Source of the DNA: Inonotus obliquus
Lineage: Eukaryota; Basidiomycota; Agaricomycetes; Hymenochaetales; Hymenochaetaceae
Direction: 5' to 3'
NCBI GenBank assembly: GCA_032164295.1
Contig: JAJHTX010000002.1
Span: forward strand, 3,658,001-3,722,000
Length of the DNA stretch: 64,000 nt
In this document: one piece after another, positions 1 through 64,000 of the stretch
Layout: each line of letters opens with the position of its first letter
Numbering within the stretch: position 1 is the first letter of the stretch
The notes under the pieces: generated by a model
Told to the model about the DNA's origin: nothing
The model's input: only the letters and a program-made list of their open reading frames with translations
Databases searched by the model: none
Position numbers and translations under genes: made by a program

Positions 1-514
1 CCATGAGTAGGTGGATAGAACGTTACAACTGGAGCCGACATAAGTCGGAGCTAATGGATTTATGAGCAAGACAGGAATATAACGATGTATTGTTCTTCAG
101 CTCACCTTCCTGAATACATTCTCTGCGTCTGCGAAGTCAGCCGAAGCGAAGAAATGCTTGTCTCGTACTTCCTTCGATACGGTCTGCCATGCTTTCGAAA
201 CGGCATGGAACGACGGATCGAATTCCCTAAACTTCTACTTCAACAACCTGTACACCACACATTCCTATAGACTACAGAAAAACGTACTTGCACGGAGTAC
301 ACTTCATGTTCTTATTGAGCGCAGTAAGCTGAACAACAGCAGACCAATTCCGTTTCGACGAAGTCAATTCATCAAAGAGTTGTTCGTCAAGTTTGATTAC
401 ACCGTCTGGGGATGCACTAGCGAGAGCTGAGAACTTTCCTATAGGTGATTGAGAGTTGGTAGCTGCCAGACATAATGGGAAAGCAGCTAGTGCTAGTAAT
501 AGTGGTTTGAGCAT
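1..514 (-). CDS. OST3: Oligosaccharyltransferase subunit OST3/OST6, 5' part (runs off the window)
   Basis: This is the N-terminal part of the thioredoxin-like subunit of the ER oligosaccharyltransferase, which holds acceptor proteins by mixed disulfides during N-glycosylation. Exons read on the minus strand are 514-288, 226-106 and 50-<1, with introns of 61 and 55 bp. The start at 514 gives a hydrophobic signal peptide (MLKPLLLALAAFPLCLA). An upstream in-frame ATG at 550 would add 12 residues and weaken the signal. Family hallmarks follow: a KFSAL...GVIKLD strand, then the CxxC redox motif KCTPCK, then a segment resembling the thioredoxin fold around EFDPSFHAV and the conserved SAPVVTFYPPT. 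The transmembrane half lies beyond base 1. The gene is divergent from PIK1, with only 149 bp between the two start codons. The family call is firm; OST3 versus OST6 is not resolved. Confidence 0.85.
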
Positions 515-663
515 TGTGGAGGTTATGAGCTGAGTATGCTGCGCTTGCACGCGCTACGTGTCATACATACAGAACGCGTGATCGACGCGTCTTTCTCGTA
601 AACAAGTAAGTACATACTCTAGGTAGGGACGGAGACTCCTTCAGTTCCCTCACCACCATTCTC
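515..663. promoter_or_regulatory. Shared OST3/PIK1 divergent promoter region
   Basis: This 149-bp gap separates two start codons facing away from each other, so both promoters and 5' UTRs must lie here or overlap the neighbouring genes. It contains an ACGCGT hexamer near 576 and a pyrimidine-rich stretch just before the PIK1 start. No clear TATA box is seen. Confidence 0.45.
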
Positions 664-3600
664 ATGTCGTCGCATGCTCTGCTCCTTCGTCTATTTCTTT
701 CACCTTCATTCTTTTCGGTCAATGTCGCTCTCAAGTATCTTATGCAATATCATGATAATATCGGAATCACTTATTACTTGACACGAAGACTTCGCGAATT
801 CGATATTAAAGAGTTACAGGATGTGTGGGGATTCATTTGGTGAGTATTTGTTCCCATGCAGGTTTGAATAGAGCGATTAATGGGAGTATAGTCACCTCTT
901 GTTGACTAGACCATCAATGTCCAGAGCTCTGGAATCCTTCGTGGTAGAGACATGTGAGAGATCAACGCATATGGCTATGTTCGTACGTCTGGAATATTCA
1001 CAGTTTAGCTTCTGCTTTCTAAACTGAACGCGCGAATAGACGCTGTGGTTCATGCAGGCACACCTTAAGGACCTTGCGTCCCGAAGTAAAGATTCCAAAC
1101 CATTCGTGATATGCCATCGAATTCTGCATCGATGTCATGAAATCATCTTCGAGGATTCTCCAGGTTTAGTCACTGGGCCTTACTCCGGTATGAAAATCAG
1201 GTCACGGAAATTCTTACAACGATATCGCGTCAAGCCACACCTCCAACCGGCAATTATTGGAATGAGCTGCGTCCTTGCCGGAGCCCCTGGATTGCCTGTA
1301 ATGACGAACATCGTGGGTCAAGTTGCTCTAGAGCAGGGTCGAGTGGATGAGTCGAAGAACGATGTGAGAAGTTTTGAGCTTCGGACCGACGAAACTCCTT
1401 CTCCTTCTCCCGCTCTACAGGACAAGGAAGATCAAAGAGCCGGAGATGGAAATGAAGACGAGGAAGAGGAAAAGGAGGACGAGGAACAAGAAGCTGACGA
1501 AATACAAGATAGCCCTCCAGAGGGAGAAAGACTGAAGGATGACTTGAGGCTTAGAGCTGTAACGCAATCTCAAAGATTACGATTAGCTGCACGAACAACT
1601 CCTACGCTTTCTACGCTAAAGGATGCAGTCCGACATTCACTAGCCATCGACGACCCTTTCGGACAATTAGATGCATCCTCGACCAATGCTTTACCGTACC
1701 AATCTTCTCCTGCCGTATCGGCATCGAAGAAGTCACGTCAGTCGGGGAGTGCGGATTTCGTTGAGGCTCTCATCCGGGAATACGATTGGGAAGCACAAAG
1801 ACACCTCTTGCAGTCACATTACTGTCATTCACAGGTATGCTTTATTCAGGTATTTGTTTTTGTAAGAAGCTGAAATCAGGATAGATCCAGTTCGTTCAGT
1901 CTCTTGAGAACATTTCCAGTCGCCTACTAGTCGTGCCAAAGCTCGCAAGGGTGAGTGCGCTTCGAGCCGAACTGACTACAGTCAATCATAAGCTGCCAAC
2001 AGAGGTAAATCACATATCTCTCTACACCATAGGTTTCTTACTGATTCGATCAAGGTTTGCATGCCGATGTGGTGTTCTGGACATGAATCTCCTTACCAGG
2101 AGAAAGATCAGCCAAAGTCTCACCACAGGATCGTCCGAGTACCTCCTGGCGAAAGCGTGGTACTAAACTCGGCGGATCGAGCACCCTACTTGCTTGTGTT
2201 AGAAGTTCTTTACGACGACCTTGGTTTTGATCCGTCGAAGCGTAGCAATAAGGAACTTCTAAGAACGTTGCTTCGGAAAGAGTTGAAGACAAACAAAACA
2301 CCTCCAGAAGAAAACGGAGTTCCTAAATCATCCGACGCGCAGCCTGCTCCGCCCATAGCGCAATCGTCGAGTGCGGAGGAGGCCTTGAATCCGGGAGATG
2401 ACAGTGGGAATGCAGACTTGTCACGAAATTTCTCGCAATCTCTCCTCAGCGTAAATAGCGGAAGTAACGGTGAAGAAGAAGTCGATCTTGTAGAGCAAGT
2501 TTACGGCGAGGATTTATCTGTGCATCGAACACCGGATCTGTCAGAGTCCCTCGTGATGCCCATGCCGCCCAAGAACAAGGCTCTCGACATCGCCGCTTGG
2601 ACGCGGTCAACCTCCATCCCACCTTCGCCTGTTATGACCCCGAAAGTGTCCGGTACAGAGGGTTTCGGTAATAATACACCACGACAGCCAACACATGCGA
2701 CAGCTTCATCTCAAAGCTCAACAGCTTCCGGACGAATACCTGTCCTGTCCCTTGATGAGTACAGTGAGCGAATGAGAACGGCTGCTGTAATGTTAGCTCA
2801 GCTCAACGCGAGTTTGGTCAAGGAAACGTACATACCCGCACATCGCTCAGAACATCCGCCTTCTGCCACAGACTCCAACCTCGGTGGGGGCAGTTGGTTT
2901 CCCATGTCAAACTGGCTTTCTGGTGTTAGTTCATCGAACACGACCGGTCCACTCCATCCGTCATTATCAGGTACGGTAGCTGAATCAAAGAGTACACATA
3001 CTACAGGAGTGGCTACAACGCGAATGAAGCTTCAACCTTCCGAAGTTGCTGCTATCCGTGAAAGGATAATGCAAGAGATGTTAGCTTTGGAGGAAGAGCG
3101 CGTGGGTCGGATGCAAAACCAACCTGAATCTCAAACCGTGATTAAGCTGGAAGCTGGGCATAGCAGCTTAAAGACAGCTGAAGACGAGCAGATTATCCGA
3201 CGTGAACTCAATCGAGTTGACCCGTCGGCTGTCGTCTTCTCCGAGTCCTGGGCTGCAAAAAAGGTGTGGACCACACTTCTTCCTATCCTATGTACTGTGT
3301 TGAGCCGCACCTCAGAGTCGAATACGACAAGGATCGCCTTATGGTCACCTAGCTTCGTGGGACTGTCTTTCTGTCATTGTCAAGGTAGGAGCGGACCTTC
3401 GACAAGAACAGCTCGCTGTTCAGATAATTCGTGAATTTGAGCGGATATGGAGGGATGAGAATTGTCAATGCTGGGTTAGACCGTAAGTCCGATGTCTATT
3501 GGGGGAAGCATGCAAATGTTTCTCACCTGTGGCCGTAGGTTCCAAATCCTGATCACCGGTGGTTCGTCTGGATTAGTGGAGACCATAACGGACGCCGTAT

Positions 3601-4526
3601 CCGTCCACTCAATAAAGAAAGCTCTGTACGCACGCCGACTCACCGACGGCCGATTAGGAAGTGTCTCCCTACTCGATCATTTTGTGAACGTTAGTCTCCT
3701 CCATTAGTGCTCTAATCAACTGACCTAATAATTCGCCCAGTCGTATGGTGACCCATCATCAGCCAAGTTTGCGCGAGCTCAGCGGAACTTTGTGCGATCG
3801 TTAGCAGGTAGGTCATTCAGTTTCTCGCCTCCTCGTTCAGCCATTCATTCCATCTTCATCAATCAACTAGGCTACTCAATCATAACGTATCTTCTCCAAA
3901 TCAAAGACCGTCACAACGGCAATATCCTCCTCGACCGAGATGGGCACCTCATCCACATCGACTTTGGTTTCATGCTTTCCAATTCCCCAGGAAACATCGG
4001 CTTCGAAGCTGCGCCGTTTAAGCTGACGTTCGATTATGTGGAGGTTATGGGCGGAGTGGATAGTCCCGCGTTTAGGGAGTTTGTAAGGTTGTTTCATGAA
4101 GGGTTTGAAGCTGCGAGGAAATATTGTGATAGGATTATTAGTGTGTACTTTTCATCTATCTGCGCTTCGTCACAGCTAAATTGAGCGTTCTCGAAGCCAT
4201 TGTCGAACTTATGCAGAAAGGTGGGCGCTTTAGTTCCATGTACCGGATAAATGGCTGACGTTGCCTCACTTTCTTCCTAGACTCGACTCTGCCATGTTTC
4301 GCCGCCCTGGGTGAACAAACAGCACATCACCTTCGAGAACGCTTCCAACCAAAATCCAACCAACAATCTGCGACGGAGTTGGCTGAACGGTTGATCATGT
4401 CGTCTCTAGGATCGAACTGGACACGATTATATGATTCGGTACACGATCAATCAAGAATTTTCCGGCGGAGTTATGCTAATGATGTTTCTTTTCCAGTTTC
4501 AATATTACTCGCAATCAATTCTATGA
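664..4526 (+). CDS. PIK1: Phosphatidylinositol 4-kinase, PIK1/PI4K-beta type
   Basis: It phosphorylates phosphatidylinositol at D4, mainly at the Golgi, and is essential for secretion in yeast. Twelve exons: 664-839, 892-982, 1040-1834, 1885-2004, 2055-3263, 3316-3482, 3539-3689, 3741-3807, 3871-4140, 4176-4220, 4281-4438 and 4497-4526, giving 1092 residues (yeast Pik1 is of similar size). The N-terminus carries the lipid kinase unique region ([25 protein letters not shown]). The middle holds an acidic, disordered stretch and the motif [19 protein letters not shown]. The catalytic loop [11 protein letters not shown] is near residue 937 and the HIDFGFML activation motif near 954. The C-terminus ends in [10 protein letters not shown], as in PI4K-beta rather than STT4. 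The splice 4141-4175 would be only 35 nt, the shortest in the window. All phases close. Confidence 0.93.
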
Positions 4527-4846
4527 AAACATATGTTACTGTTTTTTTGCCGTCGCTATCCAGACGGCCGCCATATCAAGCCAATTCCATTGGCCATCGG
4601 CTTATTTCAATCCGAAGAAGCATTAACCAATGTAATCCACATGACGAGGAAGTAGACCAGGTCCGCATTCACCATCCCGGATCCACTACGATAATTATAT
4701 TTTGGAATAAATATACGAAGACAGCGAATTGGACATATGAGTGGCATGAGGATGTATGGTGAAGGGGGGTGGTTCGTCCGAGAGAGTCAGAGGTGGAGCA
4801 CAATGTATTGTACCTGCATTATACAAGGAAACACAGGGGTAGAAAA
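4527..4846. other. Convergent 3' flanks of PIK1 and the mannosyltransferase
   Basis: The 320 bp between two stop codons that face each other hold the 3' UTRs and polyadenylation signals of both genes. An AATAAATA stretch at about 4706 could serve PIK1. No gene is seen. Confidence 0.5.
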
Positions 4847-6395
4847 TCAAGTCTTGAAAAGCGCGTCGTAGCGTTTCAGACATGAATACCACTCATAATC
4901 TGTTACACATCAATCAACAAGCTCACTTACAACACATAACCATGAAAAAAGCTCACCGAAATTTTCCTTCTCCGAACACCAACATTTTCCCTTCTTATGT
5001 GCTTCTCCCTGTGGACAGTGTTGGAATGGTTCGTGTCTATATCCAATATCACTAAAGAAGTGGATTTGGTCTTTGCGAGCGAAAAGAGCCGCGCCGATAG
5101 AATGAACGGGCGCGTCTCCCCAGCGTTCGTAGTAAAACCCGCCTTTGGAGTCCAGGTAGTCGAAGAATTTACTGTAAGCCTCTCCTCGCCAGAAATCGAG
5201 ATCGCCAATTTCGAAGTTACTCCAGACTGCATCAAGCGAATTCGATAAATTAGTATTAGTTAAACACAGAAACCAAATTCTAGGAAAGAGATAGGAGAAA
5301 AGACGACGTACAATGACACCTATTATACGTCTCACCGCCATCATCACTCAAGAAACTCAACGCGTTATCCTCCGGTGTTGTCACTTCCGGGTTTTCTCTC
5401 AAGAAGTTCTTTACTTCTTGCCAGAGAGTCGGAATGGTTGCTGCATATTCGTATAGGGAGACTGTGAATCCGTAGACTTTCTTTTGGTCTTCCATGACGA
5501 GGAAAGGATCGTAATGGAGATCACAGAAGAATTGGACGCTCGGTCTAGAAGGTGCGGAGACGCGCAGGCCAGTTAATTCGGTTGCTGATGGAGATAAGGT
5601 GAGTGGAGATCACTTACTCTACTCGCCAATAATATCGGTAATTCTGGAGCAATTCATGACGGTAGAAGAATCCGGAGTTGAATCGACACATGTTTCGGTA
5701 GCTGAACACAAAGCAGGAATCGCATCACTTTACATCCTGATGTGAAGGATGAGCAACGTACGGGAGGCTTCCACCGTAAATCACTTTGTCCTTGATCATC
5801 TTTTCACGGGCGGCTTTGGCACGTTCCTCATCAATCCAGTCGGGCTGATACCAGTGATCTTTGGGAATCAAGCCGTACTGGACCTCGGAGTCCGTGAGCT
5901 CGCTCGTACGTCTACGCGAAGACACGTAAGTACCTCACTTCCACCAAATCAAATCCAGCAAAATATGAAGCACGCACTTCTTGAATTCATCATTGAATGG
6001 TTCCTCGTTCAAGAACACCCAAGGATAGTTGAACTCCTTGTTAAACCTATCTTCCATCTGCTTCATGCTCGTGACTACACCCTGGATGTCGCTATTGCGA
6101 GCAAGAACGACAAAGGTAGCGTTCGCTTTCCTAGTGAGAGGGTTCGTGGGTTTTGCTGGGTGATAGTATTCGTCGGGGAGAGGCGTTTTATACGGCGGTT
6201 GGCCGTTGTTTCCGAGGTGAAGTTGCTCTCGTATGTTTGAAATGGATGTCGCGTTTCCATATCCTTCGTGTGTGAAGGACAGTATATAGTGCAAGCTAAT
6301 CTGTATGATACTTTGAGCAGATGATAGACCATAGAAGGCGCCTAACGTACGATTATGACCAGCACGAGCAAAACATAGCGCATTGGTGTCATCAT
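4847..6395 (-). CDS. GT15 alpha-1,2-mannosyltransferase (KRE2/MNT1/KTR family)
   Basis: This is a Golgi type II membrane glycosyltransferase that adds alpha-1,2-mannose from GDP-mannose to N- and O-glycans. Seven exons on the minus strand: 6395-6351, 6300-5978, 5911-5762, 5701-5618, 5544-5312, 5226-4957 and 4899-4847, giving 385 residues, close to the family's usual 390-440. The first 25 residues form a signal anchor ([16 protein letters not shown] spans the first splice). Family motifs are present: [37 protein letters not shown], the metal/substrate segment [28 protein letters not shown] with the catalytic glutamate, and the closing [11 protein letters not shown]. The stop follows [13 protein letters not shown]. 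The ATG at 6395 is one of two adjacent Met codons; a start at the later in-frame ATG (6383) is also possible. Which KTR paralogue it represents is not decided. Confidence 0.9.
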
Positions 6396-6721
6396 CTTGG
6401 CGCCCAGAGACGACCCGCCGTCAGGACGGGGTGTGAGTAGGGAGTGAGGTGGAAGCAAGATGTGTTCACACCGCTGGCAACAAATGAGATGAGAAATAAA
6501 TGTTATAAATTATGTGTGTGACTGCGGAACCTGTGCTGATCTGATGCTTATTCTTGTGACGTCCTTCTTGTCCAAATTTAGTAATCTAGGTCTACCCGGG
6601 TGTGACGTGTTTCGACGAATTTTATTTTTTCTTGAGCGCGTACTTTTCGAGTTGTGTTACTCTTTACTGGATCACCGCCACGGCCGCCAGCGCGTCTCAA
6701 GAAAAAATCGGTCAGCTATCC
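6396..6721. promoter_or_regulatory. Divergent promoter region of the mannosyltransferase and TOM40
   Basis: This is 326 bp between opposed start codons. An AT-rich patch (ATAAATGTTATAAATTATG) lies near 6495-6514 and a T-run near 6620. It must hold both promoters; individual factor sites cannot be assigned. Confidence 0.45.
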
Positions 6722-8035
6722 ATGGACGAGCTCAAGCCGTCATCACCCGCGCCGGGGGCAGCACCAGTAGCGCGATTGTCCCAATCAGTACTGGCCCCTC
6801 TCGTCAATGCCTTCGACCGCTTTTCTGCGTGGAAATCAAGTCGTGGGTTAGCATATCCGGGCAACGTTGAGAACTTGCAAAAAGAAGTCAAATGTACGTC
6901 GCCGTGCTTGTGCTAGACGCGTCTGGTTTTCGCGTGTGTTGACCTGACGTGTCTGTTAGCAACGCACTTGACCAACTTTTTCTTCGATGGCGCGCGAGCG
7001 GACCTCACGAAAGCGCTCTCCGTAAACCCGGCCTTCCAGGTCACTCACTCGTTTTCACTCGCTTCTCAGACAGCCTTACCTTCGTACAACTTTGGAGCCA
7101 TCTTCGCAAACTCAAAAGTATGCCGCCCTATACCCCTTACCTTCTTGTACTCAACTCAAGTGTGTCCAGGTATTCCTGCAAGGGGGAGTTGATCATGAGG
7201 GTGTCTTAAATGGGCGGTTTAACTACGGATGGGACGCAAAAAACGTCACAAAAATGCAGTTGCAGGTACTAAAGCATTGTTTTTTTTCTCTTTGTCTTCA
7301 CTGACGAATGAAATTACTAGATGTCGCAAGGTTTTGGCGGGAACATGCTCCAGGTAGAACATGATTTCCAAGGGCAGGACTACTCCCTCAACTTAAAGGC
7401 GATAAACACGTCTCCAATAGACCCTTCGGGTTTCTTCGTTGCGAGCTATCTCCAGTCCATCACAAAGAACCTTGCCTTCGGAACAGAGATGCTTTTGCCT
7501 CGAGGTCCCACTGAGCAATCCCTGGCACCGTCACTAGTCACAAAATATACCAGTACAGATCAGAACTGGATTGCAACCGCGCAGGTACAACCATCGGGCA
7601 TGTTACAAGCGACATACTGGCAAAAGTTAAACGAAAAGGTGGAGGCTGCCGCGGACTTATCGGTTATGACTGCTGGGGGTAAACGTGACGCTGTTGCGAC
7701 ATTGGGCGCGAAGTATGACCTTCGCATGTCGACGTTCCGCGCGCAGCTGGACTCGACGGGGAAAGTTTCGGCGTTACTTGAGCAGCGCTTCGCGCCTACT
7801 TTCGCGTTCATGGTATCAGGAGAAATTGATCACTTCAAGGTTTGTCTGTTTCCTTTGGTACCTTACTTGCATGCTCGAAACTGAGACTTTTCGTTTTTTT
7901 TCCGTCCAGAATGCGGCGAGGATTGGCGTTGGTGTGATGATCGAGAGCTCAAGCTTGACGCCAGAAGAGATGGGCATGGTACCGCCATCACCTTACCCCC
8001 CTCCCCCTCCTGCTCCCGGATCCTTCCCGCAATAA
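6722..8035 (+). CDS. TOM40: Mitochondrial outer-membrane import channel TOM40
   Basis: It forms the beta-barrel pore through which almost all nuclear-encoded precursors enter mitochondria. Five exons: 6722-6893, 6960-7117, 7170-7265, 7321-7839 and 7910-8035, giving 356 residues. The ATG at 6722 has a good context (ATCCATGG). The Tom40 signature runs from NPAFQVTHSFSL through YNFGAIF, the GRFNYGW strand, then MSQGFGGNMLQVEHDFQG and DYSLNLKAINTSPIDPSG, typical of the porin-3 family. A beta-signal-like end (RIGVGVMIE) is followed by an unusual proline-rich tail (PPSPYPPPPPAPGSFPQ). A GT...AG stretch at about 7039-7068 could be mistaken for an intron but encodes conserved barrel sequence, so it is kept as exon. 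The gene lies divergent to the mannosyltransferase. Confidence 0.95.
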
Positions 8036-8326
8036 ACCCTGCATCCTCCCTTTTCGTTCTTGAGTACTAGCAAACAGTAGAGCATATTACATTACAATCT
8101 GGCTACACATTGATTCTCATTTCCTTTGCTTTTTTTCTGTGACTGCTGTGCTTTTTTCTCGTCTCTCCTGACTGTCTGACTCCGCGAAATTTGGACAACA
8201 CAAAGAATCCCAAATCCCAATTCATTGAACTTTACGGTTATGTTTGGGGCACGTGCGGTTAACGCCAATGCATAGTGATTGGCCTGTGAGAAGTGCTACA
8301 ATCAATTGAGCTCTTTATATCCTTCC

Positions 8327-9403
8327 ATGATGAGTGAAGTACTACTCGAGGTACGAAATCTGAGTTGCTCTTTTGACGGACAAACTACACAATTACACGA
8401 TGTGGATTTCAACGTCCGTCAAGGAGACATCCTAATTTTGCAGGGGAAGAGCGGGAGTGGGTAGGACACTTCTTATATGTTGGGTGCTCTATCTTACGGA
8501 GAATACTCGCGTTTCCTTTCGTGTGCTATCCCTATAGGAAATCGACACTACTGAAGTGCCTTGCGCACCTTAATCTGTATGAAGGGGAGGTGGTCTTTCG
8601 TGGAAGGTGAGCTGCTAGAATTTCAGGAGAGCATATTCTAATTAACTTCCCGTTCTCGTAGAACACCCAAGGAGCAAGGCAAGTTAACGATCCATCGGCA
8701 TGACTGGCATGTTACCTGCATATACTCAGCGATACTGATCCACTTTCCTCAGGCGTACCAATTTATCGTACACACGTCCTATACGTCCCTCAACGCCCTT
8801 CCCTCCTTCCAGGTTCACCCCAAGATTTCATCAACCAACTAAACGCATTCAACTCTCACAAGACCCGTGAGCGCGAGGATCAGCATCGTCAACGTCCACA
8901 TCACTGCCATCACCTGAACGGTCTCGCACGACCAAATATTGATATAACCAGCTCCGATACAAATAACAATGCTAAACGCAGTGATCTAGCCGAACGCGCA
9001 ATAGATATAGCCTCATTATGGGCTGTAGGAGAAGAAATGTGGAATAGACCATGGGCAACACTAAGCGGAGGCGAAGCACAGCGTATATCCCTCGCAATAG
9101 CACTCGGACTCGACTCCGCAGATATCCTCCTTCTCGACGGTGAGACGAAAACAAATTACCGCCCGAATCTTGGTTACCAGGGCTAATCGCTATTTTGTAG
9201 AACCCACTTCAGCACTGGATGCGGAAGCTAGTTGTCGCGTAGAGAAACACCTTCAGAAACTTGTATCAACTCCTGAAGCTCGTCCCAAGGCTCTCGTCTG
9301 GATCACACATTCCGCGGAACAAGGCCAGCGTATCGGAACACGCTTTATCGAAGTATCAAATGGCACTTGTAAGGAATTACTAGTACCAGATGCTACCGTA
9401 TAG
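8327..9403 (+). CDS. Stand-alone ABC ATPase, FetA/YbbL or STAR1-like
   Basis: This is a 269-residue single nucleotide-binding domain without membrane spans. Exons: 8327-8460, 8538-8606, 8662-8678 (17 nt), 8753-9139 and 9201-9403. All ABC motifs are intact: Walker A GKSGSGKST (40-48, split by the first intron), Q-loop YVPQRPSLLPG, signature LSGGEAQRI (177-185), Walker B DILLLDEPTSALD with Glu203, and switch His239 in WITHS. Size and motif context resemble bacterial FetA/YbbL and plant STAR1, which pair with a separate UPF0014 (FetB/ALS3) permease; no such permease is in this window. The intron 8679-8752 has a GC donor (AAG|GCAAGT). A spacer of about 40 polar residues between Q-loop and signature is rich in His, Arg and Asn. 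Substrate is unknown. An antiporter or metal-export role is inference from the family only. Confidence 0.82.
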
Positions 9404-9544
9404 AAAACCAATAGTCACCTCTGCCGTTTTTGAAAGAAGTGGTAGGAAAACATAGAAATCTTATCTGTATTGGTTGGGGTTATATTATCCCGTTTCAAAA
9501 CTTCTTTACTAGTTGAGTAGGGCTATAGGGAATTATTTGATTGC

Positions 9545-9641
9545 GGTCCCTTAGCACAGTTGGTAGTGCTTTGTACTTATGAGGATATCTTAACCTTCAG
9601 TATGAATGCAAGGGTCCCGAGTTCGAGTCTCGGAGGGACCA
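9545..9641 (+). tRNA. Intron-containing tRNA, probably tRNA-Ile(UAU)
   Basis: The cloverleaf folds cleanly: acceptor stem GGTCCCT/AGGGACC with discriminator A9641, D-stem GCAC/GTGC around an AGTTGGTA loop, T-arm CCGAG-TTCGAGT-CTCGG, and a five-base variable loop. The anticodon stem TTGTA (9571-9575) pairs with TGCAA (9607-9611). The most natural loop reads C-T-TAT-G, giving anticodon UAU (9578-9580), with a 24-nt intron at about 9582-9605 in the usual position one base after the anticodon. Introns in tRNA-Ile(UAU) are known in yeast. The base at position 37 would be G, not the A expected next to a U36, so the anticodon assignment is less secure than the tRNA call. Internal A and B boxes are present and a T-run at 9642 serves as the Pol III terminator. 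Confidence 0.82.
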
Positions 9642-10008
9642 TTTTTGTTTCATCGTTCGCGTAATGAGCTTTGAAGAACATTTCGCGTTCGCGATTCCGC
9701 CACAAAAAAAACTACTTCAGGGCAAAAATGGGTGGAAGGAAACATGTACAATTAGCAATTCGGACATGCCAGACGACCAAAACGAGAAAGCATTTACAAA
9801 CAGGCAGGCGAAAGGCGAAGTGGAAGGCTGCGACGAAATACAACCAAGGATACAACATCTGTGTTTATCCCCAGCTCAGAAACTCAGAAATTATGATTTG
9901 AACGAACGAAAAGTTCTATCTATTTGATTAGTCCCGAAACGCGAGATGCACAAAAAACGAAGGAAGAAGGTAGTAAGTCATCGACATAAAAGTCGAAAAA
10001 TGATTCGA
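9642..10008. other. Spacer between the tRNA and the CCCH gene
   Basis: After the Pol III T-run (ATTTTTG from 9641) there are 360 bp of A-rich sequence with no ORF of recognisable family. It should include the 3' UTR of the minus-strand gene ending at 10009. Confidence 0.5.
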
Positions 10009-13000
10009 TTACGCTGGTGAAGTATGTGAAGGTTTAGGTGTCTGGGTACTTCCATTTGCTTGGAGAATCATGGTCTCTATTCCAGTGTTCACTCCCATCC
10101 CACTCCCATTAGTCGTCCCGCTATAATTCCCACTCCCATTCGCACCCGTATTATTCACAGAACCCAACGCACCAGAACTCCGCAAAACACTCATCACGTC
10201 AGGTAACTGACTCACACGCTCCAGCATCTCCCGTAACTTATCCATCTGCTGTTGTGTCCCATAATTTCCATGAATATTTTCCCTAAGTATCTTTACGACG
10301 TCTGCTTTTTGTTCTTGCAGTCGTTGGTCGATATCGGTTCGAATGACTTTGACGAGGTGTGGTAGAAGGGCTTGTGTGAGTTCTTCGATTGATGATATGT
10401 ATGGTGGCGGAACGGAGGTGACTGTGGAGGATTGGATTGCCAGAGTGAGTGCTTGGCGTAATGACTGCGTTTCTTCGATGTTAGCCACCAGTTGAGCTTG
10501 CATAGCACTCGTCCGCGAGGCGTTTTCTTCAATTGCTGCACGGACCTACAAAAGACGCAGATAAATATGTCGATTTTCAAGCATTGAAGTAAGAAAATCA
10601 CCATACCTTCACACTCTCAGCCTCCACCCTCGCCCTTTCCTCCTCCGCCCTGTTCTGCACACTCTGGACACCCGCGACACGTTCGATTAAATCCGCAACC
10701 TCACCGGCAAGCTCCTGCACCTCTTTATCCATCTGTCCCATCTCTTCTCCCAGCTTCTTAACGCGTTCAGACTGGCCCGAGCGCGCGCTGCGTAGTATTT
10801 CTTCCCGCGAACGATCGACTTGCGTTTCGATTATGGCGACGAGCTCTTCCTGTCGCTGTGCCTCATCTTGATTGAAGAGATTCTCGAGCTCGTGATATGA
10901 CGATTCGAGCTTGGTAAGGCGATGCCCGAGTACTCGGAGGTGTATTGAGCTGCTGGAGGACGAGAGGGGTCCGGTAGAAGCAGAACCAACAACAGCTTCG
11001 CCTGTCAGAGGAGGAACGTTCGAAGCCAGAGAAGGAGACATAGGACCAAGAGTAGCCGAAGCAGAGTCACTGGCATATGCACTATCGTCACCTATCCTTC
11101 GGCGTTTCAGCCCTTGTCGGATCTCCCCAGGCTCCCAGTCCATAGACTCCGACTCAGGCGGAGCTGACGTCGACATGGTCGAGCCACCTCCTAACCTTGC
11201 GCGCGCTGACACGAGCAGTGCAACCTCCTTCATCTGTTTATCGAGCTTAAAGATCGTATCAGATAGCACGCTCATCCTCTCTTTTATCTCCGCTTGCTCG
11301 TCTTCTACCAACTTCCTCTGCTTCAGCTTTTCCTCTTGTTCCACCTTAATCTGATCCTTCTTGACAGGATCATATTCATCAGGCCGATGACGAACAGGCC
11401 AGAAATCCAGCTCAAGTATTTTTTGTTGGGAACTCTTGATGCGTTCGGCTGCTGCATCGACTTGCGCTTGGGCAGTTTGCAGGGACGTGTTAACTTGGTC
11501 GCGCACAGCGGGAGGTAAGTTCGTTGTCCGATCAGGAGCAGCAAGTGCGTGGAGTTGCTTAGAGTCGGCAAGCCGCTCGGTATATGCGCGTTTTGCTGCC
11601 ACTGCTTCGCTCAAAAGTCTAAGTGTCATGAAAGATAAATTTAGCAACTTTGGCGTAACACATTTAGACGTAATTAAACGCACTCTATCCTCTTATCCCA
11701 TATTGCTGCCCTCTCCTCTCGCGTCAACTCTTCTTTCTTAAGGCTGACCGGCGTCTGCGACGAAGCAAGGAACATTGGTTTAGGTGGAACAACGTATGGG
11801 TTCGTCGGCGGAACCGATGCCGCAGACAGAGGCGCAACAAGCGTCGAAGTCGACGCCGTCGACACGGGCGTCGGAGGTGGTAACATCGACATCGCTGCAC
11901 CAATTGCAGACGTGAGGACTTCAGGCGGAACACCAAAGGTATTCGAGGAAGGCGCTGGTATGGTAGTACTGCTTGCGATGGATGAACGCGACTGCGAGCT
12001 TGGTGGACGGGCGACGGGAGGAATAGGTTCCGGTATGTGAGGCGGAGGCGGTGGAGGAATGGAAGGAGAAGGAGGTCGTTGAGGTAAGGGAGTAAGAACA
12101 GAGCCAGACGCCTGAGAGGTGTCTTGGATTTGGGCTAAGAGATAGGCGCCAATTCAATTAGGAAATACGTTGATCAGCGCGATATAATCCCGCCGAAAAT
12201 GATTAGACATTGTGAAAGCAAAACCTTTAAATCAACCGTGAAGGAAGACTCACCTGTGTCGTTACTAGTTTTGAGGTTAGAATCAAGTCCCAGGCTGGTC
12301 AGAAGACCTCTCAGAGATGAAGGTCCTTTCGGGGTGTATCCCAGTCCTGGATCTCGGTCAAAGAGACGATTCAGGACGGATCCCGACTCGTCTGTGGTGC
12401 CTGTGGGTTGGAGAGGAGGGGACTGCGAAACTGCTTGTTTGTGGCTGTTTGAAAGGTTGGAAAAAGAGCCGAATTTCGATGAGTCACTCGCGCGACGGTC
12501 CCGGTCTTGCTCACGGCTATTGCCCTTCCGATCGTAGTCGTAAGTCTTCTTATTCTTATCCCACTCTCGTTCTTTGCTATACTTCCGTGGTCGTTTGTAG
12601 TCGTATTTGCCTCCTTCGCGGGAGTAGTTGCGTGAAGTTGGTCCGTTACTGGTAGTAATGGGATTTCTTGCCCAACCCCGATCCCTTTCGCCTCTAAACG
12701 GAGATGCCGATCTACGCGGTCCGACGCGCTTGGACAACAACGGCGTCCTGTCCTTGTCCGAAAAGTTGTAACGTAGCGTCGGGGATCCGGGTTCTTCTTT
12801 TACAGAAATGCGTCTTTCGGATGATCTACTCCTACTGCGCTTCCTTGGAGGGGGTTCAGGAGTGCGTGGCACGCGTCCGTCCGGATAGTCTTTGGGCTGG
12901 AGATATGGCGAGAGGGCTGCCGTCTTCCAATCCGGATGGTCTGGATGGGCGTACCAGCACCTGTCTGCTGTTCGTGTGCAGCCTGTGCTAGAAGACCATC

Positions 13001-13163
13001 CGCGTCGTACTCTGTCTGGGTTTATTCGTGGATTACCTACGTCGTTGTACCACTGTAAAAGTTATAATTGAGAAGCGCCCAGGAATGAATTGGGCGTTTA
13101 AAAGAGCTCGTTACTTACTTTACATCTCGTTTTCTTAGAAACGCCGTCGTTATTGGGAGGCAT
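10009..13163 (-). CDS. CCCH-like zinc finger, RS-type and coiled-coil nuclear protein
   Basis: I do not recognise an orthologue. Five exons on the minus strand: 13163-13119, 13052-12254, 12134-11684, 11618-10607 and 10545-10009, giving 947 residues with all phases closing. The N-terminus, spliced after RCK, gives a Cys-rich unit ending GCTRTADRCWYAHP, which looks like a CCCH finger (C-x6-C-x3-H) with an unusually long first spacing. An Arg/Ser/Asp-rich region follows (RKRSRSRSSERR; many DRD and YDY repeats), like splicing or RNA-processing factors. Next comes a Pro/Ser linker, then a long charged coiled coil beginning at ELTREERAAIWDKR, with heptads through exon 4. The tail is Gly/Asn/Ser-rich. 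A nuclear RNA-binding or processing role is inference. The ATG at 13163 is the first available in the CCCH frame. Confidence 0.75.
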
Positions 13164-13620
13164 CGTCGTGCGGTGCTTCGAGTGATATGGAAGACCCACG
13201 CCGATTATCCTAAATTACCATTACATTTTCGTCCAATTGAGATCGGCGTATGCTTTCCTGTTTTGGAGAAATGCACAAAATTAAATTAAATAACACGTTG
13301 CGAACACGAGGCCGTGAGAAATCGATGGGTGTACAAATAAAAGAATCCTCGTGTGACAATGTACAAACAATGTGACAAGTTATTATTTATTTCCCAATGT
13401 TCAACTTTTCATTTCTTCACTACTCTTTCTTGCGATCCCTCACTTTCTCATCTACATCCTCGAGCGCCCTTTGTCGACGCCGTCGAGTGTCTCGTCGCCC
13501 GTCGACTCAATATCTTAGCCCACCACGTCTGCAACGACTTCCTTCGTGACCTACGAGCGTCCTCGCACCGTTCGCCCAGCAACTTCTATTTCCCCTTCCG
13601 CCTCAGTTAGTGTAAAGAAC
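13164..13620. promoter_or_regulatory. Divergent promoter region, CCCH gene and coiled-coil membrane gene
   Basis: This is 457 bp between opposed start codons. The half nearest the plus-strand gene is strongly pyrimidine-rich on the plus strand (13395-13460, CT tracts), a common fungal core-promoter feature. No TATA box is obvious. Confidence 0.45.
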
Positions 13621-14900
13621 ATGGCAAACCCTTCCTCATCCCATCATGACCGCGACCGTGAGCGTGAACGGGTCATCCGCGAGCGCTCACATCACCATCA
13701 TCGGACCATCTCATCTACTACATTGCTCCTCATCCTTTCTCTAGTCCTCGCCGTCTTGGCCGTAATGCTCTCTTTGCCCTCAACCCGCGGTGGATCAGCT
13801 GGGAGTGCATTAGATGCCCTTCGCGGCGGAGGAGCCGATTCGACAACGAACGGTGCTGGTATCTGGGGCTCGTTCTTCAACCCACGTCGTTCAGAGGCAC
13901 TCATCTCCCGTGAACACACCGTTGCGAAGCGCGAGAGTGAAGTCGCTCAGCGTGAAGCCGACTTGCTCGCTGGTGCTCTGGTTACTTGCTCACCATATGC
14001 CACCGTAACAGAAGTCATCGAGACTATGGCACCCGTCCAGACCATCTACAAGGAGGTTGTTCACCACACCGAGAACGCGGTTGCGGTTTCTTCGCCAGTA
14101 CCGACGATAGTTGAGACCAACACGAGCGAGCTCACGAAACGCATTGAAGACCTCATTCAGCGCGAAACTAAAGTAGCCGAACGCGAAAAGGACATGAGCC
14201 GTCGCGAAGAGACCCTCAACCGCCGTGAACACGACGTGCAGCGTCGCGAGGCGTGGGTATTGGATCAGCTCATGTGAGCGCGTTTATTCGATTTTTTACG
14301 TATTTTTGGAATCCCACTGACCCTGATATGCTGTTTTCTTGACCATCAGCACTCTCGGCAATGACCCGCAAGTAATTGAGGAGGAATACGTGATCGACCA
14401 GCCGACAGGTGGCAAGCGCAAAGTCAAGGTACCACCTTTTTCGAATCCTCGCCGCTCCGAGCTCTGAGACGAAGGAGGGTGCTCAAGTCTCTCCGTATAT
14501 ACCTTGCCTCTTCGAACATGTACGGATTCGTTCCCTCTCCTTCGTCCGGGGTTCGGGACGGTTTCCGTACCCCGCCAAAGACGTGTTGCTGACTGTACTT
14601 CAATTTCTTCTCTTGTAGGTCATTCCTCCACTTCCGACTGACAGGCCAGTAACACACACCGAGAAACGTTCCGTCCCCGTGTCAACTCGATCAAGTCCTA
14701 CTTTAGCTACACCTTCACCAGCCAGCACGCGTCCTGCCGAGTTTCCTCGTCCCGTCTCTTTCAGTGTTCCGAATGAGCCTCCAACAATTCCAACAACGGT
14801 GTCTGAGATTATATACGAGAACGTTCCGGAGCCAGAAGAAGAGGATGATGAAACTATCACTGTTCGACGGACGGTCCGCCCTCGTCTTCGACCTTGGTAA
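13621..14900 (+). CDS. Predicted single-pass membrane protein with coiled coil
   Basis: This is an unrecognised protein of 337 residues from exons 13621-14273, 14350-14428 and 14619-14900. The ATG at 13621 sits in a good context (AACATGGC). Residues 8-28 are His/Arg-rich and charged, followed by one hydrophobic span (34-52, TLLLILSLVLAVLAVMLSL), suggesting a type II or tail-in membrane topology. After a Gly-rich linker come repeated heptads of the pattern REx(2)VAxRE (TVAKRESEVAQREADL, then RETKVAEREKDMSRREETL), so a lumenal or cytosolic coiled coil is likely. A conserved-looking hydrophobic patch (CSPYATVTEVIETM) lies between the two heptad blocks. The C-terminal third is Pro/Thr/Glu-rich and ends in RRTVRPRLRPW. 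Function is unknown. Confidence 0.8.
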
Positions 14901-15815
14901 ATACGCGAAAAATGTATTCATTCCATTCTATGGCTGGACGGACTTGATGACGATTCATGGTTTCTCCCTCGCGGCATGGTCCGAGGCGCGTATCGATGTA
15001 ATATTGCTGTTTTGTTGGATCACTTCCTCTTTTCCTTATGTCTTCCTTTTCTTGTCTTGCTCCCCGTTGCATTGATGTTTCTCCCTATCTACTCTCGCGT
15101 CTCCTTTTTTTGCCCTTGTACCACACAGCGATACCTCACCCATACTCACCTCACGAATGAACGATCGCACATCCGATATGCATGATTTGACTCTTGATCT
15201 CACTTTCATTTTCACTCTACTCATCATATCCACTATATCTGATATAAATGATGGATGGTTCTGCGTAGACAACCTTTGCTTGGGATCGTGTTTAATGTAT
15301 GTATGTACTCGCGTGTACGTACCTCCTGTACATAGAAAGGTGTACATGGGTGTACACGTTGGTATCCCGTCCTGTACTCCACGGCCCAAATTATTGTTTT
15401 GAAATAAATGGCAATTGGACAGTACTAGTCGGATTTTGATGGTGTAAAGAAACGATGAATTACCAGACCAACAACTGCAGAACACTGATTAATGGCAGAA
15501 GGCAAAGATAAGACTATAAGTGTCATGTACATTTCTTGAAGCGGAATGTATTCGCAGGAATACGAACTCCTGAAGTGACACCTTGGAGTTAGTTGGAAGT
15601 GTGTAATGTAATAATGGTGAGCGTAAGCAAGATTAATGCCAGGAAGGAACGAGGAGATGAACTGGGATACGTCAACAATGCTGACACTGCAAGTACAGAG
15701 CGTAAAGTGAAGACAGTGACAGGAACCAATCAACGAAAGAGAGAGCGAAAAGGTTAGTACTCTAGTCACCCGAGCCACTGATGAGAATGTTAAGATAGGT
15801 AGCCCTCAAAAGTCT
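14901..15815. other. 915-bp convergent 3' spacer with GTAC-rich cluster
   Basis: It lies between the stop codons of the coiled-coil membrane gene and SMC6. No coding region is supported. Bases 15297-15360 contain six or so TGTAC/GTACA words, several palindromic. An AATAAA at about 15403 could be a polyadenylation signal for the upstream gene. Confidence 0.45.
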
Positions 15816-18800
15816 TCATCCAAGCGTCGTCTGTCCACGCTCGGGATCACTCATCCGATGTACACGAACGGAGGGACCAAACGTCACGCCGTTCATGTTC
15901 TGAGGGGTGATGAGGATGTATTGTTTGCTGTCTGATGCATTGGCTGTATCGATCTAATATGAAAAGAGCAGGATTAGCGATCATACACGATAAGGGTGAC
16001 GAAGAGAAGTCATGGAAGTTGAGGATATGGGAATATGAGAACTCGCGAAGTGAACACTTACCATCATCTTCATGGAAATACGCCTATTGACTGCATCCAT
16101 ATACACATCAAACTCATCAAGACACCGAATCGGACAGCCGATAGCCTCCCAAAGAGCCAAGAGTAAACAAATGGTCGAAAACGATTTCTCCCCTCCACTC
16201 AAACTCTTCGGATCCTTATTCAACCCTTGAGTAGCAGCTGCATCGTCCGTCTGGACTTTCAACTCTAGTTTCTGTTTTTCATGATCGAAGAGGACTTTGC
16301 CGAAGTAGGCCCGGGTGGAAAGATGATGCTGGAATTGGAGTTTTGTGCGCAGGGCAATGTGTCGACGGAAGTCATGCCAGCGTTCGAGGCGGCGGTTGAC
16401 TGATTGTTTTAGCATCTGGGGACACGGGTCTTGAGTACTAGAAACACTGACTAGAGGGGTCAGGGTCATTAACACATACCTTGTTGAGTGTTGAGAGATT
16501 CTTGAGGTCTAGTTCCGTGTCTCTGTACTTTCGTTTTGTCTGCATGAGAGCTTCTTCGAGCTCCTCCAAGGAGGCACCGTTCCTAAAGAAAATCAGTGTA
16601 ATCATTCAAAGCCTTCATCATACCGAACTCACTCCTTCTCTTGTCTTTTGAGAGCCTCTTCAACTGACTTCAGCTCCCGCTCGACTTCCTGTACCTTGCG
16701 CGGATTCTCGACTCTTTTACCGCCACAGAATTCCTCGGCCTCTTTGGTCCAGTTCTATAGACGTTACAATTCCACATGAACGAGGTTTCGTAAGTCGCAT
16801 TTGATCGATGTCACGCACCTCGTACTCGTCTTGCAAGAGCCTAGCAGCCTTCTCCAGTTCTTCAACGCTCTTCTGTTCCTCCTTTACCTTTACCTCAGCG
16901 ACTCTGATCTCTTCCTGCGCTCGACTGCGTTTGCCAGCGGCCTCAACAACTTCGTTCTAACGAAGAATGTGAACTTCCTTTGAACTAGATTCTTATAAGA
17001 GAAGCGGTAACTCACACTTAGGTCATTCCTCTTCGATTCGAACTCATCTATTTGCGTCTTGATCTTGTTCGCTTCCTCGAGTAGAGGCTTTTGTTGTTGC
17101 TCGACTTCGCTCTTAGCAGCGACAAGATCCTTGAACTGGTTGATGATGTTATCCCTCGTCTCCTCCGCTTCCTACGTTTCGCGGTGGTAAGCGATCTTGG
17201 TAAGGTGAGATTATGAAGTCAGCGAACCTTCAGGGCCTCCTCCAAAGAAGCAATGTTAACTGGAACGTCGTCATTATGTTGATTTTGCAAGTTTCGCAAA
17301 CTTTGCTTTTCTTTGAACAATTCACCGTCCAAGCTCCTCGCCTCGTCCTTGTACGGAAGGTTAACTGAAGGATTATATATGGTTTGGACGAACGTTTACC
17401 TTGAGTAGTGCCTGTCGCTTGTTCAAGTTGTCCAACTCTTGTTTGAGCTGACTGGTTATTTCTCTTGCATCATTGAATGCCTTGTCAGCGGTGTGCTTTC
17501 GTGACGCCCAGTGTCTAGAAAGCTCCCGTCAACGGACAGTACGATCTAGGTTCAAGGTAGTTCACGCACTGCTTCGCTTCTCCCGTGTCTGTATAAGAGA
17601 AATACCACCTCTTGGGGTCGTTGTGCTTGAGCTCGAATATAGGCTGTGAGTATGAACCACCATCTCTGTGATAGCATACGCACATCAACGAGGTTACCTG
17701 AATAAAGTCACACGGAAGTACCACTTACGGATATACAGTGACCCTATAGAGGTCCGCAGATAAAGCCAATCCTACGCCTCCAGATTCGCCCCCGCGAACT
17801 TGTTCTGCCAATTGCTGCGCCTCAGCGCGTGTGGAAGCAAGAAGAAATCTCTCGATTCGATTGTTATTGATGAATATCCGCTTGACATAGTCATCGGAGA
17901 ACTTGCCAATGCAAATTAGACATCGGTCGAATAAATCCAACCGCAAATTACCTGGAGAGCCCGTAAGACCGTCAACAATCCCTGGGGAGGTTCACCACTA
18001 CTGTAGTCGAATGCCTCATCCGCTGCGACAAAGATCTGCATATGTGCACTACAATAGAGTTTCCTTCGAGTCAGAAGAAACTTGCTAAAAATCTAGACAA
18101 TGGACAGACTTTTGCGAGTCCACCAGAAGCTTTCTCAGCTTTGGTCGATCCCTGGCATCGGTTATGGCGAATGAGGACATTGCAGATCCCAATATCGCAC
18201 CCAATACCTCGGCCCATTTCTTATCACCGAGCAAGACAGACGCGCCTAGTGGTCCGACGGGAATTTTGCCGTGCCATTGAGTTTCTTTGATTCTCTGGAG
18301 CAGCCGCGGGACTTCACGACCGAACGTTTCAACCCTATCGAAACGTCTGGCCTCTTGATCGAGTTTACGCAATTCCCCAGAAGCATGATCTGACGCTGAT
18401 TTATTGTTCGACATCGTTATCGTTTGCTGTGCTATTTCCTTCTTCACAGGGCCAAGTCTTTCGTCGATTTGTCGAAGCTCATCGTTAATCCGGTTACGAC
18501 GCGTTTCGCGCTCGCTTATGGCCTGTTTTGCAGCTTCCATTTTGCGGTGCCGTTCCTCCTGCTCGGCTTTCTTATCCTCTTGTAGCTTCTTGGTCTCAAC
18601 CGCAATTCTTTCGTTGAGATCGTTAATCGTGACCTTTGCGGTATTGAGTTCGACCGTCATTTCCTTCTCACTCGCCTGGGAAGATAGTTAAAACGGTTTC
18701 ATTAATAGCCAGAGGACTACTTACCAGATAGTTCCGGATTTTCGTCTTGTTGGCTCTTAGTTGATCGTTGATCTCAGTTCGTTGACGGGTGAGATGGTCT

Positions 18801-20306
18801 ATATCACCAAGATCCTTGATCTCCGCTTCAAGTCTGGCTATTTTTTCGCTGTAATCCGCGAAGACTTTCTAATCGGGGGTTCAGAAAATACGAAAAGGAG
18901 TAGTTTCTCATTTCTACCTTTGCTGCAGTCACTTTGTCCTGCATCTTAGGTACCTTCCTTTGCCTCTTCGCTAGCTCCTCAATCTTTCCTTTCATTTCCT
19001 ACACGTTGATCAATGATGAGCTGTATGTGAAACAGTGGAACCAAGAACCGTTACCTCTTCTTTCTGAGCAACATGTGCCCATGCTTGCTCTTGCTTCAAT
19101 TCTCCTATCCTTTCTCGTGTCTGTAGCGCTAGTTGAGCGCCTTTGTAACGATTCTGTGCCTCTGCAACGGCCCTCTTCAGGTCGGGCAAAGCTTCTTTCT
19201 TCACTTCTAATATCCGATATGTCTTCGTGATATTTTCTAGGCACGTCTCATACTCCTCGCTCAGTTGCTTCAGTTGTGTACCTCTCAAGAAGAACTGCAT
19301 AGGTGACATCAGTTAGAAGTGATATCCAAGTCTTGGAATGATCACCTCGTATTTGTCACTAGCATGCGTCCCGCCAATAAATTGTCGAGCGGAATCTTGT
19401 TGAACGGAATTGAGTTGAAGTACATAGTGCAGAAGTCACGAGCACATACCCTGCGTTAGGATATTCATGGGATTGTCAACTTGAATATTCATATGGTCTA
19501 GGATCTTCGCAAGCTCGTCCTTCTTCGTGCTGATAGTTCTGCCATCCTTGCTCTTGATTTTATAACTACTCGATCCGGATTTGGTGAAGTTGCGAGTTAT
19601 AACAACTGATTTTCCGTAGACATCTGGTCTGTATGCTTCTTCTCCCTCGTTTTTAATGGTTACTGACACTTCGGCCCACCTAGAAATCATAAGCATCTCG
19701 GAGAAATAGATAATACTGGGACCTACGTTTTGCCTTCTTGGATGAAAGACTTCAGACCGCTACCACGGCCCGTAACAGCAGCCTTTCCACCAAGTGCGAT
19801 AGTCAAAGCTGTAAGTACAGCACTTTTCCCGCCTGTAGCATCCGTCAGAATGAGCAACTCACGCGACCCAGTAAGATCGCTCACTTCCGTTGTGGCCTAT
19901 ATGCAGACGAGTCAGCTATCACTCGAGAACATGCAAAGAATCTTACCGATAATGAAGTTTATTTGCGGACCAAATGTGAAAGACAGTCGCGAGTGACACA
20001 TGAACTGCTGCATCTCCAGAGACTGGATAATGCCGACTTCCGCGATTCGCTATGTGAGGCGCGTCAATCTCAGCTTGTCGTGAAGAACTAGTTTGTGTAA
20101 GAGTGTACCCCGCTATAACGCTGTTTCGCCTCGATTGAAGCAATGATTTGCCCGCCGAACGTAGCCTCGAATTGCTTCTGCTCCTCAGTCTCTTCCTCTG
20201 GGACTTGATCATCGTCATCGTCGACGCGCTGGCGCTTGGTAGCGGATAGCATCGTCGAGATGTCGGCATCACTGTCATCATCATTCGTTGCCCTACGTTT
20301 CCCCAT
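15816..20306 (-). CDS. SMC6: SMC6, core ATPase of the SMC5/6 complex
   Basis: It partners SMC5 to act on DNA in recombination and replication-stress repair. Exons on the minus strand: 20306-20109, 20049-19947, 19896-19885, 19832-19727, 19679-19450, 19395-19346, 19294-19055, 18998-18918, 18868-18725, 18675-18110, 18048-17952, 17901-17729, 17665-17570, 17514-17400, 17347-17228, 17171-17016, 16956-16819, 16754-16633, 16582-16480, 16415-16062 and 15953-15816: 21 exons, 1113 residues, matching yeast Smc6 in length. Walker A GHNGSGKS (101-108) is spread over three exons including one of 12 nt. Long coiled coils flank a hinge that includes QIFVAAD and [14 protein letters not shown]. The signature LSGGEKSFS (from 1022) and Walker [11 protein letters not shown] (DE 1050-1051) close the head, and the end [11 protein letters not shown] is typical of SMC6. 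The N-terminus is acidic with a basic KRQR patch. It is divergent from NUR1. Confidence 0.95.
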
Positions 20307-20513
20307 CGTGGGCGATTTGTGGATAATAACAGAGCTGCGGCGCGGTCACTGCTGGACTGGAGATGTGAAAGTGAATGAAAGAACACGAGGGCGAATCACG
20401 CTATGTCACAAAACGTGACGTCGCGCTTCACGGGTTGTCGCATGTTACGCACCGCGGCTCTCTTTTCAAGTTCAACTTCATCTTGTTGACCTATTTCCTG
20501 GTCATCTTCCACC
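20307..20513. promoter_or_regulatory. Compact SMC6/NUR1 bidirectional promoter
   Basis: 207 bp separate the two starts. It contains a TGACGTC core (20416-20422) inside AACGTGACGTCGCG, matching the ATF/CREB-type palindrome, plus GC-rich sequence and a CT-rich leader before NUR1. Use of this site by a bZIP factor is inference. Confidence 0.45.
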
Positions 20514-21963
20514 ATGTTTCACAACTTTATGAAGGCAAACAACAATGCGCCTAGTATTTCAGATGCATCATCGCGTCGACAGAGTCGGAACTTCGCCGAC
20601 TTGGGTACAAGCACGCCGCGAAGACAGTCCATGGTCAATGGATTCCGAACGCCTCGACAATCGCTCACTGGACTGCCTCAGATCTCGCCTTCGAGGTTAA
20701 CTGCTGTACCTGTTCCTCCCACAGAAGGTCCCTCTCGCTCTGCTTCGGTCCCGTTTGATTGGGACGCTGTGAGGCTAAGGAAGCCACCACCGTATGGTTC
20801 AGTTCTGGATGGTACAAAAGCGAAAGCCGCTCGTAGGAGCGAAGCCAACCAGAGGACTCCATCAAAACGCATCGTGAAACGGCCAAGCCTTTTCAAGAGG
20901 TGAATATGCTTTTAATCGTTTCTTTGTCGGGGTGATGACTGACACGTATTAGAATCACATCTCTGCCTGGTAGAATCGTGGACGAGATTTCAATGTTTCC
21001 CCACAACGTACCTGTACCAGACCCGAAACCGTGCGCGTGGATCATTGGTGGCGCAATGCACACTTTGAACCTCTTTGTCCGTATCTCGCAAAGTCGGCAA
21101 GTTGCTGAAGAAGAATTGCCATGGGCTGATCTATATTATGAACACAGAGGAACGAGCTGGTTTGACTGGGTGAGTGTCATCCTATCTAGCGTATGAAATA
21201 ATGCTTACGGGAAGAATATCAGACAACGCCTGTAACCTTCCTACTCATCGCATCGTCCTTTCTCATCGCCTTCCGTCTGCTTTCTCAAAACCGCGTCTAC
21301 CACATTCATCACAAAACCACTCTCGTCAATTCTCCCCGCGCCGCCTTTGTAGACGCGCAAATCGATCTCACACCACCTGAGATTCCTTCACTTACACGTC
21401 GTATCTTCTCTTGGCTGTGGTACCAGTTCAATGTTTCCTGGCGCTTCCTACTGAATTTCAAGCCTCCTGCTCCGCGTGTTGCACATGGCGCAAAAGTTGA
21501 GCGCGTGCAGCAGTTGAGTGTATGGGAACCTGGCGAATTGGAATTGAATCTCTTCTCTGTTTATTCCCCCGCACATGCGTTTTTGTGGATAGCGACGACA
21601 GGATCAAACTGGATTATCATGTTCACGATAATGGGTATTATTGGTCTACAGGTTCGTTTATTTCTTCCTATCTAGCCGATAAGCCTACAAAATGCTGAAT
21701 TGTTGATGCCAAATAGATCCGTCTCCTAACTAGCAGCTACTCTGGGATGTTGAAAGACAAGCAGATAATTTCTGCAGAGGTTATGCGCGAGTATAACCAG
21801 AATGTACGTCGGATCCCAATTATATTGTGCTCTCAAGTCGGGTCTTCTGACTCATACTTTCGTTGTACAGTTCGTAAATCCGCGTCTTAACCCTGTCCGC
21901 TATGACAAGGCCGTCATGACTCATCAAGCCGAAGTCGTAGACTACTGGTCCGAATACGAATGA
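20514..21963 (+). CDS. NUR1: Nuclear rim protein NUR1/Mug154 (DUF2418 family)
   Basis: This is an inner nuclear membrane protein; yeast Nur1 works with Heh1/Src1 to tether rDNA and silent chromatin, and fission yeast calls it Mug154. Exons: 20514-20899, 20953-21169, 21223-21651, 21717-21803 and 21871-21963, giving 403 residues. The N-terminal 120 residues are Ser/Arg-rich and disordered (RRQS, TPRRQS repeats, likely phosphorylated). They are followed by the family core: PWADLYYEHRGTSWFDW, a first membrane span (VTFLLIASSFLIAFRLL), the SWRFLLNFKPP segment, and a second span (WIIMFTIMGIIGLQ). The C-terminus ends EVMREYNQNFVNPRLNPVRYDK, also typical. The start ATG follows CCACC, a strong context. 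The gene shares a 207-bp promoter with SMC6. Confidence 0.87.
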
Positions 21964-22786
21964 GTGCAACATTTGCACAAGTTACTCCGTGCTACCTGGT
22001 ACGACCAAGCACGCTTGCATTGAAAACATGCCTTCCTTTTCCCCAGTGCATCTCTCCACTCTTCTTCCTTGTCGCCTTGTCGAATACTGCTTTATATCGC
22101 TGTGTTAATTCTCGAACCAGATCCACCTGATTCCATTCGTCCATTCATCGATCTTGCTTTCAGTTCGCTCGGCCTCCTGGAATATCACTCACTATGCAAT
22201 GCCTTATTCCTCTCTATTCAAATTCTTGTCACTGTTTCTTACTGTCACCCTCGCTCTTGTATAAGAGCCACTGGATTTATAAACCTCGCACATACTACGT
22301 AATAGAACTGGACATTGTTAAGTATCATGACGGGGGTTTGCTTTGGCTCCGAGGCACCAAGCTCCCAATTGAGAGACTACCCAATAGGGCGGCGATGAGT
22401 ATAAGTACGTGGCTTATCAGAATGAGGACCTGCGCTTTGAATGCAAGTGAACCTCAAAGATAAGTATCGGTCACGTAGACCACGTACCAGACCTTACAGC
22501 AACAAATATGATCGGATCTATCATGAGTGTACAGCGGTTCATGAGAAGGAACGCCACTAAAGCAAAGCGTTGAAATCCATTGATATTACTCTGGCATGTA
22601 TGTAGGCTACACGCAACGTTCTACAAGTACTATCCCGGATATAATTTCTTCGTTCATTCCGTCATCATCGTCATGATGCACACTCGCACACTACATAGTA
22701 CTCTGGCAACACACTCACGCACTACAAACATGACGACAAATTCACTTACTATCTCACAATATTAATACGTCCAATCCCTCGTGTCG

Positions 22787-22815
22787 TTCTGGATTCTGGA
22801 TTTCTGGATTCTGGG
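22787..22815. repeat. Short tandem repeat, TTCTGGA unit
   Basis: About four copies of a 7-8 bp unit (TTCTGGA/TTTCTGGA) stand head to tail. The unit recurs loosely near 23397-23412 (TAGTTCTGTAGTTCTGG). Confidence 0.6.
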
Positions 22816-23136
22816 CTATTCAATGACTTAATAGTATAACATTGATAGACAGCCGTTCGAGGGCACAATATTAATATTCTTCATAGATCCGGGACGGGAC
22901 CTAGTACTAGTTAGCGGACGGGATTTGAATTTGAACGAGTTGAGATTAAAAAAGTACAACTCCGACATACTCAAAATGTCAAACTGAACGGTGTCACCAC
23001 TGCCAGGCTGCCAGGTTGCCACCACCGCTAAGTAGTACTAGTGCGAGTTGTCCGAGCCTTTCGAATCAAGTCGTCCAATGATCTACGATATGTAGCCCGT
23101 TACTGATAATAATGAAGCATGTTGTGTAGTAACACT

Positions 23137-23181
23137 CGCCATTCGCCATTCGTTATTTGCTATTCGCTATTTGCTATTGCT
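23137..23181. repeat. Short tandem repeat, (C/T)G(C/T)(T/C)ATT unit
   Basis: About six degenerate 7-bp copies (CGCCATT, CGTTATT, TGCTATT, CGCTATT, TGCTATT) form an imperfect minisatellite-like tract. Confidence 0.6.
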
Positions 23182-24298
23182 GCAACTCGGACTTGAACTC
23201 TCATACTGTATTTCAAAGTATCCATCGGAAATCGGGAAGTAGTATCAATCTACGCCCTGAGGGAGTGACTGGTTTTCATAATTCGACGAACTCCCGTGTC
23301 TGACAGTGCGTACGATTAATATGTATGGTGTCTATTACTAACTTGTGTTACTGTAATATCACGGATCCTGGGTCTTGATTCGGGAGTGACTCGTAGTTCT
23401 GTAGTTCTGGATCCGCCAGGGTCATCTCACTACCCTCGTCTGATTCCGAGAATCAAATGTCGCTGAGGGCCTGAGGCCAGACCAGGCGACCTATGAGTTC
23501 AATTCCTTACCCTCAGTACATTATTGTAAGCAAGCATCAATTCTTCATGTCATGTCGTGTATAGCAAACTAACCACGGTCCACTATCAACAACTCGAACA
23601 ACTTCAACATCAAACAAAAGACAAAAAAAACCAGCCAATCAGTTTACACAAAACAGAGTGTCCCAGCAAGACAAGGAAAGATACAACATCAAAGAGCTTG
23701 GACACCCATTACCAAAAACTAATAAGAGAGCAAAATGGAAGAAGAATCCAAGGCAAGTATACCTTAGCCTGTTTGAGTTTAGAATTTAGAAAAGGAAAAA
23801 AAAGTGTCGAATGGCGAAAAGTAAGAAAAAAAGTCCGAATACAAAGCAAAAGTAGAAAACAAAGTTCACAGGCGAATAAAGCGGAAAGCGGAAAGGTAGA
23901 AATGAGAAAAAAAAGGACAAGACATCGGAGAAAGGTAAGTGTCCGTACGTAAATCATAACTGAGTTGGCGTGATGGAGGGGGAGGGCGTGAAATTCAAGT
24001 TGAGGTTGTTGGGAAGACAAAATGTGTCAGGTTTCCACCAAAAATCGTCTATCACCTTCATCGTATTCAAGTTTCTCGTCTTTAGCTCGTCTGTCTCATC
24101 TCTTCATCCCCGTATTCGTCTTCGTCATACATATCCAAGGCGAATTAGTAAAATCCATTCCGTGAATCTATAATAGCACGAAAAAAAAAGTTCCGTTTCC
24201 AAATCATTTCATTTTTCGATGTCATTCGTTCTTTACGTTGAAATTCGATCTCGATAAGTGGCGGTCAGTGCCTTACGATTCAGGCGACGACGACGAGA

Positions 24299-27076
24299 TC
24301 ATCCAAATATCGATGTCAAATCCGAGAGAACAGCTTGTACACCATCATTACCCGTCGGTGCGCTTTGGTAACCATCGTTGGGTGATACACCCGATTGGTT
24401 TTCGTTCGGTGATACAGTACTCTCGTCCTCGTTCTGAGATACCGTCGAACCATCGTTCTGTGACAAGTTGCTTTGTCCCCACTGTTATGTCATGAGAAAA
24501 TAGGGAAGAGGGCATTGGTTAGCATGAGTAGGTCATGAGGTCAAGAATCATGGGAATGAAGATGAGAAGGGAGGGAACAGGCGAGGGTAAATGACAATTG
24601 ATTAATGAATCAGGAATAGGGCATGGATCAAATTCCAGAAAGACAACGAACAAGTACGCACCTGGTATTGCATTGCCCCACCCAGTTGCGAGCTGAGCGC
24701 AGCCTGGAGCCACTGACTATACGCATCTGCGAGTTGGTCGTTTGTTACACCAACTCCCGCGGTCCCTGAGGCATCACTCGAAGTTTGCCTCTTCACATTA
24801 GTGGAGGATGCAGTAATGTTCCCGGTAGTGGTCGCGTTGAATGGTGCATTCGTCGAGTTGAAGGGAACGAAGAACGGTAGATTGTCTTGCGAAACCAGAC
24901 CAAACGCCGTAAGCACAGCAGGCTTTCCTACCCTATTTCATAGAACCACAGAACCGAAAGTCAGCGAATGTCCCGAACCGACGAGCAAATTTCGGCAAAA
25001 CGAAGGTGGAGAAGCAAACGTGAGAGAAAGCCAGAAATAAGATTGATCCCAGCGGCTCTAGGGCACCATGGTGCCCTCATCTGCGGTTCTAGAGTATTCG
25101 GGTCGGAATAAATGGATCCCGGAGCGTGAGTACCAACAATCCACAACACGAGGTCGAAGTCACGATGGACTTGATAATCAACCGAAGGGAAGATGGTGGC
25201 GGTAAAAGGGGAAGAGAAAAGGCACAAATAGGCAGGCCAATGGATCGCCGAAGCGAGAAAATAGAGCATTGTGCTTACTGTTGTGCGAGAGCGGCTTGTA
25301 TCTTAATCCATTGGATGCCTTCCTCGACGGTATTGTTAAACGCCGGGAGGTTGGGGTCCGAACCCGCGACGGCATAGCTATTCTGGTCGGGGAACAGTTG
25401 GCTGTTATGGACATAGTAGTCCCGCCGGAATAGAAATCCGGACCGAAACAATTAGTAGCCCAAGTGGTGCATCAGGTTTTCGCAATATCATGCGTAGATC
25501 GCACACACAGACGGCAGAGAGTTTGACGAAACGATGCGCAAAGGCGATGCCGAAGGGTGGAAGGAAGCACAACCATGCGGTGTCAATAGAAGATCAAGGT
25601 CACTCATCAGCTGCGGGTGCTATAATGTGAATAGAGGAAGAAAACGGTGTACGAACAAGGAGCCGAATCCAATAGTAGGGATGTTCAGTATATCTTGTGA
25701 ATCAACACCTGATGACCCGTCGAACGCGGGGCCTACATCTGGACCTACAGGCGGATCGGACTGCCCTGCGGGTTATTCAACCCCGGGGATGAAACGAAGT
25801 GAGCATACGGCATTCATTTAATGGAAAGAAAGATTGCAAGAAGGGTAATGGAACTTACGAGCAGCAATCCATCGACCCCGAATGCGAAGGCCATCTCCAC
25901 GCTCAAGCAACTCGCGCTTCTTTACCTCCCGCGTTCTCTTGCGCCTCTCCTTGACCTCATTCAGAAGGAGCTCGTTCGTGATTGGCTTAGCGTTGCGCTT
26001 CCGGCGACCGGGGGTGGCAGAGACGGTCGGCGGAGGTGCCAAGGGGAAGAGCTTCGTGCAATCATTGCATGGGAATCCGTGGGCTCCAGTCGATACAAGG
26101 TGGTTCGGATCAACGCTTGCAACGTGTTGGCCAACGTCCGCATGCCATGCCGTGATCGTCGTGGTGTTGCACACATTACTTTGCTCGATGGAACTCGCAC
26201 AGCGCGGGTCATTTGCAAGCTCCCATGCAAGAATGGCAGGACTGTCGATATAGCGCGAGACGACTTGAGTAGTGTAATTCTTGAAAATATCGACAATCGT
26301 CCCATTGAGGTAAAATGTATCATGTTGCCTCTTATGCCCGAACTCCCGCACATAAGCATCCATTCCGCCTGTGAAATGAATTAGGGACAAATTTAGTTAG
26401 TCGGATTTCTATGATGCTTGATGTTTTCCGGCGAGGACGGGATAAGCACAAAGATAAACATACCGAAGTCATTCGACAAGAAGTTCCTCGGCAAAGAGTT
26501 GTTTGTGCCTAGTGTAACGTCTCTTCGTCCAAGAGATCCATCTACTGGGACGGCTGTAGTATTATCAAGCAACGGACGAGGGTTCCAGTTATTCGTAAGC
26601 GAGAGGATGAGCAATATCCCAGCTTCCTCTGCAGCTTTGACGACAAAGTCTAGTTTCTGCAAGCCATTCGGACCCGTGTTGACGATTGTCTGGCCGTCTT
26701 TGATGACCTGGAACCAAGTGCCATTCACAGGAATTTCATCGACGTCATTGAAGGCCCATGTCCGGACGACTTTAATTCCAGCTGCAGCGATGTTGTGAAT
26801 TGTGGTGTTGATGTCCTCTTGTGCGTTCAAAGAGGGCAACCAGTACGCATTGGTGCCCACGAACGTGAAGAGCCTGCCCAATTGTGAGATAAACAAGAGG
26901 ATCAAGACGACAAGAATACACAATGCTCACTCTCCATTCCTGATGAACTGACCGTTCTGAATCTTGACAAATTTATCGTTGTTCCGCCTCGACTTGTAAG
27001 TCGGAGTGGGCGTCAAGGCGGACGCGCCTGCGAGGAGGGCCAAGAGGGCATAAGACCAGAGTGAAATAGAACGCAT
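24299..27076 (-). CDS. GH5_7 endo-beta-mannanase homologue with altered active site
   Basis: Fungal GH5_7 enzymes cut beta-1,4-mannan; this copy looks non-catalytic. Exons on the minus strand: 27076-26931, 26873-26464, 26368-25859, 25765-25657, 25401-25279, 24932-24662 and 24481-24299, giving 583 residues. A signal peptide (first 20 residues, ending GASA) is followed by mannanase landmarks: FTFVGTNAYWLPSL, VVRTWAFND, AILAWELAN, VDPNHLVSTG, FDGSSGVD, IPTIGFGSF and MQYQWGQ. At the acid/base position the usual WELANEPRC reads WELANDPRC (Asp239). At the nucleophile position the usual EE(Y/F)G reads TAFG (Ala442). The HLY pair of the barrel reads QLF (Gln393, Phe395). Residues about 307-356 are a basic insertion with several dibasic sites. 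One intron (25278-24933) is 346 nt, far above the local norm. The open frame with correct splicing argues against simple decay. It is probably secreted. Confidence 0.85.
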
Positions 27077-27415
27077 TGCTCAAGATGTAGCCTGAGCAGG
27101 TTGGTTCTTGGTCTTATTGGAGGGCAGGACCTGTGAAGGGAAGGAACCAGCGCCGGGAACGCGGGCATGGCCATGGTAGGGTATTTATTATAGTCACAGC
27201 GATGTGATAATGGCCGTGCAGTCCAGTGCAGCCCTGACTATCACACTTTGAGGTTCTAGTCTGATTCCGGTATATCCTGATCGCCGTCCTTTAGCGTCAG
27301 ATCATATTATATAATATTCCTTTGTATGGTAGTGATCGACACTCGTCATTCTTTCCTTTTTTGCTATCTTGCTGCTGTCGCGCCGCCGTCCATCTACGTC
27401 GCCAGCGTGCACATA
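27077..27415. promoter_or_regulatory. Divergent promoter region, GH5 homologue and TPR gene
   Basis: 339 bp lie between the start codons. An AT-rich stretch (TATTATATAATATT, about 27305-27318) sits about 100 bp before the TPR start and could act as its TATA region. Confidence 0.4.
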
Positions 27416-29371
27416 ATGTTCCGCCCCGCCTTCAAGGCTAAGAAAACCCTAACGGGTTGCGCAAGACTTCGCGGGAGAGGTAGCGCCACCCGAGGTCTGT
27501 CAAATACAACGCAAGGTCAGGGTAGTTCTCTTCGAAACACCGGCTCAAACCAGCCAGATCTAGAGAGCATCGGTGTCCCACCGACAAACTTTTCAAGGCC
27601 GACTTTGACCGCACTCAACTTCTGGTGGCGGCTTGCAAAGTTCTCTCTCATCGGAATCGCCGTCTTCGCCGGTGGAACGTTTGCCGCGTTCGGGGGTGTC
27701 CATTACTGGGTCGAACACAAAGAACTCGCAGCTCCATCAGATCCTGACGGTGAACTTGAGAAATGGGGGTGGCTAAAAGACGCAGAACGTTGGACAGGCG
27801 GTGCGAAAGGTGGCACAGACCCAGCGCTTGGGAGAGCAGGCAGATACGCCCTGAGATCGGCATGGACTGCACAAAACTGGGGCACAGGGACTCAGATAAT
27901 CAGTTCCAACATGCTTTCCAAAGCTCAGCAATCGAGGGACAAAGCTTTCGAAGCTTCTCTCGAATACGCGCACGATTTCTACTCCCTTGCTCTGACGGCT
28001 GCACTCAAGAATGAAGCAGCTGGAAAACCCCTCCGACCAGAGACAATTACCGAGTTACTAACGAAGAAAGCTGCAACACTAGAGAGGATTGGGTCGAAGG
28101 GGGCTCTGTATGATGCGCGCGATACCTATGAGCGCGTCTGGAATAGACACTTGGATCTCGGTTCGGAACCGGATGAACGTGCGCGCCTTGCACTCAAGCT
28201 TGGCGATGTGAGCGCTCGTCTTGGGGACACAGAGGAAGCGCGAGTATGGTGGTCACAGGCACTACGGCTGGTTTCTTCTGCGGACGATTCTGCTTCGCAA
28301 TCTGCGTCTGATACGGTTACTACGCTTGATAACCCGAGAACGCTTCTGAAAGTTCCTGAGCGTCTCCCGGATTCTCCGCACGCACAGCGTACACTCGCAG
28401 CTACCCTATCCTCACTCTCTGCATACTACGCCCAATCTGGTCAGCTCACTGACGCGAGATCGGTTCAAGATGCAGGAATCGCTCTACTCGCTCCGTCCGT
28501 CCCCTCAAACAGAACCTCGAAATCTAGCGAGCTCGCAAATCAACAAAAAACAAATGCGCATAACATGGATGCGAGCTCGGGAAACTCGGCGTCGCAGGTG
28601 TTACACGAGCTATACCTCCAACATCGGCTGTCTTTACTCGCCCTACATCGAGCAGAGGTAAACCATGCCCTTGGATCTTCAACACAGACGCTCGAAGAAC
28701 TTGCGAAGGCCGCAACAGAAGCCGAGGATGTAGTGTTCGCGCTTACTTCTTCCCCTCCATCTTCTCCCGCTTCTTCCAGTTCCACTTCCTTGGATACACC
28801 CGTGCATAAAGCACTGCTTGACGACAGCTATGCCCAAAATCGCACGCTCAAAGCGCCCGCAAGTGGTTTGCTAAGAGATGCAAGACGAACAGCATTACAC
28901 GCCTGGACACTCTCTGGTATTTTACACGAAAACGCTGCTTCCTCCTCCTCATCTTCACCTACCTCTCCTTCCTCTTCCACTTCATCCTGGAAAAACATCC
29001 TTCCTTCACCATCTTCTTCAAAACGATCCTCGAAGCAACAAAAAGCAATCGAAGCAGAACAACGCGCAGCCTTACGGTGTTACTCGCGAGCATTAGCTTG
29101 GGCGGGTGTTACATCCCTAGATTCAGAATCAGCTGCTGGTGCTGGTAATGAAGTGGCAGTGTCGTCACCATCGGCATTGTCATCTCGGGCAGTTGAGCCC
29201 GAGCCCGTTCCGAGTCCAAGTACAAGTCGGGAGATGTTGCCTGGTGAGTGGAATGCACTCTGGAAAGGATATGTGAGGACGAAGGAGGCTGTGCTTGTTA
29301 GTGCTGCGAGTGGCGCTGTTGCTGCTGCGCGTGGTACTAAGAATGAGGGGAGTAATGAGAAGAAGGATTGA
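27416..29371 (+). CDS. Intronless mitochondrial-type TPR membrane protein
   Basis: This is a 651-residue protein of unknown function in one uninterrupted exon. The ATG at 27416 (MFRPAFKAKKTL...) is preferred: it opens a basic, hydroxylated N-terminus typical of a mitochondrial presequence. The frame stays open 30 codons further upstream from a second ATG at 27326, giving 681 residues. One hydrophobic span (FSLIGIAVFAGGTFAAFGG, about 79-97) suggests an inner-membrane anchor. The rest is alpha-helical with TPR-like pairs, for example ARLALKLGDVSARLGDTEEARVW and LAATLSSLSAYYAQSGQLTDA, interrupted by Ser/Pro-rich low-complexity loops (runs of Ser near 490 and 545). The localisation and the TPR call are by eye from pattern. 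No orthologue is claimed. Confidence 0.8.
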   Translation: MFRPAFKAKKTLTGCARLRGRGSATRGLSNTTQGQGSSLRNTGSNQPDLESIGVPPTNFSRPTLTALNFWWRLAKFSLIGIAVFAGGTFAAFGGVHYWVEHKELAAPSDPDGELEKWGWLKDAERWTGGAKGGTDPALGRAGRYALRSAWTAQNWGTGTQIISSNMLSKAQQSRDKAFEASLEYAHDFYSLALTAALKNEAAGKPLRPETITELLTKKAATLERIGSKGALYDARDTYERVWNRHLDLGSEPDERARLALKLGDVSARLGDTEEARVWWSQALRLVSSADDSASQSASDTVTTLDNPRTLLKVPERLPDSPHAQRTLAATLSSLSAYYAQSGQLTDARSVQDAGIALLAPSVPSNRTSKSSELANQQKTNAHNMDASSGNSASQVLHELYLQHRLSLLALHRAEVNHALGSSTQTLEELAKAATEAEDVVFALTSSPPSSPASSSSTSLDTPVHKALLDDSYAQNRTLKAPASGLLRDARRTALHAWTLSGILHENAASSSSSSPTSPSSSTSSWKNILPSPSSSKRSSKQQKAIEAEQRAALRCYSRALAWAGVTSLDSESAAGAGNEVAVSSPSALSSRAVEPEPVPSPSTSREMLPGEWNALWKGYVRTKEAVLVSAASGAVAAARGTKNEGSNEKKD

Positions 29372-31942
29372 GTTGTATATCTTTAACTTGCGTAACTTGC
29401 AATATTACGATTTTTCTTAAAAGCGACTTGGTTCGCCATTGTTTTACCATCCGTGCGGATTCCTTACTTACCGGTACTCGATCATACTGGATACGACTTG
29501 CTCGTTATGGTCATGTATCATATCTGCTTTGCGGCTCTGTGCATTTCATGATTATTGAAAGCTGACGAGCAGTGCATCCATCTGCCCACCACCGTTTTCG
29601 GTGTGAGTGAGCGGAACCAAAACAAAACACGCCGACATCGGCATCGGCCACATCTGGCAGTGGAGTGACGTAGATCCCGTCAATCCATAAGCAAATCATC
29701 TGCGTTTGAAAAAGAAAATTACAGGATCGCTATGTATGTATGTACACACGTTATGCTTTTCCCATCAACCCATCAAGAAGGACAGAAAAACAAATCAAAG
29801 AGGGTATAGGACAAAAAAGAACAGAAACGAGGCGCTGGGCGCTGGTAGATAAAGATCTTCATCTCACTAGTACCGCCATGATTGAAATTTGAATATTACC
29901 CATAGCTCGGTACTTGATCATAACATGTTGAAGTATCCGAAAAAAAAACTCGGACTTGAGCGGAGATCTCAAACATCATAAAACACCAGATTGACGCCCG
30001 CATCCAGCATACACTATTGAAATCGAGACCCAGCACGATTCAGGTTCTTCCAGATTGTCGAGCGAGTAAGGGTAAGGGTGACATCAGAATAAGCGATTAC
30101 TCACTTACATATACACACATAACACAGCCAACCATGAGCTGAATTCAAATTCAATGAGTATTGGTTCCGGCACATTTTTGTCCTGATCATGCGAGCTTGG
30201 GTTGAGTGAATTGCACTAGCAATCGTACTATTTTGATGACTCTTGAATATCTTGAGATACCAGGCTCGATAGGGCAAAGTGGAATAATTTATACTGTCTT
30301 CCACCAACAATCTCTGCCTGATAGTAAGTAACTAGTATTGATACCAATCAGTTTAGTATAGAGTCAGAAAGTGTGGGTGGGAATCGTCAGATATATAACG
30401 TTCACATACCTCAATGTAACTATTTTGCACTTCATTTCCTGCATAATCAATCAAGGTGTTAGCGCCCCCGTGTCAACGCCATGATCATACATACACATGC
30501 ACGTACCATTTTACCGAATTCGATTCAATCCAGATGGAATCTAATCATCCTGAAGCGATGTGAATCAAGCGACTTTGAAAAAAACAAGAACAATACGAAT
30601 TTGTGTATGGAAAGGGTCTCTAGACAGTCGGGCACCGCCGCTAAAGGTGGAAGGACTGGAATATGATTTTTTGATGCGTGTTACGATGTAGAGTTCAGGA
30701 TTGGATTATCGGAATATTCCCGACTACTACCGTGAGGATTAGCCCATTGCTGACATTACGAAGCACTGGGTCAACGCTCTGATAGTGAAGTTGGATTTAT
30801 GTCGGTACACGGGTAGGGGAATAACAGACACAACACATAAGTCAGCGATATGTCACGACGAAACAAAAGCAGAATGAGAAAGACGACCAGTCGAGGTAGA
30901 TGCAGATGAAAGAGCTAAGAGCTATTCATCAGCAGAGAACTCCAGACAAGTCACCTTAGATGTCAGCCAGGTAGAGCAAAAGCCGACGGGAAGTATGTCA
31001 ACGCAACCAGATTATCAGGCGCCTCATCGAGTTAGCCACCCGCCACCCCTTTGCCTTCTTGCAGATCGAGGAATTGGCCGGCATCTACAGCTACGGTAGT
31101 GGTTGCCGAAGAGTACGGGTCATTGAGCGCTGATTCCGGTGCTCAATGTGACTATGTAGGTCGTAGACAAATGAGTAGGTCAGAAGGATTCAGGTCAGGA
31201 GGAGAGACGCCGGACACGTGCACCGCGCATCACCTCGACGCGTCGGGACCGTTCATAAGTAGGCTGCGTTCATGTTCAACTTGAACCACGTTCAAACCAC
31301 GCCCGCATTGCACAAGGCAACACTCAAGAAAGGAGTTGTTAAATTGTGAAGAAATCATTACAACTCTAGAACTTCATGTCACTGTTTCCTCTCCCTGCAG
31401 CAAGTCAACAGAACGAGAAATGTAAGTTTTACAGTTTACTCCGACTAACTGCCGCTTCATTCAGCGCCGATAAGTAGCTTCAATCACAACTTGTTTGATG
31501 TTCCACTCGTCTTTCCTTACCGCAGCACGGGCAAACTTTTCCGAATCTACCTAATGGAACGCAAGCCCCTGATAAAGAACCGTTTGTGCGGAAGCTTTCG
31601 GACATTGCGACTCCAAAATTTATGATATCCGCCTTGTTGCGAGTTCAGTTTATCTGTATACACTTCAAATGCGGTGACGGAGTCCGTCTCTATCGGCCTT
31701 GTTGCGAGTACAGATTATCTGTATACACTTCGGATGCGTTGACGGAGTCCGTCTCTGAATTCGCTTCAGAAGACCACAAGACCGGGACTCTGCTCATTTG
31801 TACTTGGTATTCATATTCACCCCCGCGTTCTTCAACGGGACGTTGTCACAGGCATAAATAACATCGCTCGACACAATTATTAATCCAGACATCCCTGTCT
31901 CTCAGGTCCTACTCAGTAGTCTGGATCTCGAAAGTGAAGATC
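29372..31942. other. 2.6-kb spacer between the TPR gene and FAD monooxygenase 1
   Basis: No gene of recognisable family is seen on either strand. It is AT-rich with short TATG/TGTA repeats near 29730. The right end holds a 65-bp tandem duplication (separate entry) and presumably the monooxygenase promoter; CT-rich leader sequence precedes the ATG at 31943. Confidence 0.45.
31631..31756. repeat. Two-copy 65-bp tandem repeat upstream of monooxygenase 1
   Basis: Copy 1 begins at 31631 (GCCTTGTTGCGAG) and copy 2 at 31696, period 65. They differ at only a handful of bases over the 61-bp shared core, which ends in GGAGTCCGTCTCT. Each copy contains ATCTGTATACA. The repeat lies about 190-310 bp before the start codon, where transcription-factor sites would be expected. 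Confidence 0.85.
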
Positions 31943-33611
31943 ATGGCGGACGCAGAGTCAAACAGGCACAAAAGACCACTCAGGGTGGCTATCATAGGAG
32001 GCGGGATATGCGGTTTAGCAGCTGCTATTGGTCTTACAAGGGCCGGAGTTGACGTCGACATCTACGAGTCTGCTGTAGGTTTCATCCTTCTTCTGACCGG
32101 CTTGTGCCAACTCTTATTACGATATTGCAGGCAAAGCTGGGTGAGATTGGCGCGGGAGTTGGTCTAGGTTAGCTGATCTATCAACAAAGTATCTGTGCAT
32201 TGTTGAAACCAAGACGGTGACCTGCCGCAGGTCCGAACGCCATCCCCGTCCTTAAAGAACTCAACATTCTTGACGAGGTCATCGATGCAATACGCCCGGA
32301 AACGCTTGTTCCGCGACCATTCCGCTTTCTCTTTGGTTCTGGAGAGAAGGAAGTAATATATGATGTACGTCCCATCTGGAGTATGCTTCTTAGTGGAATT
32401 GGAATTAAATCAGTTATACGCCAGTATCCCGTCGGCCCTGAAGACAATGGTTTAGGCATTCACAGGTAAGGACACTTTGGAAGTTTGCATATCCGACTCT
32501 CTGACTTCATATACAGGGCGGTGTTCCTCGAGGCTCTTATCCACCTCATCGAACCAACGAGAGTCCATTGTAACAAGCGCTTCACGGGTCTTCGAGCCAC
32601 TTCCGCACAGCGCACACAGATCTTCTTCGCTGACGGAACTTCTACCGAGGCCGACGTGGTTGTCGGCGCAGATGGCGTTCGTTCCGCCGTCCGCACATAT
32701 GTATTGGAAGGAGAGGAACAAACGGCCAATGGTGTTGTGAATGGTAGCCATGAGCATGAAGAAGAAGATATGGAGTTGAAGAAAGCGCCGAGGTCAAAGA
32801 TCTTACGTGCAAAGTTCACGAATCATACCGCCTATCGTGGACTCGTCCCCGTCGAACGGCTGAAAAAAACTGGGTGTAAGATTGACTTGAGCAAACGGCT
32901 TCACTGCTTCATTGGAGATTGCAAGGTACGTATGTGCACTCGCCTACTTTGTCTACTAGTATTCACCGGCATTGACCCGGTCATTCTTAGCATGTTCTCA
33001 CATTCCCCATCCAAGAGGATACGGTGATCAACGTGGTTGCATTCGCATACGACTCTTCCGTTCCCTGGGGTGGAAAGCCCCTTCCACCTGGTACACCATG
33101 GGTTACACCACGAAGCCGAGAAGAGCTCCTCTCTCAGTACGAGGGGTGGTCAGAGGACGTTCTTCTCCTACTCGGATGTATAGATAATCCGAGAATGTGG
33201 TCTATACATGCCGTGGACCTGCCATTGGAGAGTTATGCAAGAGGTAGAGTCGTGTTAGTGGGAGATGCAGCACATGCTATGCTACCCTACCTTGGCGCTG
33301 GAGCAGGTCAAGCGCTGGAAGACGCTCTGGTTCTGGTCAAACTCCTGATACATCCCAAGACGAATTTGGAGAACCTTGAAGAGGTTCTTAAGGCGTATGA
33401 TTCTGTGCGTCGTCCGCGTGCGAATGCGATACTTACCAGGAGCACGTTAATGGGTTTGGTTTGCGACTGTCTTGGTCCGAGTGGAGCTGGGAAGGAGGGG
33501 ATTAAGAGGGATTTGGAGGGGAAGTGGGATGATATTTGGCATCATGATGTTTTAAAGGATGTTGATGGTGCTGTTGCAAGTCTTGAAGAGAACGGAGTGT
33601 TTCAGAATTGA
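31943..33611 (+). CDS. FAD-dependent monooxygenase, salicylate-hydroxylase-like (copy 1)
   Basis: This is a group A flavin monooxygenase that would hydroxylate an aromatic or similar small substrate with NAD(P)H and O2. Exons: 31943-32074, 32131-32167, 32231-32364, 32425-32465, 32517-32925 and 32991-33611, giving 457 residues. The Rossmann motif AIIGGGICG (16-24) binds FAD, GADGVRS (165-171) is the DG motif, and GDAAHAM (from 342) binds the FAD ribityl chain. No signal peptide or membrane span is seen. A second gene with the same six-exon structure and identical exon lengths lies inverted at 55396-57050. The ATG at 31943 gives the same N-terminus as the paralogue; an in-frame GTG at 31934 is ignored. 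No biosynthetic cluster genes adjoin it, so the substrate cannot be guessed. Confidence 0.9.
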
Positions 33612-33807
33612 GGCAACTCAGGGTATCGTTTGGATAGGTTTAGAGAATAAAATGGATTCTCCTCGTCTAGATACATGAGAACGTACAAAGCAAAGAGTAT
33701 GCTGCTTCTTACTTGACATTCATAAAAAAGAAAAAGAAAAAAAGATACACGCATACAGATACATAGACGAACACGCTCCCTTCCCAACAACCAACAACCA
33801 CCACTCC

Positions 33808-35409
33808 TCACTTCTCCTGATAAAACTTCAACAAATCATTAACATCATCCCTACTCCCCAAAAACACCGGGCACCGCTCATGAATAGTCTTGGGCTCAAC
33901 ATCTAAAATCCTTCCCTTTCCCGTGGTAGCAACCCCACCAGCCTGTTCCGTCAAAAACGCCATCGGAAAAGCCTCATACAACAATCGAAGTTTCCCGTTT
34001 TTGCTTTTCTTATCGTCTGGATAACCGAATATACCGCCGTAGAGAAGTGTACGATGGACGTCTGCTACCATCGAGCCTATGTAACGAGCGGAGTATGGAG
34101 ATTTGCCTTGGGGTGGGTATTTGATACTGTTGAGGTAGTTTATGACGGGTGGGTGGAAGTAGGTGCTGTTGCCTTCGTTGAAAGAGTAGATTTTGCCACG
34201 GGGTGGGATTTTTATCTGTGTTTAGTTGTTAGAATTGGTTGGAAATGAGATGATAAAGGCGATGTGTGTGTGAGAGCAGGGGGGAAAGGGGGATAATAAG
34301 ATGATCCATCCAGAGAAATACGGGAGCAGAAGCAGAAGAAGGGTCGGTTAATCACATGTGAGAGACAATGTGATGAGAGACGGGTGGAGACTTACATCTG
34401 GATGTGTGAGAATGAACTCTCCAAGAGCGGCATCAAGCGTGTATCCGTTCACTCCATTTCCTGTAGATAGGACGAGGTTGCATGATGATCCGTACCTGTG
34501 TAAAATAAAGAAGTAGTGTGTGAGTGGGTATTCACTTTACGCGAGTATGTTGGCGGTGAGAAAGGGTCGGGAGCGGAAGAGGATTGGATGGAAGGGGATG
34601 GGGGATGGGGAAAGCTGAGGAGGAGAGGACTTGCATTGTATATCCCGCCGCTACCATTTCTCGACCCGGTCGAAGAACGTCTGAGATATCTCCATCGTCC
34701 GAATGCTAGCTCACAACAACCACAAAATCAAATCAGCAATCCACCACCAACCAACGGACCAAGCCAAGCCAAAAACAAAGGGAGAACTCACAGCTTTATA
34801 AACCCCAAAAATCGTACCAATATTAACACCAGCGTCAATATTACTACTCCCATCCAACGGATCAAAAACAACACAGTATTTTCCTCGATAGGTTTCATCA
34901 ATGACAATAGCATCGTCTAATTCTTCAGAGACTAGGACGGAAGTTTTACGAGATGCTCGAAGAGAGTTGACCATGATGTCGTTTGAGAGTACGTCTAACT
35001 TTTTTTGTTCTTCGCCTTGAACGTTCATTTCACCTGCTAGACCGATGCTGTTCTCATCGTATATTTCTTTAGATGTAGATCATTTGTAGTTAAAGAAGAG
35101 GAGTGGAGAAAACGCACAGGTTGATAAGCCTCGCTTTCCTAACATTCGTCGCGATGAATTTGGATGTCGTTTGAATAGCAGTGAGGAGAAGCGTCAAGTC
35201 ACCCGTCGCAGCTGGACCCAACCGAATCTGATCACTCAGGATGTGTCTTTATCGCCAGTCACCAAGTCCGAATAAGAAAAGGAGAGTGTTAGTAACACTT
35301 TTCAAGCGAATGCACATGAGGATACTCGAACGTAATGTTTCTACTGGATATATGCACAGACTTACCTCGTAAGAGTAATGATGTCAGTATTCGGAGATTC
35401 TTCAGCCAT
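33808..35409 (-). CDS. FBP1: Fructose-1,6-bisphosphatase
   Basis: It performs the irreversible gluconeogenic step, fructose 1,6-bisphosphate to fructose 6-phosphate. Exons on the minus strand: 35409-35366, 35246-35118, 35047-34792, 34705-34635, 34495-34396 and 34215-33808, giving 335 residues, the normal length. Conserved pieces include [13 protein letters not shown], the metal site [11 protein letters not shown] (from 119), [18 protein letters not shown], and the active-site signature [15 protein letters not shown] with EQAGG. The fourth intron (34634-34496) needs a GC donor: AT|GCAAGT joined to G restores MYGSS exactly, while the nearby GT breaks the frame. The intron before the last exon is long (180 nt). 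In fungi this gene is glucose-repressed; no Mig1-type site was looked for exhaustively. It is convergent with monooxygenase 1, with 196 bp between stops. Confidence 0.95.
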
Positions 35410-35728
35410 CTTGTCTTGAAACCAAACACTTTTCAAAACAAAAGTCTTTGTAGAAACTGAGACTACGAGCAGGGATGAGACGAAAGACGAAAGATGAGAG
35501 CAGACGACCTCAATAAGTAGTCTCACTAGTACCAATTGCATGCACGGGAGGAATCGGCAATGAGACCTGACATCGCTCATTCCATTCATTACGTAAAGCG
35601 GATCAATCAATCTCTCCGGAGCACCGGACCATCTTCATTGGTCCGGTCCATTTCCTCCCAGCTACCAGATTAATCGCTAATGCATTCACCACATCTTTGA
35701 TTAGCTATTATATACAGTCCTTTAGTTC
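35410..35728. promoter_or_regulatory. FBP1 upstream region and 3' flank of the C2H2 gene
   Basis: 319 bp between the FBP1 start and the stop of the upstream C2H2 gene on the same strand. It must hold the FBP1 promoter. A CTCCGGAGCACCGG stretch near 35613-35626 is GC-rich and partly palindromic; otherwise nothing distinctive is seen. Confidence 0.4.
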
Positions 35729-38214
35729 CTATGTCTGAATCTGATATGGTAGCTTCATGGTGACGGGCTTCGGACCTTTACGCTCACGAAGAGGAACAGG
35801 GAAATAATCTTCATCTTCCTCTTCTTCGTCATCTCTGACTGTAGATGCAGTACTGAACGTCGTCTTGTGAGTCGGGATCTCTCGACTCGATTCGGGCGGA
35901 GCATCGGTGACGGCAACGGGAGCATCAGCGGCGGTACTAGTAGTACTACCGACGGAGGGTGTCGGTGGGAAGGCGGCAAGTACGGGTTCCGTCGCGCTCG
36001 TGAAGTAAGAAGTTACGGGAGTTGAAGTGGGATCGGGAACAAGAGCGGAGAAAGGCGGATGAAGTACTGTGGACTCAGGTTGAGTCTGCTGAAGTGGCCG
36101 TTCGGTGCGAACTTCGCTCACGTTCGCTGCTATCCCTCTTGGAGCGAGAGCAATGTCTTCCTCGTCTTCGTCTTCATCCTCATCCTCATCCTCATCATCG
36201 TCAAACATCTCCGCCTGCGCCTGAGCAATAGCGGCAGCAATCTCCGCACTAATCGCCACTACGCGCGCCTCAATCTGCGCATTCGTATTTTGTTGACTTG
36301 CAGCATGATCGAGCCTTTGTGGAATTTTCGCATTCGAATCCGTATTCGGATTTGAGGCTTGAGGGGGAGATGCTGAAGATGATGTGTTTTGAGAGAGTAA
36401 AGCAGTAAGTGTTCGAACGGATTCTTCGAGTACTGGGTCTATCACTGTATCGTCATCGTCTTCATCTTCGTCATCATCTTCATCCTCGTCCTCGCCGGTT
36501 TCAGCAACTTGACCGCCATCAAGTTTGCGTCTTTTCGGTCTCGGTTTGAAATTGTATCGTCTGCCATTGAATCACAATGTTAGTCCTTCCGCAAAGGGTG
36601 ATAAATGCAACTTACACGTTCGGATCAGGCTCGAAATCGGGATCATGTGAACGCATATGATTCGTGAGCGTCATGCGGCGAGTGAATTCCTTTAAACATC
36701 CAGGCCAATTACATGCATAAGGTCGTTTTCCGGTATGCGTGCGTCGATGTCTCGCGAGACTGCTCGAATCGCCGAACTTTTGTCCACAACGAGGATACTC
36801 GCACGTATGAGGTTTTTCGCCCGAGTGTACGCGAAGGTGGACATGCAGAGCTGAGCGCTAAACATAAACGTTGAATACACCAAGATTTAATCAGCATCAA
36901 CAATTCTAAGAAGAACGAAAAGCAAAACGACTAGACCCTCCTTACCTGAATAAACGATTTGCCGCAATCTTCCACAGGACACGGAAACGGTCTGTCACCA
37001 GTATGAATCTTAAAATGCCTCTCCGCATCGCTCTTCCTCCAAAACTTCTTCGAACAAAACTCGCACACGTACGACTTGCGTTCGTTCTCGGGTAATTTCT
37101 TCCTTCCGGGTTTCAACCTGATTCTGTTTGGATCGGCAGCGGCGCGGCGCCTTGAGGTGGTTTTGGTAGACGATTGACTTTGGGGTTGGGTGTTCGTTGG
37201 AGTGGGAGTAAGAGGGCCAGAAACGACGGGAGCAGGGGCCTGAGGAGGAGAGGGGGGTGGGGGAGCACTAGGTCCAGCAACGGGCGCTTCAGTCTGAACT
37301 TGAAGCTCAGGCCCCACTTGAGGTTGAGGATTGGTAGCCTGAGCCTGAGCCTGAGCCTGAGCAGCAAATACCGGGCTATAATACGGAAACGTGCCCGTCA
37401 AAGGACCTGGATTAGGTACGATAGGTAGATAGTACTGTAACGTTGCGGCCATCGAAGACGTAGAAGATGGAGTAGAAGCGGCAGGACCAAAAATGCTGAA
37501 AGTCTCGACTACAGGATTGTTGTTCTCGTTATTCGTTGATCCTGCTACTTCCTCAATCGGCGGCATTTGTGCAAAATGACCTGCACCTGCTTGCTCGAGC
37601 TGCGCCGCGAGTTGTGCAATCAACTCCGAGAGGTCATTCTCGCTAACACCTTCCACTCCGCCTGTTCCTGATCCCGTTCCTTCTCCATAAGTCAAGTCGG
37701 CATTGAGGGAATGAAACCCAGGTGGACTCTTAACAGCAATTTGGGCTTGTATAGCATGCGCGGCTTGAAGGACTGCAGCTAGACCAGAGAGGTATTGTTC
37801 TTGAGGAACCTGTTGAAATTCTTCGATAGGGGAAGAAGTCGAACTATGATCGTGATGTTGGTCTTGCAATACCGTAGTCGGTGCATTCACAATTGGTGAT
37901 ACAAGCGCGGGATTGATACATCCAGAATTCCCGGCTTCCGTCTGGTTAGTCCCGAGTAAAGCAGCCAATTCTCGTTCGAGTACTTCGTCCACCGTACACT
38001 GTTCGTCGTCAACATTGGATACATCGGTATCACCATTACCATTGCTTCCTCCTGTTTCAGTGTTCCGTTCGTTCCCATCAGGCTCATCTGATAGGTTGAC
38101 GTTTATACTCCCATCTGAGATATTAAGAAACTCGAGCTCTGGTCGAGCGTTCTCGTCGTCATGTTCATCCTGGCTTTCGGTCTGCGTCGTTGAAACTGGG
38201 CCACTGTCGACCAT
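35729..38214 (-). CDS. Four-finger C2H2 transcription factor
   Basis: This is a nuclear DNA-binding protein of 780 residues from exons 38214-36946, 36857-36616 and 36560-35729. The N-terminal 370 residues are acidic and Gln/Pro-rich, typical of an activation region, with an AQ repeat (AQAQAQAQA). Four consecutive C2H2 fingers lie at about residues 384-500: CEFCSKKFWRKSDAERHFKIH, then CPVEDCGKSF(I)Q..., CEYPRCGQKFGDSSSLARH and CNWPGCLKEFTRRMTLTNH, with linkers TGDRPF, SGEKPH and TGKRPY. This arrangement resembles the Azf1/Klf-like fungal group. The C-terminus has basic KRRK and long Asp/Glu runs encoded by a GAT/GAG microsatellite near 36165-36210. The ATG at 38214 is the first in frame; the frame stays open to 38385 without another ATG, so a further 5' exon is possible. 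Confidence 0.83.
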
Positions 38215-39194
38215 TTGCTTTGCTGATTTCTGCCATCGTGATTGTATACAAAGGGTGGTGATGATGATAGGAACGAGACAAAATAGGATTGATGTGTAGT
38301 AAATCGGGTTAGGGAGATTTGAAGCAGGACGCACAGACCAGGTGGTCAGTGCGTGGGCTTCAATTGCACAATGCTCGAAATCCACTCACTGTATGGATAT
38401 TCTTTCCCTTTCTCAATTGTTATCGTCTTTACTTCCTTTCTTGGTCTCTTCTGATGTGTTCTGCACTGACGATGTGTTGTAGGCGTGTTGCGTTGAGTGA
38501 AGAGATGAACTGGTTGACTACTAATGCACGTGGGATGGGATAAAGGGACCGACATTAAAATTATTCACTTAAGCCACAATTTCTCTTGTTTAGCCTCGCC
38601 ATCGCCATAATCTTTCCAGCTCGTCGGTTATATTCTGGAATCAAGGACAAGACCGAATCGGTTATGTGCTGGCGAGTAACACCCACTGCGATTGAATGAT
38701 GAGAAATTCCATCCGGTGAACTGGCACACTCAGGATTGAGCTGTGCCGCAGCGTGTTGAGGATACAGTATTACAGTCGATATTGCTTGTGTTTGTATGTT
38801 CTCATATTCTCCAGGCGCCGTGGTCTGGAGCACTAGTCAGCCGCGGGCTGGTCAATATAATCCGTGATTTTTTAGAAATAAAGCCATGGCAAGTTTGAAG
38901 GTGCATCTTTCTATTGTCATTTGAGTGGTTAGCGAAACCAGCGCTCAGTAGCGCTACCAAGTTGGCTGCGAACTGCGTTCACAAGCCGGGTGACATCAAA
39001 ATCGCCCGAACGCGAAAGACGCGCACGGGTCGCAGCAGTAACAACAATCCAACTTCTCTCGCCTTTCCACCACCATCTTCTCGTTTCTCACCCGCCAAGT
39101 GTCTCTCCTCTTGGCTATTCCCCACATTCACATTGACCCTATCCTTCATCTACATCGACAACTACGCTGGTAACAGCGACGAGAACAAGAAGAA
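38215..39194. promoter_or_regulatory. Divergent spacer, C2H2 factor and Pmp3/Sna3-like gene
   Basis: 980 bp between two opposed starts, large for this region and consistent with a regulated transcription-factor promoter. Polypyrimidine stretches (about 38396-38420 and 39056-39120) flank the two genes. No additional gene is supported. Confidence 0.4.
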
Positions 39195-40408
39195 ATGGGG
39201 CTGGGGTTAATACGAAACGGCAAAATCGACCTAACTCCTCGACGACATCATGGCTTCGCAGTGGTACTATTCTTCTTCGGAATGTTGTTCCCTCCTCTCG
39301 GTACGAGCTATTTCTTTCCTAATGAATCGAGGAGGTCCTATGGGAGGCTGACACTGGAATGCTGTACTGTTGTATAGCTGTTGCTGCGAGATTTGGCATT
39401 GGGAAGGATTTCTGGTTGAATTTGGTGCTAACTATCTGTGGCTATATACCAGGTCAGTAGCATACACTCTCATATCTTGCATAGGAGGCGGACTGATGGT
39501 ATCGTCTGTGCAGGACATGGCCATAACTTCTACATCCAAGTAGGTTCCCTGACCTTATTGTCATTCTACCTCCCCACCACTCAAACTCCTAACTTACAAC
39601 CCAGAACATCCGTAACAACTCCAACCGGCGCCGGATGCCTAAGTGGGTGGCCAAGTACGGACTCGCTGATACCTACGAAATGGAACGACGCAAGAAACGC
39701 AGTGAATGGGCTGCACGATACAATGATCGACTTCCACATAGCGTTTTCGAAGGACAAGAATACGCTGAAGGCGAGGTACCTGACCCTCCATCTAGGGAGA
39801 ACTCGATACTCGACCCCGAGTCGCGCGCGAGGAGGGAGAGACTACAGCAGGAGGGACTTTGGAATGAGGAAGAGGAGAGATACTATGGACAGCGAGAGAG
39901 GGGGAGGGGTAATGGCAGTCTTGATTCTGGATCTATATCGACTTCAGGAGGGGGAAGTAGTTCGCGGTGGCACTACCCAGCAAACTTCGAAGATACGCTC
40001 CCTGGTTCTGAGACCTCATTAGACGGAGGACTAGGGGGAAAGAAGAAGAAGAAGAAGACGAAAGGAAAGAAGGATAGATGGGCGATGACGGAAGATGCCT
40101 ATAACGCCCCTCCCGGCTCCGCATTGACGAAGAAACGAAAGTCGAAGAAGACGAAGTTGAAGAATCATTCGACTGTGGGAGGGGTAGATCAAGACGGTGT
40201 TGAAGATTATGATAGGAGGAGGAGGAGTGAGTTGTCGTTAGATGATGGGCCTGGATTCCCTGAGGATCCGGAGGGTGGACTGTATGGCGAGAGGAGGAAG
40301 ACTACGGTGGATGGCGTTGGGAATGGTCATGCGGGTAATGGAGTACCAGACGTACCGTCTGTTAGGCCGGATGGAAGGAAGAGGGATGAGTTGGATCACG
40401 AATTTTGA
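39195..40408 (+). CDS. Pmp3/Sna3-type proteolipid with long charged tail
   Basis: UPF0057 proteins are tiny two-span proteolipids of the plasma membrane or endosome; Sna3-like members carry a cytosolic tail with PPxY motifs sorted by Rsp5. Exons: 39195-39300, 39378-39452, 39514-39539 (26 nt) and 39605-40408, giving 336 residues. The two hydrophobic segments FAVVLFFFGMLFPPLAVAARFG and DFWLNLVLTICGYIPGHGHNFYI match the family's FPP...GYIPG...HA.Y pattern and appear only when the exons are joined in this frame. The remaining 260 residues are highly charged, with Lys runs (KKKKKKTKGKK), DRW, and Ser/Gly linkers. YNAPPGSA is present but no clear PPxY. The start ATG (AGAAATGGG) is the only in-frame choice without another intron, so the N-terminus is the least certain part. 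Confidence 0.78.
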
Positions 40409-41236
40409 GGAGTTGAGTGGTGAATGGAAATGACATGCGCTTCGTTGCTGAGGCAGGTTACCTCTTCTCTCTCTTATCCCCACACATCCTCTGCTCTGTG
40501 TTATAACTAATAATAGCAAGAACGATTAGTAGCTATAGCTATAGCTGTATGAATATTATCCATCGATTTCAATACCACAAACTATTTTCCTTTTTGTAAA
40601 AGGATTTGTTTCCATCGTTCCACTGTATATACTCATCTCTCTTATTCTTTGAGCGACCAGCATCTTCACTGCTTCTAATCAGAGAACCAGCGCAGTTCGT
40701 CGCCGAGTCATGACCTCCACAATTTCTTCAGTTTGATCTGCATTTCAGCCGAAACCGTCGTCCCAGTCATTCTCATCTCTTCATCATACTACTACCTTGT
40801 ATTCTCAAGCACCTCACCACAAGGAACATTCAATCGACCAACATCATGGCGAGATTGAAATCAGAACATAGCCATTACAATGGCCCAGGCAAATGGCATA
40901 GCCGACAATCTCAATGTCGCAATGATAGCGACGCGTTCCTTGCCCACGAACATGAAAAATAGAACTTGAGAAGCACATCAAGTCCATATGCCGCAACAAT
41001 ATTGCTCGCTTATACTTCCGCTGGCCCAGGCGGTTCTGAATCGCACATATATATACCCCTTGGGTGTTCTCACCGCTGGCTTTGCTTGCTGGTAACCGTG
41101 CATTCCCCGGTACCCTTCCTGGTTGCTAGTACTGCGTTCTGGAGTCTGGCCTTGGGCAGTCGTAGAAGCATCCCCGAGTCCTCGTCGTCGCAGTGGCCCA
41201 ATTCCAATTGAAAGGAATCGGGAAAGCAATTCAACT
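40409..41236. other. Spacer and presumed PNGase A promoter
   Basis: 828 bp between two plus-strand genes. It contains an AGCTATAGCTATAGCT microrepeat at about 40532-40548 and CT-rich leader sequence from 40600 to 40800. Short ORFs here have no family features. Confidence 0.45.
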
Positions 41237-43772
41237 ATGCGTTCACGGAAATCCTTCATCCTTGGCTTGGCAAGTGCTCTTCTGGGGTTGGGAAATTTGG
41301 GAGGGCACGGAGCTCGTGCTGCTGTCCTTGTAGACTTTCAAGTTGCTCAACCCCCTCCGTCACCGAAGGATGCGGAACAGTGTACTCAGGTTCTCATTGA
41401 GTGAGTATTCTTTCGTTCTAGTTTGTCATGCTTCATGTAAGTTGCTGATGGATTGTGTTTTCTTGATAGACATACGTTTGGGAATTCCTTCGGACAGTAA
41501 GTCGTAATAATTCATGAGGCTTCCCGTCTCGAGTGCGGGATACAGATCGGTTGACGATCCTCCCTTTTGTTTTGACGTTGAAGACCGGCGGTTGCGAATT
41601 ATTCGTACGTTTCTTTGACCTTCACTATTTACAATTATCGCTCTAATACCTGATTACAGACCTCCGACGGACTGTGGAGAAATAGGATCGTGGGCGGGTA
41701 TTAGCTTGAATCTTACAGTAACTTCGAATGGGGTACGTATGCATGTTTAAAACACTCCCGCAATTCTGAGCATCACTCGGTCGTATAGACTCAGTTCGAT
41801 CGTCTTGGGATATTTACGTTCCAGGATACCGAGAGTAAGCAGCTCAATCTGCTTCTTCGCTTTTCCGTACTGACGGGCTATTTCATTGCGACGACTAGTC
41901 TGGCGGACTTCAACACCAGAACCAACGAGAGGCGATGGAATTATATGGACGCATCTCAAAGATGTCACTCGATTCATCCCGCTGTTCTCTTCTCCGGGGG
42001 AATTTATATTCGAGCTTGATAACTTGCTTCAGCAAGGCTTGGATGGACAATATGCTTGTGGGTCTTCTTTTTCGTTCGATTTGTTTGAGGCATAAGTTCC
42101 TCCTACGAATGACGCATGAAGTTTGACTACGGTTTTGAATATAGCAACTGTATCGGTGACATTTTTCGCGTCTTCTGCTGGTCGCCCGCCTGCGGGTAAG
42201 GCCGACCTCATTGTACCCATCTCCGCCAATTCTGGATCAAGTCCAGATGATAACGCTCCGTCTGTCCCACCCGCAACCTCCGTGAGCCATTCCCACCCCG
42301 CATATCTCTTCGAGTTATCTCCGCTAATCCTGTTACGATCTATTTACATAGCTAAACGTAACTTTCCCAAGAAACACTATCCAAGTCTTCGCAGAAATAT
42401 TTGCGTCCGGGAACGGGAACGAAGAATTTTGGTACTTCAACACTGCTAACGAGTTTTTGGGTGACTTGCCACCGGGTACCTCCTTTGGAGAAGGACCGTT
42501 TAGAGAAGTGAGGTTGTTGATTGATGGTGTGCTTGCGGGTGTTGCGTTCCCGTATGCAGTTATTTTTACGGGTGGGATTGTTCCGACTGCTTGGAGGTTA
42601 GTTGATTTTGTAATGCCTTGTCGGAGGGTGTTGATTCTTTTCTTTCGGATCGTTTTGCAGACCGATTACATCGTATGGCGCCGTGGATTTACCAACTTAC
42701 GTCCTGGACTTGACACCTTTTTCTCCCTTACTCGCTGACGGCAATCCACACACGTTCACATTTGACGTAGCTTCAGCTGAAACAGACCATGCGATCAATC
42801 CCAACTGGTTTGTATCGGGACTCGTTCAAGTTATCACCGATCCCAATAGTGACGCTCAAACTACCGGAGAAATTACTCTATACGATGCACAGCCTTTTGC
42901 TATTACCGAGACGACAGGAAGCGTAGATGGTAGTGATGTGAACGTGACGGTTAGAGCAACGAGGAGTGTACATATAGAAGCTACAGTTGTTGGTGGGAAT
43001 GGGGACGTGAATAATGTGGTTGTGAGGCAGGAATTGGAGTTTGAGAATACGCAGAGTTTCTTGCAGGATACTGCCGTACAGGTATTGACGTCTTTTTTCG
43101 TTTCGCTCGCGTTTCTGGATCTTATTGTCCTTTCTTTGCATGCCACGAACAGAATGTGTTCCAGCTAACAAGTGGATCGGTTTCTTCGACGCATAATGGT
43201 GTTCCAGCTGTGACGGACACGTTCTCGTATCCATTCAACGTCAACTTTACGGTTCTCACTCCAGACGGATCACAATGTAAGTAACGGTCTTGTAACGTCT
43301 CTCAATCAGCACACTGACAATCAACTAACCCACTACCATTATTTATCGGAACTCTTAACGGAAAAAAGTCTCATCAACATTCGACCACTCCTACATCCGC
43401 ACACTCACACCCTCTCCCTTCATCCTCTCCACGACGATCTCCTCGCACCAACTAGCCTCTGGTTTCTTCACTCTCTCATCAAGCGGAAACACAGGAAACG
43501 GTACATCCAATAACACATTCGCTTATGCTGATGGAGACGGAAATACGTATGAGAGGGAAGTGGATAGTGTTAATGTTGTTATTGTTAGAGATAGGGAAGG
43601 TGGGAGTCTTGCACCTACTGCTGTTCCTTCTTTGGTTGGGAGTGGGGGTGGGGGTGAAGGTGTGGGAGGGGGACAAAGGGTATTTGAAGGGGAAGTGGTT
43701 AGGTTCCCTGGGAGGAAGTTGAAGTCTAGTCAGGGAAGTGGGATCGGGAGTAGGGGTGCGAATGGTCAGTAA
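41237..43772 (+). CDS. Peptide-N-glycosidase A (PNGase A family amidase)
   Basis: PNGase A releases whole N-glycans from Asn of glycopeptides, usually in acidic vacuolar or extracellular space. Exons: 41237-41400, 41470-41496, 41584-41604, 41660-41732, 41789-41834, 41899-42057, 42145-42281, 42352-42596, 42661-43081, 43153-43276 and 43369-43772: 11 exons, 606 residues. A signal peptide ends at GARAA. The family core is clear once spliced: FQVAQPPPSP, CTQVLIEHTFGNSFGQPAVANYSPP, LNLTVTSNGTQFDRLGIFTFQD, EIWRTSTPEPTRGDGIIWTHLKDV, YFNTANEF and PFREVRLLIDGVLAG. The catalytic Glu of the family was not mapped. The first part is cut into exons as small as 27 and 21 nt. The C-terminus is Gly/Val-rich without an obvious anchor. 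Confidence 0.9.
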
Positions 43773-44026
43773 TGGTCCTTGAACGATGCATACCTACAAT
43801 AGGATAGGAAGGATGTTTACGTGGGTATGGCACGTTACAATTCACTTGTTCCCCGAACTTCTTTGGTCTATCTTGCAATGCGCTGACAGTACAATGGAAG
43901 ATGACATGCCAGTCTTTCAACGCCACCACTACTGAGTACACAATTTGTCAAAGAAATTGACAAGATACGGGGTTGACAAAAGGATGAGTAAGGTGTAAAC
44001 TGGACCGAACGGTTACAACTGTATCA

Positions 44027-44052
44027 TATCGGTTGAACGAAAAGTATGTCGG
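44027..44052 (+). repeat. 26-bp direct repeat, copy 1
   Basis: The sequence from TATCGGTTGAACGAAA to GTCGG matches 23 of 26 bases with a copy at 44903-44928 in the same orientation. The pair brackets the repeat-encoding ORF at 44250-44708. Confidence 0.65.
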
Positions 44053-44185
44053 AACGACAATTAATGTGACCGACCGAACATTCTCTACCCTTCCTTGGCA
44101 GTGGCCAGTGGGACAAGAGACAAGACAGCAAAGTGTCAACTTGGCTCGCAATACTGAGAATGCAAACTTGATAAGCTGCCTGAGG

Positions 44186-44193
44186 TATATAAA
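44186..44193 (+). promoter_or_regulatory. TATA box (TATATAAA)
   Basis: A perfect TATATAAA lies 57-64 bp before the ATG at 44250 and only 18-25 bp before the ATG at 44211. With transcription starting about 30 bp after a TATA box, the ATG at 44250 is the more likely start. This box therefore decides the N-terminus of the next gene. Confidence 0.6.
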
Positions 44194-44249
44194 GGCGCCT
44201 GAATTTCAGTATGGCGGGACAACACACACAGGGATATTGCAACTTGAAG

Positions 44250-44708
44250 ATGCCTGCGAAGCGCGGCCGGAAAACCTCAACCTTTGTGACTTCACATCGC
44301 GCAATTGACCCTCAAACTGTAATCCTCAATCCGAGTCAAAGGGAACCAAATTCGGGAGGTGGACAACCCACCAGCAACCAGCAGCCCAAGAAACGAAAAC
44401 CACCAGCAGAGCCAGCAGCGCAACCCGCCCAGGAGGTGCCTCACTGGGAGCCTGGGGGGTCATGGACTGTATTTAGACTGGGCAAGAAGAAACTACTGCC
44501 GCCGGAAAACGAGCCGGAGGAACCAGAACCGCCGGAAAACGAGCCGGAGGAACCAGAATCGACGGAACAGAAGACGAAGGAACAGGAGACGAAGGAACAG
44601 GAGACGAAGGAACAGAAGACGGAGGAACAGAAGACGAAGAAGAAACCCCAGTACCAGCGAATTAAAGTCCCAAACCCCCTAAATGCAGCTGGTAGCAACT
44701 GGAAGTGA
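44250..44708 (+). CDS. Small Pro/Glu/Lys repeat protein (hypothetical)
   Basis: This is an intronless ORF of 152 residues from ATG 44250 (MPAKRGRKTST...), or 165 from ATG 44211. The N-terminus has a basic AT-hook-like KRGRK. The middle repeats PPENEPEEPE twice, encoded by a near-perfect 30-bp duplication (44501 and 44531). It continues as about five EQ(K/E)TK(E) pentads encoded by a 15-bp unit (44563-44637). The end is basic (KKKPQYQRIKVPN). A TATA box at 44186-44193 supports transcription. No family is recognised and no domain is visible. It could be a lineage-specific or recently formed gene, or an untranslated repeat tract. The tandem codon repeats keep the frame open in more than one frame, which weakens the coding evidence. 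Confidence 0.5.
   Translation: MPAKRGRKTSTFVTSHRAIDPQTVILNPSQREPNSGGGQPTSNQQPKKRKPPAEPAAQPAQEVPHWEPGGSWTVFRLGKKKLLPPENEPEEPEPPENEPEEPESTEQKTKEQETKEQETKEQKTEEQKTKKKPQYQRIKVPNPLNAAGSNWK
44501..44637 (+). repeat. In-frame minisatellite: 30-bp x2 then 15-bp x5
   Basis: Two 30-bp units (GCCGGAAAACGAGCCGGAGG...) are followed by five 15-bp units of the form (A)GGAACAG(A/G)AGACGA. Both periods are multiples of three, so the array preserves the reading frame of the surrounding ORF. Confidence 0.85.
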
Positions 44709-45563
44709 CATTCAGTACAGGCTAGTAGGTCCGGATAATGCAAAGAGGCAAGGGTTGTGCACTGGCATTTGTGCGTTCTTCCCTCTGGTAGTTCTAGTCT
44801 TGTATTTATCATATTAGACGATATGTTATCCGAACCTCTTACTGCGTCAACGGTCTTGCCCATTGAGTCTTAGCAGTCTCCAGAGTCACGATTGTAAGTC
44901 TGTATCGGTTGAAAGAAAGGTATGCCGGTTGAACGTCGGTGAGAGCAAAATGATGGGAAGCTCCCCAGGGACCAGGGAGATAGGGAAGGAGTATTAAGGA
45001 AGGGTAATACAAAAGCGGTTGCATCTGCAAGAGGAATTGCAGTTCTAGCTAGATACGTATCTGTATCTATCTATCCATCCAGTGAAGGTACTCAGGAAAG
45101 TAGAAAATGAAACCTGACGCCTGAACGGATGAACGTCAAAAAATGGCAGGGGGGGGATGAGTGACGAGTGACGAGTGATGAGTTATGTATGATGGATGAT
45201 TGACACTGAGATCTATTGCATCTATGAAGGATGTGAGGGATGTGAGTATAAGAATTTGAGATGACTGAAGTGAGATGAGGTGATAAGATAAGACGGTGTG
45301 ACTGTCGAAAGTACAACCTGATGCGTTGTTGAAACGATCTTCAATGCATGTCGTGTAGTGTAGTGTCGCGTCATGCGGGCGCGGTGCAGTGAGGAGTGAC
45401 CTGCGATGTGTATGTGTATGTACGGTAGGATTGCAGCGCAAAAACGATAGTCGATATTGTATGGACCCTCTTGTCGTAGTCTCTCCGTAGACTCCAAAAA
45501 TTACGTTCCGAAGATACCAAATACCAGAACCATAACCAAGCAAGTAGAATGTAGGGCGTGGGT
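44709..45563. other. Convergent spacer between the small ORF and C1-THF synthase
   Basis: 855 bp with no supportable gene. It contains direct-repeat copy 2 (44903-44928), a G-run (45152-45158) followed by a GAGTGACGAGTGACGAGTGATGAGT microrepeat (about 45159-45183), and the 3' UTR of the minus-strand gene. Confidence 0.45.
44903..44928 (+). repeat. 26-bp direct repeat, copy 2
   Basis: This is the partner of 44027-44052, with three mismatches in 26 bases, about 876 bp downstream. Confidence 0.65.
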
Positions 45564-48500
45564 CTAGAAAAGCCCAACAACGCGTCCAGTCTCAGGGTCC
45601 AATCCAACTTCCCAAAACCCTGCAAAAGAAAAAAAGATCAGAGAATGAGTCTTAGAGGGAGGCGAAAGAGAACAGTCGAATGTCTGAAGGCTCACCTGGA
45701 CGAGTACCAAGACCAGGCATAGTCTGAATATCTCCTAGTAATGGATAGAGGAAACCCGCTCCTGCTGCGAGGCGGACGGAGCGAATGGGGATTGTGAAGC
45801 CTTTGCATGCGATAAGTTTGGTAGAAGGCGATCAGTTTCTGGGCCATGACGGAGCGGAGGTACGGAGAAGTTGGAGAACTAACCTGTTGGCACGTTCTTG
45901 AGCTTCGGGTCGTGTGAAAACGAGTATTGCGTTTTTGCCATACAGACTACACAAGGCATGTTAGCTCGCGGACTAGCAAAGTAAAAGAAGAAAGAAAAAC
46001 ACTTACTTGGCAACCCTGCATACCCCTGCTTCGTATACCTCTCAACCTGTTCCCTTGCAACCTCACTAAACTCAACTCCATCGGCTCCATAAATCTCTTT
46101 AGAGATAACCTCGATCTTCTCTTCGATGCTCTTATCCAGATCATACAAAAATCTGAAATTCGAATTCGAATTTGAGGGGGATGAGGGGTGTTGTTGACCT
46201 TCGCAAACGGATACTACTGCTTGAGCGAGGTCGAGAGCACCTGATCCTCCACAGGCCCAGTGGTCCGAGACGACAGCTGCATCTGCTCCTGCTGAAAGCG
46301 CTTCTTGACGGATGAGTTCTAGTTCTGCGGGCGTGTCGGATCTGAAAATAGATTTAAAAAGACAATAATCAGCTTCACGGTTCGTTTGGCGAAAAGGGAG
46401 GTAGGGGAGGTTGACGTGCCGATGAAAGAGACACTAACGAAAACTTATTAACCCCTACAACAACCTTCACACCGAACTTCTTCGCATTCTCGACATGCTT
46501 CTTCAGATTCTTACACCCTTCCTTCAGAATTTCCAGATTCTCCGTAGTATATGTCTCATGGAGAGGTTTACCAGGAGTAACCTCAGGTCCACCTCCATGC
46601 ATCTTCAAAGCTCGAGTGGTGGCTACAATAACGGTAGCATCGGGCGTTAAACCACTAACTCGGCATTTGATATTACAGAATTTCTCCATGCCCATGTCGG
46701 CACCAAATCCACCTTCGGTGAGAACGTAGCCGGTTTGTGAAGAGAGGTCACCATCGTCTGTCCCTGCGAGCTTGAGAGCGATGCGGTCTGCGAGGATGGA
46801 GGAGTTTCCGTGTGCGATGTTAGCAAAAGGTCCGGCATGTACAAATACGGGTGTTCCCTGAGGGAGGACAAATGCATTAGAATAAGAACGTAATAAAAGA
46901 TAATGAAGAACACAAACCTCAAGAGTCTGCATAAGGTTCGGCTTAATTGCATCCTTCATCAGTACCGCCAATGCACCGCCAACACCAATATCATCAGCCG
47001 TGACCGGTTCCCCACTCTTACTCATCGCAACGACCATCTTACCTAGCCTTTCCCTCATATCATGTAGTCCTGTCGTCAACGCCAAAACAGCCATACATTC
47101 ACTCGCAACAGCGATATCAAATCCTGTCTCTCGCTCGTGCCCTTGTTCAGTCGGATTACGACCGATGGTGATTTTGCGGAGGAACCGGTCATTGGTGTCG
47201 ATGACGCGATTCCAGGTTATGGTTTGTGGGTCGATGTCAAGACGAGCAAAACGGGTGATCTCTTCGGGTGTAAGATCGCTTGGATCGGTTTTGTTGATGC
47301 CGAGTTTTTGGAGGCGTTTGAACATAAGTGGTGCGAATTCGCGTTTACCTTTGACAGTCGGGACGAGGCGGTTGTAGAGAGCCTGGAGTTGCGAAATCAA
47401 TACATGTTTTACTTGGTATGCTATTCGCCTACTTCACCTTGTCAGATTGGGTGGCCTCATGGAACATGCGAGCATCCAGTGCGGCTGCAAGCAAGTTATT
47501 CGCAGCAGTTACAGCATGGATGTCTCCCGTAAGGTGGAGGTTGAACTGAATAACCGAATCAGTCATGAACTCTTTTTCACTGATTAGAATTGACCTACCT
47601 CGTCCATAGGAATTACCTGACTATATCCACCACCAGCCGCGCCTCCCTTGATCCCGAACGTCGGCCCCTGGCTCGGTTGTCGCACGCACGCAAACGTCGG
47701 TCTTCCCAAATGCGCTCCAATAGCCTGCGCCAATCCAATCGTCGTCGTCGACTTCCCCTCTCCCAAAGGCGTAGGTGTAATTCCCGAAATCACCACATAC
47801 TTCCCATCTTTCCTATAGTTCAGCCTCTCCAATACTTTCAAGTCAATCTTGGCCTTGTACTTCCCATAACTCTCTACTTCGTCTGCGTGTAGACCGAGTT
47901 CGTGTGCGAGAGTTGTGATGGCTTTGGGAGTTTGGGACATGGCGATTTCGATATCGCTTGGGACTTTAGGCAGGACGTTTAAAGAGAGGGGTTTGATGCG
48001 ACGGGAGCGTGCTGCATTGAAGAGACGCTCAGCGGAAGTGAGTGTGTTGAACATGAGCATTGCAACTGTCATTGGGCCAACTCCGCCTGGTACGGGCGTG
48101 ATGTGCGAGGCAACAATTGAGGCAGAGGCAAAGTGCACGTCGCCGACGAGCCGTTGGCCCGATTTCTTCGAGGCATCTACAGGTAGTTGGAAAATAAGCG
48201 AACGCTAAGAAGGATGATTCTGGAGTCAGACAGACCTGGGATGTAGTTAATCCCGACGTCGATAACGACACAGCCAGGCTTAAGCCATTCACCCTTTACG
48301 TACTCTGCCTGACCGATAGCGGCTATTACGATGTCCGCGGTTTTCAGCTGAAGGTATCCGATTAATCTCCATAGACCGCTCGACGATACACTCGGATTCA
48401 CTCACTATCTCGGGCAAGTTCCTCGTCTTACTATGACACTGGGTGACAGTTGCGTCCCGCTTGCGGAGCATGGCTGTGACAGGGTTCCCGACGATATCGC

Positions 48501-49143
48501 TGCGACCGAGGACTACAGCAGTGGACCCTGCAATATCTACACCAGTAGACTCGAGAAGAGCAATGCATCCCGAAGGTGTACACGGCGAGAATAACGGGTC
48601 TGACAATTTAGACGCGAGATGGCCAATATTATACGCATGGAATCTTCAAACCCATTCAGCAAAACATTAGAGAGAACAACAATGAAAAACATACCCATCA
48701 ACGTCCTTCTCTGGACTAACAGCCTCCGTCACTTTCCTTTCCTCTTCCACGCCTACATGCTCTCCAAGCGGTAACTGCACCAAAATACCACTAACCTCCT
48801 CATCCTCATTCAACGCTCTCACCTCCTCGACAACTTGATCTACGCTGGCCTCCGCAGGGATATTGACATGCTTAAACTTGATCCCTGCTTCTGCTGCAGC
48901 CTTGGCTTTCATGCGCACATATGTATTCGAATCGGGTCGAGAACCCTGCTGGATAATTGCCAGCTGAGGTGCAAAGCGGGGGTGGGATGACTTAAGAGAG
49001 GATATTTTTTGGGATACAGAGTCTCGAATTGATCTGTATCAATTATCATCGTCGGTACAGAAAATGCGTTAAAGACACTAGACGCACTTTGCGAGAGCTG
49101 TGCCATCTATGATTTTGGCTGTTGATGAGGCCGAGGAAGCCAT
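45564..49143 (-). CDS. ADE3: Trifunctional C1-tetrahydrofolate synthase (cytosolic type)
   Basis: One polypeptide combines methylene-THF dehydrogenase, methenyl-THF cyclohydrolase and formyl-THF synthetase, supplying one-carbon units for purines. Exons on the minus strand: 49143-49088, 49033-48695, 48643-48406, 48347-48236, 48176-47599, 47545-47438, 47382-46918, 46857-46439, 46341-46007, 45946-45884, 45800-45696 and 45619-45564: 12 exons, 957 residues, like yeast Ade3. The dehydrogenase/cyclohydrolase half shows [21 protein letters not shown], the cofactor site [11 protein letters not shown], and [10 protein letters not shown]. The synthetase half shows the ATP site TPLGEGKST (384-392), [32 protein letters not shown] and [10 protein letters not shown]. 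There is no mitochondrial presequence, so this is the cytosolic rather than the MIS1-type form. It is divergent from MGE1. Confidence 0.95.
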
Positions 49144-49600
49144 GGTGCGAACGAGAAAACGGAAAGCAGGAAGGAAAGAGGGAGACGTGGTTGAAGTTGT
49201 AGGAGAGATCAGATAAATACGATGTACTCGTGCTAGGCGCATGGATTATTTCAATAGAATAATTGAATGTTTTCGGATCCTCTGCTGAGTGGTGGGAATC
49301 AGAGGCATTTTTCAAACAATTCCAACAACGAAATGACTCGAGTACCGCAGACCATCGGCAGATGAAGCAGTCCTTTCTCATGCAATATACCACAGAAAAT
49401 TAACAGCAAATAACGGCAGATGATTGGATTACAAATGCACTTGGTTATATAAGCAGCGAGAATGCCGTAATCGCGTCACTGGAAATCAAAAATTTGGGAG
49501 ACAACTCATCCTCTCCTTCACCACTTGCTACACTACTCTCTATCACCTCGCTTTCTACTCTTTTCACATTCTCTTTTGTCTGCTCGCTTGATATCCCATA
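49144..49600. promoter_or_regulatory. Divergent promoter, C1-THF synthase and MGE1
   Basis: 457 bp between opposed starts. A TATATAAG box lies at 49446-49453, about 150 bp before the MGE1 ATG. CT-rich sequence (49506-49580) follows, typical of a fungal leader. A clear heat-shock element (three inverted GAA units) was looked for and not found. Confidence 0.5.
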
Positions 49601-50587
49601 ATGAGTCGAGCAGCGACGCTTTCTCTTTTACGCCAATGTGCTTCTGGTATCTCATCGCCAGCGCGGCACGCCGTTCCGACTCGGACAGCGCGGGTGGATA
49701 CGCTCCGTACGGGATTAAGACCATATTCGACTCATAACGGCCAGACGGAGCAGAGTGGTCAGGAAGGGAAGAAAGGGGAGGAGAAGCGGGAAAATGGTAA
49801 CAGAAGTACCGGAGAGAAACGAGAACCGGAGAGTGGTGAAGTGAAAGAGTCTACTGCGAGCAACGATGCTCATGCGGAGTGCTTGAAAAAGCTCAAGGCC
49901 AAAGAGGATGAGGCCGTTGACCTCACCGTGCGTGTTCCATTCCTTTCAATACAGAGAGGCCTTTTTCCAACCTTACTCATATCCTTTCTCATTACACAGA
50001 GTCGATTACGCTACCTCCAAGCCGACTTCCTCAACCTCCAACGCAATGCTGCTCGGGAGAAAGAACAAACAAAAGACTTTGCCATTACGCGTTTTGCTGG
50101 TGACCTTTTAGAAACCGTTGACGTACTTTCAATGGCTCTTAAATCTGTTCCGGAGAGCGCTTTAAAACCGCCTTCAGAAGGGGACGCGAGTGACGTATCC
50201 GGGAATGTACCAGACGCTGCTTCCCAATCCGCTTCTTCATCCACGTCCGTGCCCTCCGACTCAGCATCACCATCTTCATCTACTACCTCGGATTCGACAC
50301 AACAAACCAAAAACCCGTCCGAATACCTCCGCGAACTCCACCATGGCGTCGAAATGACCCACCGCCTGCTCCTCCAAACCCTCTTCAAATACGGCGTCAA
50401 GCCCTTCGACCCCACAGGTGACATGTTTGATCCAAATAAACACGAAGCTCTTTATCAGGCGCCGATTCCTGGGAAGAAACCTGGGATGGTGATTGATTGT
50501 CAGAAGACAGGGTTCACGATCAAGGAGAGGACTTTGAGGGCTGCACAGGTGGGGGTTGCATCCGAGCCACCAAATAACTCGTCGTAG
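49601..50587 (+). CDS. MGE1: Mitochondrial GrpE-type nucleotide exchange factor
   Basis: It releases ADP from mitochondrial Hsp70 to drive import and folding in the matrix. Exons 49601-49927 and 50000-50587 give 304 residues. The first 45 residues are Arg/Ser/Ala-rich without acids (matrix presequence), then comes a charged linker. The GrpE core begins at LTSRLRYLQADFLNLQRNAAREKEQ, the long dimer helix, and continues with RFAGDLLETVDVLSMAL, HHGVEMTHRLLLQTLFKYGVKPFDP and the beta-domain HEALYQAPIP...IKERTLRAAQVGV. A Ser/Pro-rich insertion of about 60 residues splits the helical part. The 72-nt intron is a multiple of three and has no stop, so an unspliced mRNA would insert 24 hydrophobic residues into the long helix. 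Splicing is favoured because it restores the family sequence. Confidence 0.93.
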   Translation: MSRAATLSLLRQCASGISSPARHAVPTRTARVDTLRTGLRPYSTHNGQTEQSGQEGKKGEEKRENGNRSTGEKREPESGEVKESTASNDAHAECLKKLKAKEDEAVDLTVRVPFLSIQRGLFPTLLISFLITQSRLRYLQADFLNLQRNAAREKEQTKDFAITRFAGDLLETVDVLSMALKSVPESALKPPSEGDASDVSGNVPDAASQSASSSTSVPSDSASPSSSTTSDSTQQTKNPSEYLRELHHGVEMTHRLLLQTLFKYGVKPFDPTGDMFDPNKHEALYQAPIPGKKPGMVIDCQKTGFTIKERTLRAAQVGVASEPPNNSS

Positions 50588-50799
50588 TGGTGCGGAATAT
50601 CTAGTTGCTCGTATTCCCCTACTATCCGTGGCTGGGCAGCGCAAGGCTTCATAGACGCTCCATCATCATGCTCTTCGTCTAGAAATGGAGACAGGGATAG
50701 AGGTAGTCATCTCTAGCTAGCAATCATTCTGTGCATCCTGCTCATCTTATCCCGTATTTCCTCTTCACCCACATAATTCCCCTACTTATTAACTGCAAT

Positions 50800-52345
50800 T
50801 TAACGAATCTCTACTCCTAGTTGATTTATTGCGAGATCTTTGATGACGTTAGTGAGGTCATTGACTTCGGTGCCTGCGAGGCTCCTGTGTTTGTGATTAT
50901 AAGAAAAGACAAGAGCGAGACGGAAGGAGGAGAGAGTTACCTTTCCATCGACCTGAACATTATTCGGAAGCACATACTCTCTCTGAGAGTTTTCGGATGT
51001 TTGAACTGGTCAATCTAAACGATAATGAAAAGGAAAGGAAAAGAGTCAATCGTCAAAAGACATAGCTCCACATTCAATCATGCGAATTCACCAGAGTGAC
51101 CTGCTCCACTAAGTCCCCTGCAACAACTCTCACAATATCACAGAAATCATTCGAATGCATCCTCGGCCGCTCGTGAGGGAGTGGGAGCCAAAAGCTCACA
51201 TCTCTACACGAACCCGGATACCTGGAGAATGGTTTGTACGTTGTGATTTCGCCTTGCTTGAATTGATCTATGAAGCGAGAATCTGAGGACCAGAAGAGAC
51301 GGATGTCGGGGATTTGGTAGAGTATCATGGCGATACGTTCGAGGCCGAGGCCAAAGGCCCAACCAATTTCGTTTTCAACCTCTGCTTGCATAATCTCCTA
51401 TAAGTAATTGGAACTTTGGGATTGATGCGAAATGTGAAACTTACTGGCGTTGGTGAGCGTCGCTTGTTGAATAACTCCGCATCCCAAGATTTCAAGCCAT
51501 TTATCCCGAAAGAGGACTTCGACTTCGTAACTTGGCGACGTAAACGGGAAAAAAGCGGGTATCCAACGAATTTGCAGCGGATTCGCCTTCGACGCGCCTG
51601 CTACACCAGCAAACAGTTTAAATAGCATTAGCGAAAGCGTGTACTTTAGATTTTGGGTGACGAGGTCCGCGAGTTCTGGGTCGTGGCATTTCTGGTACGG
51701 GTTTTCCTCGTCGATTTGAGTTTTATCTTCCAAGTGAAGGTTCTCGGCGGATAGTTCTGATCGTAGACGTTCATTCTCCTCTGCTAAAGGAGCAGCGGTT
51801 TCGGAGTGACTATGCCTCCACAATCGAGCACCTTCGACTTGATGAAAGATAGGATAATGACTCGCGTCAATCTCGTCTCGTCGATACACATCCGCGGTTA
51901 ACAGCCAATTCTTATACCCTGACTTGAAGATCTCCACTTCATGCGCACTCGTATGCGTACGTAACATTATCCCTCTATTAACATAATAACTATCCGTCAC
52001 TGACCTCCCTGGGTGGTCCTCTGCAAACGATAAGTCGTCAAAGTTTTGTTGTGGGGTGACAAGAGGCGGGAAAGAGCTGAAATGCGCGTAGGTGGGGAAG
52101 TGAGCTTCGATGAGAGATTTTAGGGTTGTTAATGGATGAGAGGGTTTGTCGATTAGACGTGCGTTAAGACGGGAGAGGATGGTAGGTGTGATATTCGTGT
52201 AGTCGTCAGTTGGATAGTGTTTACCGAGGACTTCGATTGTTGACAGTTTTGTTGACATGCATCTTTGGTATCGTCGACATGGTGTTGAGCAGAGCCATAT
52301 CGTGAAGCTGCGCGACAAAGAGCGTGTTGAGAGTGTTTTGAGCAT
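50800..52345 (-). CDS. MSF1: Mitochondrial phenylalanyl-tRNA synthetase
   Basis: This is a monomeric class II synthetase charging mitochondrial tRNA-Phe. Exons on the minus strand: 52345-51445, 51384-51092, 51014-50941 and 50884-50800, giving 450 residues. The N-terminus ([14 protein letters not shown]...) is a matrix presequence. A second in-frame ATG at 52258 could give a version lacking most of it. Motif 2 is [20 protein letters not shown], and motif 3 is [13 protein letters not shown] followed by [16 protein letters not shown]. The C-terminal anticodon-binding domain (FDX-ACB) is complete: [30 protein letters not shown] and [15 protein letters not shown]. The second exon's acceptor (ATGCAAG|CAG) is set by frame; the nearer TATAG does not keep phase. 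It is divergent from the next gene, with 190 bp between starts. Confidence 0.93.
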
Positions 52346-52535
52346 GGTGCTCAATGAAATCAACTCTCAGACGCGAAAATCTGGAACGGAAGTAGCCGTT
52401 GACCGTGACCGTGACTCTTTCCAACGCGCACCGTCACACTATAAACATTATTCTGGTCACGCTATTGAGTCTTTCTTTCACTCAATACTCACTACTCGTC
52501 CTCACTGACTCCTATTTCAACAAAGAACATGCAAA
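52346..52535. promoter_or_regulatory. Divergent promoter, mitochondrial PheRS and the basic nuclear protein
   Basis: 190 bp between opposed starts. It contains a GACCGTGACCGTGACT direct repeat (52400-52415) and CT-rich sequence before the plus-strand ATG. Both promoters must be within it. Confidence 0.4.
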
Positions 52536-54411
52536 ATGCCTTCAATAAAACTAAACGTGTCAGGAAATAGCACACGAAAAGCATCGACCAACAGGGTGTG
52601 TCATTTCCTTTTCAATATCGGTTTCTCATAAGTAATATGAATTATTTATTTATAGAAGTCAGAAGCACCTTCCAAATCCCGCAAGAAGCGCAGGACAGTC
52701 ACTGACGACGAGGACGAGGACGATTATCTGACGCCTGAGAGCGAAGAGGAGGGAGAGGATAACATTGAACAGGGTACCTCTGGTGCGTTGTCCTTTCAGT
52801 TTGAGCCTTGTGGCCACAGACTTCAGTATAGATGAATAATCGACGCCGCCATTAATATTTACAGTACGCCAAATACGCGGCTCGAGACTAAGGCGTAGTA
52901 TGAGCTATCTAGAAGCACCAGACCCAGACAAGTTGTTCGATGATGATGCAAATATCGATGTTGTCAATAGCGACATCCCGGACCGCGCACCAACCCCCGA
53001 CGTAGGTCCTCTATCACCAGAGCCAGGTCCTTCTCCACGAAAACAGCGCAGAACCAGCGCAGCTGCAAAGACAGGTATGGGAAAAACCAAGGGCAGGAGT
53101 AGAAAGAAAGCTACCGCGATATACTCGGATGACGAGGATGAAGATGAATACGTGGACGCGGGGAGGAAACAAGACGATAACGATGACGAGGACTTCGTTG
53201 TCAACTCTCCTCCGAGAAAGACGGGGAAGAAAGCTGGAACTGGGGCAACAGGTGGTGCAAAGGGGAGAGGAGGGAAGGCCGGGAAGGAGAAGGGAGGTGG
53301 GTTTGGTGAGATCATGATTAAGGACGAAAGGAAGTTACCTCCTCCAGCCCCCACGTCTGGTCCTGGTCCTGGTCCTGGTCCTGGTCCTGGTCCTGCTGGT
53401 GCGTCTGTCGGAGATGCGAAGGCTGGCATGAAGAGACGTCGAGAAACGGTCACGGAAGCTAACGCTCCGACCGCTGGCGCTCAACCTAGTGCAATTTACT
53501 CCTCTGCTACACAAGCAACTTCATCTGCATCCACACAACCTCCAATCCAGGCAAGGGAAGGTGCTCCACCACCTTTAGCAGGAACGACACAACCACCTTC
53601 GAAAATACGCAAATTACCACCGATAAAGAAAAACAAGAACCTTGCAGGTGTTACTGCTACAGCACCATCTTCAGGTTTCTCTACTCCCTCTGTTCCCATT
53701 GCCACCGCTTCCGGTTCAGCAATGTCAACAGCAAAAGGTGGACCTGTCTCTACTTCTAGCAACGTAACGCCGGCCACAACTGCGAATGCCGGTCCTAGTG
53801 GTCTTCCGATTGTTGCCTCTCTTCCTCGCAAGCCCGTACCGAAAACCTCTGATGTGGATTTATCGAGTCCGGATATTTACAATAGCTTATTCAAGACCGG
53901 TAGTTCGGCGCCAAGGGTTGGTGTTAACTCCAGGTGCGCTTCGATGCTTAATTTGAGGGTGACCGATGTTGATGATGTTTTTCGGTTACAGGGTGAAAGA
54001 GGAAGAACGGCGTAAGGAACTGATGAAGATGCGGGATGAGGCGCGAGCGACGCGTTTAGCGAACCTCCAAGTGAGTCCCATTCCGCTTCTCTCATCCGTT
54101 TTTTCTAACTACGGTACAATCTTCATGAAATTTCTAATGGCTTGTGAAAGAAGAGTACCTTCAACCTACTTACCCCGCAAGACAAAGTTGCGCGATTTGA
54201 GGATAAAATGAGAGATAGAAATAGTTCGGGAATCTATCCCAATCATTTGGGGTCGGCTTTGAAGTTGATTGTTCTAAGAAGGAGTAGTGGGTATCCGATT
54301 AGGCCATTCAAGAAAGCAGGAGGTGCCAGTGGGAGTCAAGGCACGGGATCGAGTGGAGGCGGAAGCGGGAATATGAGCGGGGTGGGGGCGAGTCAGGGTG
54401 CAGGTGGATGA
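52536..54411 (+). CDS. Basic, low-complexity, probably nuclear protein (unrecognised)
   Basis: 530 residues from exons 52536-52595, 52656-52782, 52865-53933, 53992-54070 and 54154-54411. The N-terminal half alternates Lys/Arg clusters (SRKKRRT, RKQRR, GRSRKK) with Asp/Glu clusters (DDEDEDD, DDEDEDEY). That pattern is common in chromatin-associated proteins. A (GP)n tract, six GGTCCT units at 53359-53394, sits in the middle. The only region that looks folded is near the C-terminus: a charged helix (VKEEERRKELMKMRDEARA) leading into FNLLTPQDKVARFEDKM and SGIYPNHLGSALKLIV, followed by a Gly/Ser tail. It is reminiscent of accessory subunits of chromatin-remodelling complexes, but I do not assign a family. 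Splice phases close throughout. Confidence 0.72.
53359..53394 (+). repeat. GGTCCT hexamer microsatellite (x6)
   Basis: Six uninterrupted GGTCCT units encode alternating Gly-Pro in the basic nuclear protein. The number of copies is likely to vary between strains. Confidence 0.9.
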
Positions 54412-55395
54412 GGTGGTTGCTCTATCATGTTTTGCTGTGCTGTACCATTTGCTTTCGGTTCACTTGGATTCTTTCTGTAAGCAATTGTTTCGTTCCCTAC
54501 TTGCTTTCACTTGACTAACTTCATGATCTTTCAGTTCTCCTATTTATTCGCTTATGATATCACTGTACTCTGTGGTTATGTTACCTCAAGTCATCGAAGC
54601 AGCATCGGCATGGACATCAGAATTACTCATGTCATTCTTGGATCAGAAAGAAGCAAACCGTTGAACCCCAGAGCAAGGGAAGGCGTACCTCCGGCATCTG
54701 CTAATAATCTGGCTTCGACCTAGTTACACTCCACAGGGAATGTTGTCATCAAACCTTAGTGCTTTAGTCAATTTCCCGCAGCATAGTGGTGATTTCCAAC
54801 GCGAGCGTAGGCGTCGACTTATGTTTGTGGTGGGTCCTGTCCACTATCGTAATGGTAATTCTGCTTCTGCTGCACTTGGCCGGTAAATAAGATGAACCTA
54901 TCTGAGGTCCTCTCCGCTCATGGACACCTACTAACTCTTCTATCTGTATACGTTCCGTCTTTGTTTTTCAAAGCTCGCTTAATCCATATTTTGGTTCGAT
55001 CTAGATTGACAAAGTTATAACGTCTGCAAACCTCATGCAACCTTGCCCCTTCTGCTCTTCTACTTAGGAGCCGCGGGAATGGTTACACGCTCGACACCAC
55101 TCTCGGAAAGTTCATTCTCACACATCCAGGTGTATGTACACACGTCCATATCTCATTGTTTCGTTCGTATCTTTCACCAACCAATATATATTGTTATTTA
55201 TCCATTTCTCCCCTCCTCCCTATTTATTTGAATGTCTCGATGGGATTCTCATTTACCCTCCCACACATCCGCCTCTCCTTCAGGGCTCGCAAGCTCTCAA
55301 GTATTTTTAATCATATGAATTAATATTTAGAACAATACAATCTATTCGCCACATTTATCAGCATTTAACAAAGAACCATATTCTCCAGAGTTTCT
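54412..55395. other. Convergent spacer before monooxygenase 2
   Basis: 984 bp between the basic nuclear protein's stop and the stop of FAD monooxygenase 2. No coding region with family features is seen; sequence from 54960 on is AT- and CT-rich. Confidence 0.45.
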
Positions 55396-57050
55396 TCACG
55401 TTTGGAACGCTCCGGCCTCCTCAAGACTCGAAACAGCTCTATCAACATCCTTCATAACATCATGATACCATACCTCATCCCACTTCCCTTCCAAATCCTT
55501 CGTGATCCCTTCCTTACTCGTTCCGCTTGGACCAAGACGGTCATAAATCAATCCCATTGACGTGCTCCTCGTAAGCACCATATTCGCACGCGGACGACGC
55601 ACGGTGTCGTATGCCTTAAGAACCTCTTCAATGTTCTCCGTGTTTGTACTCGAATGCGTTAAGAGTTTAACGAGAACCAAGGCATCTTCGAGTGCTTGAC
55701 CCGCTCCGGCGCCCATATACGGTAGCATCGCGTGTGCTGCATCTCCAACCAAAGCAACTCTTCCTCTCACATAACTCTCCAATGGCGGATCTATGGCATG
55801 TATGGACCACACACTCGGATTATCTATGCATCCGAGTAGGAGAAGAACGTCCTCGGACCATCCTTCATACTGCGAGAGGAGCTCTTCTCGGCTTCGTGGT
55901 GTAACCCATGGTGTACCAGGTGGAAGGGGCTTTCCACCCCAGGGAACGGAAGAGTCGTATGCGAATGCAACCACGTTGATGACCGTATCCTCTTTGATGG
56001 GGAATGTGAGAACATGCTAAGAATAAACAGGTCAATATTAATGCTGGTGAACAGGAAAAGTAGTCGAGTGCACACACGTACCTTGCAATCTCCAATGAAG
56101 CAGTGGAGTCGATATCGTAAGTCAACCTTACACCCAGTATTCTTCAGCCGTTCGACGGGGACGAGTCCACGATAGGCGATATGATTCGTGAACTTTACAC
56201 GTAAGATCTTTGACCTCGGCGCTTTCTTCAACTCCATATCTTCATCTTCATGCTCATGGCTACCATTCACAACACCATTGGCCGTTTGTTCCTCTCCTTC
56301 CAATACGTATGTGCGGACGGCGGAACGAACTCCATCTGCGCCGACAACCACGTCGGCCTCGATAGAAGTTCCGTCAGCGAAGAAGATCTGTGTGCGCTGT
56401 GAGGAAATGGCTCGAAGACCCGTGAAGCGCTTGTTACAATGGACTCTCGTTGGTTCGATGAGGTGAATAAGAGCCTCGAGGAACACCGCCCTGTACATGA
56501 ATTTAGAAAATCAGGTGTGCAATTTTCGAGAGTCGATACCTGTGAATGCCCAAGCCATAGTCTTCGGGCCCGATAGGATACTGGCGAATGGATTATTGAC
56601 GGAAGAGAACACATTCTACATGGGACGTACATTATATATTACTTCCTTCTCTCCAGTACCGTATAGGTAACGGAATTGCCGTGGAGCAAGCTTTTCCGGA
56701 CGTATTACATCGACAACTTCGTCAAGAATGTTGAGCTCTCTAAGGACCGGGATGGCATTCACTCCTGTGATGGACCACCCGTCGACTTCAAAATCAAGTA
56801 TAAAATTGGGGAGTAATCGACTTACCTAGACCAACTCCTGCGCCAATTTCACCCAACTTTGCCTGCGGAATCGTTGTAAGAGATCATTCCTCCGGTTGAT
56901 CAGAAGGAGAAGACTCACAGCAGACTCATAGATGTCAACGTCCACACCGGCCCTTGTCAATCCAATAGCAGTAGCTAACCCGCATATCCCGCCTCCAATG
57001 ATAGCTACCTTTAGTGGTCTCTTGTGACCATTTGTTTCTGCGCTAGCCAT
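55396..57050 (-). CDS. FAD-dependent monooxygenase, salicylate-hydroxylase-like (copy 2)
   Basis: A close paralogue of the gene at 31943-33611, in opposite orientation. Exons on the minus strand: 57050-56919, 56862-56826, 56764-56631, 56580-56540, 56490-56082 and 56016-55396. Each exon is exactly as long as its counterpart (132, 37, 134, 41, 409, 621 nt), giving 457 residues. FAD motifs are intact: AIIGGGICG, GADGVRS and GDAAHAM. Differences concentrate in exons 3-4 (for example PRQFRYLYGTG versus PRPFRFLFGSG) and the last 130 residues, while exon 5 and the start of exon 6 are nearly identical in DNA. Both copies look functional. The surface that changes may alter substrate range; this is inference. 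Confidence 0.9.
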
Positions 57051-57832
57051 CTTGTTAAGCTTGACGTCCGAGTTCCCGACCACTGAGAAGAATCTGACGG
57101 ACGGGAGTATCTACGATGATAACATGTTGAGCGATGTTATTTATGCGCGAACCACTGAATTGCTAATGCGTGCCGAGTGAAGAGGGGACGGATTAGCTCT
57201 CGGCAAGCCTTGAATAAGCCAAGAACGTTCTTTCTTTCGAGAAGAGAACTCCGAGAATAAATACATCGGATTCAGTCCGAGAATAGATTGCATCGACATG
57301 ACCTGTTGCGGAAGACACGGAGATAACCTCCGACGAGCACGCACGATGGGACTTGACCTAGTGGCTTCACTAGGTTAGGGGATTCAGTCAGAGACAGAAC
57401 CCCATCATAATCCCAGTGAAGTATCAGATTAGATGAACCGTGAAGGAGGGCATCTCAACTTCTGGACGCGCAATGTTCGAAACCTTTCGCATAGATGGTT
57501 CTTCTGCCTGCCTCTTCAGGGGCTAATATTCTAGCGCGAAGAAAGACAACTACAATCATCGAATAAGACAGGGTTTGAAGTTGTTTATAGTTGCACTAAA
57601 AAAAGCAGTTGTTAAAGTGTTTTAGCTGAGGAGCAAGCCATAGCAAACTCACATTTCTCGAGCCTGGTTACAAAGGAGCGGCATGAAAGTTCTAGCAAAG
57701 TTAACCGATGGTGGCATTCCAGACGCGTATTACTAAGCAACCACTCAAATGGGGAAAGTGATGCGCGCTGCACGTGCTTCGTGTCTTGTCTTGTCTGTCT
57801 CGTCAACTAGTGCCACTGGCCTCTCGACATTC
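57051..57832. promoter_or_regulatory. Divergent region, monooxygenase 2 and XPD
   Basis: 782 bp between opposed starts. An imperfect direct repeat (TCCGAGAATA(A/G)AT, about 57250 and 57276) lies about 200 bp before the monooxygenase start. It is not the same sequence as the 65-bp repeat before copy 1. Short TCTTGTC repeats (57781-57800) precede XPD. Confidence 0.4.
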
Positions 57833-60800
57833 ATGAAGTTCTATATTGACGACCTTCCAGTGAGTTACTCCAGTTATTCATATGAGAGGAAGCTTATTGA
57901 CTGACTTGATATGAAGATAGTCTTCCCGTATGACCGAATCTATCCAGGTAAGCCACCTTTCCGTCTGAATACACAGCAAACCTCTCAGCTGCGATTACAG
58001 AGCAATACCAGTATATGTGCGATCTCAAGCGCACACTCGATGCCCAGGTGAGGAAATAATCTGATAGACGAGACTTTCTTGTGCTAATTCCTCGGTGTAG
58101 GGGCATTGTGTGCTTGAGATGCCGTCTGGTACTGGAAAAACGGTGTCGCTGTTGTCGTTGATCGTGTCCTACCAACAAGTGCGTCTGATTTCTCTATTTA
58201 CCATCATCTCGCTAAGGTTTCCTCATATAGTTTTATCCGACGAAAAGAAAGTTAATATACTGTTCGCGTACCGTACCCGAGATCGAAAAGGCTTTGGCGG
58301 AGCTGAAACGTCTCATGGAATATCGAGCCCAACATTCAGAGACGGAGGAGGAAAGGCAAAAGGAGAAGCGGTTCACTGGCCTGGGGCTTACAAGTCGAAA
58401 AAACCTGTGTTTGCATCCAGAGGTATGCTCATGGATTGCACGATATTGTTAGATCCAGGGGTACGTACTGACCTTTAACTTTCTCCACAGGTTTCGAAGG
58501 AGAGGAAAGGCGTCGTCGTTGATGCACGATGTAGGGACCTCACATCCTCGGCCGCGATGGAGAAAGCGCGAAATAATCCCGGGTCTGTACCCACATGCTC
58601 ATTCCACGACGTGAGTAGCATAGTTATCATTGGCTACATCAAACTTAATCTACATGATTAGAACCTGGAAGATTATGAACCAGGGAATCTTATACCTCCT
58701 GGTATCCACACGCTTGCTGATGTCCTCCAGTATGGGAGAGAAAAGGGGACTTGTCCGTATTTCACTGTTCGAAGAATGGTGAGGAAAATAAGCCACGTCG
58801 TTAGCCTAGCGTTTTACGTCTGCGTAGATGGCTTTCGTCGATGTAATTATCTATTCTTTCCACTACCTCCTCGATCCTAAGGTGGCGGAACAAGTATCCA
58901 AGGACATCTCGAAGGATGCCATCGTCGTATTTGATGAAGCCCATAACATTGGTGCGTTCACTTCACTCCTTCGTGAAATCATTATCATGAGCTGATGCCG
59001 ATTAGATAATGTCTGCCTCGAGTCACTGAGTATCGACTTAACGCGTCCAATGCTTGATTCTGCGACGAGGAGCGTGACAAGGCTCGGCGAGAAGATAGAA
59101 GAGTGTGCCGAAATTGCTCTCCCCTCGTGATGTAGTTCTAACTCAGTAGTTCAGGATTAAAATTAGCGACGCCTCGCGGCTGCAAGATGAGTACGCGAAG
59201 CTCGTGGAAGGCTTGCAGGAAGCAGATGAGGCACGTCAGGAAGACATCATCATGGCGAACCCGGGTATGTGCGCTTTGGCTATGCCGTATAAGACAGTTT
59301 TTTGACGGAAATTTTTAAGTTTTGCCCGATGATCTTCTGAAAGAAGCCGTGCCGGGGAACATCAGGAAGGCGGAGCATTTCGTTGCTTTTCTTAAGCGCT
59401 TCGTTGAATATCTGAAAACCCGTATGCGTGTTCTACACGTCGTTGCGGAGACGCCCCTATCTTTCCTTCAACATCTCAAGGATATTACGTTTATCGAACG
59501 ACGACCTTTGAGGTACGGAATGGGGCGGACTTCTAATTGTCTGTATACCATTCTGAAACTCACAAAATAGGTTCTGCGCTGAGCGGTTGCAATCACTCGT
59601 CCGCACCTTGGAGTTGACAAATTTAGACGAGTACGCTTCTCTTCAGAAGGTCGCGAATTTCGCCACTTTGGTGGCTACTTACGAAAAAGGTGAGGGTATT
59701 ATGAATTGATGAGTGGTCATCACGCCGAAACTCTTGGCCAGGCTTTCTGCTTATCCTTGAGCCGTTTGAGACGGACAATGCGACAGTGCCTAATCCCATC
59801 TTCCACTTTACGTATGTCTGGTCTACTCCTAGCAGCTTTGATTGGTTGCTATTCGCTAAACGCTCGGCACGTTTGAAGTTGCCTGGACCCCTCCTTAGCT
59901 ATCGCTCCAGTCTTTGAGCGCTTCAGCAGCGTTGTCATTACTTCCGGGACTATTTCACCTCTGGACATGTATCCGAAGATGCTCCAGTTTACTCCTGTGG
60001 TCCAGGAAACGTACACAATGACCCTGACACGTAACTCCTTTCTTCCCCTCGTGAGTGCCTTCCATTGTTGCGCGAGCTTTGATTAATTGGCACTTGTTTT
60101 CCCTATTACATCTTTGTTACGAATACCATTGTCTCCGGGCAGGTCATCACACGCGGCAGCGACCAAGTGGCAATCAGCTCCCGCTTTGAAGTCCGAAATG
60201 ACCCTGCAGTCGTCCGAAACTTTGGAGCCATACTCGTCGAATACAGCAAGATTGTTCCAGATGGTATCGCCGCATTCTTCCCAAGTTATCTGTACATGGA
60301 ATCGATTGTTGCGGCGTGGAACGATATGGGAATTCTCAATGAAGTGTGGAAGCACAAACTCATCTTCGTCGAAACGCCCGATGCCAACGAGACTAGCATT
60401 GCCTTAGAAAACTATCGAAGGGTGAATAATATTCCTACTTTCCGCCCCGACATACACGTTACTTATGTAATCTAGGCGTGCAACAACGGTCGTGGTGCGG
60501 TACTCCTTTCCGTTGCTCGTGGAAAGGTATCGGAGGGTATCGACTTCGATCACAATTACGGACGAGCTGTCATTATGTTCGGGTAGGCCTGAGACAGTTT
60601 CTGGCCGTGGAAGAATGGGGACGCTGAATCTGCGACATTTAGGGTTCCATACCAGTATACGGAAAGCCGGATTCTCAAGGTCCGTCCGATTTCCCGCTTC
60701 CGCAATCGTGGTCCCATCGAGATGTTACTGACGAAAGACGTTTATCTAGGCGCGGTTGGAATATTTGCGCGATGCTTATCGAATACGGGAATCCGAGTTT

Positions 60801-61295
60801 CTTGGTTTCGATGCGATACGACAAGCCGCACAGTGTGTTGGTCGCGTCCTACGGGGGAAGACGGATTGGGGGTTGATGGTATTTGCTGACAAGGTGAGTC
60901 TTGAATGTATTTAGTTCTTGGCCGATCTGGATCCAATCACGCTCGTTCAATAGCGGTATGCCAGAGCGGATAAACGCGCCAAACTTCCGCGTTGGATTAA
61001 CCAGTATATAACGGAGACTGCCGCCAATCTGTCCGCAGATATGGCACTAGTGCTGTCCAAGCTGTTCATGCGCCAGATATCCCAGCCGCACGCGGAAGAC
61101 ACGACTGGTATCTCGCTTTGGACGGTGGAGGATATCAAGAAGGCACAGGAAAAACAGCGTGCTCTTGAACTTGAGCAGCAGCGGGCAGCTGCGGTAGTCG
61201 ATAATGATGCTGGTGATGTCATAGATATTGACGACGAGTATGGGACTGGAGGACTGGACGACGAAGTCCTTAGGGATGTGGATTTGGACATATAG
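57833..61295 (+). CDS. RAD3: TFIIH DNA helicase XPD/RAD3 (ERCC2)
   Basis: This is the 5'-3' Fe-S helicase of TFIIH that opens DNA for nucleotide excision repair. Exons: 57833-57859, 57917-57947, 58001-58047, 58101-58178, 58231-58422, 58491-58610, 58662-58778, 58828-58951, 59006-59102, 59155-59264, 59320-59512, 59571-59689, 59742-59811, 59879-60050, 60143-60421, 60476-60582, 60643-60679, 60750-60893 and 60954-61295: 19 exons, 801 residues. Walker A is MPSGTGKT (42-49) and the DEAH box VFDEAH is at 238-243. All four Fe-S cysteines are present (Cys121, 139, 161, 196). Helicase motifs III-VI are recognisable ([36 protein letters not shown]). The C-terminus ends in an acidic tail after a Glu/Gln-rich helix. 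The start gives the family N-terminus [10 protein letters not shown]. Confidence 0.96.
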
Positions 61296-64000
61296 CGGCG
61301 GCCACTTAGGTTCTCTAATTAGAGGGATGTTATGCTCGATTGCGGTATTCGTGGCTTTAGGGTATGACAGTTACATAATTAAAGATAGTGCAAGACATAT
61401 TCTCTTAACACATTGTCTCTCAGAAGTCTTCAAATTGGGATCGTCAACGTCGTGGATTCACAGTCCCTAAGTGATGACAAAGGGGACTGTCATGGCGGAC
61501 AGTTCTCGCATTTCTGGTCGAGTTCCTGAGTCACGATCCTTTCGGGTTTGCTAGTAGCGTGAATATATAGGATAAGATTAGGCGGAGATGGCCAAAAGTG
61601 GCGTTTTGGCAGTGAAAAAGATAACGATGAGGAATGTAAGCCTTTCTGATCAACAGGAACGCCATCGAGTAGGGGGGACTTACCCATACCACCTGTTATG
61701 GTGGCAATTGACGCAGCTGGCATCGTGGGCTCGACTGTTACCGCACGTCGGCTCCATGCAGTCGATCATTGTGTCTCCAGTAAACGTGCGGTGATTGCAC
61801 TTCGTATTTAGGGTGTAGCGCAAAATTCGGTGGCTGGAAAATATGCGAGCATCATAGAGGGAGCGGGAAGGGGAGAGGGACAAAAGAGCGAAAGGCGATG
61901 GGGCCCGTGAGCCTTCTTATTTCACGGACAACAAAGGCGGTTAGGAACACTCACCACATGGCTTCGGACGACGGCGTGGAGTTCGCGTAGCTCTTCTATT
62001 GTATTGACCGGACAGAAAGGTTATCAAGCCGTGGGTCAAAGCTCGGGATCAGCAGCTACAGCAGGGATGGTCAAAGTTGGCAGGTCGGCGGAGGTAGGAG
62101 GATGGGGAAGGGGGCGTTGAGAGGCGCCTTAAATCAAACGGGATACGATTAATAATGTCTCCGATCAGGAAGTTAGGCGTGCTGCATATGAGTAGTGTAC
62201 TGAATTTACACGCCCTTCCTGTCGGAATGTAGGCACGCACCACGGGCCGAACGCCTGCACACACAGAAACAGGAGCTACAGCGGTTTCGGCGTAATCTTG
62301 GGGCGATTGATTTACCGGAAGCAAGCGGGGGGTGCACAAACGGTGGCTGGAAAGCAGCGTGAAGCAACACAACGAGGGAATAATACCTGAAGCATCAAAT
62401 TTCCACCTGCTTTTAAGCACTCTGCTTAAGCCAGCTGGTCCACCGAGGGAAATTCCCGCAAGTAACATACAGGGGGCAATGCAACAAAAGGCCGTATCGC
62501 ATGATCAGGATGAGGGTAGACAGAGACAAACCTGACCGAATGGTTTTCTATTGGAAGCCGAGTACACAGGTATAGTAATTAGGCGAGCGACATGCAACGG
62601 TTTCTTGGCCTTTAGATTGTTCGGCATGCCGGCTCAGAAACGTGTTTCTGCAGCTGTTTCAATTCAGATCTCGTGCACGAGCAGACAGATTAGGATTGGA
62701 AGCGTCAAGATAACGAGACGACTTACAACGAGGAAAACTCGAACATGATGTATCTGAGAAGCAGTTGAGACCATGCACTGTAATCACTGAATTCTCGTGT
62801 GTTCTAGAGCATGAAAGTATCAATGAATGTGGGTCTCCACCTGACCTTCCCAAAATTTGGCGCACTAACTCGGTTTACGCGGTTTTGCGCATCCCCATGT
62901 TGGAAATTAGATATTTATTCAAACTTCGACTGCCCGGGAAGCCAAAGCCATAGTACTCGAACAATTCGATGAATTCGTTATTCTCGAAATACCTGTTCAT
63001 CTCCGAGGCGTTGATATCAAGTTTGATCTTCGAAGCGATTACGGATTGAGAAATACGCGGACGAGGCTGTGCAAGACTTATGCAAGCGGACTGTACGACA
63101 ATCGGCTATGTGGTAGAATAGAGGGGGGAGACAAAGAATCGAGGATCCACAGGTGACGCATGATCCTTACTTTCCGGGTCAACAAGAGCAGACAAGAGCA
63201 TACCTGACTACATGTGTCGATAGGAGTAACAAAGTTTCGGTGCGCTAATACACTGGTCCCAGTGTTAGTCACCAGAGAAATTGATGTTATCACATAGCCT
63301 ATATTGGGAATCAACATACCATAAGAGGTAAAAAGTCCCATCCCGCTCCGCTCTAACCTTTCTGGACGGGAGAACAAATAAAGTCAGCACATTGAACTGA
63401 CTTATATTTCCATACAGCTCAATGAAAGCGGAACGTAGCGCCCGGCCGCAGGGACCATCACCCGATCGATTACGATCAGACAAGTTAATAATCTCTACGA
63501 GGTGAAGGAATACTAACTACGCACCAGTCGGACACCGGTCTACGAACGTTCAAGTCGGCGGTAGATAGGGCCACATGTTTTAATGTGCTTGGTCCCGCAG
63601 TACTACACCCGGTGAACAGTCGCGTAACATGCATAACATGCACGTTGAATCGGGGATTGAGAAATGGCGCCCCTTATTCATATTGATCGACGATGAAACA
63701 ACCGCTCTAGCAACTGAATGGCGTCGAGTATGATACATTATCCTTACCAGAAAGAATTTGAAAAGAGGCACGTTCCAAAAAAAATAGGTTCAGACGCCCA
63801 AACTCGGTAGCAATTATCAAGCAAGCTTGAAACGTAGACTCCAAAGACCGAATCATTTTGATTTTCTTTCTCGAAAGACTTGCCCCTTCGGCGTACGTTC
63901 CGGAGCCCGTATTTCTTGTCTCCCGCTGAGATCGCCATAACCCCTCAAACTGATGAGAAAGATTGGATCAGCCAACCTGCCAGCTCAATCAGGAAGTTTA
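61296..64000. other. 2.7-kb right-end region without a supportable gene
   Basis: No ORF on either strand shows a family motif, and none can be extended with good splice sites. The longest (62049-62468, minus, 139 codons) has composition like random sequence. GGTGGCTGGAAA occurs at 61829 and 62341. It may be the promoter side of a gene beyond the window, or degraded mobile-element sequence; neither can be shown. Confidence 0.45.

Follow-up and report, generated by a model that had tools for sequence, protein, structure and literature searches.

A probably secreted pseudo-mannanase of Inonotus obliquus, probably glycan-binding, from an old GH5_30-like clade

A gene in the 64,000-nt stretch of Inonotus obliquus (Hymenochaetales) DNA analysed here (the window) encodes a relative of fungal GH5_7 mannanases from which the catalytic residues have disappeared. 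We propose, with a probability of roughly 0.6, that it is a secreted and catalytically dead protein of an old GH5_30-like clade of mushroom-forming fungi, with a glycan-binding role, lectin-like or scaffolding, in the wall or matrix. Judged from sequence comparison, it is probably a conserved pseudo-glycosidase which leaves the cell and binds glycan. The loss of catalytic residues is an inherited trait of an old clade, very probably a known but uncharacterised non-catalytic subfamily, and not a new event in this gene.

Gene structure and domain content

Read on the minus strand from 27076 to 24299, seven exons are spliced into an open coding sequence of 1752 nt, corresponding to 583 aa (Table 1). 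The six introns, all of the GT-AG type, measure 57, 95, 93, 255, 346 and 180 nt, in sum 1026 nt. The initial annotation had described a seven-exon reading frame as intact, and all 583 codons are indeed open. The splice model is further supported by the best match of our search, a protein of Sanghuangporus vaninii that aligns with the entire query at 82% identity. The structural model of the 82%-identical relative (P0001) contains a helix at residues 3-16, predicted with low confidence there, and the I. obliquus protein is probably secreted. Cellulase (PF00150, E 3.1e-13) is the sole Pfam domain of the 583-aa protein; a CBM1 domain was not found in the same scan.

Table 1. Features of the pseudo-mannanase gene (positions within the window)
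Feature	Position	Strand	Basis
Whole gene, start to stop codon, probable GH5_30	24299..27076	-	splice model, homologues, Pfam
Exon 1, with hydrophobic signal-like N-terminus (about residues 1-21, by eye)	26931..27076	-	splice model
Exon 2	26464..26873	-	splice model
Exon 3, carries WELANDPRC and the larger part of the basic insert	25859..26368	-	splice model
Asp239 codon, replaces acid/base Glu	26208..26210	-	splice model; family versus canonical counts
Insert specific to the clade (residues 285-371), split by intron 3 (25766-25858)	25717..26072	-	family alignment
Exon 4	25657..25765	-	splice model
Exon 5	25279..25401	-	splice model
Gln393 codon, replaces active-site His	25398..25400	-	splice model; family versus canonical counts
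Phe395 codon, replaces active-site Tyr	25392..25394	-	splice model; family versus canonical counts
Exon 6	24662..24932	-	splice model
Ala442 codon, replaces nucleophile Glu	24905..24907	-	splice model; family versus canonical counts
Exon 7, polar C-terminal tail and stop codon	24299..24481	-	splice model

Replacement of the active-site residues

The relevant motifs of the protein read WELANDPRC (D239), FQLFPDQ (Q393 and F395) and VLTAFG (A442), so that neither the acid/base Glu (in NEP) nor the nucleophile Glu (in EE[FY]G) of active GH5_7 enzymes is present, and the active-site His and Tyr are absent as well. The four replacements had been predicted from the DNA at exactly these residue numbers, which hold in the spliced protein. 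The landmarks of the mannanase fold, also claimed beforehand to be intact, are retained: NNW, WELAN.PRC and KP are shared with GH5_7 mannanases, and the model of P0001 (that is, of a relative and not of the window protein itself) has the barrel fold of a fungal GH5_7 mannanase, as in the enzymes of T. reesei (1qno), Podospora (3ziz) and Agaricus bisporus (Q9P893). In contrast to these enzymes, the protein has both Glu, the His and the Tyr replaced, carries three large inserts and is without a Pfam CBM1.

A different splicing that would bring back EE(F/Y)G and NEP was sought in the three minus-strand frames of 24000-27500, and no restoring motif was found; neither NEP nor H.YP occurs in these frames. 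The scan gave three matches, of which EFG at 26345 lies elsewhere in exon 3, LNECR at 25821 within intron 3 and EYG at 24117 past the stop codon. WELANDPRC is located entirely within exon 3 and LTAFG entirely within exon 6.

The active enzymes provide a reference for these positions. As the canonical set we used 126 sequences, namely the 120 matches listed of 1545 obtained with a mannanase of the same genome as query, two paralogues from that genome and four solved structures. The acid/base Glu and the His are each present in 126/126, the nucleophile Glu in 125/126 (one Gly) and the Tyr in 125, with one gap; the two odd rows, P0147 (Gly at nucleophile) and P0232 (gap at Tyr), were kept in the counts. 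P0147, a canonical-type sequence of Sistotremastrum niveocremeum, combines the acid/base Glu with a nucleophile Gly (VVLEGFG), which may reflect an independent single loss or an error in the sequence. The 36.07-Mb genome of I. obliquus harbors at least three other matching GH5 loci, and 3/3 keep the catalytic residues: two of them have NEPRC, the His-Tyr motif and EEFG, while the third, more divergent locus (L011) has WELVNEARC, HIYP and LEEFG, as read by eye from the DNA. The L011 motif, at 1570-1620, differs from that of the two other mannanases of the genome.

Relatives and phylogeny

With an E limit of 1e-3, a search with the window protein returned 446 matches, and the best 120 were used; a second search, started from the Amylostereum member P0107, listed 120 of its 323 matches, 32 of them new. 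The resulting family set of 153 sequences (152 relatives among the matches listed, plus the window protein) was thus defined by the match lists and not by residues. One sequence, P0075, was omitted from one alignment (119/120 rows) because its WELAN region is lengthened by additional sequence, probably an intron, and was kept in the counts.

Within this family the acid/base column is occupied by Asp in 153/153, and Glu is found at the nucleophile position in none (Gly 117, Ala 29, Ser 7). At the His position 137 sequences have Gln, 8 Thr, 7 Met and 1 His, and at the Tyr position 147 have Phe, 3 Leu, 2 Thr and 1 Ile. Because the same or similar residues recur in all 120 relatives listed from the first search and in the 32 added by the second, the four replacements are far beyond chance. 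Other residues of the pocket are also conserved among the matches listed: Asn238 and Tyr401, like Asp239, are found in 153/153, Arg86 in 148/153 (4 Lys, 1 gap) and Tyr522 in 148/153 (2 Trp, 3 gaps). The clade also keeps other carboxylates almost without exception, for example Asp380, which is mostly Ala in the canonical enzymes (121-sequence set).

A FastTree phylogeny on 369 trimmed columns, rooted with the Rhizomucor mannanase 4qp0 and computed without plant or bacterial outgroup, places all 153 family sequences in one clade with support 1.0 and a stem of 0.73. The support of the neighbouring node is 0.354, and the branching order of the clade, Rhizomucor and the other canonical enzymes is therefore not fixed. 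The alignment and phylogeny of GH5_7 that had been recommended as a check show both catalytic Glu missing throughout one supported clade and kept, with one exception at the nucleophile, in the canonical enzymes.

A change private to this gene is rejected, since the same kind of replacements is found in all 152 relatives listed. The earlier proposal of a selected pseudo-enzyme rather than decay stands in its main part, given Asp at the acid/base position in 153/153 and nucleophile Glu in 0/153; what does not stand is the idea of a gene- or branch-specific change, the replacements having been inherited within an old clade. The absence of both catalytic Glu could in principle also mark a decaying pseudogene or an artefact of the gene model in the I. 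obliquus genome. We rejected this explanation and consider it practically out of the question, in view of the open 583-codon frame with its six GT-AG introns, the full-length S. vaninii relative, the corresponding replacements in all 152 relatives listed and the minus-strand frames devoid of a restoring motif.

The genera of the clade presumably span several Agaricomycete orders. No Polyporales genus was recognised by name among the family matches listed; several genera which we take to belong to Polyporales occur among the canonical matches listed. One family sequence, P0267 of Tricholoma furcatifolium, is 898 aa long and joins a pseudo-mannanase to PF00107 and PF08240, probably through a merged gene model.

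Relation to GH5_30

GH5_30 was named in 2012 by Aspeborg et al. as a fungal-only subfamily, separate from GH5_7 and comprising five sequences at that time (PMC3526467). According to that account, no other GH5 subfamily lacks the essential residues in every sequence, several members of GH5_30 are annotated as mannanases, and it is placed in a block with other uncharacterised subfamilies, flanked by mannan-acting ones such as GH5_7 (PMC3526467). Our clade resembles this description: it also lacks essential residues, is often called mannanase and stands near GH5_7. Both catalytic Glu are missing in 153/153 sequences examined (from 120 of 446 and 120 of 323 matches listed), and mannan endo-1,4-beta-mannosidase is the source name of many matches listed. 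The organism names among the matches listed are all fungal as far as recognised, with 44/152 relatives known only from jgi or lgn entries without a name. We found no difference from GH5_30 as described in the accessible part of the account, except that the inserts of the clade do not figure there. The clade is very probably GH5_30, a match made by published description and not by member list, and the window gene very probably belongs to it.

A GH5 module without the catalytic acid/base is also known from the Rsi24C-GH5 carbohydrate biosensor of Clostridium thermocellum (PMC3526467). That module comes from a bacterium and is fused to an intracellular anti-sigma factor, whereas GH5 is the only domain of our protein by Pfam. 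Beyond PMC3526467 and one mention of a GH5_30 gene in PMC8511702, no paper on the clade was seen among the matches listed in a literature search that covered few subscription journals.

Conservation of the pocket and the basic insert

Seventeen pocket positions, picked by hand from the alignment and from Man5A residues, average 0.905 in conservation versus 0.718 for all 336 core columns. The difference from the other core columns (Mann-Whitney p 3e-4) is indicative only, because the positions were hand-chosen and include general landmarks. Arg241 and NNW reach at least 0.99 in the clade. Conservation does not extend to the whole cleft: the acidic pair of the canonical GDEG (281-282) is lost and variable, and positions 441-442 vary too.

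Mean core identity is 63.6% for the clade versus 71.0% for the active paralogues, in 325 pairs drawn from 26 sets (the window genome and 25 species, each having one listed member per kind; a single active copy was taken from each and orthology was assumed). The clade is the more conserved of the two in 13.5% of these pairs. On this sequence evidence the clade evolves moderately faster than its active paralogues, yet it clearly remains constrained.

The clade-specific insert is composed, in order, of a CxxC, a Pro-rich and dibasic stretch, a basic helix and RGRW. Its residues C286, C289, R349 and W352 are each kept in 153/153 of the family among the matches listed, and its net charge ranges from +7 to +17 across the 153 sequences. 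None of the 126 canonical sequences has this basic insert with its CxxC, Arg, Trp and dibasic sites, and the accessible part of the published GH5_30 account (PMC3526467) contains no description of it.

Proposed function and its alternatives

With the nucleophile and both helper residues lost, the retaining reaction of GH5 is implausible, and the protein would be incapable of such hydrolysis. The pocket nevertheless seems to be still under selection, since Asn238, Asp239, Tyr401, Arg86, Tyr522, Arg241 and NNW are conserved, and glycan binding is the simplest reason for it. We suggest that the conserved cleft, lined by Arg86, Asn143-Asn144-Trp145, Asn238, Arg241 and two Tyr, might bind a glycan without cutting it; the two Tyr positions are occupied by Trp in active enzymes. 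The basic insert might contact an anionic partner, or a Kex2-type protease might cut it on secretion. In the wall of the fungus or in its extracellular matrix, the product would then most likely serve as a lectin-like protein or as a scaffold.

The invariant Asp239 would also be compatible with different chemistry. A wider reading, which we regard as rather doubtful, is that an invariant Asp in a rebuilt pocket and a processed basic CxxC insert together give the clade a new wall-related function, be it specific glycan binding or chemistry other than the retaining mechanism of GH5. It is unlikely as well that the protein is a rebuilt enzyme with transferase, inverting or substrate-assisted activity, in which Asp239 acts as acid or base and the small residue at the nucleophile position leaves space for a substrate group or water. 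Such an enzyme would fit the strict conservation of Asn238, Asp239 and Tyr401, the restriction of the old nucleophile to Gly, Ala or Ser and the additional carboxylates including Asp380. Gly, Ala and Ser are also the residues used at this position in engineered glycosynthases; a natural glycosynthase, however, would require an activated donor, the active-site His and Tyr are lost too, and the literature we found, accessible in part, reports no activity.

The insert could alternatively be the functional part of the molecule. The protein would then be a non-enzymatic partner or decoy, inhibiting or shielding against mannanases or their inhibitors, or the insert would act alone with the barrel as its scaffold. 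The restriction of the charged, dibasic insert to the clade speaks for this, and so does the precedent of inactivated GH18 chitinases turned into xylanase inhibitors (PMC3526467). In such a protein the pocket would be expected to drift, yet the chosen positions average above the core, except 281, 282, 441 and 442, and we consider the explanation unlikely. The glycan-binding pseudo-enzyme is our preferred reading.

Expression, genomic neighbourhood and significance

Among the 120 first-search matches listed, jgi or lgn contigs are the sole source of 35, and 8 of these 35 have less than 200 nt beyond the coding sequence. This is too little for introns like the 1026 nt found here, and the eight are thus probably spliced transcripts. 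According to PMC8511702, the primordium of Phlebopus portentosus had a significantly lower level of a GH5_30 gene than the mycelium; the Phlebopus sequence P0052 falls in our clade, its link to that gene being only putative.

In the window, Pfam scans of unspliced sequence covered 10 of the 13 neighbouring open stretches with a length of 230 aa or more. The curated cut-off was exceeded in three (FTHFS, GrpE and tRNA-synt_2d), three others had matches only below it and four had none; a glycan-related family was not seen in these ten. The first three, at 46378-47433, 49592-50584 and 51401-52366 and 19 to 28 kb off, correspond to formate-tetrahydrofolate ligase, to GrpE and to the core of a class II tRNA synthetase; they are housekeeping genes with no evident glycan link.

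Because databases name many members of the clade mannanases, any count that includes the clade overstates the number of mannan-degrading enzymes in mushroom genomes. The conserved residues of the clade present direct mutant targets for testing its role. Its genera include what we take to be both wood-decay and ectomycorrhizal lifestyles, and the conservation of a dead enzyme across both suggests that it serves the fungus itself rather than digestion.
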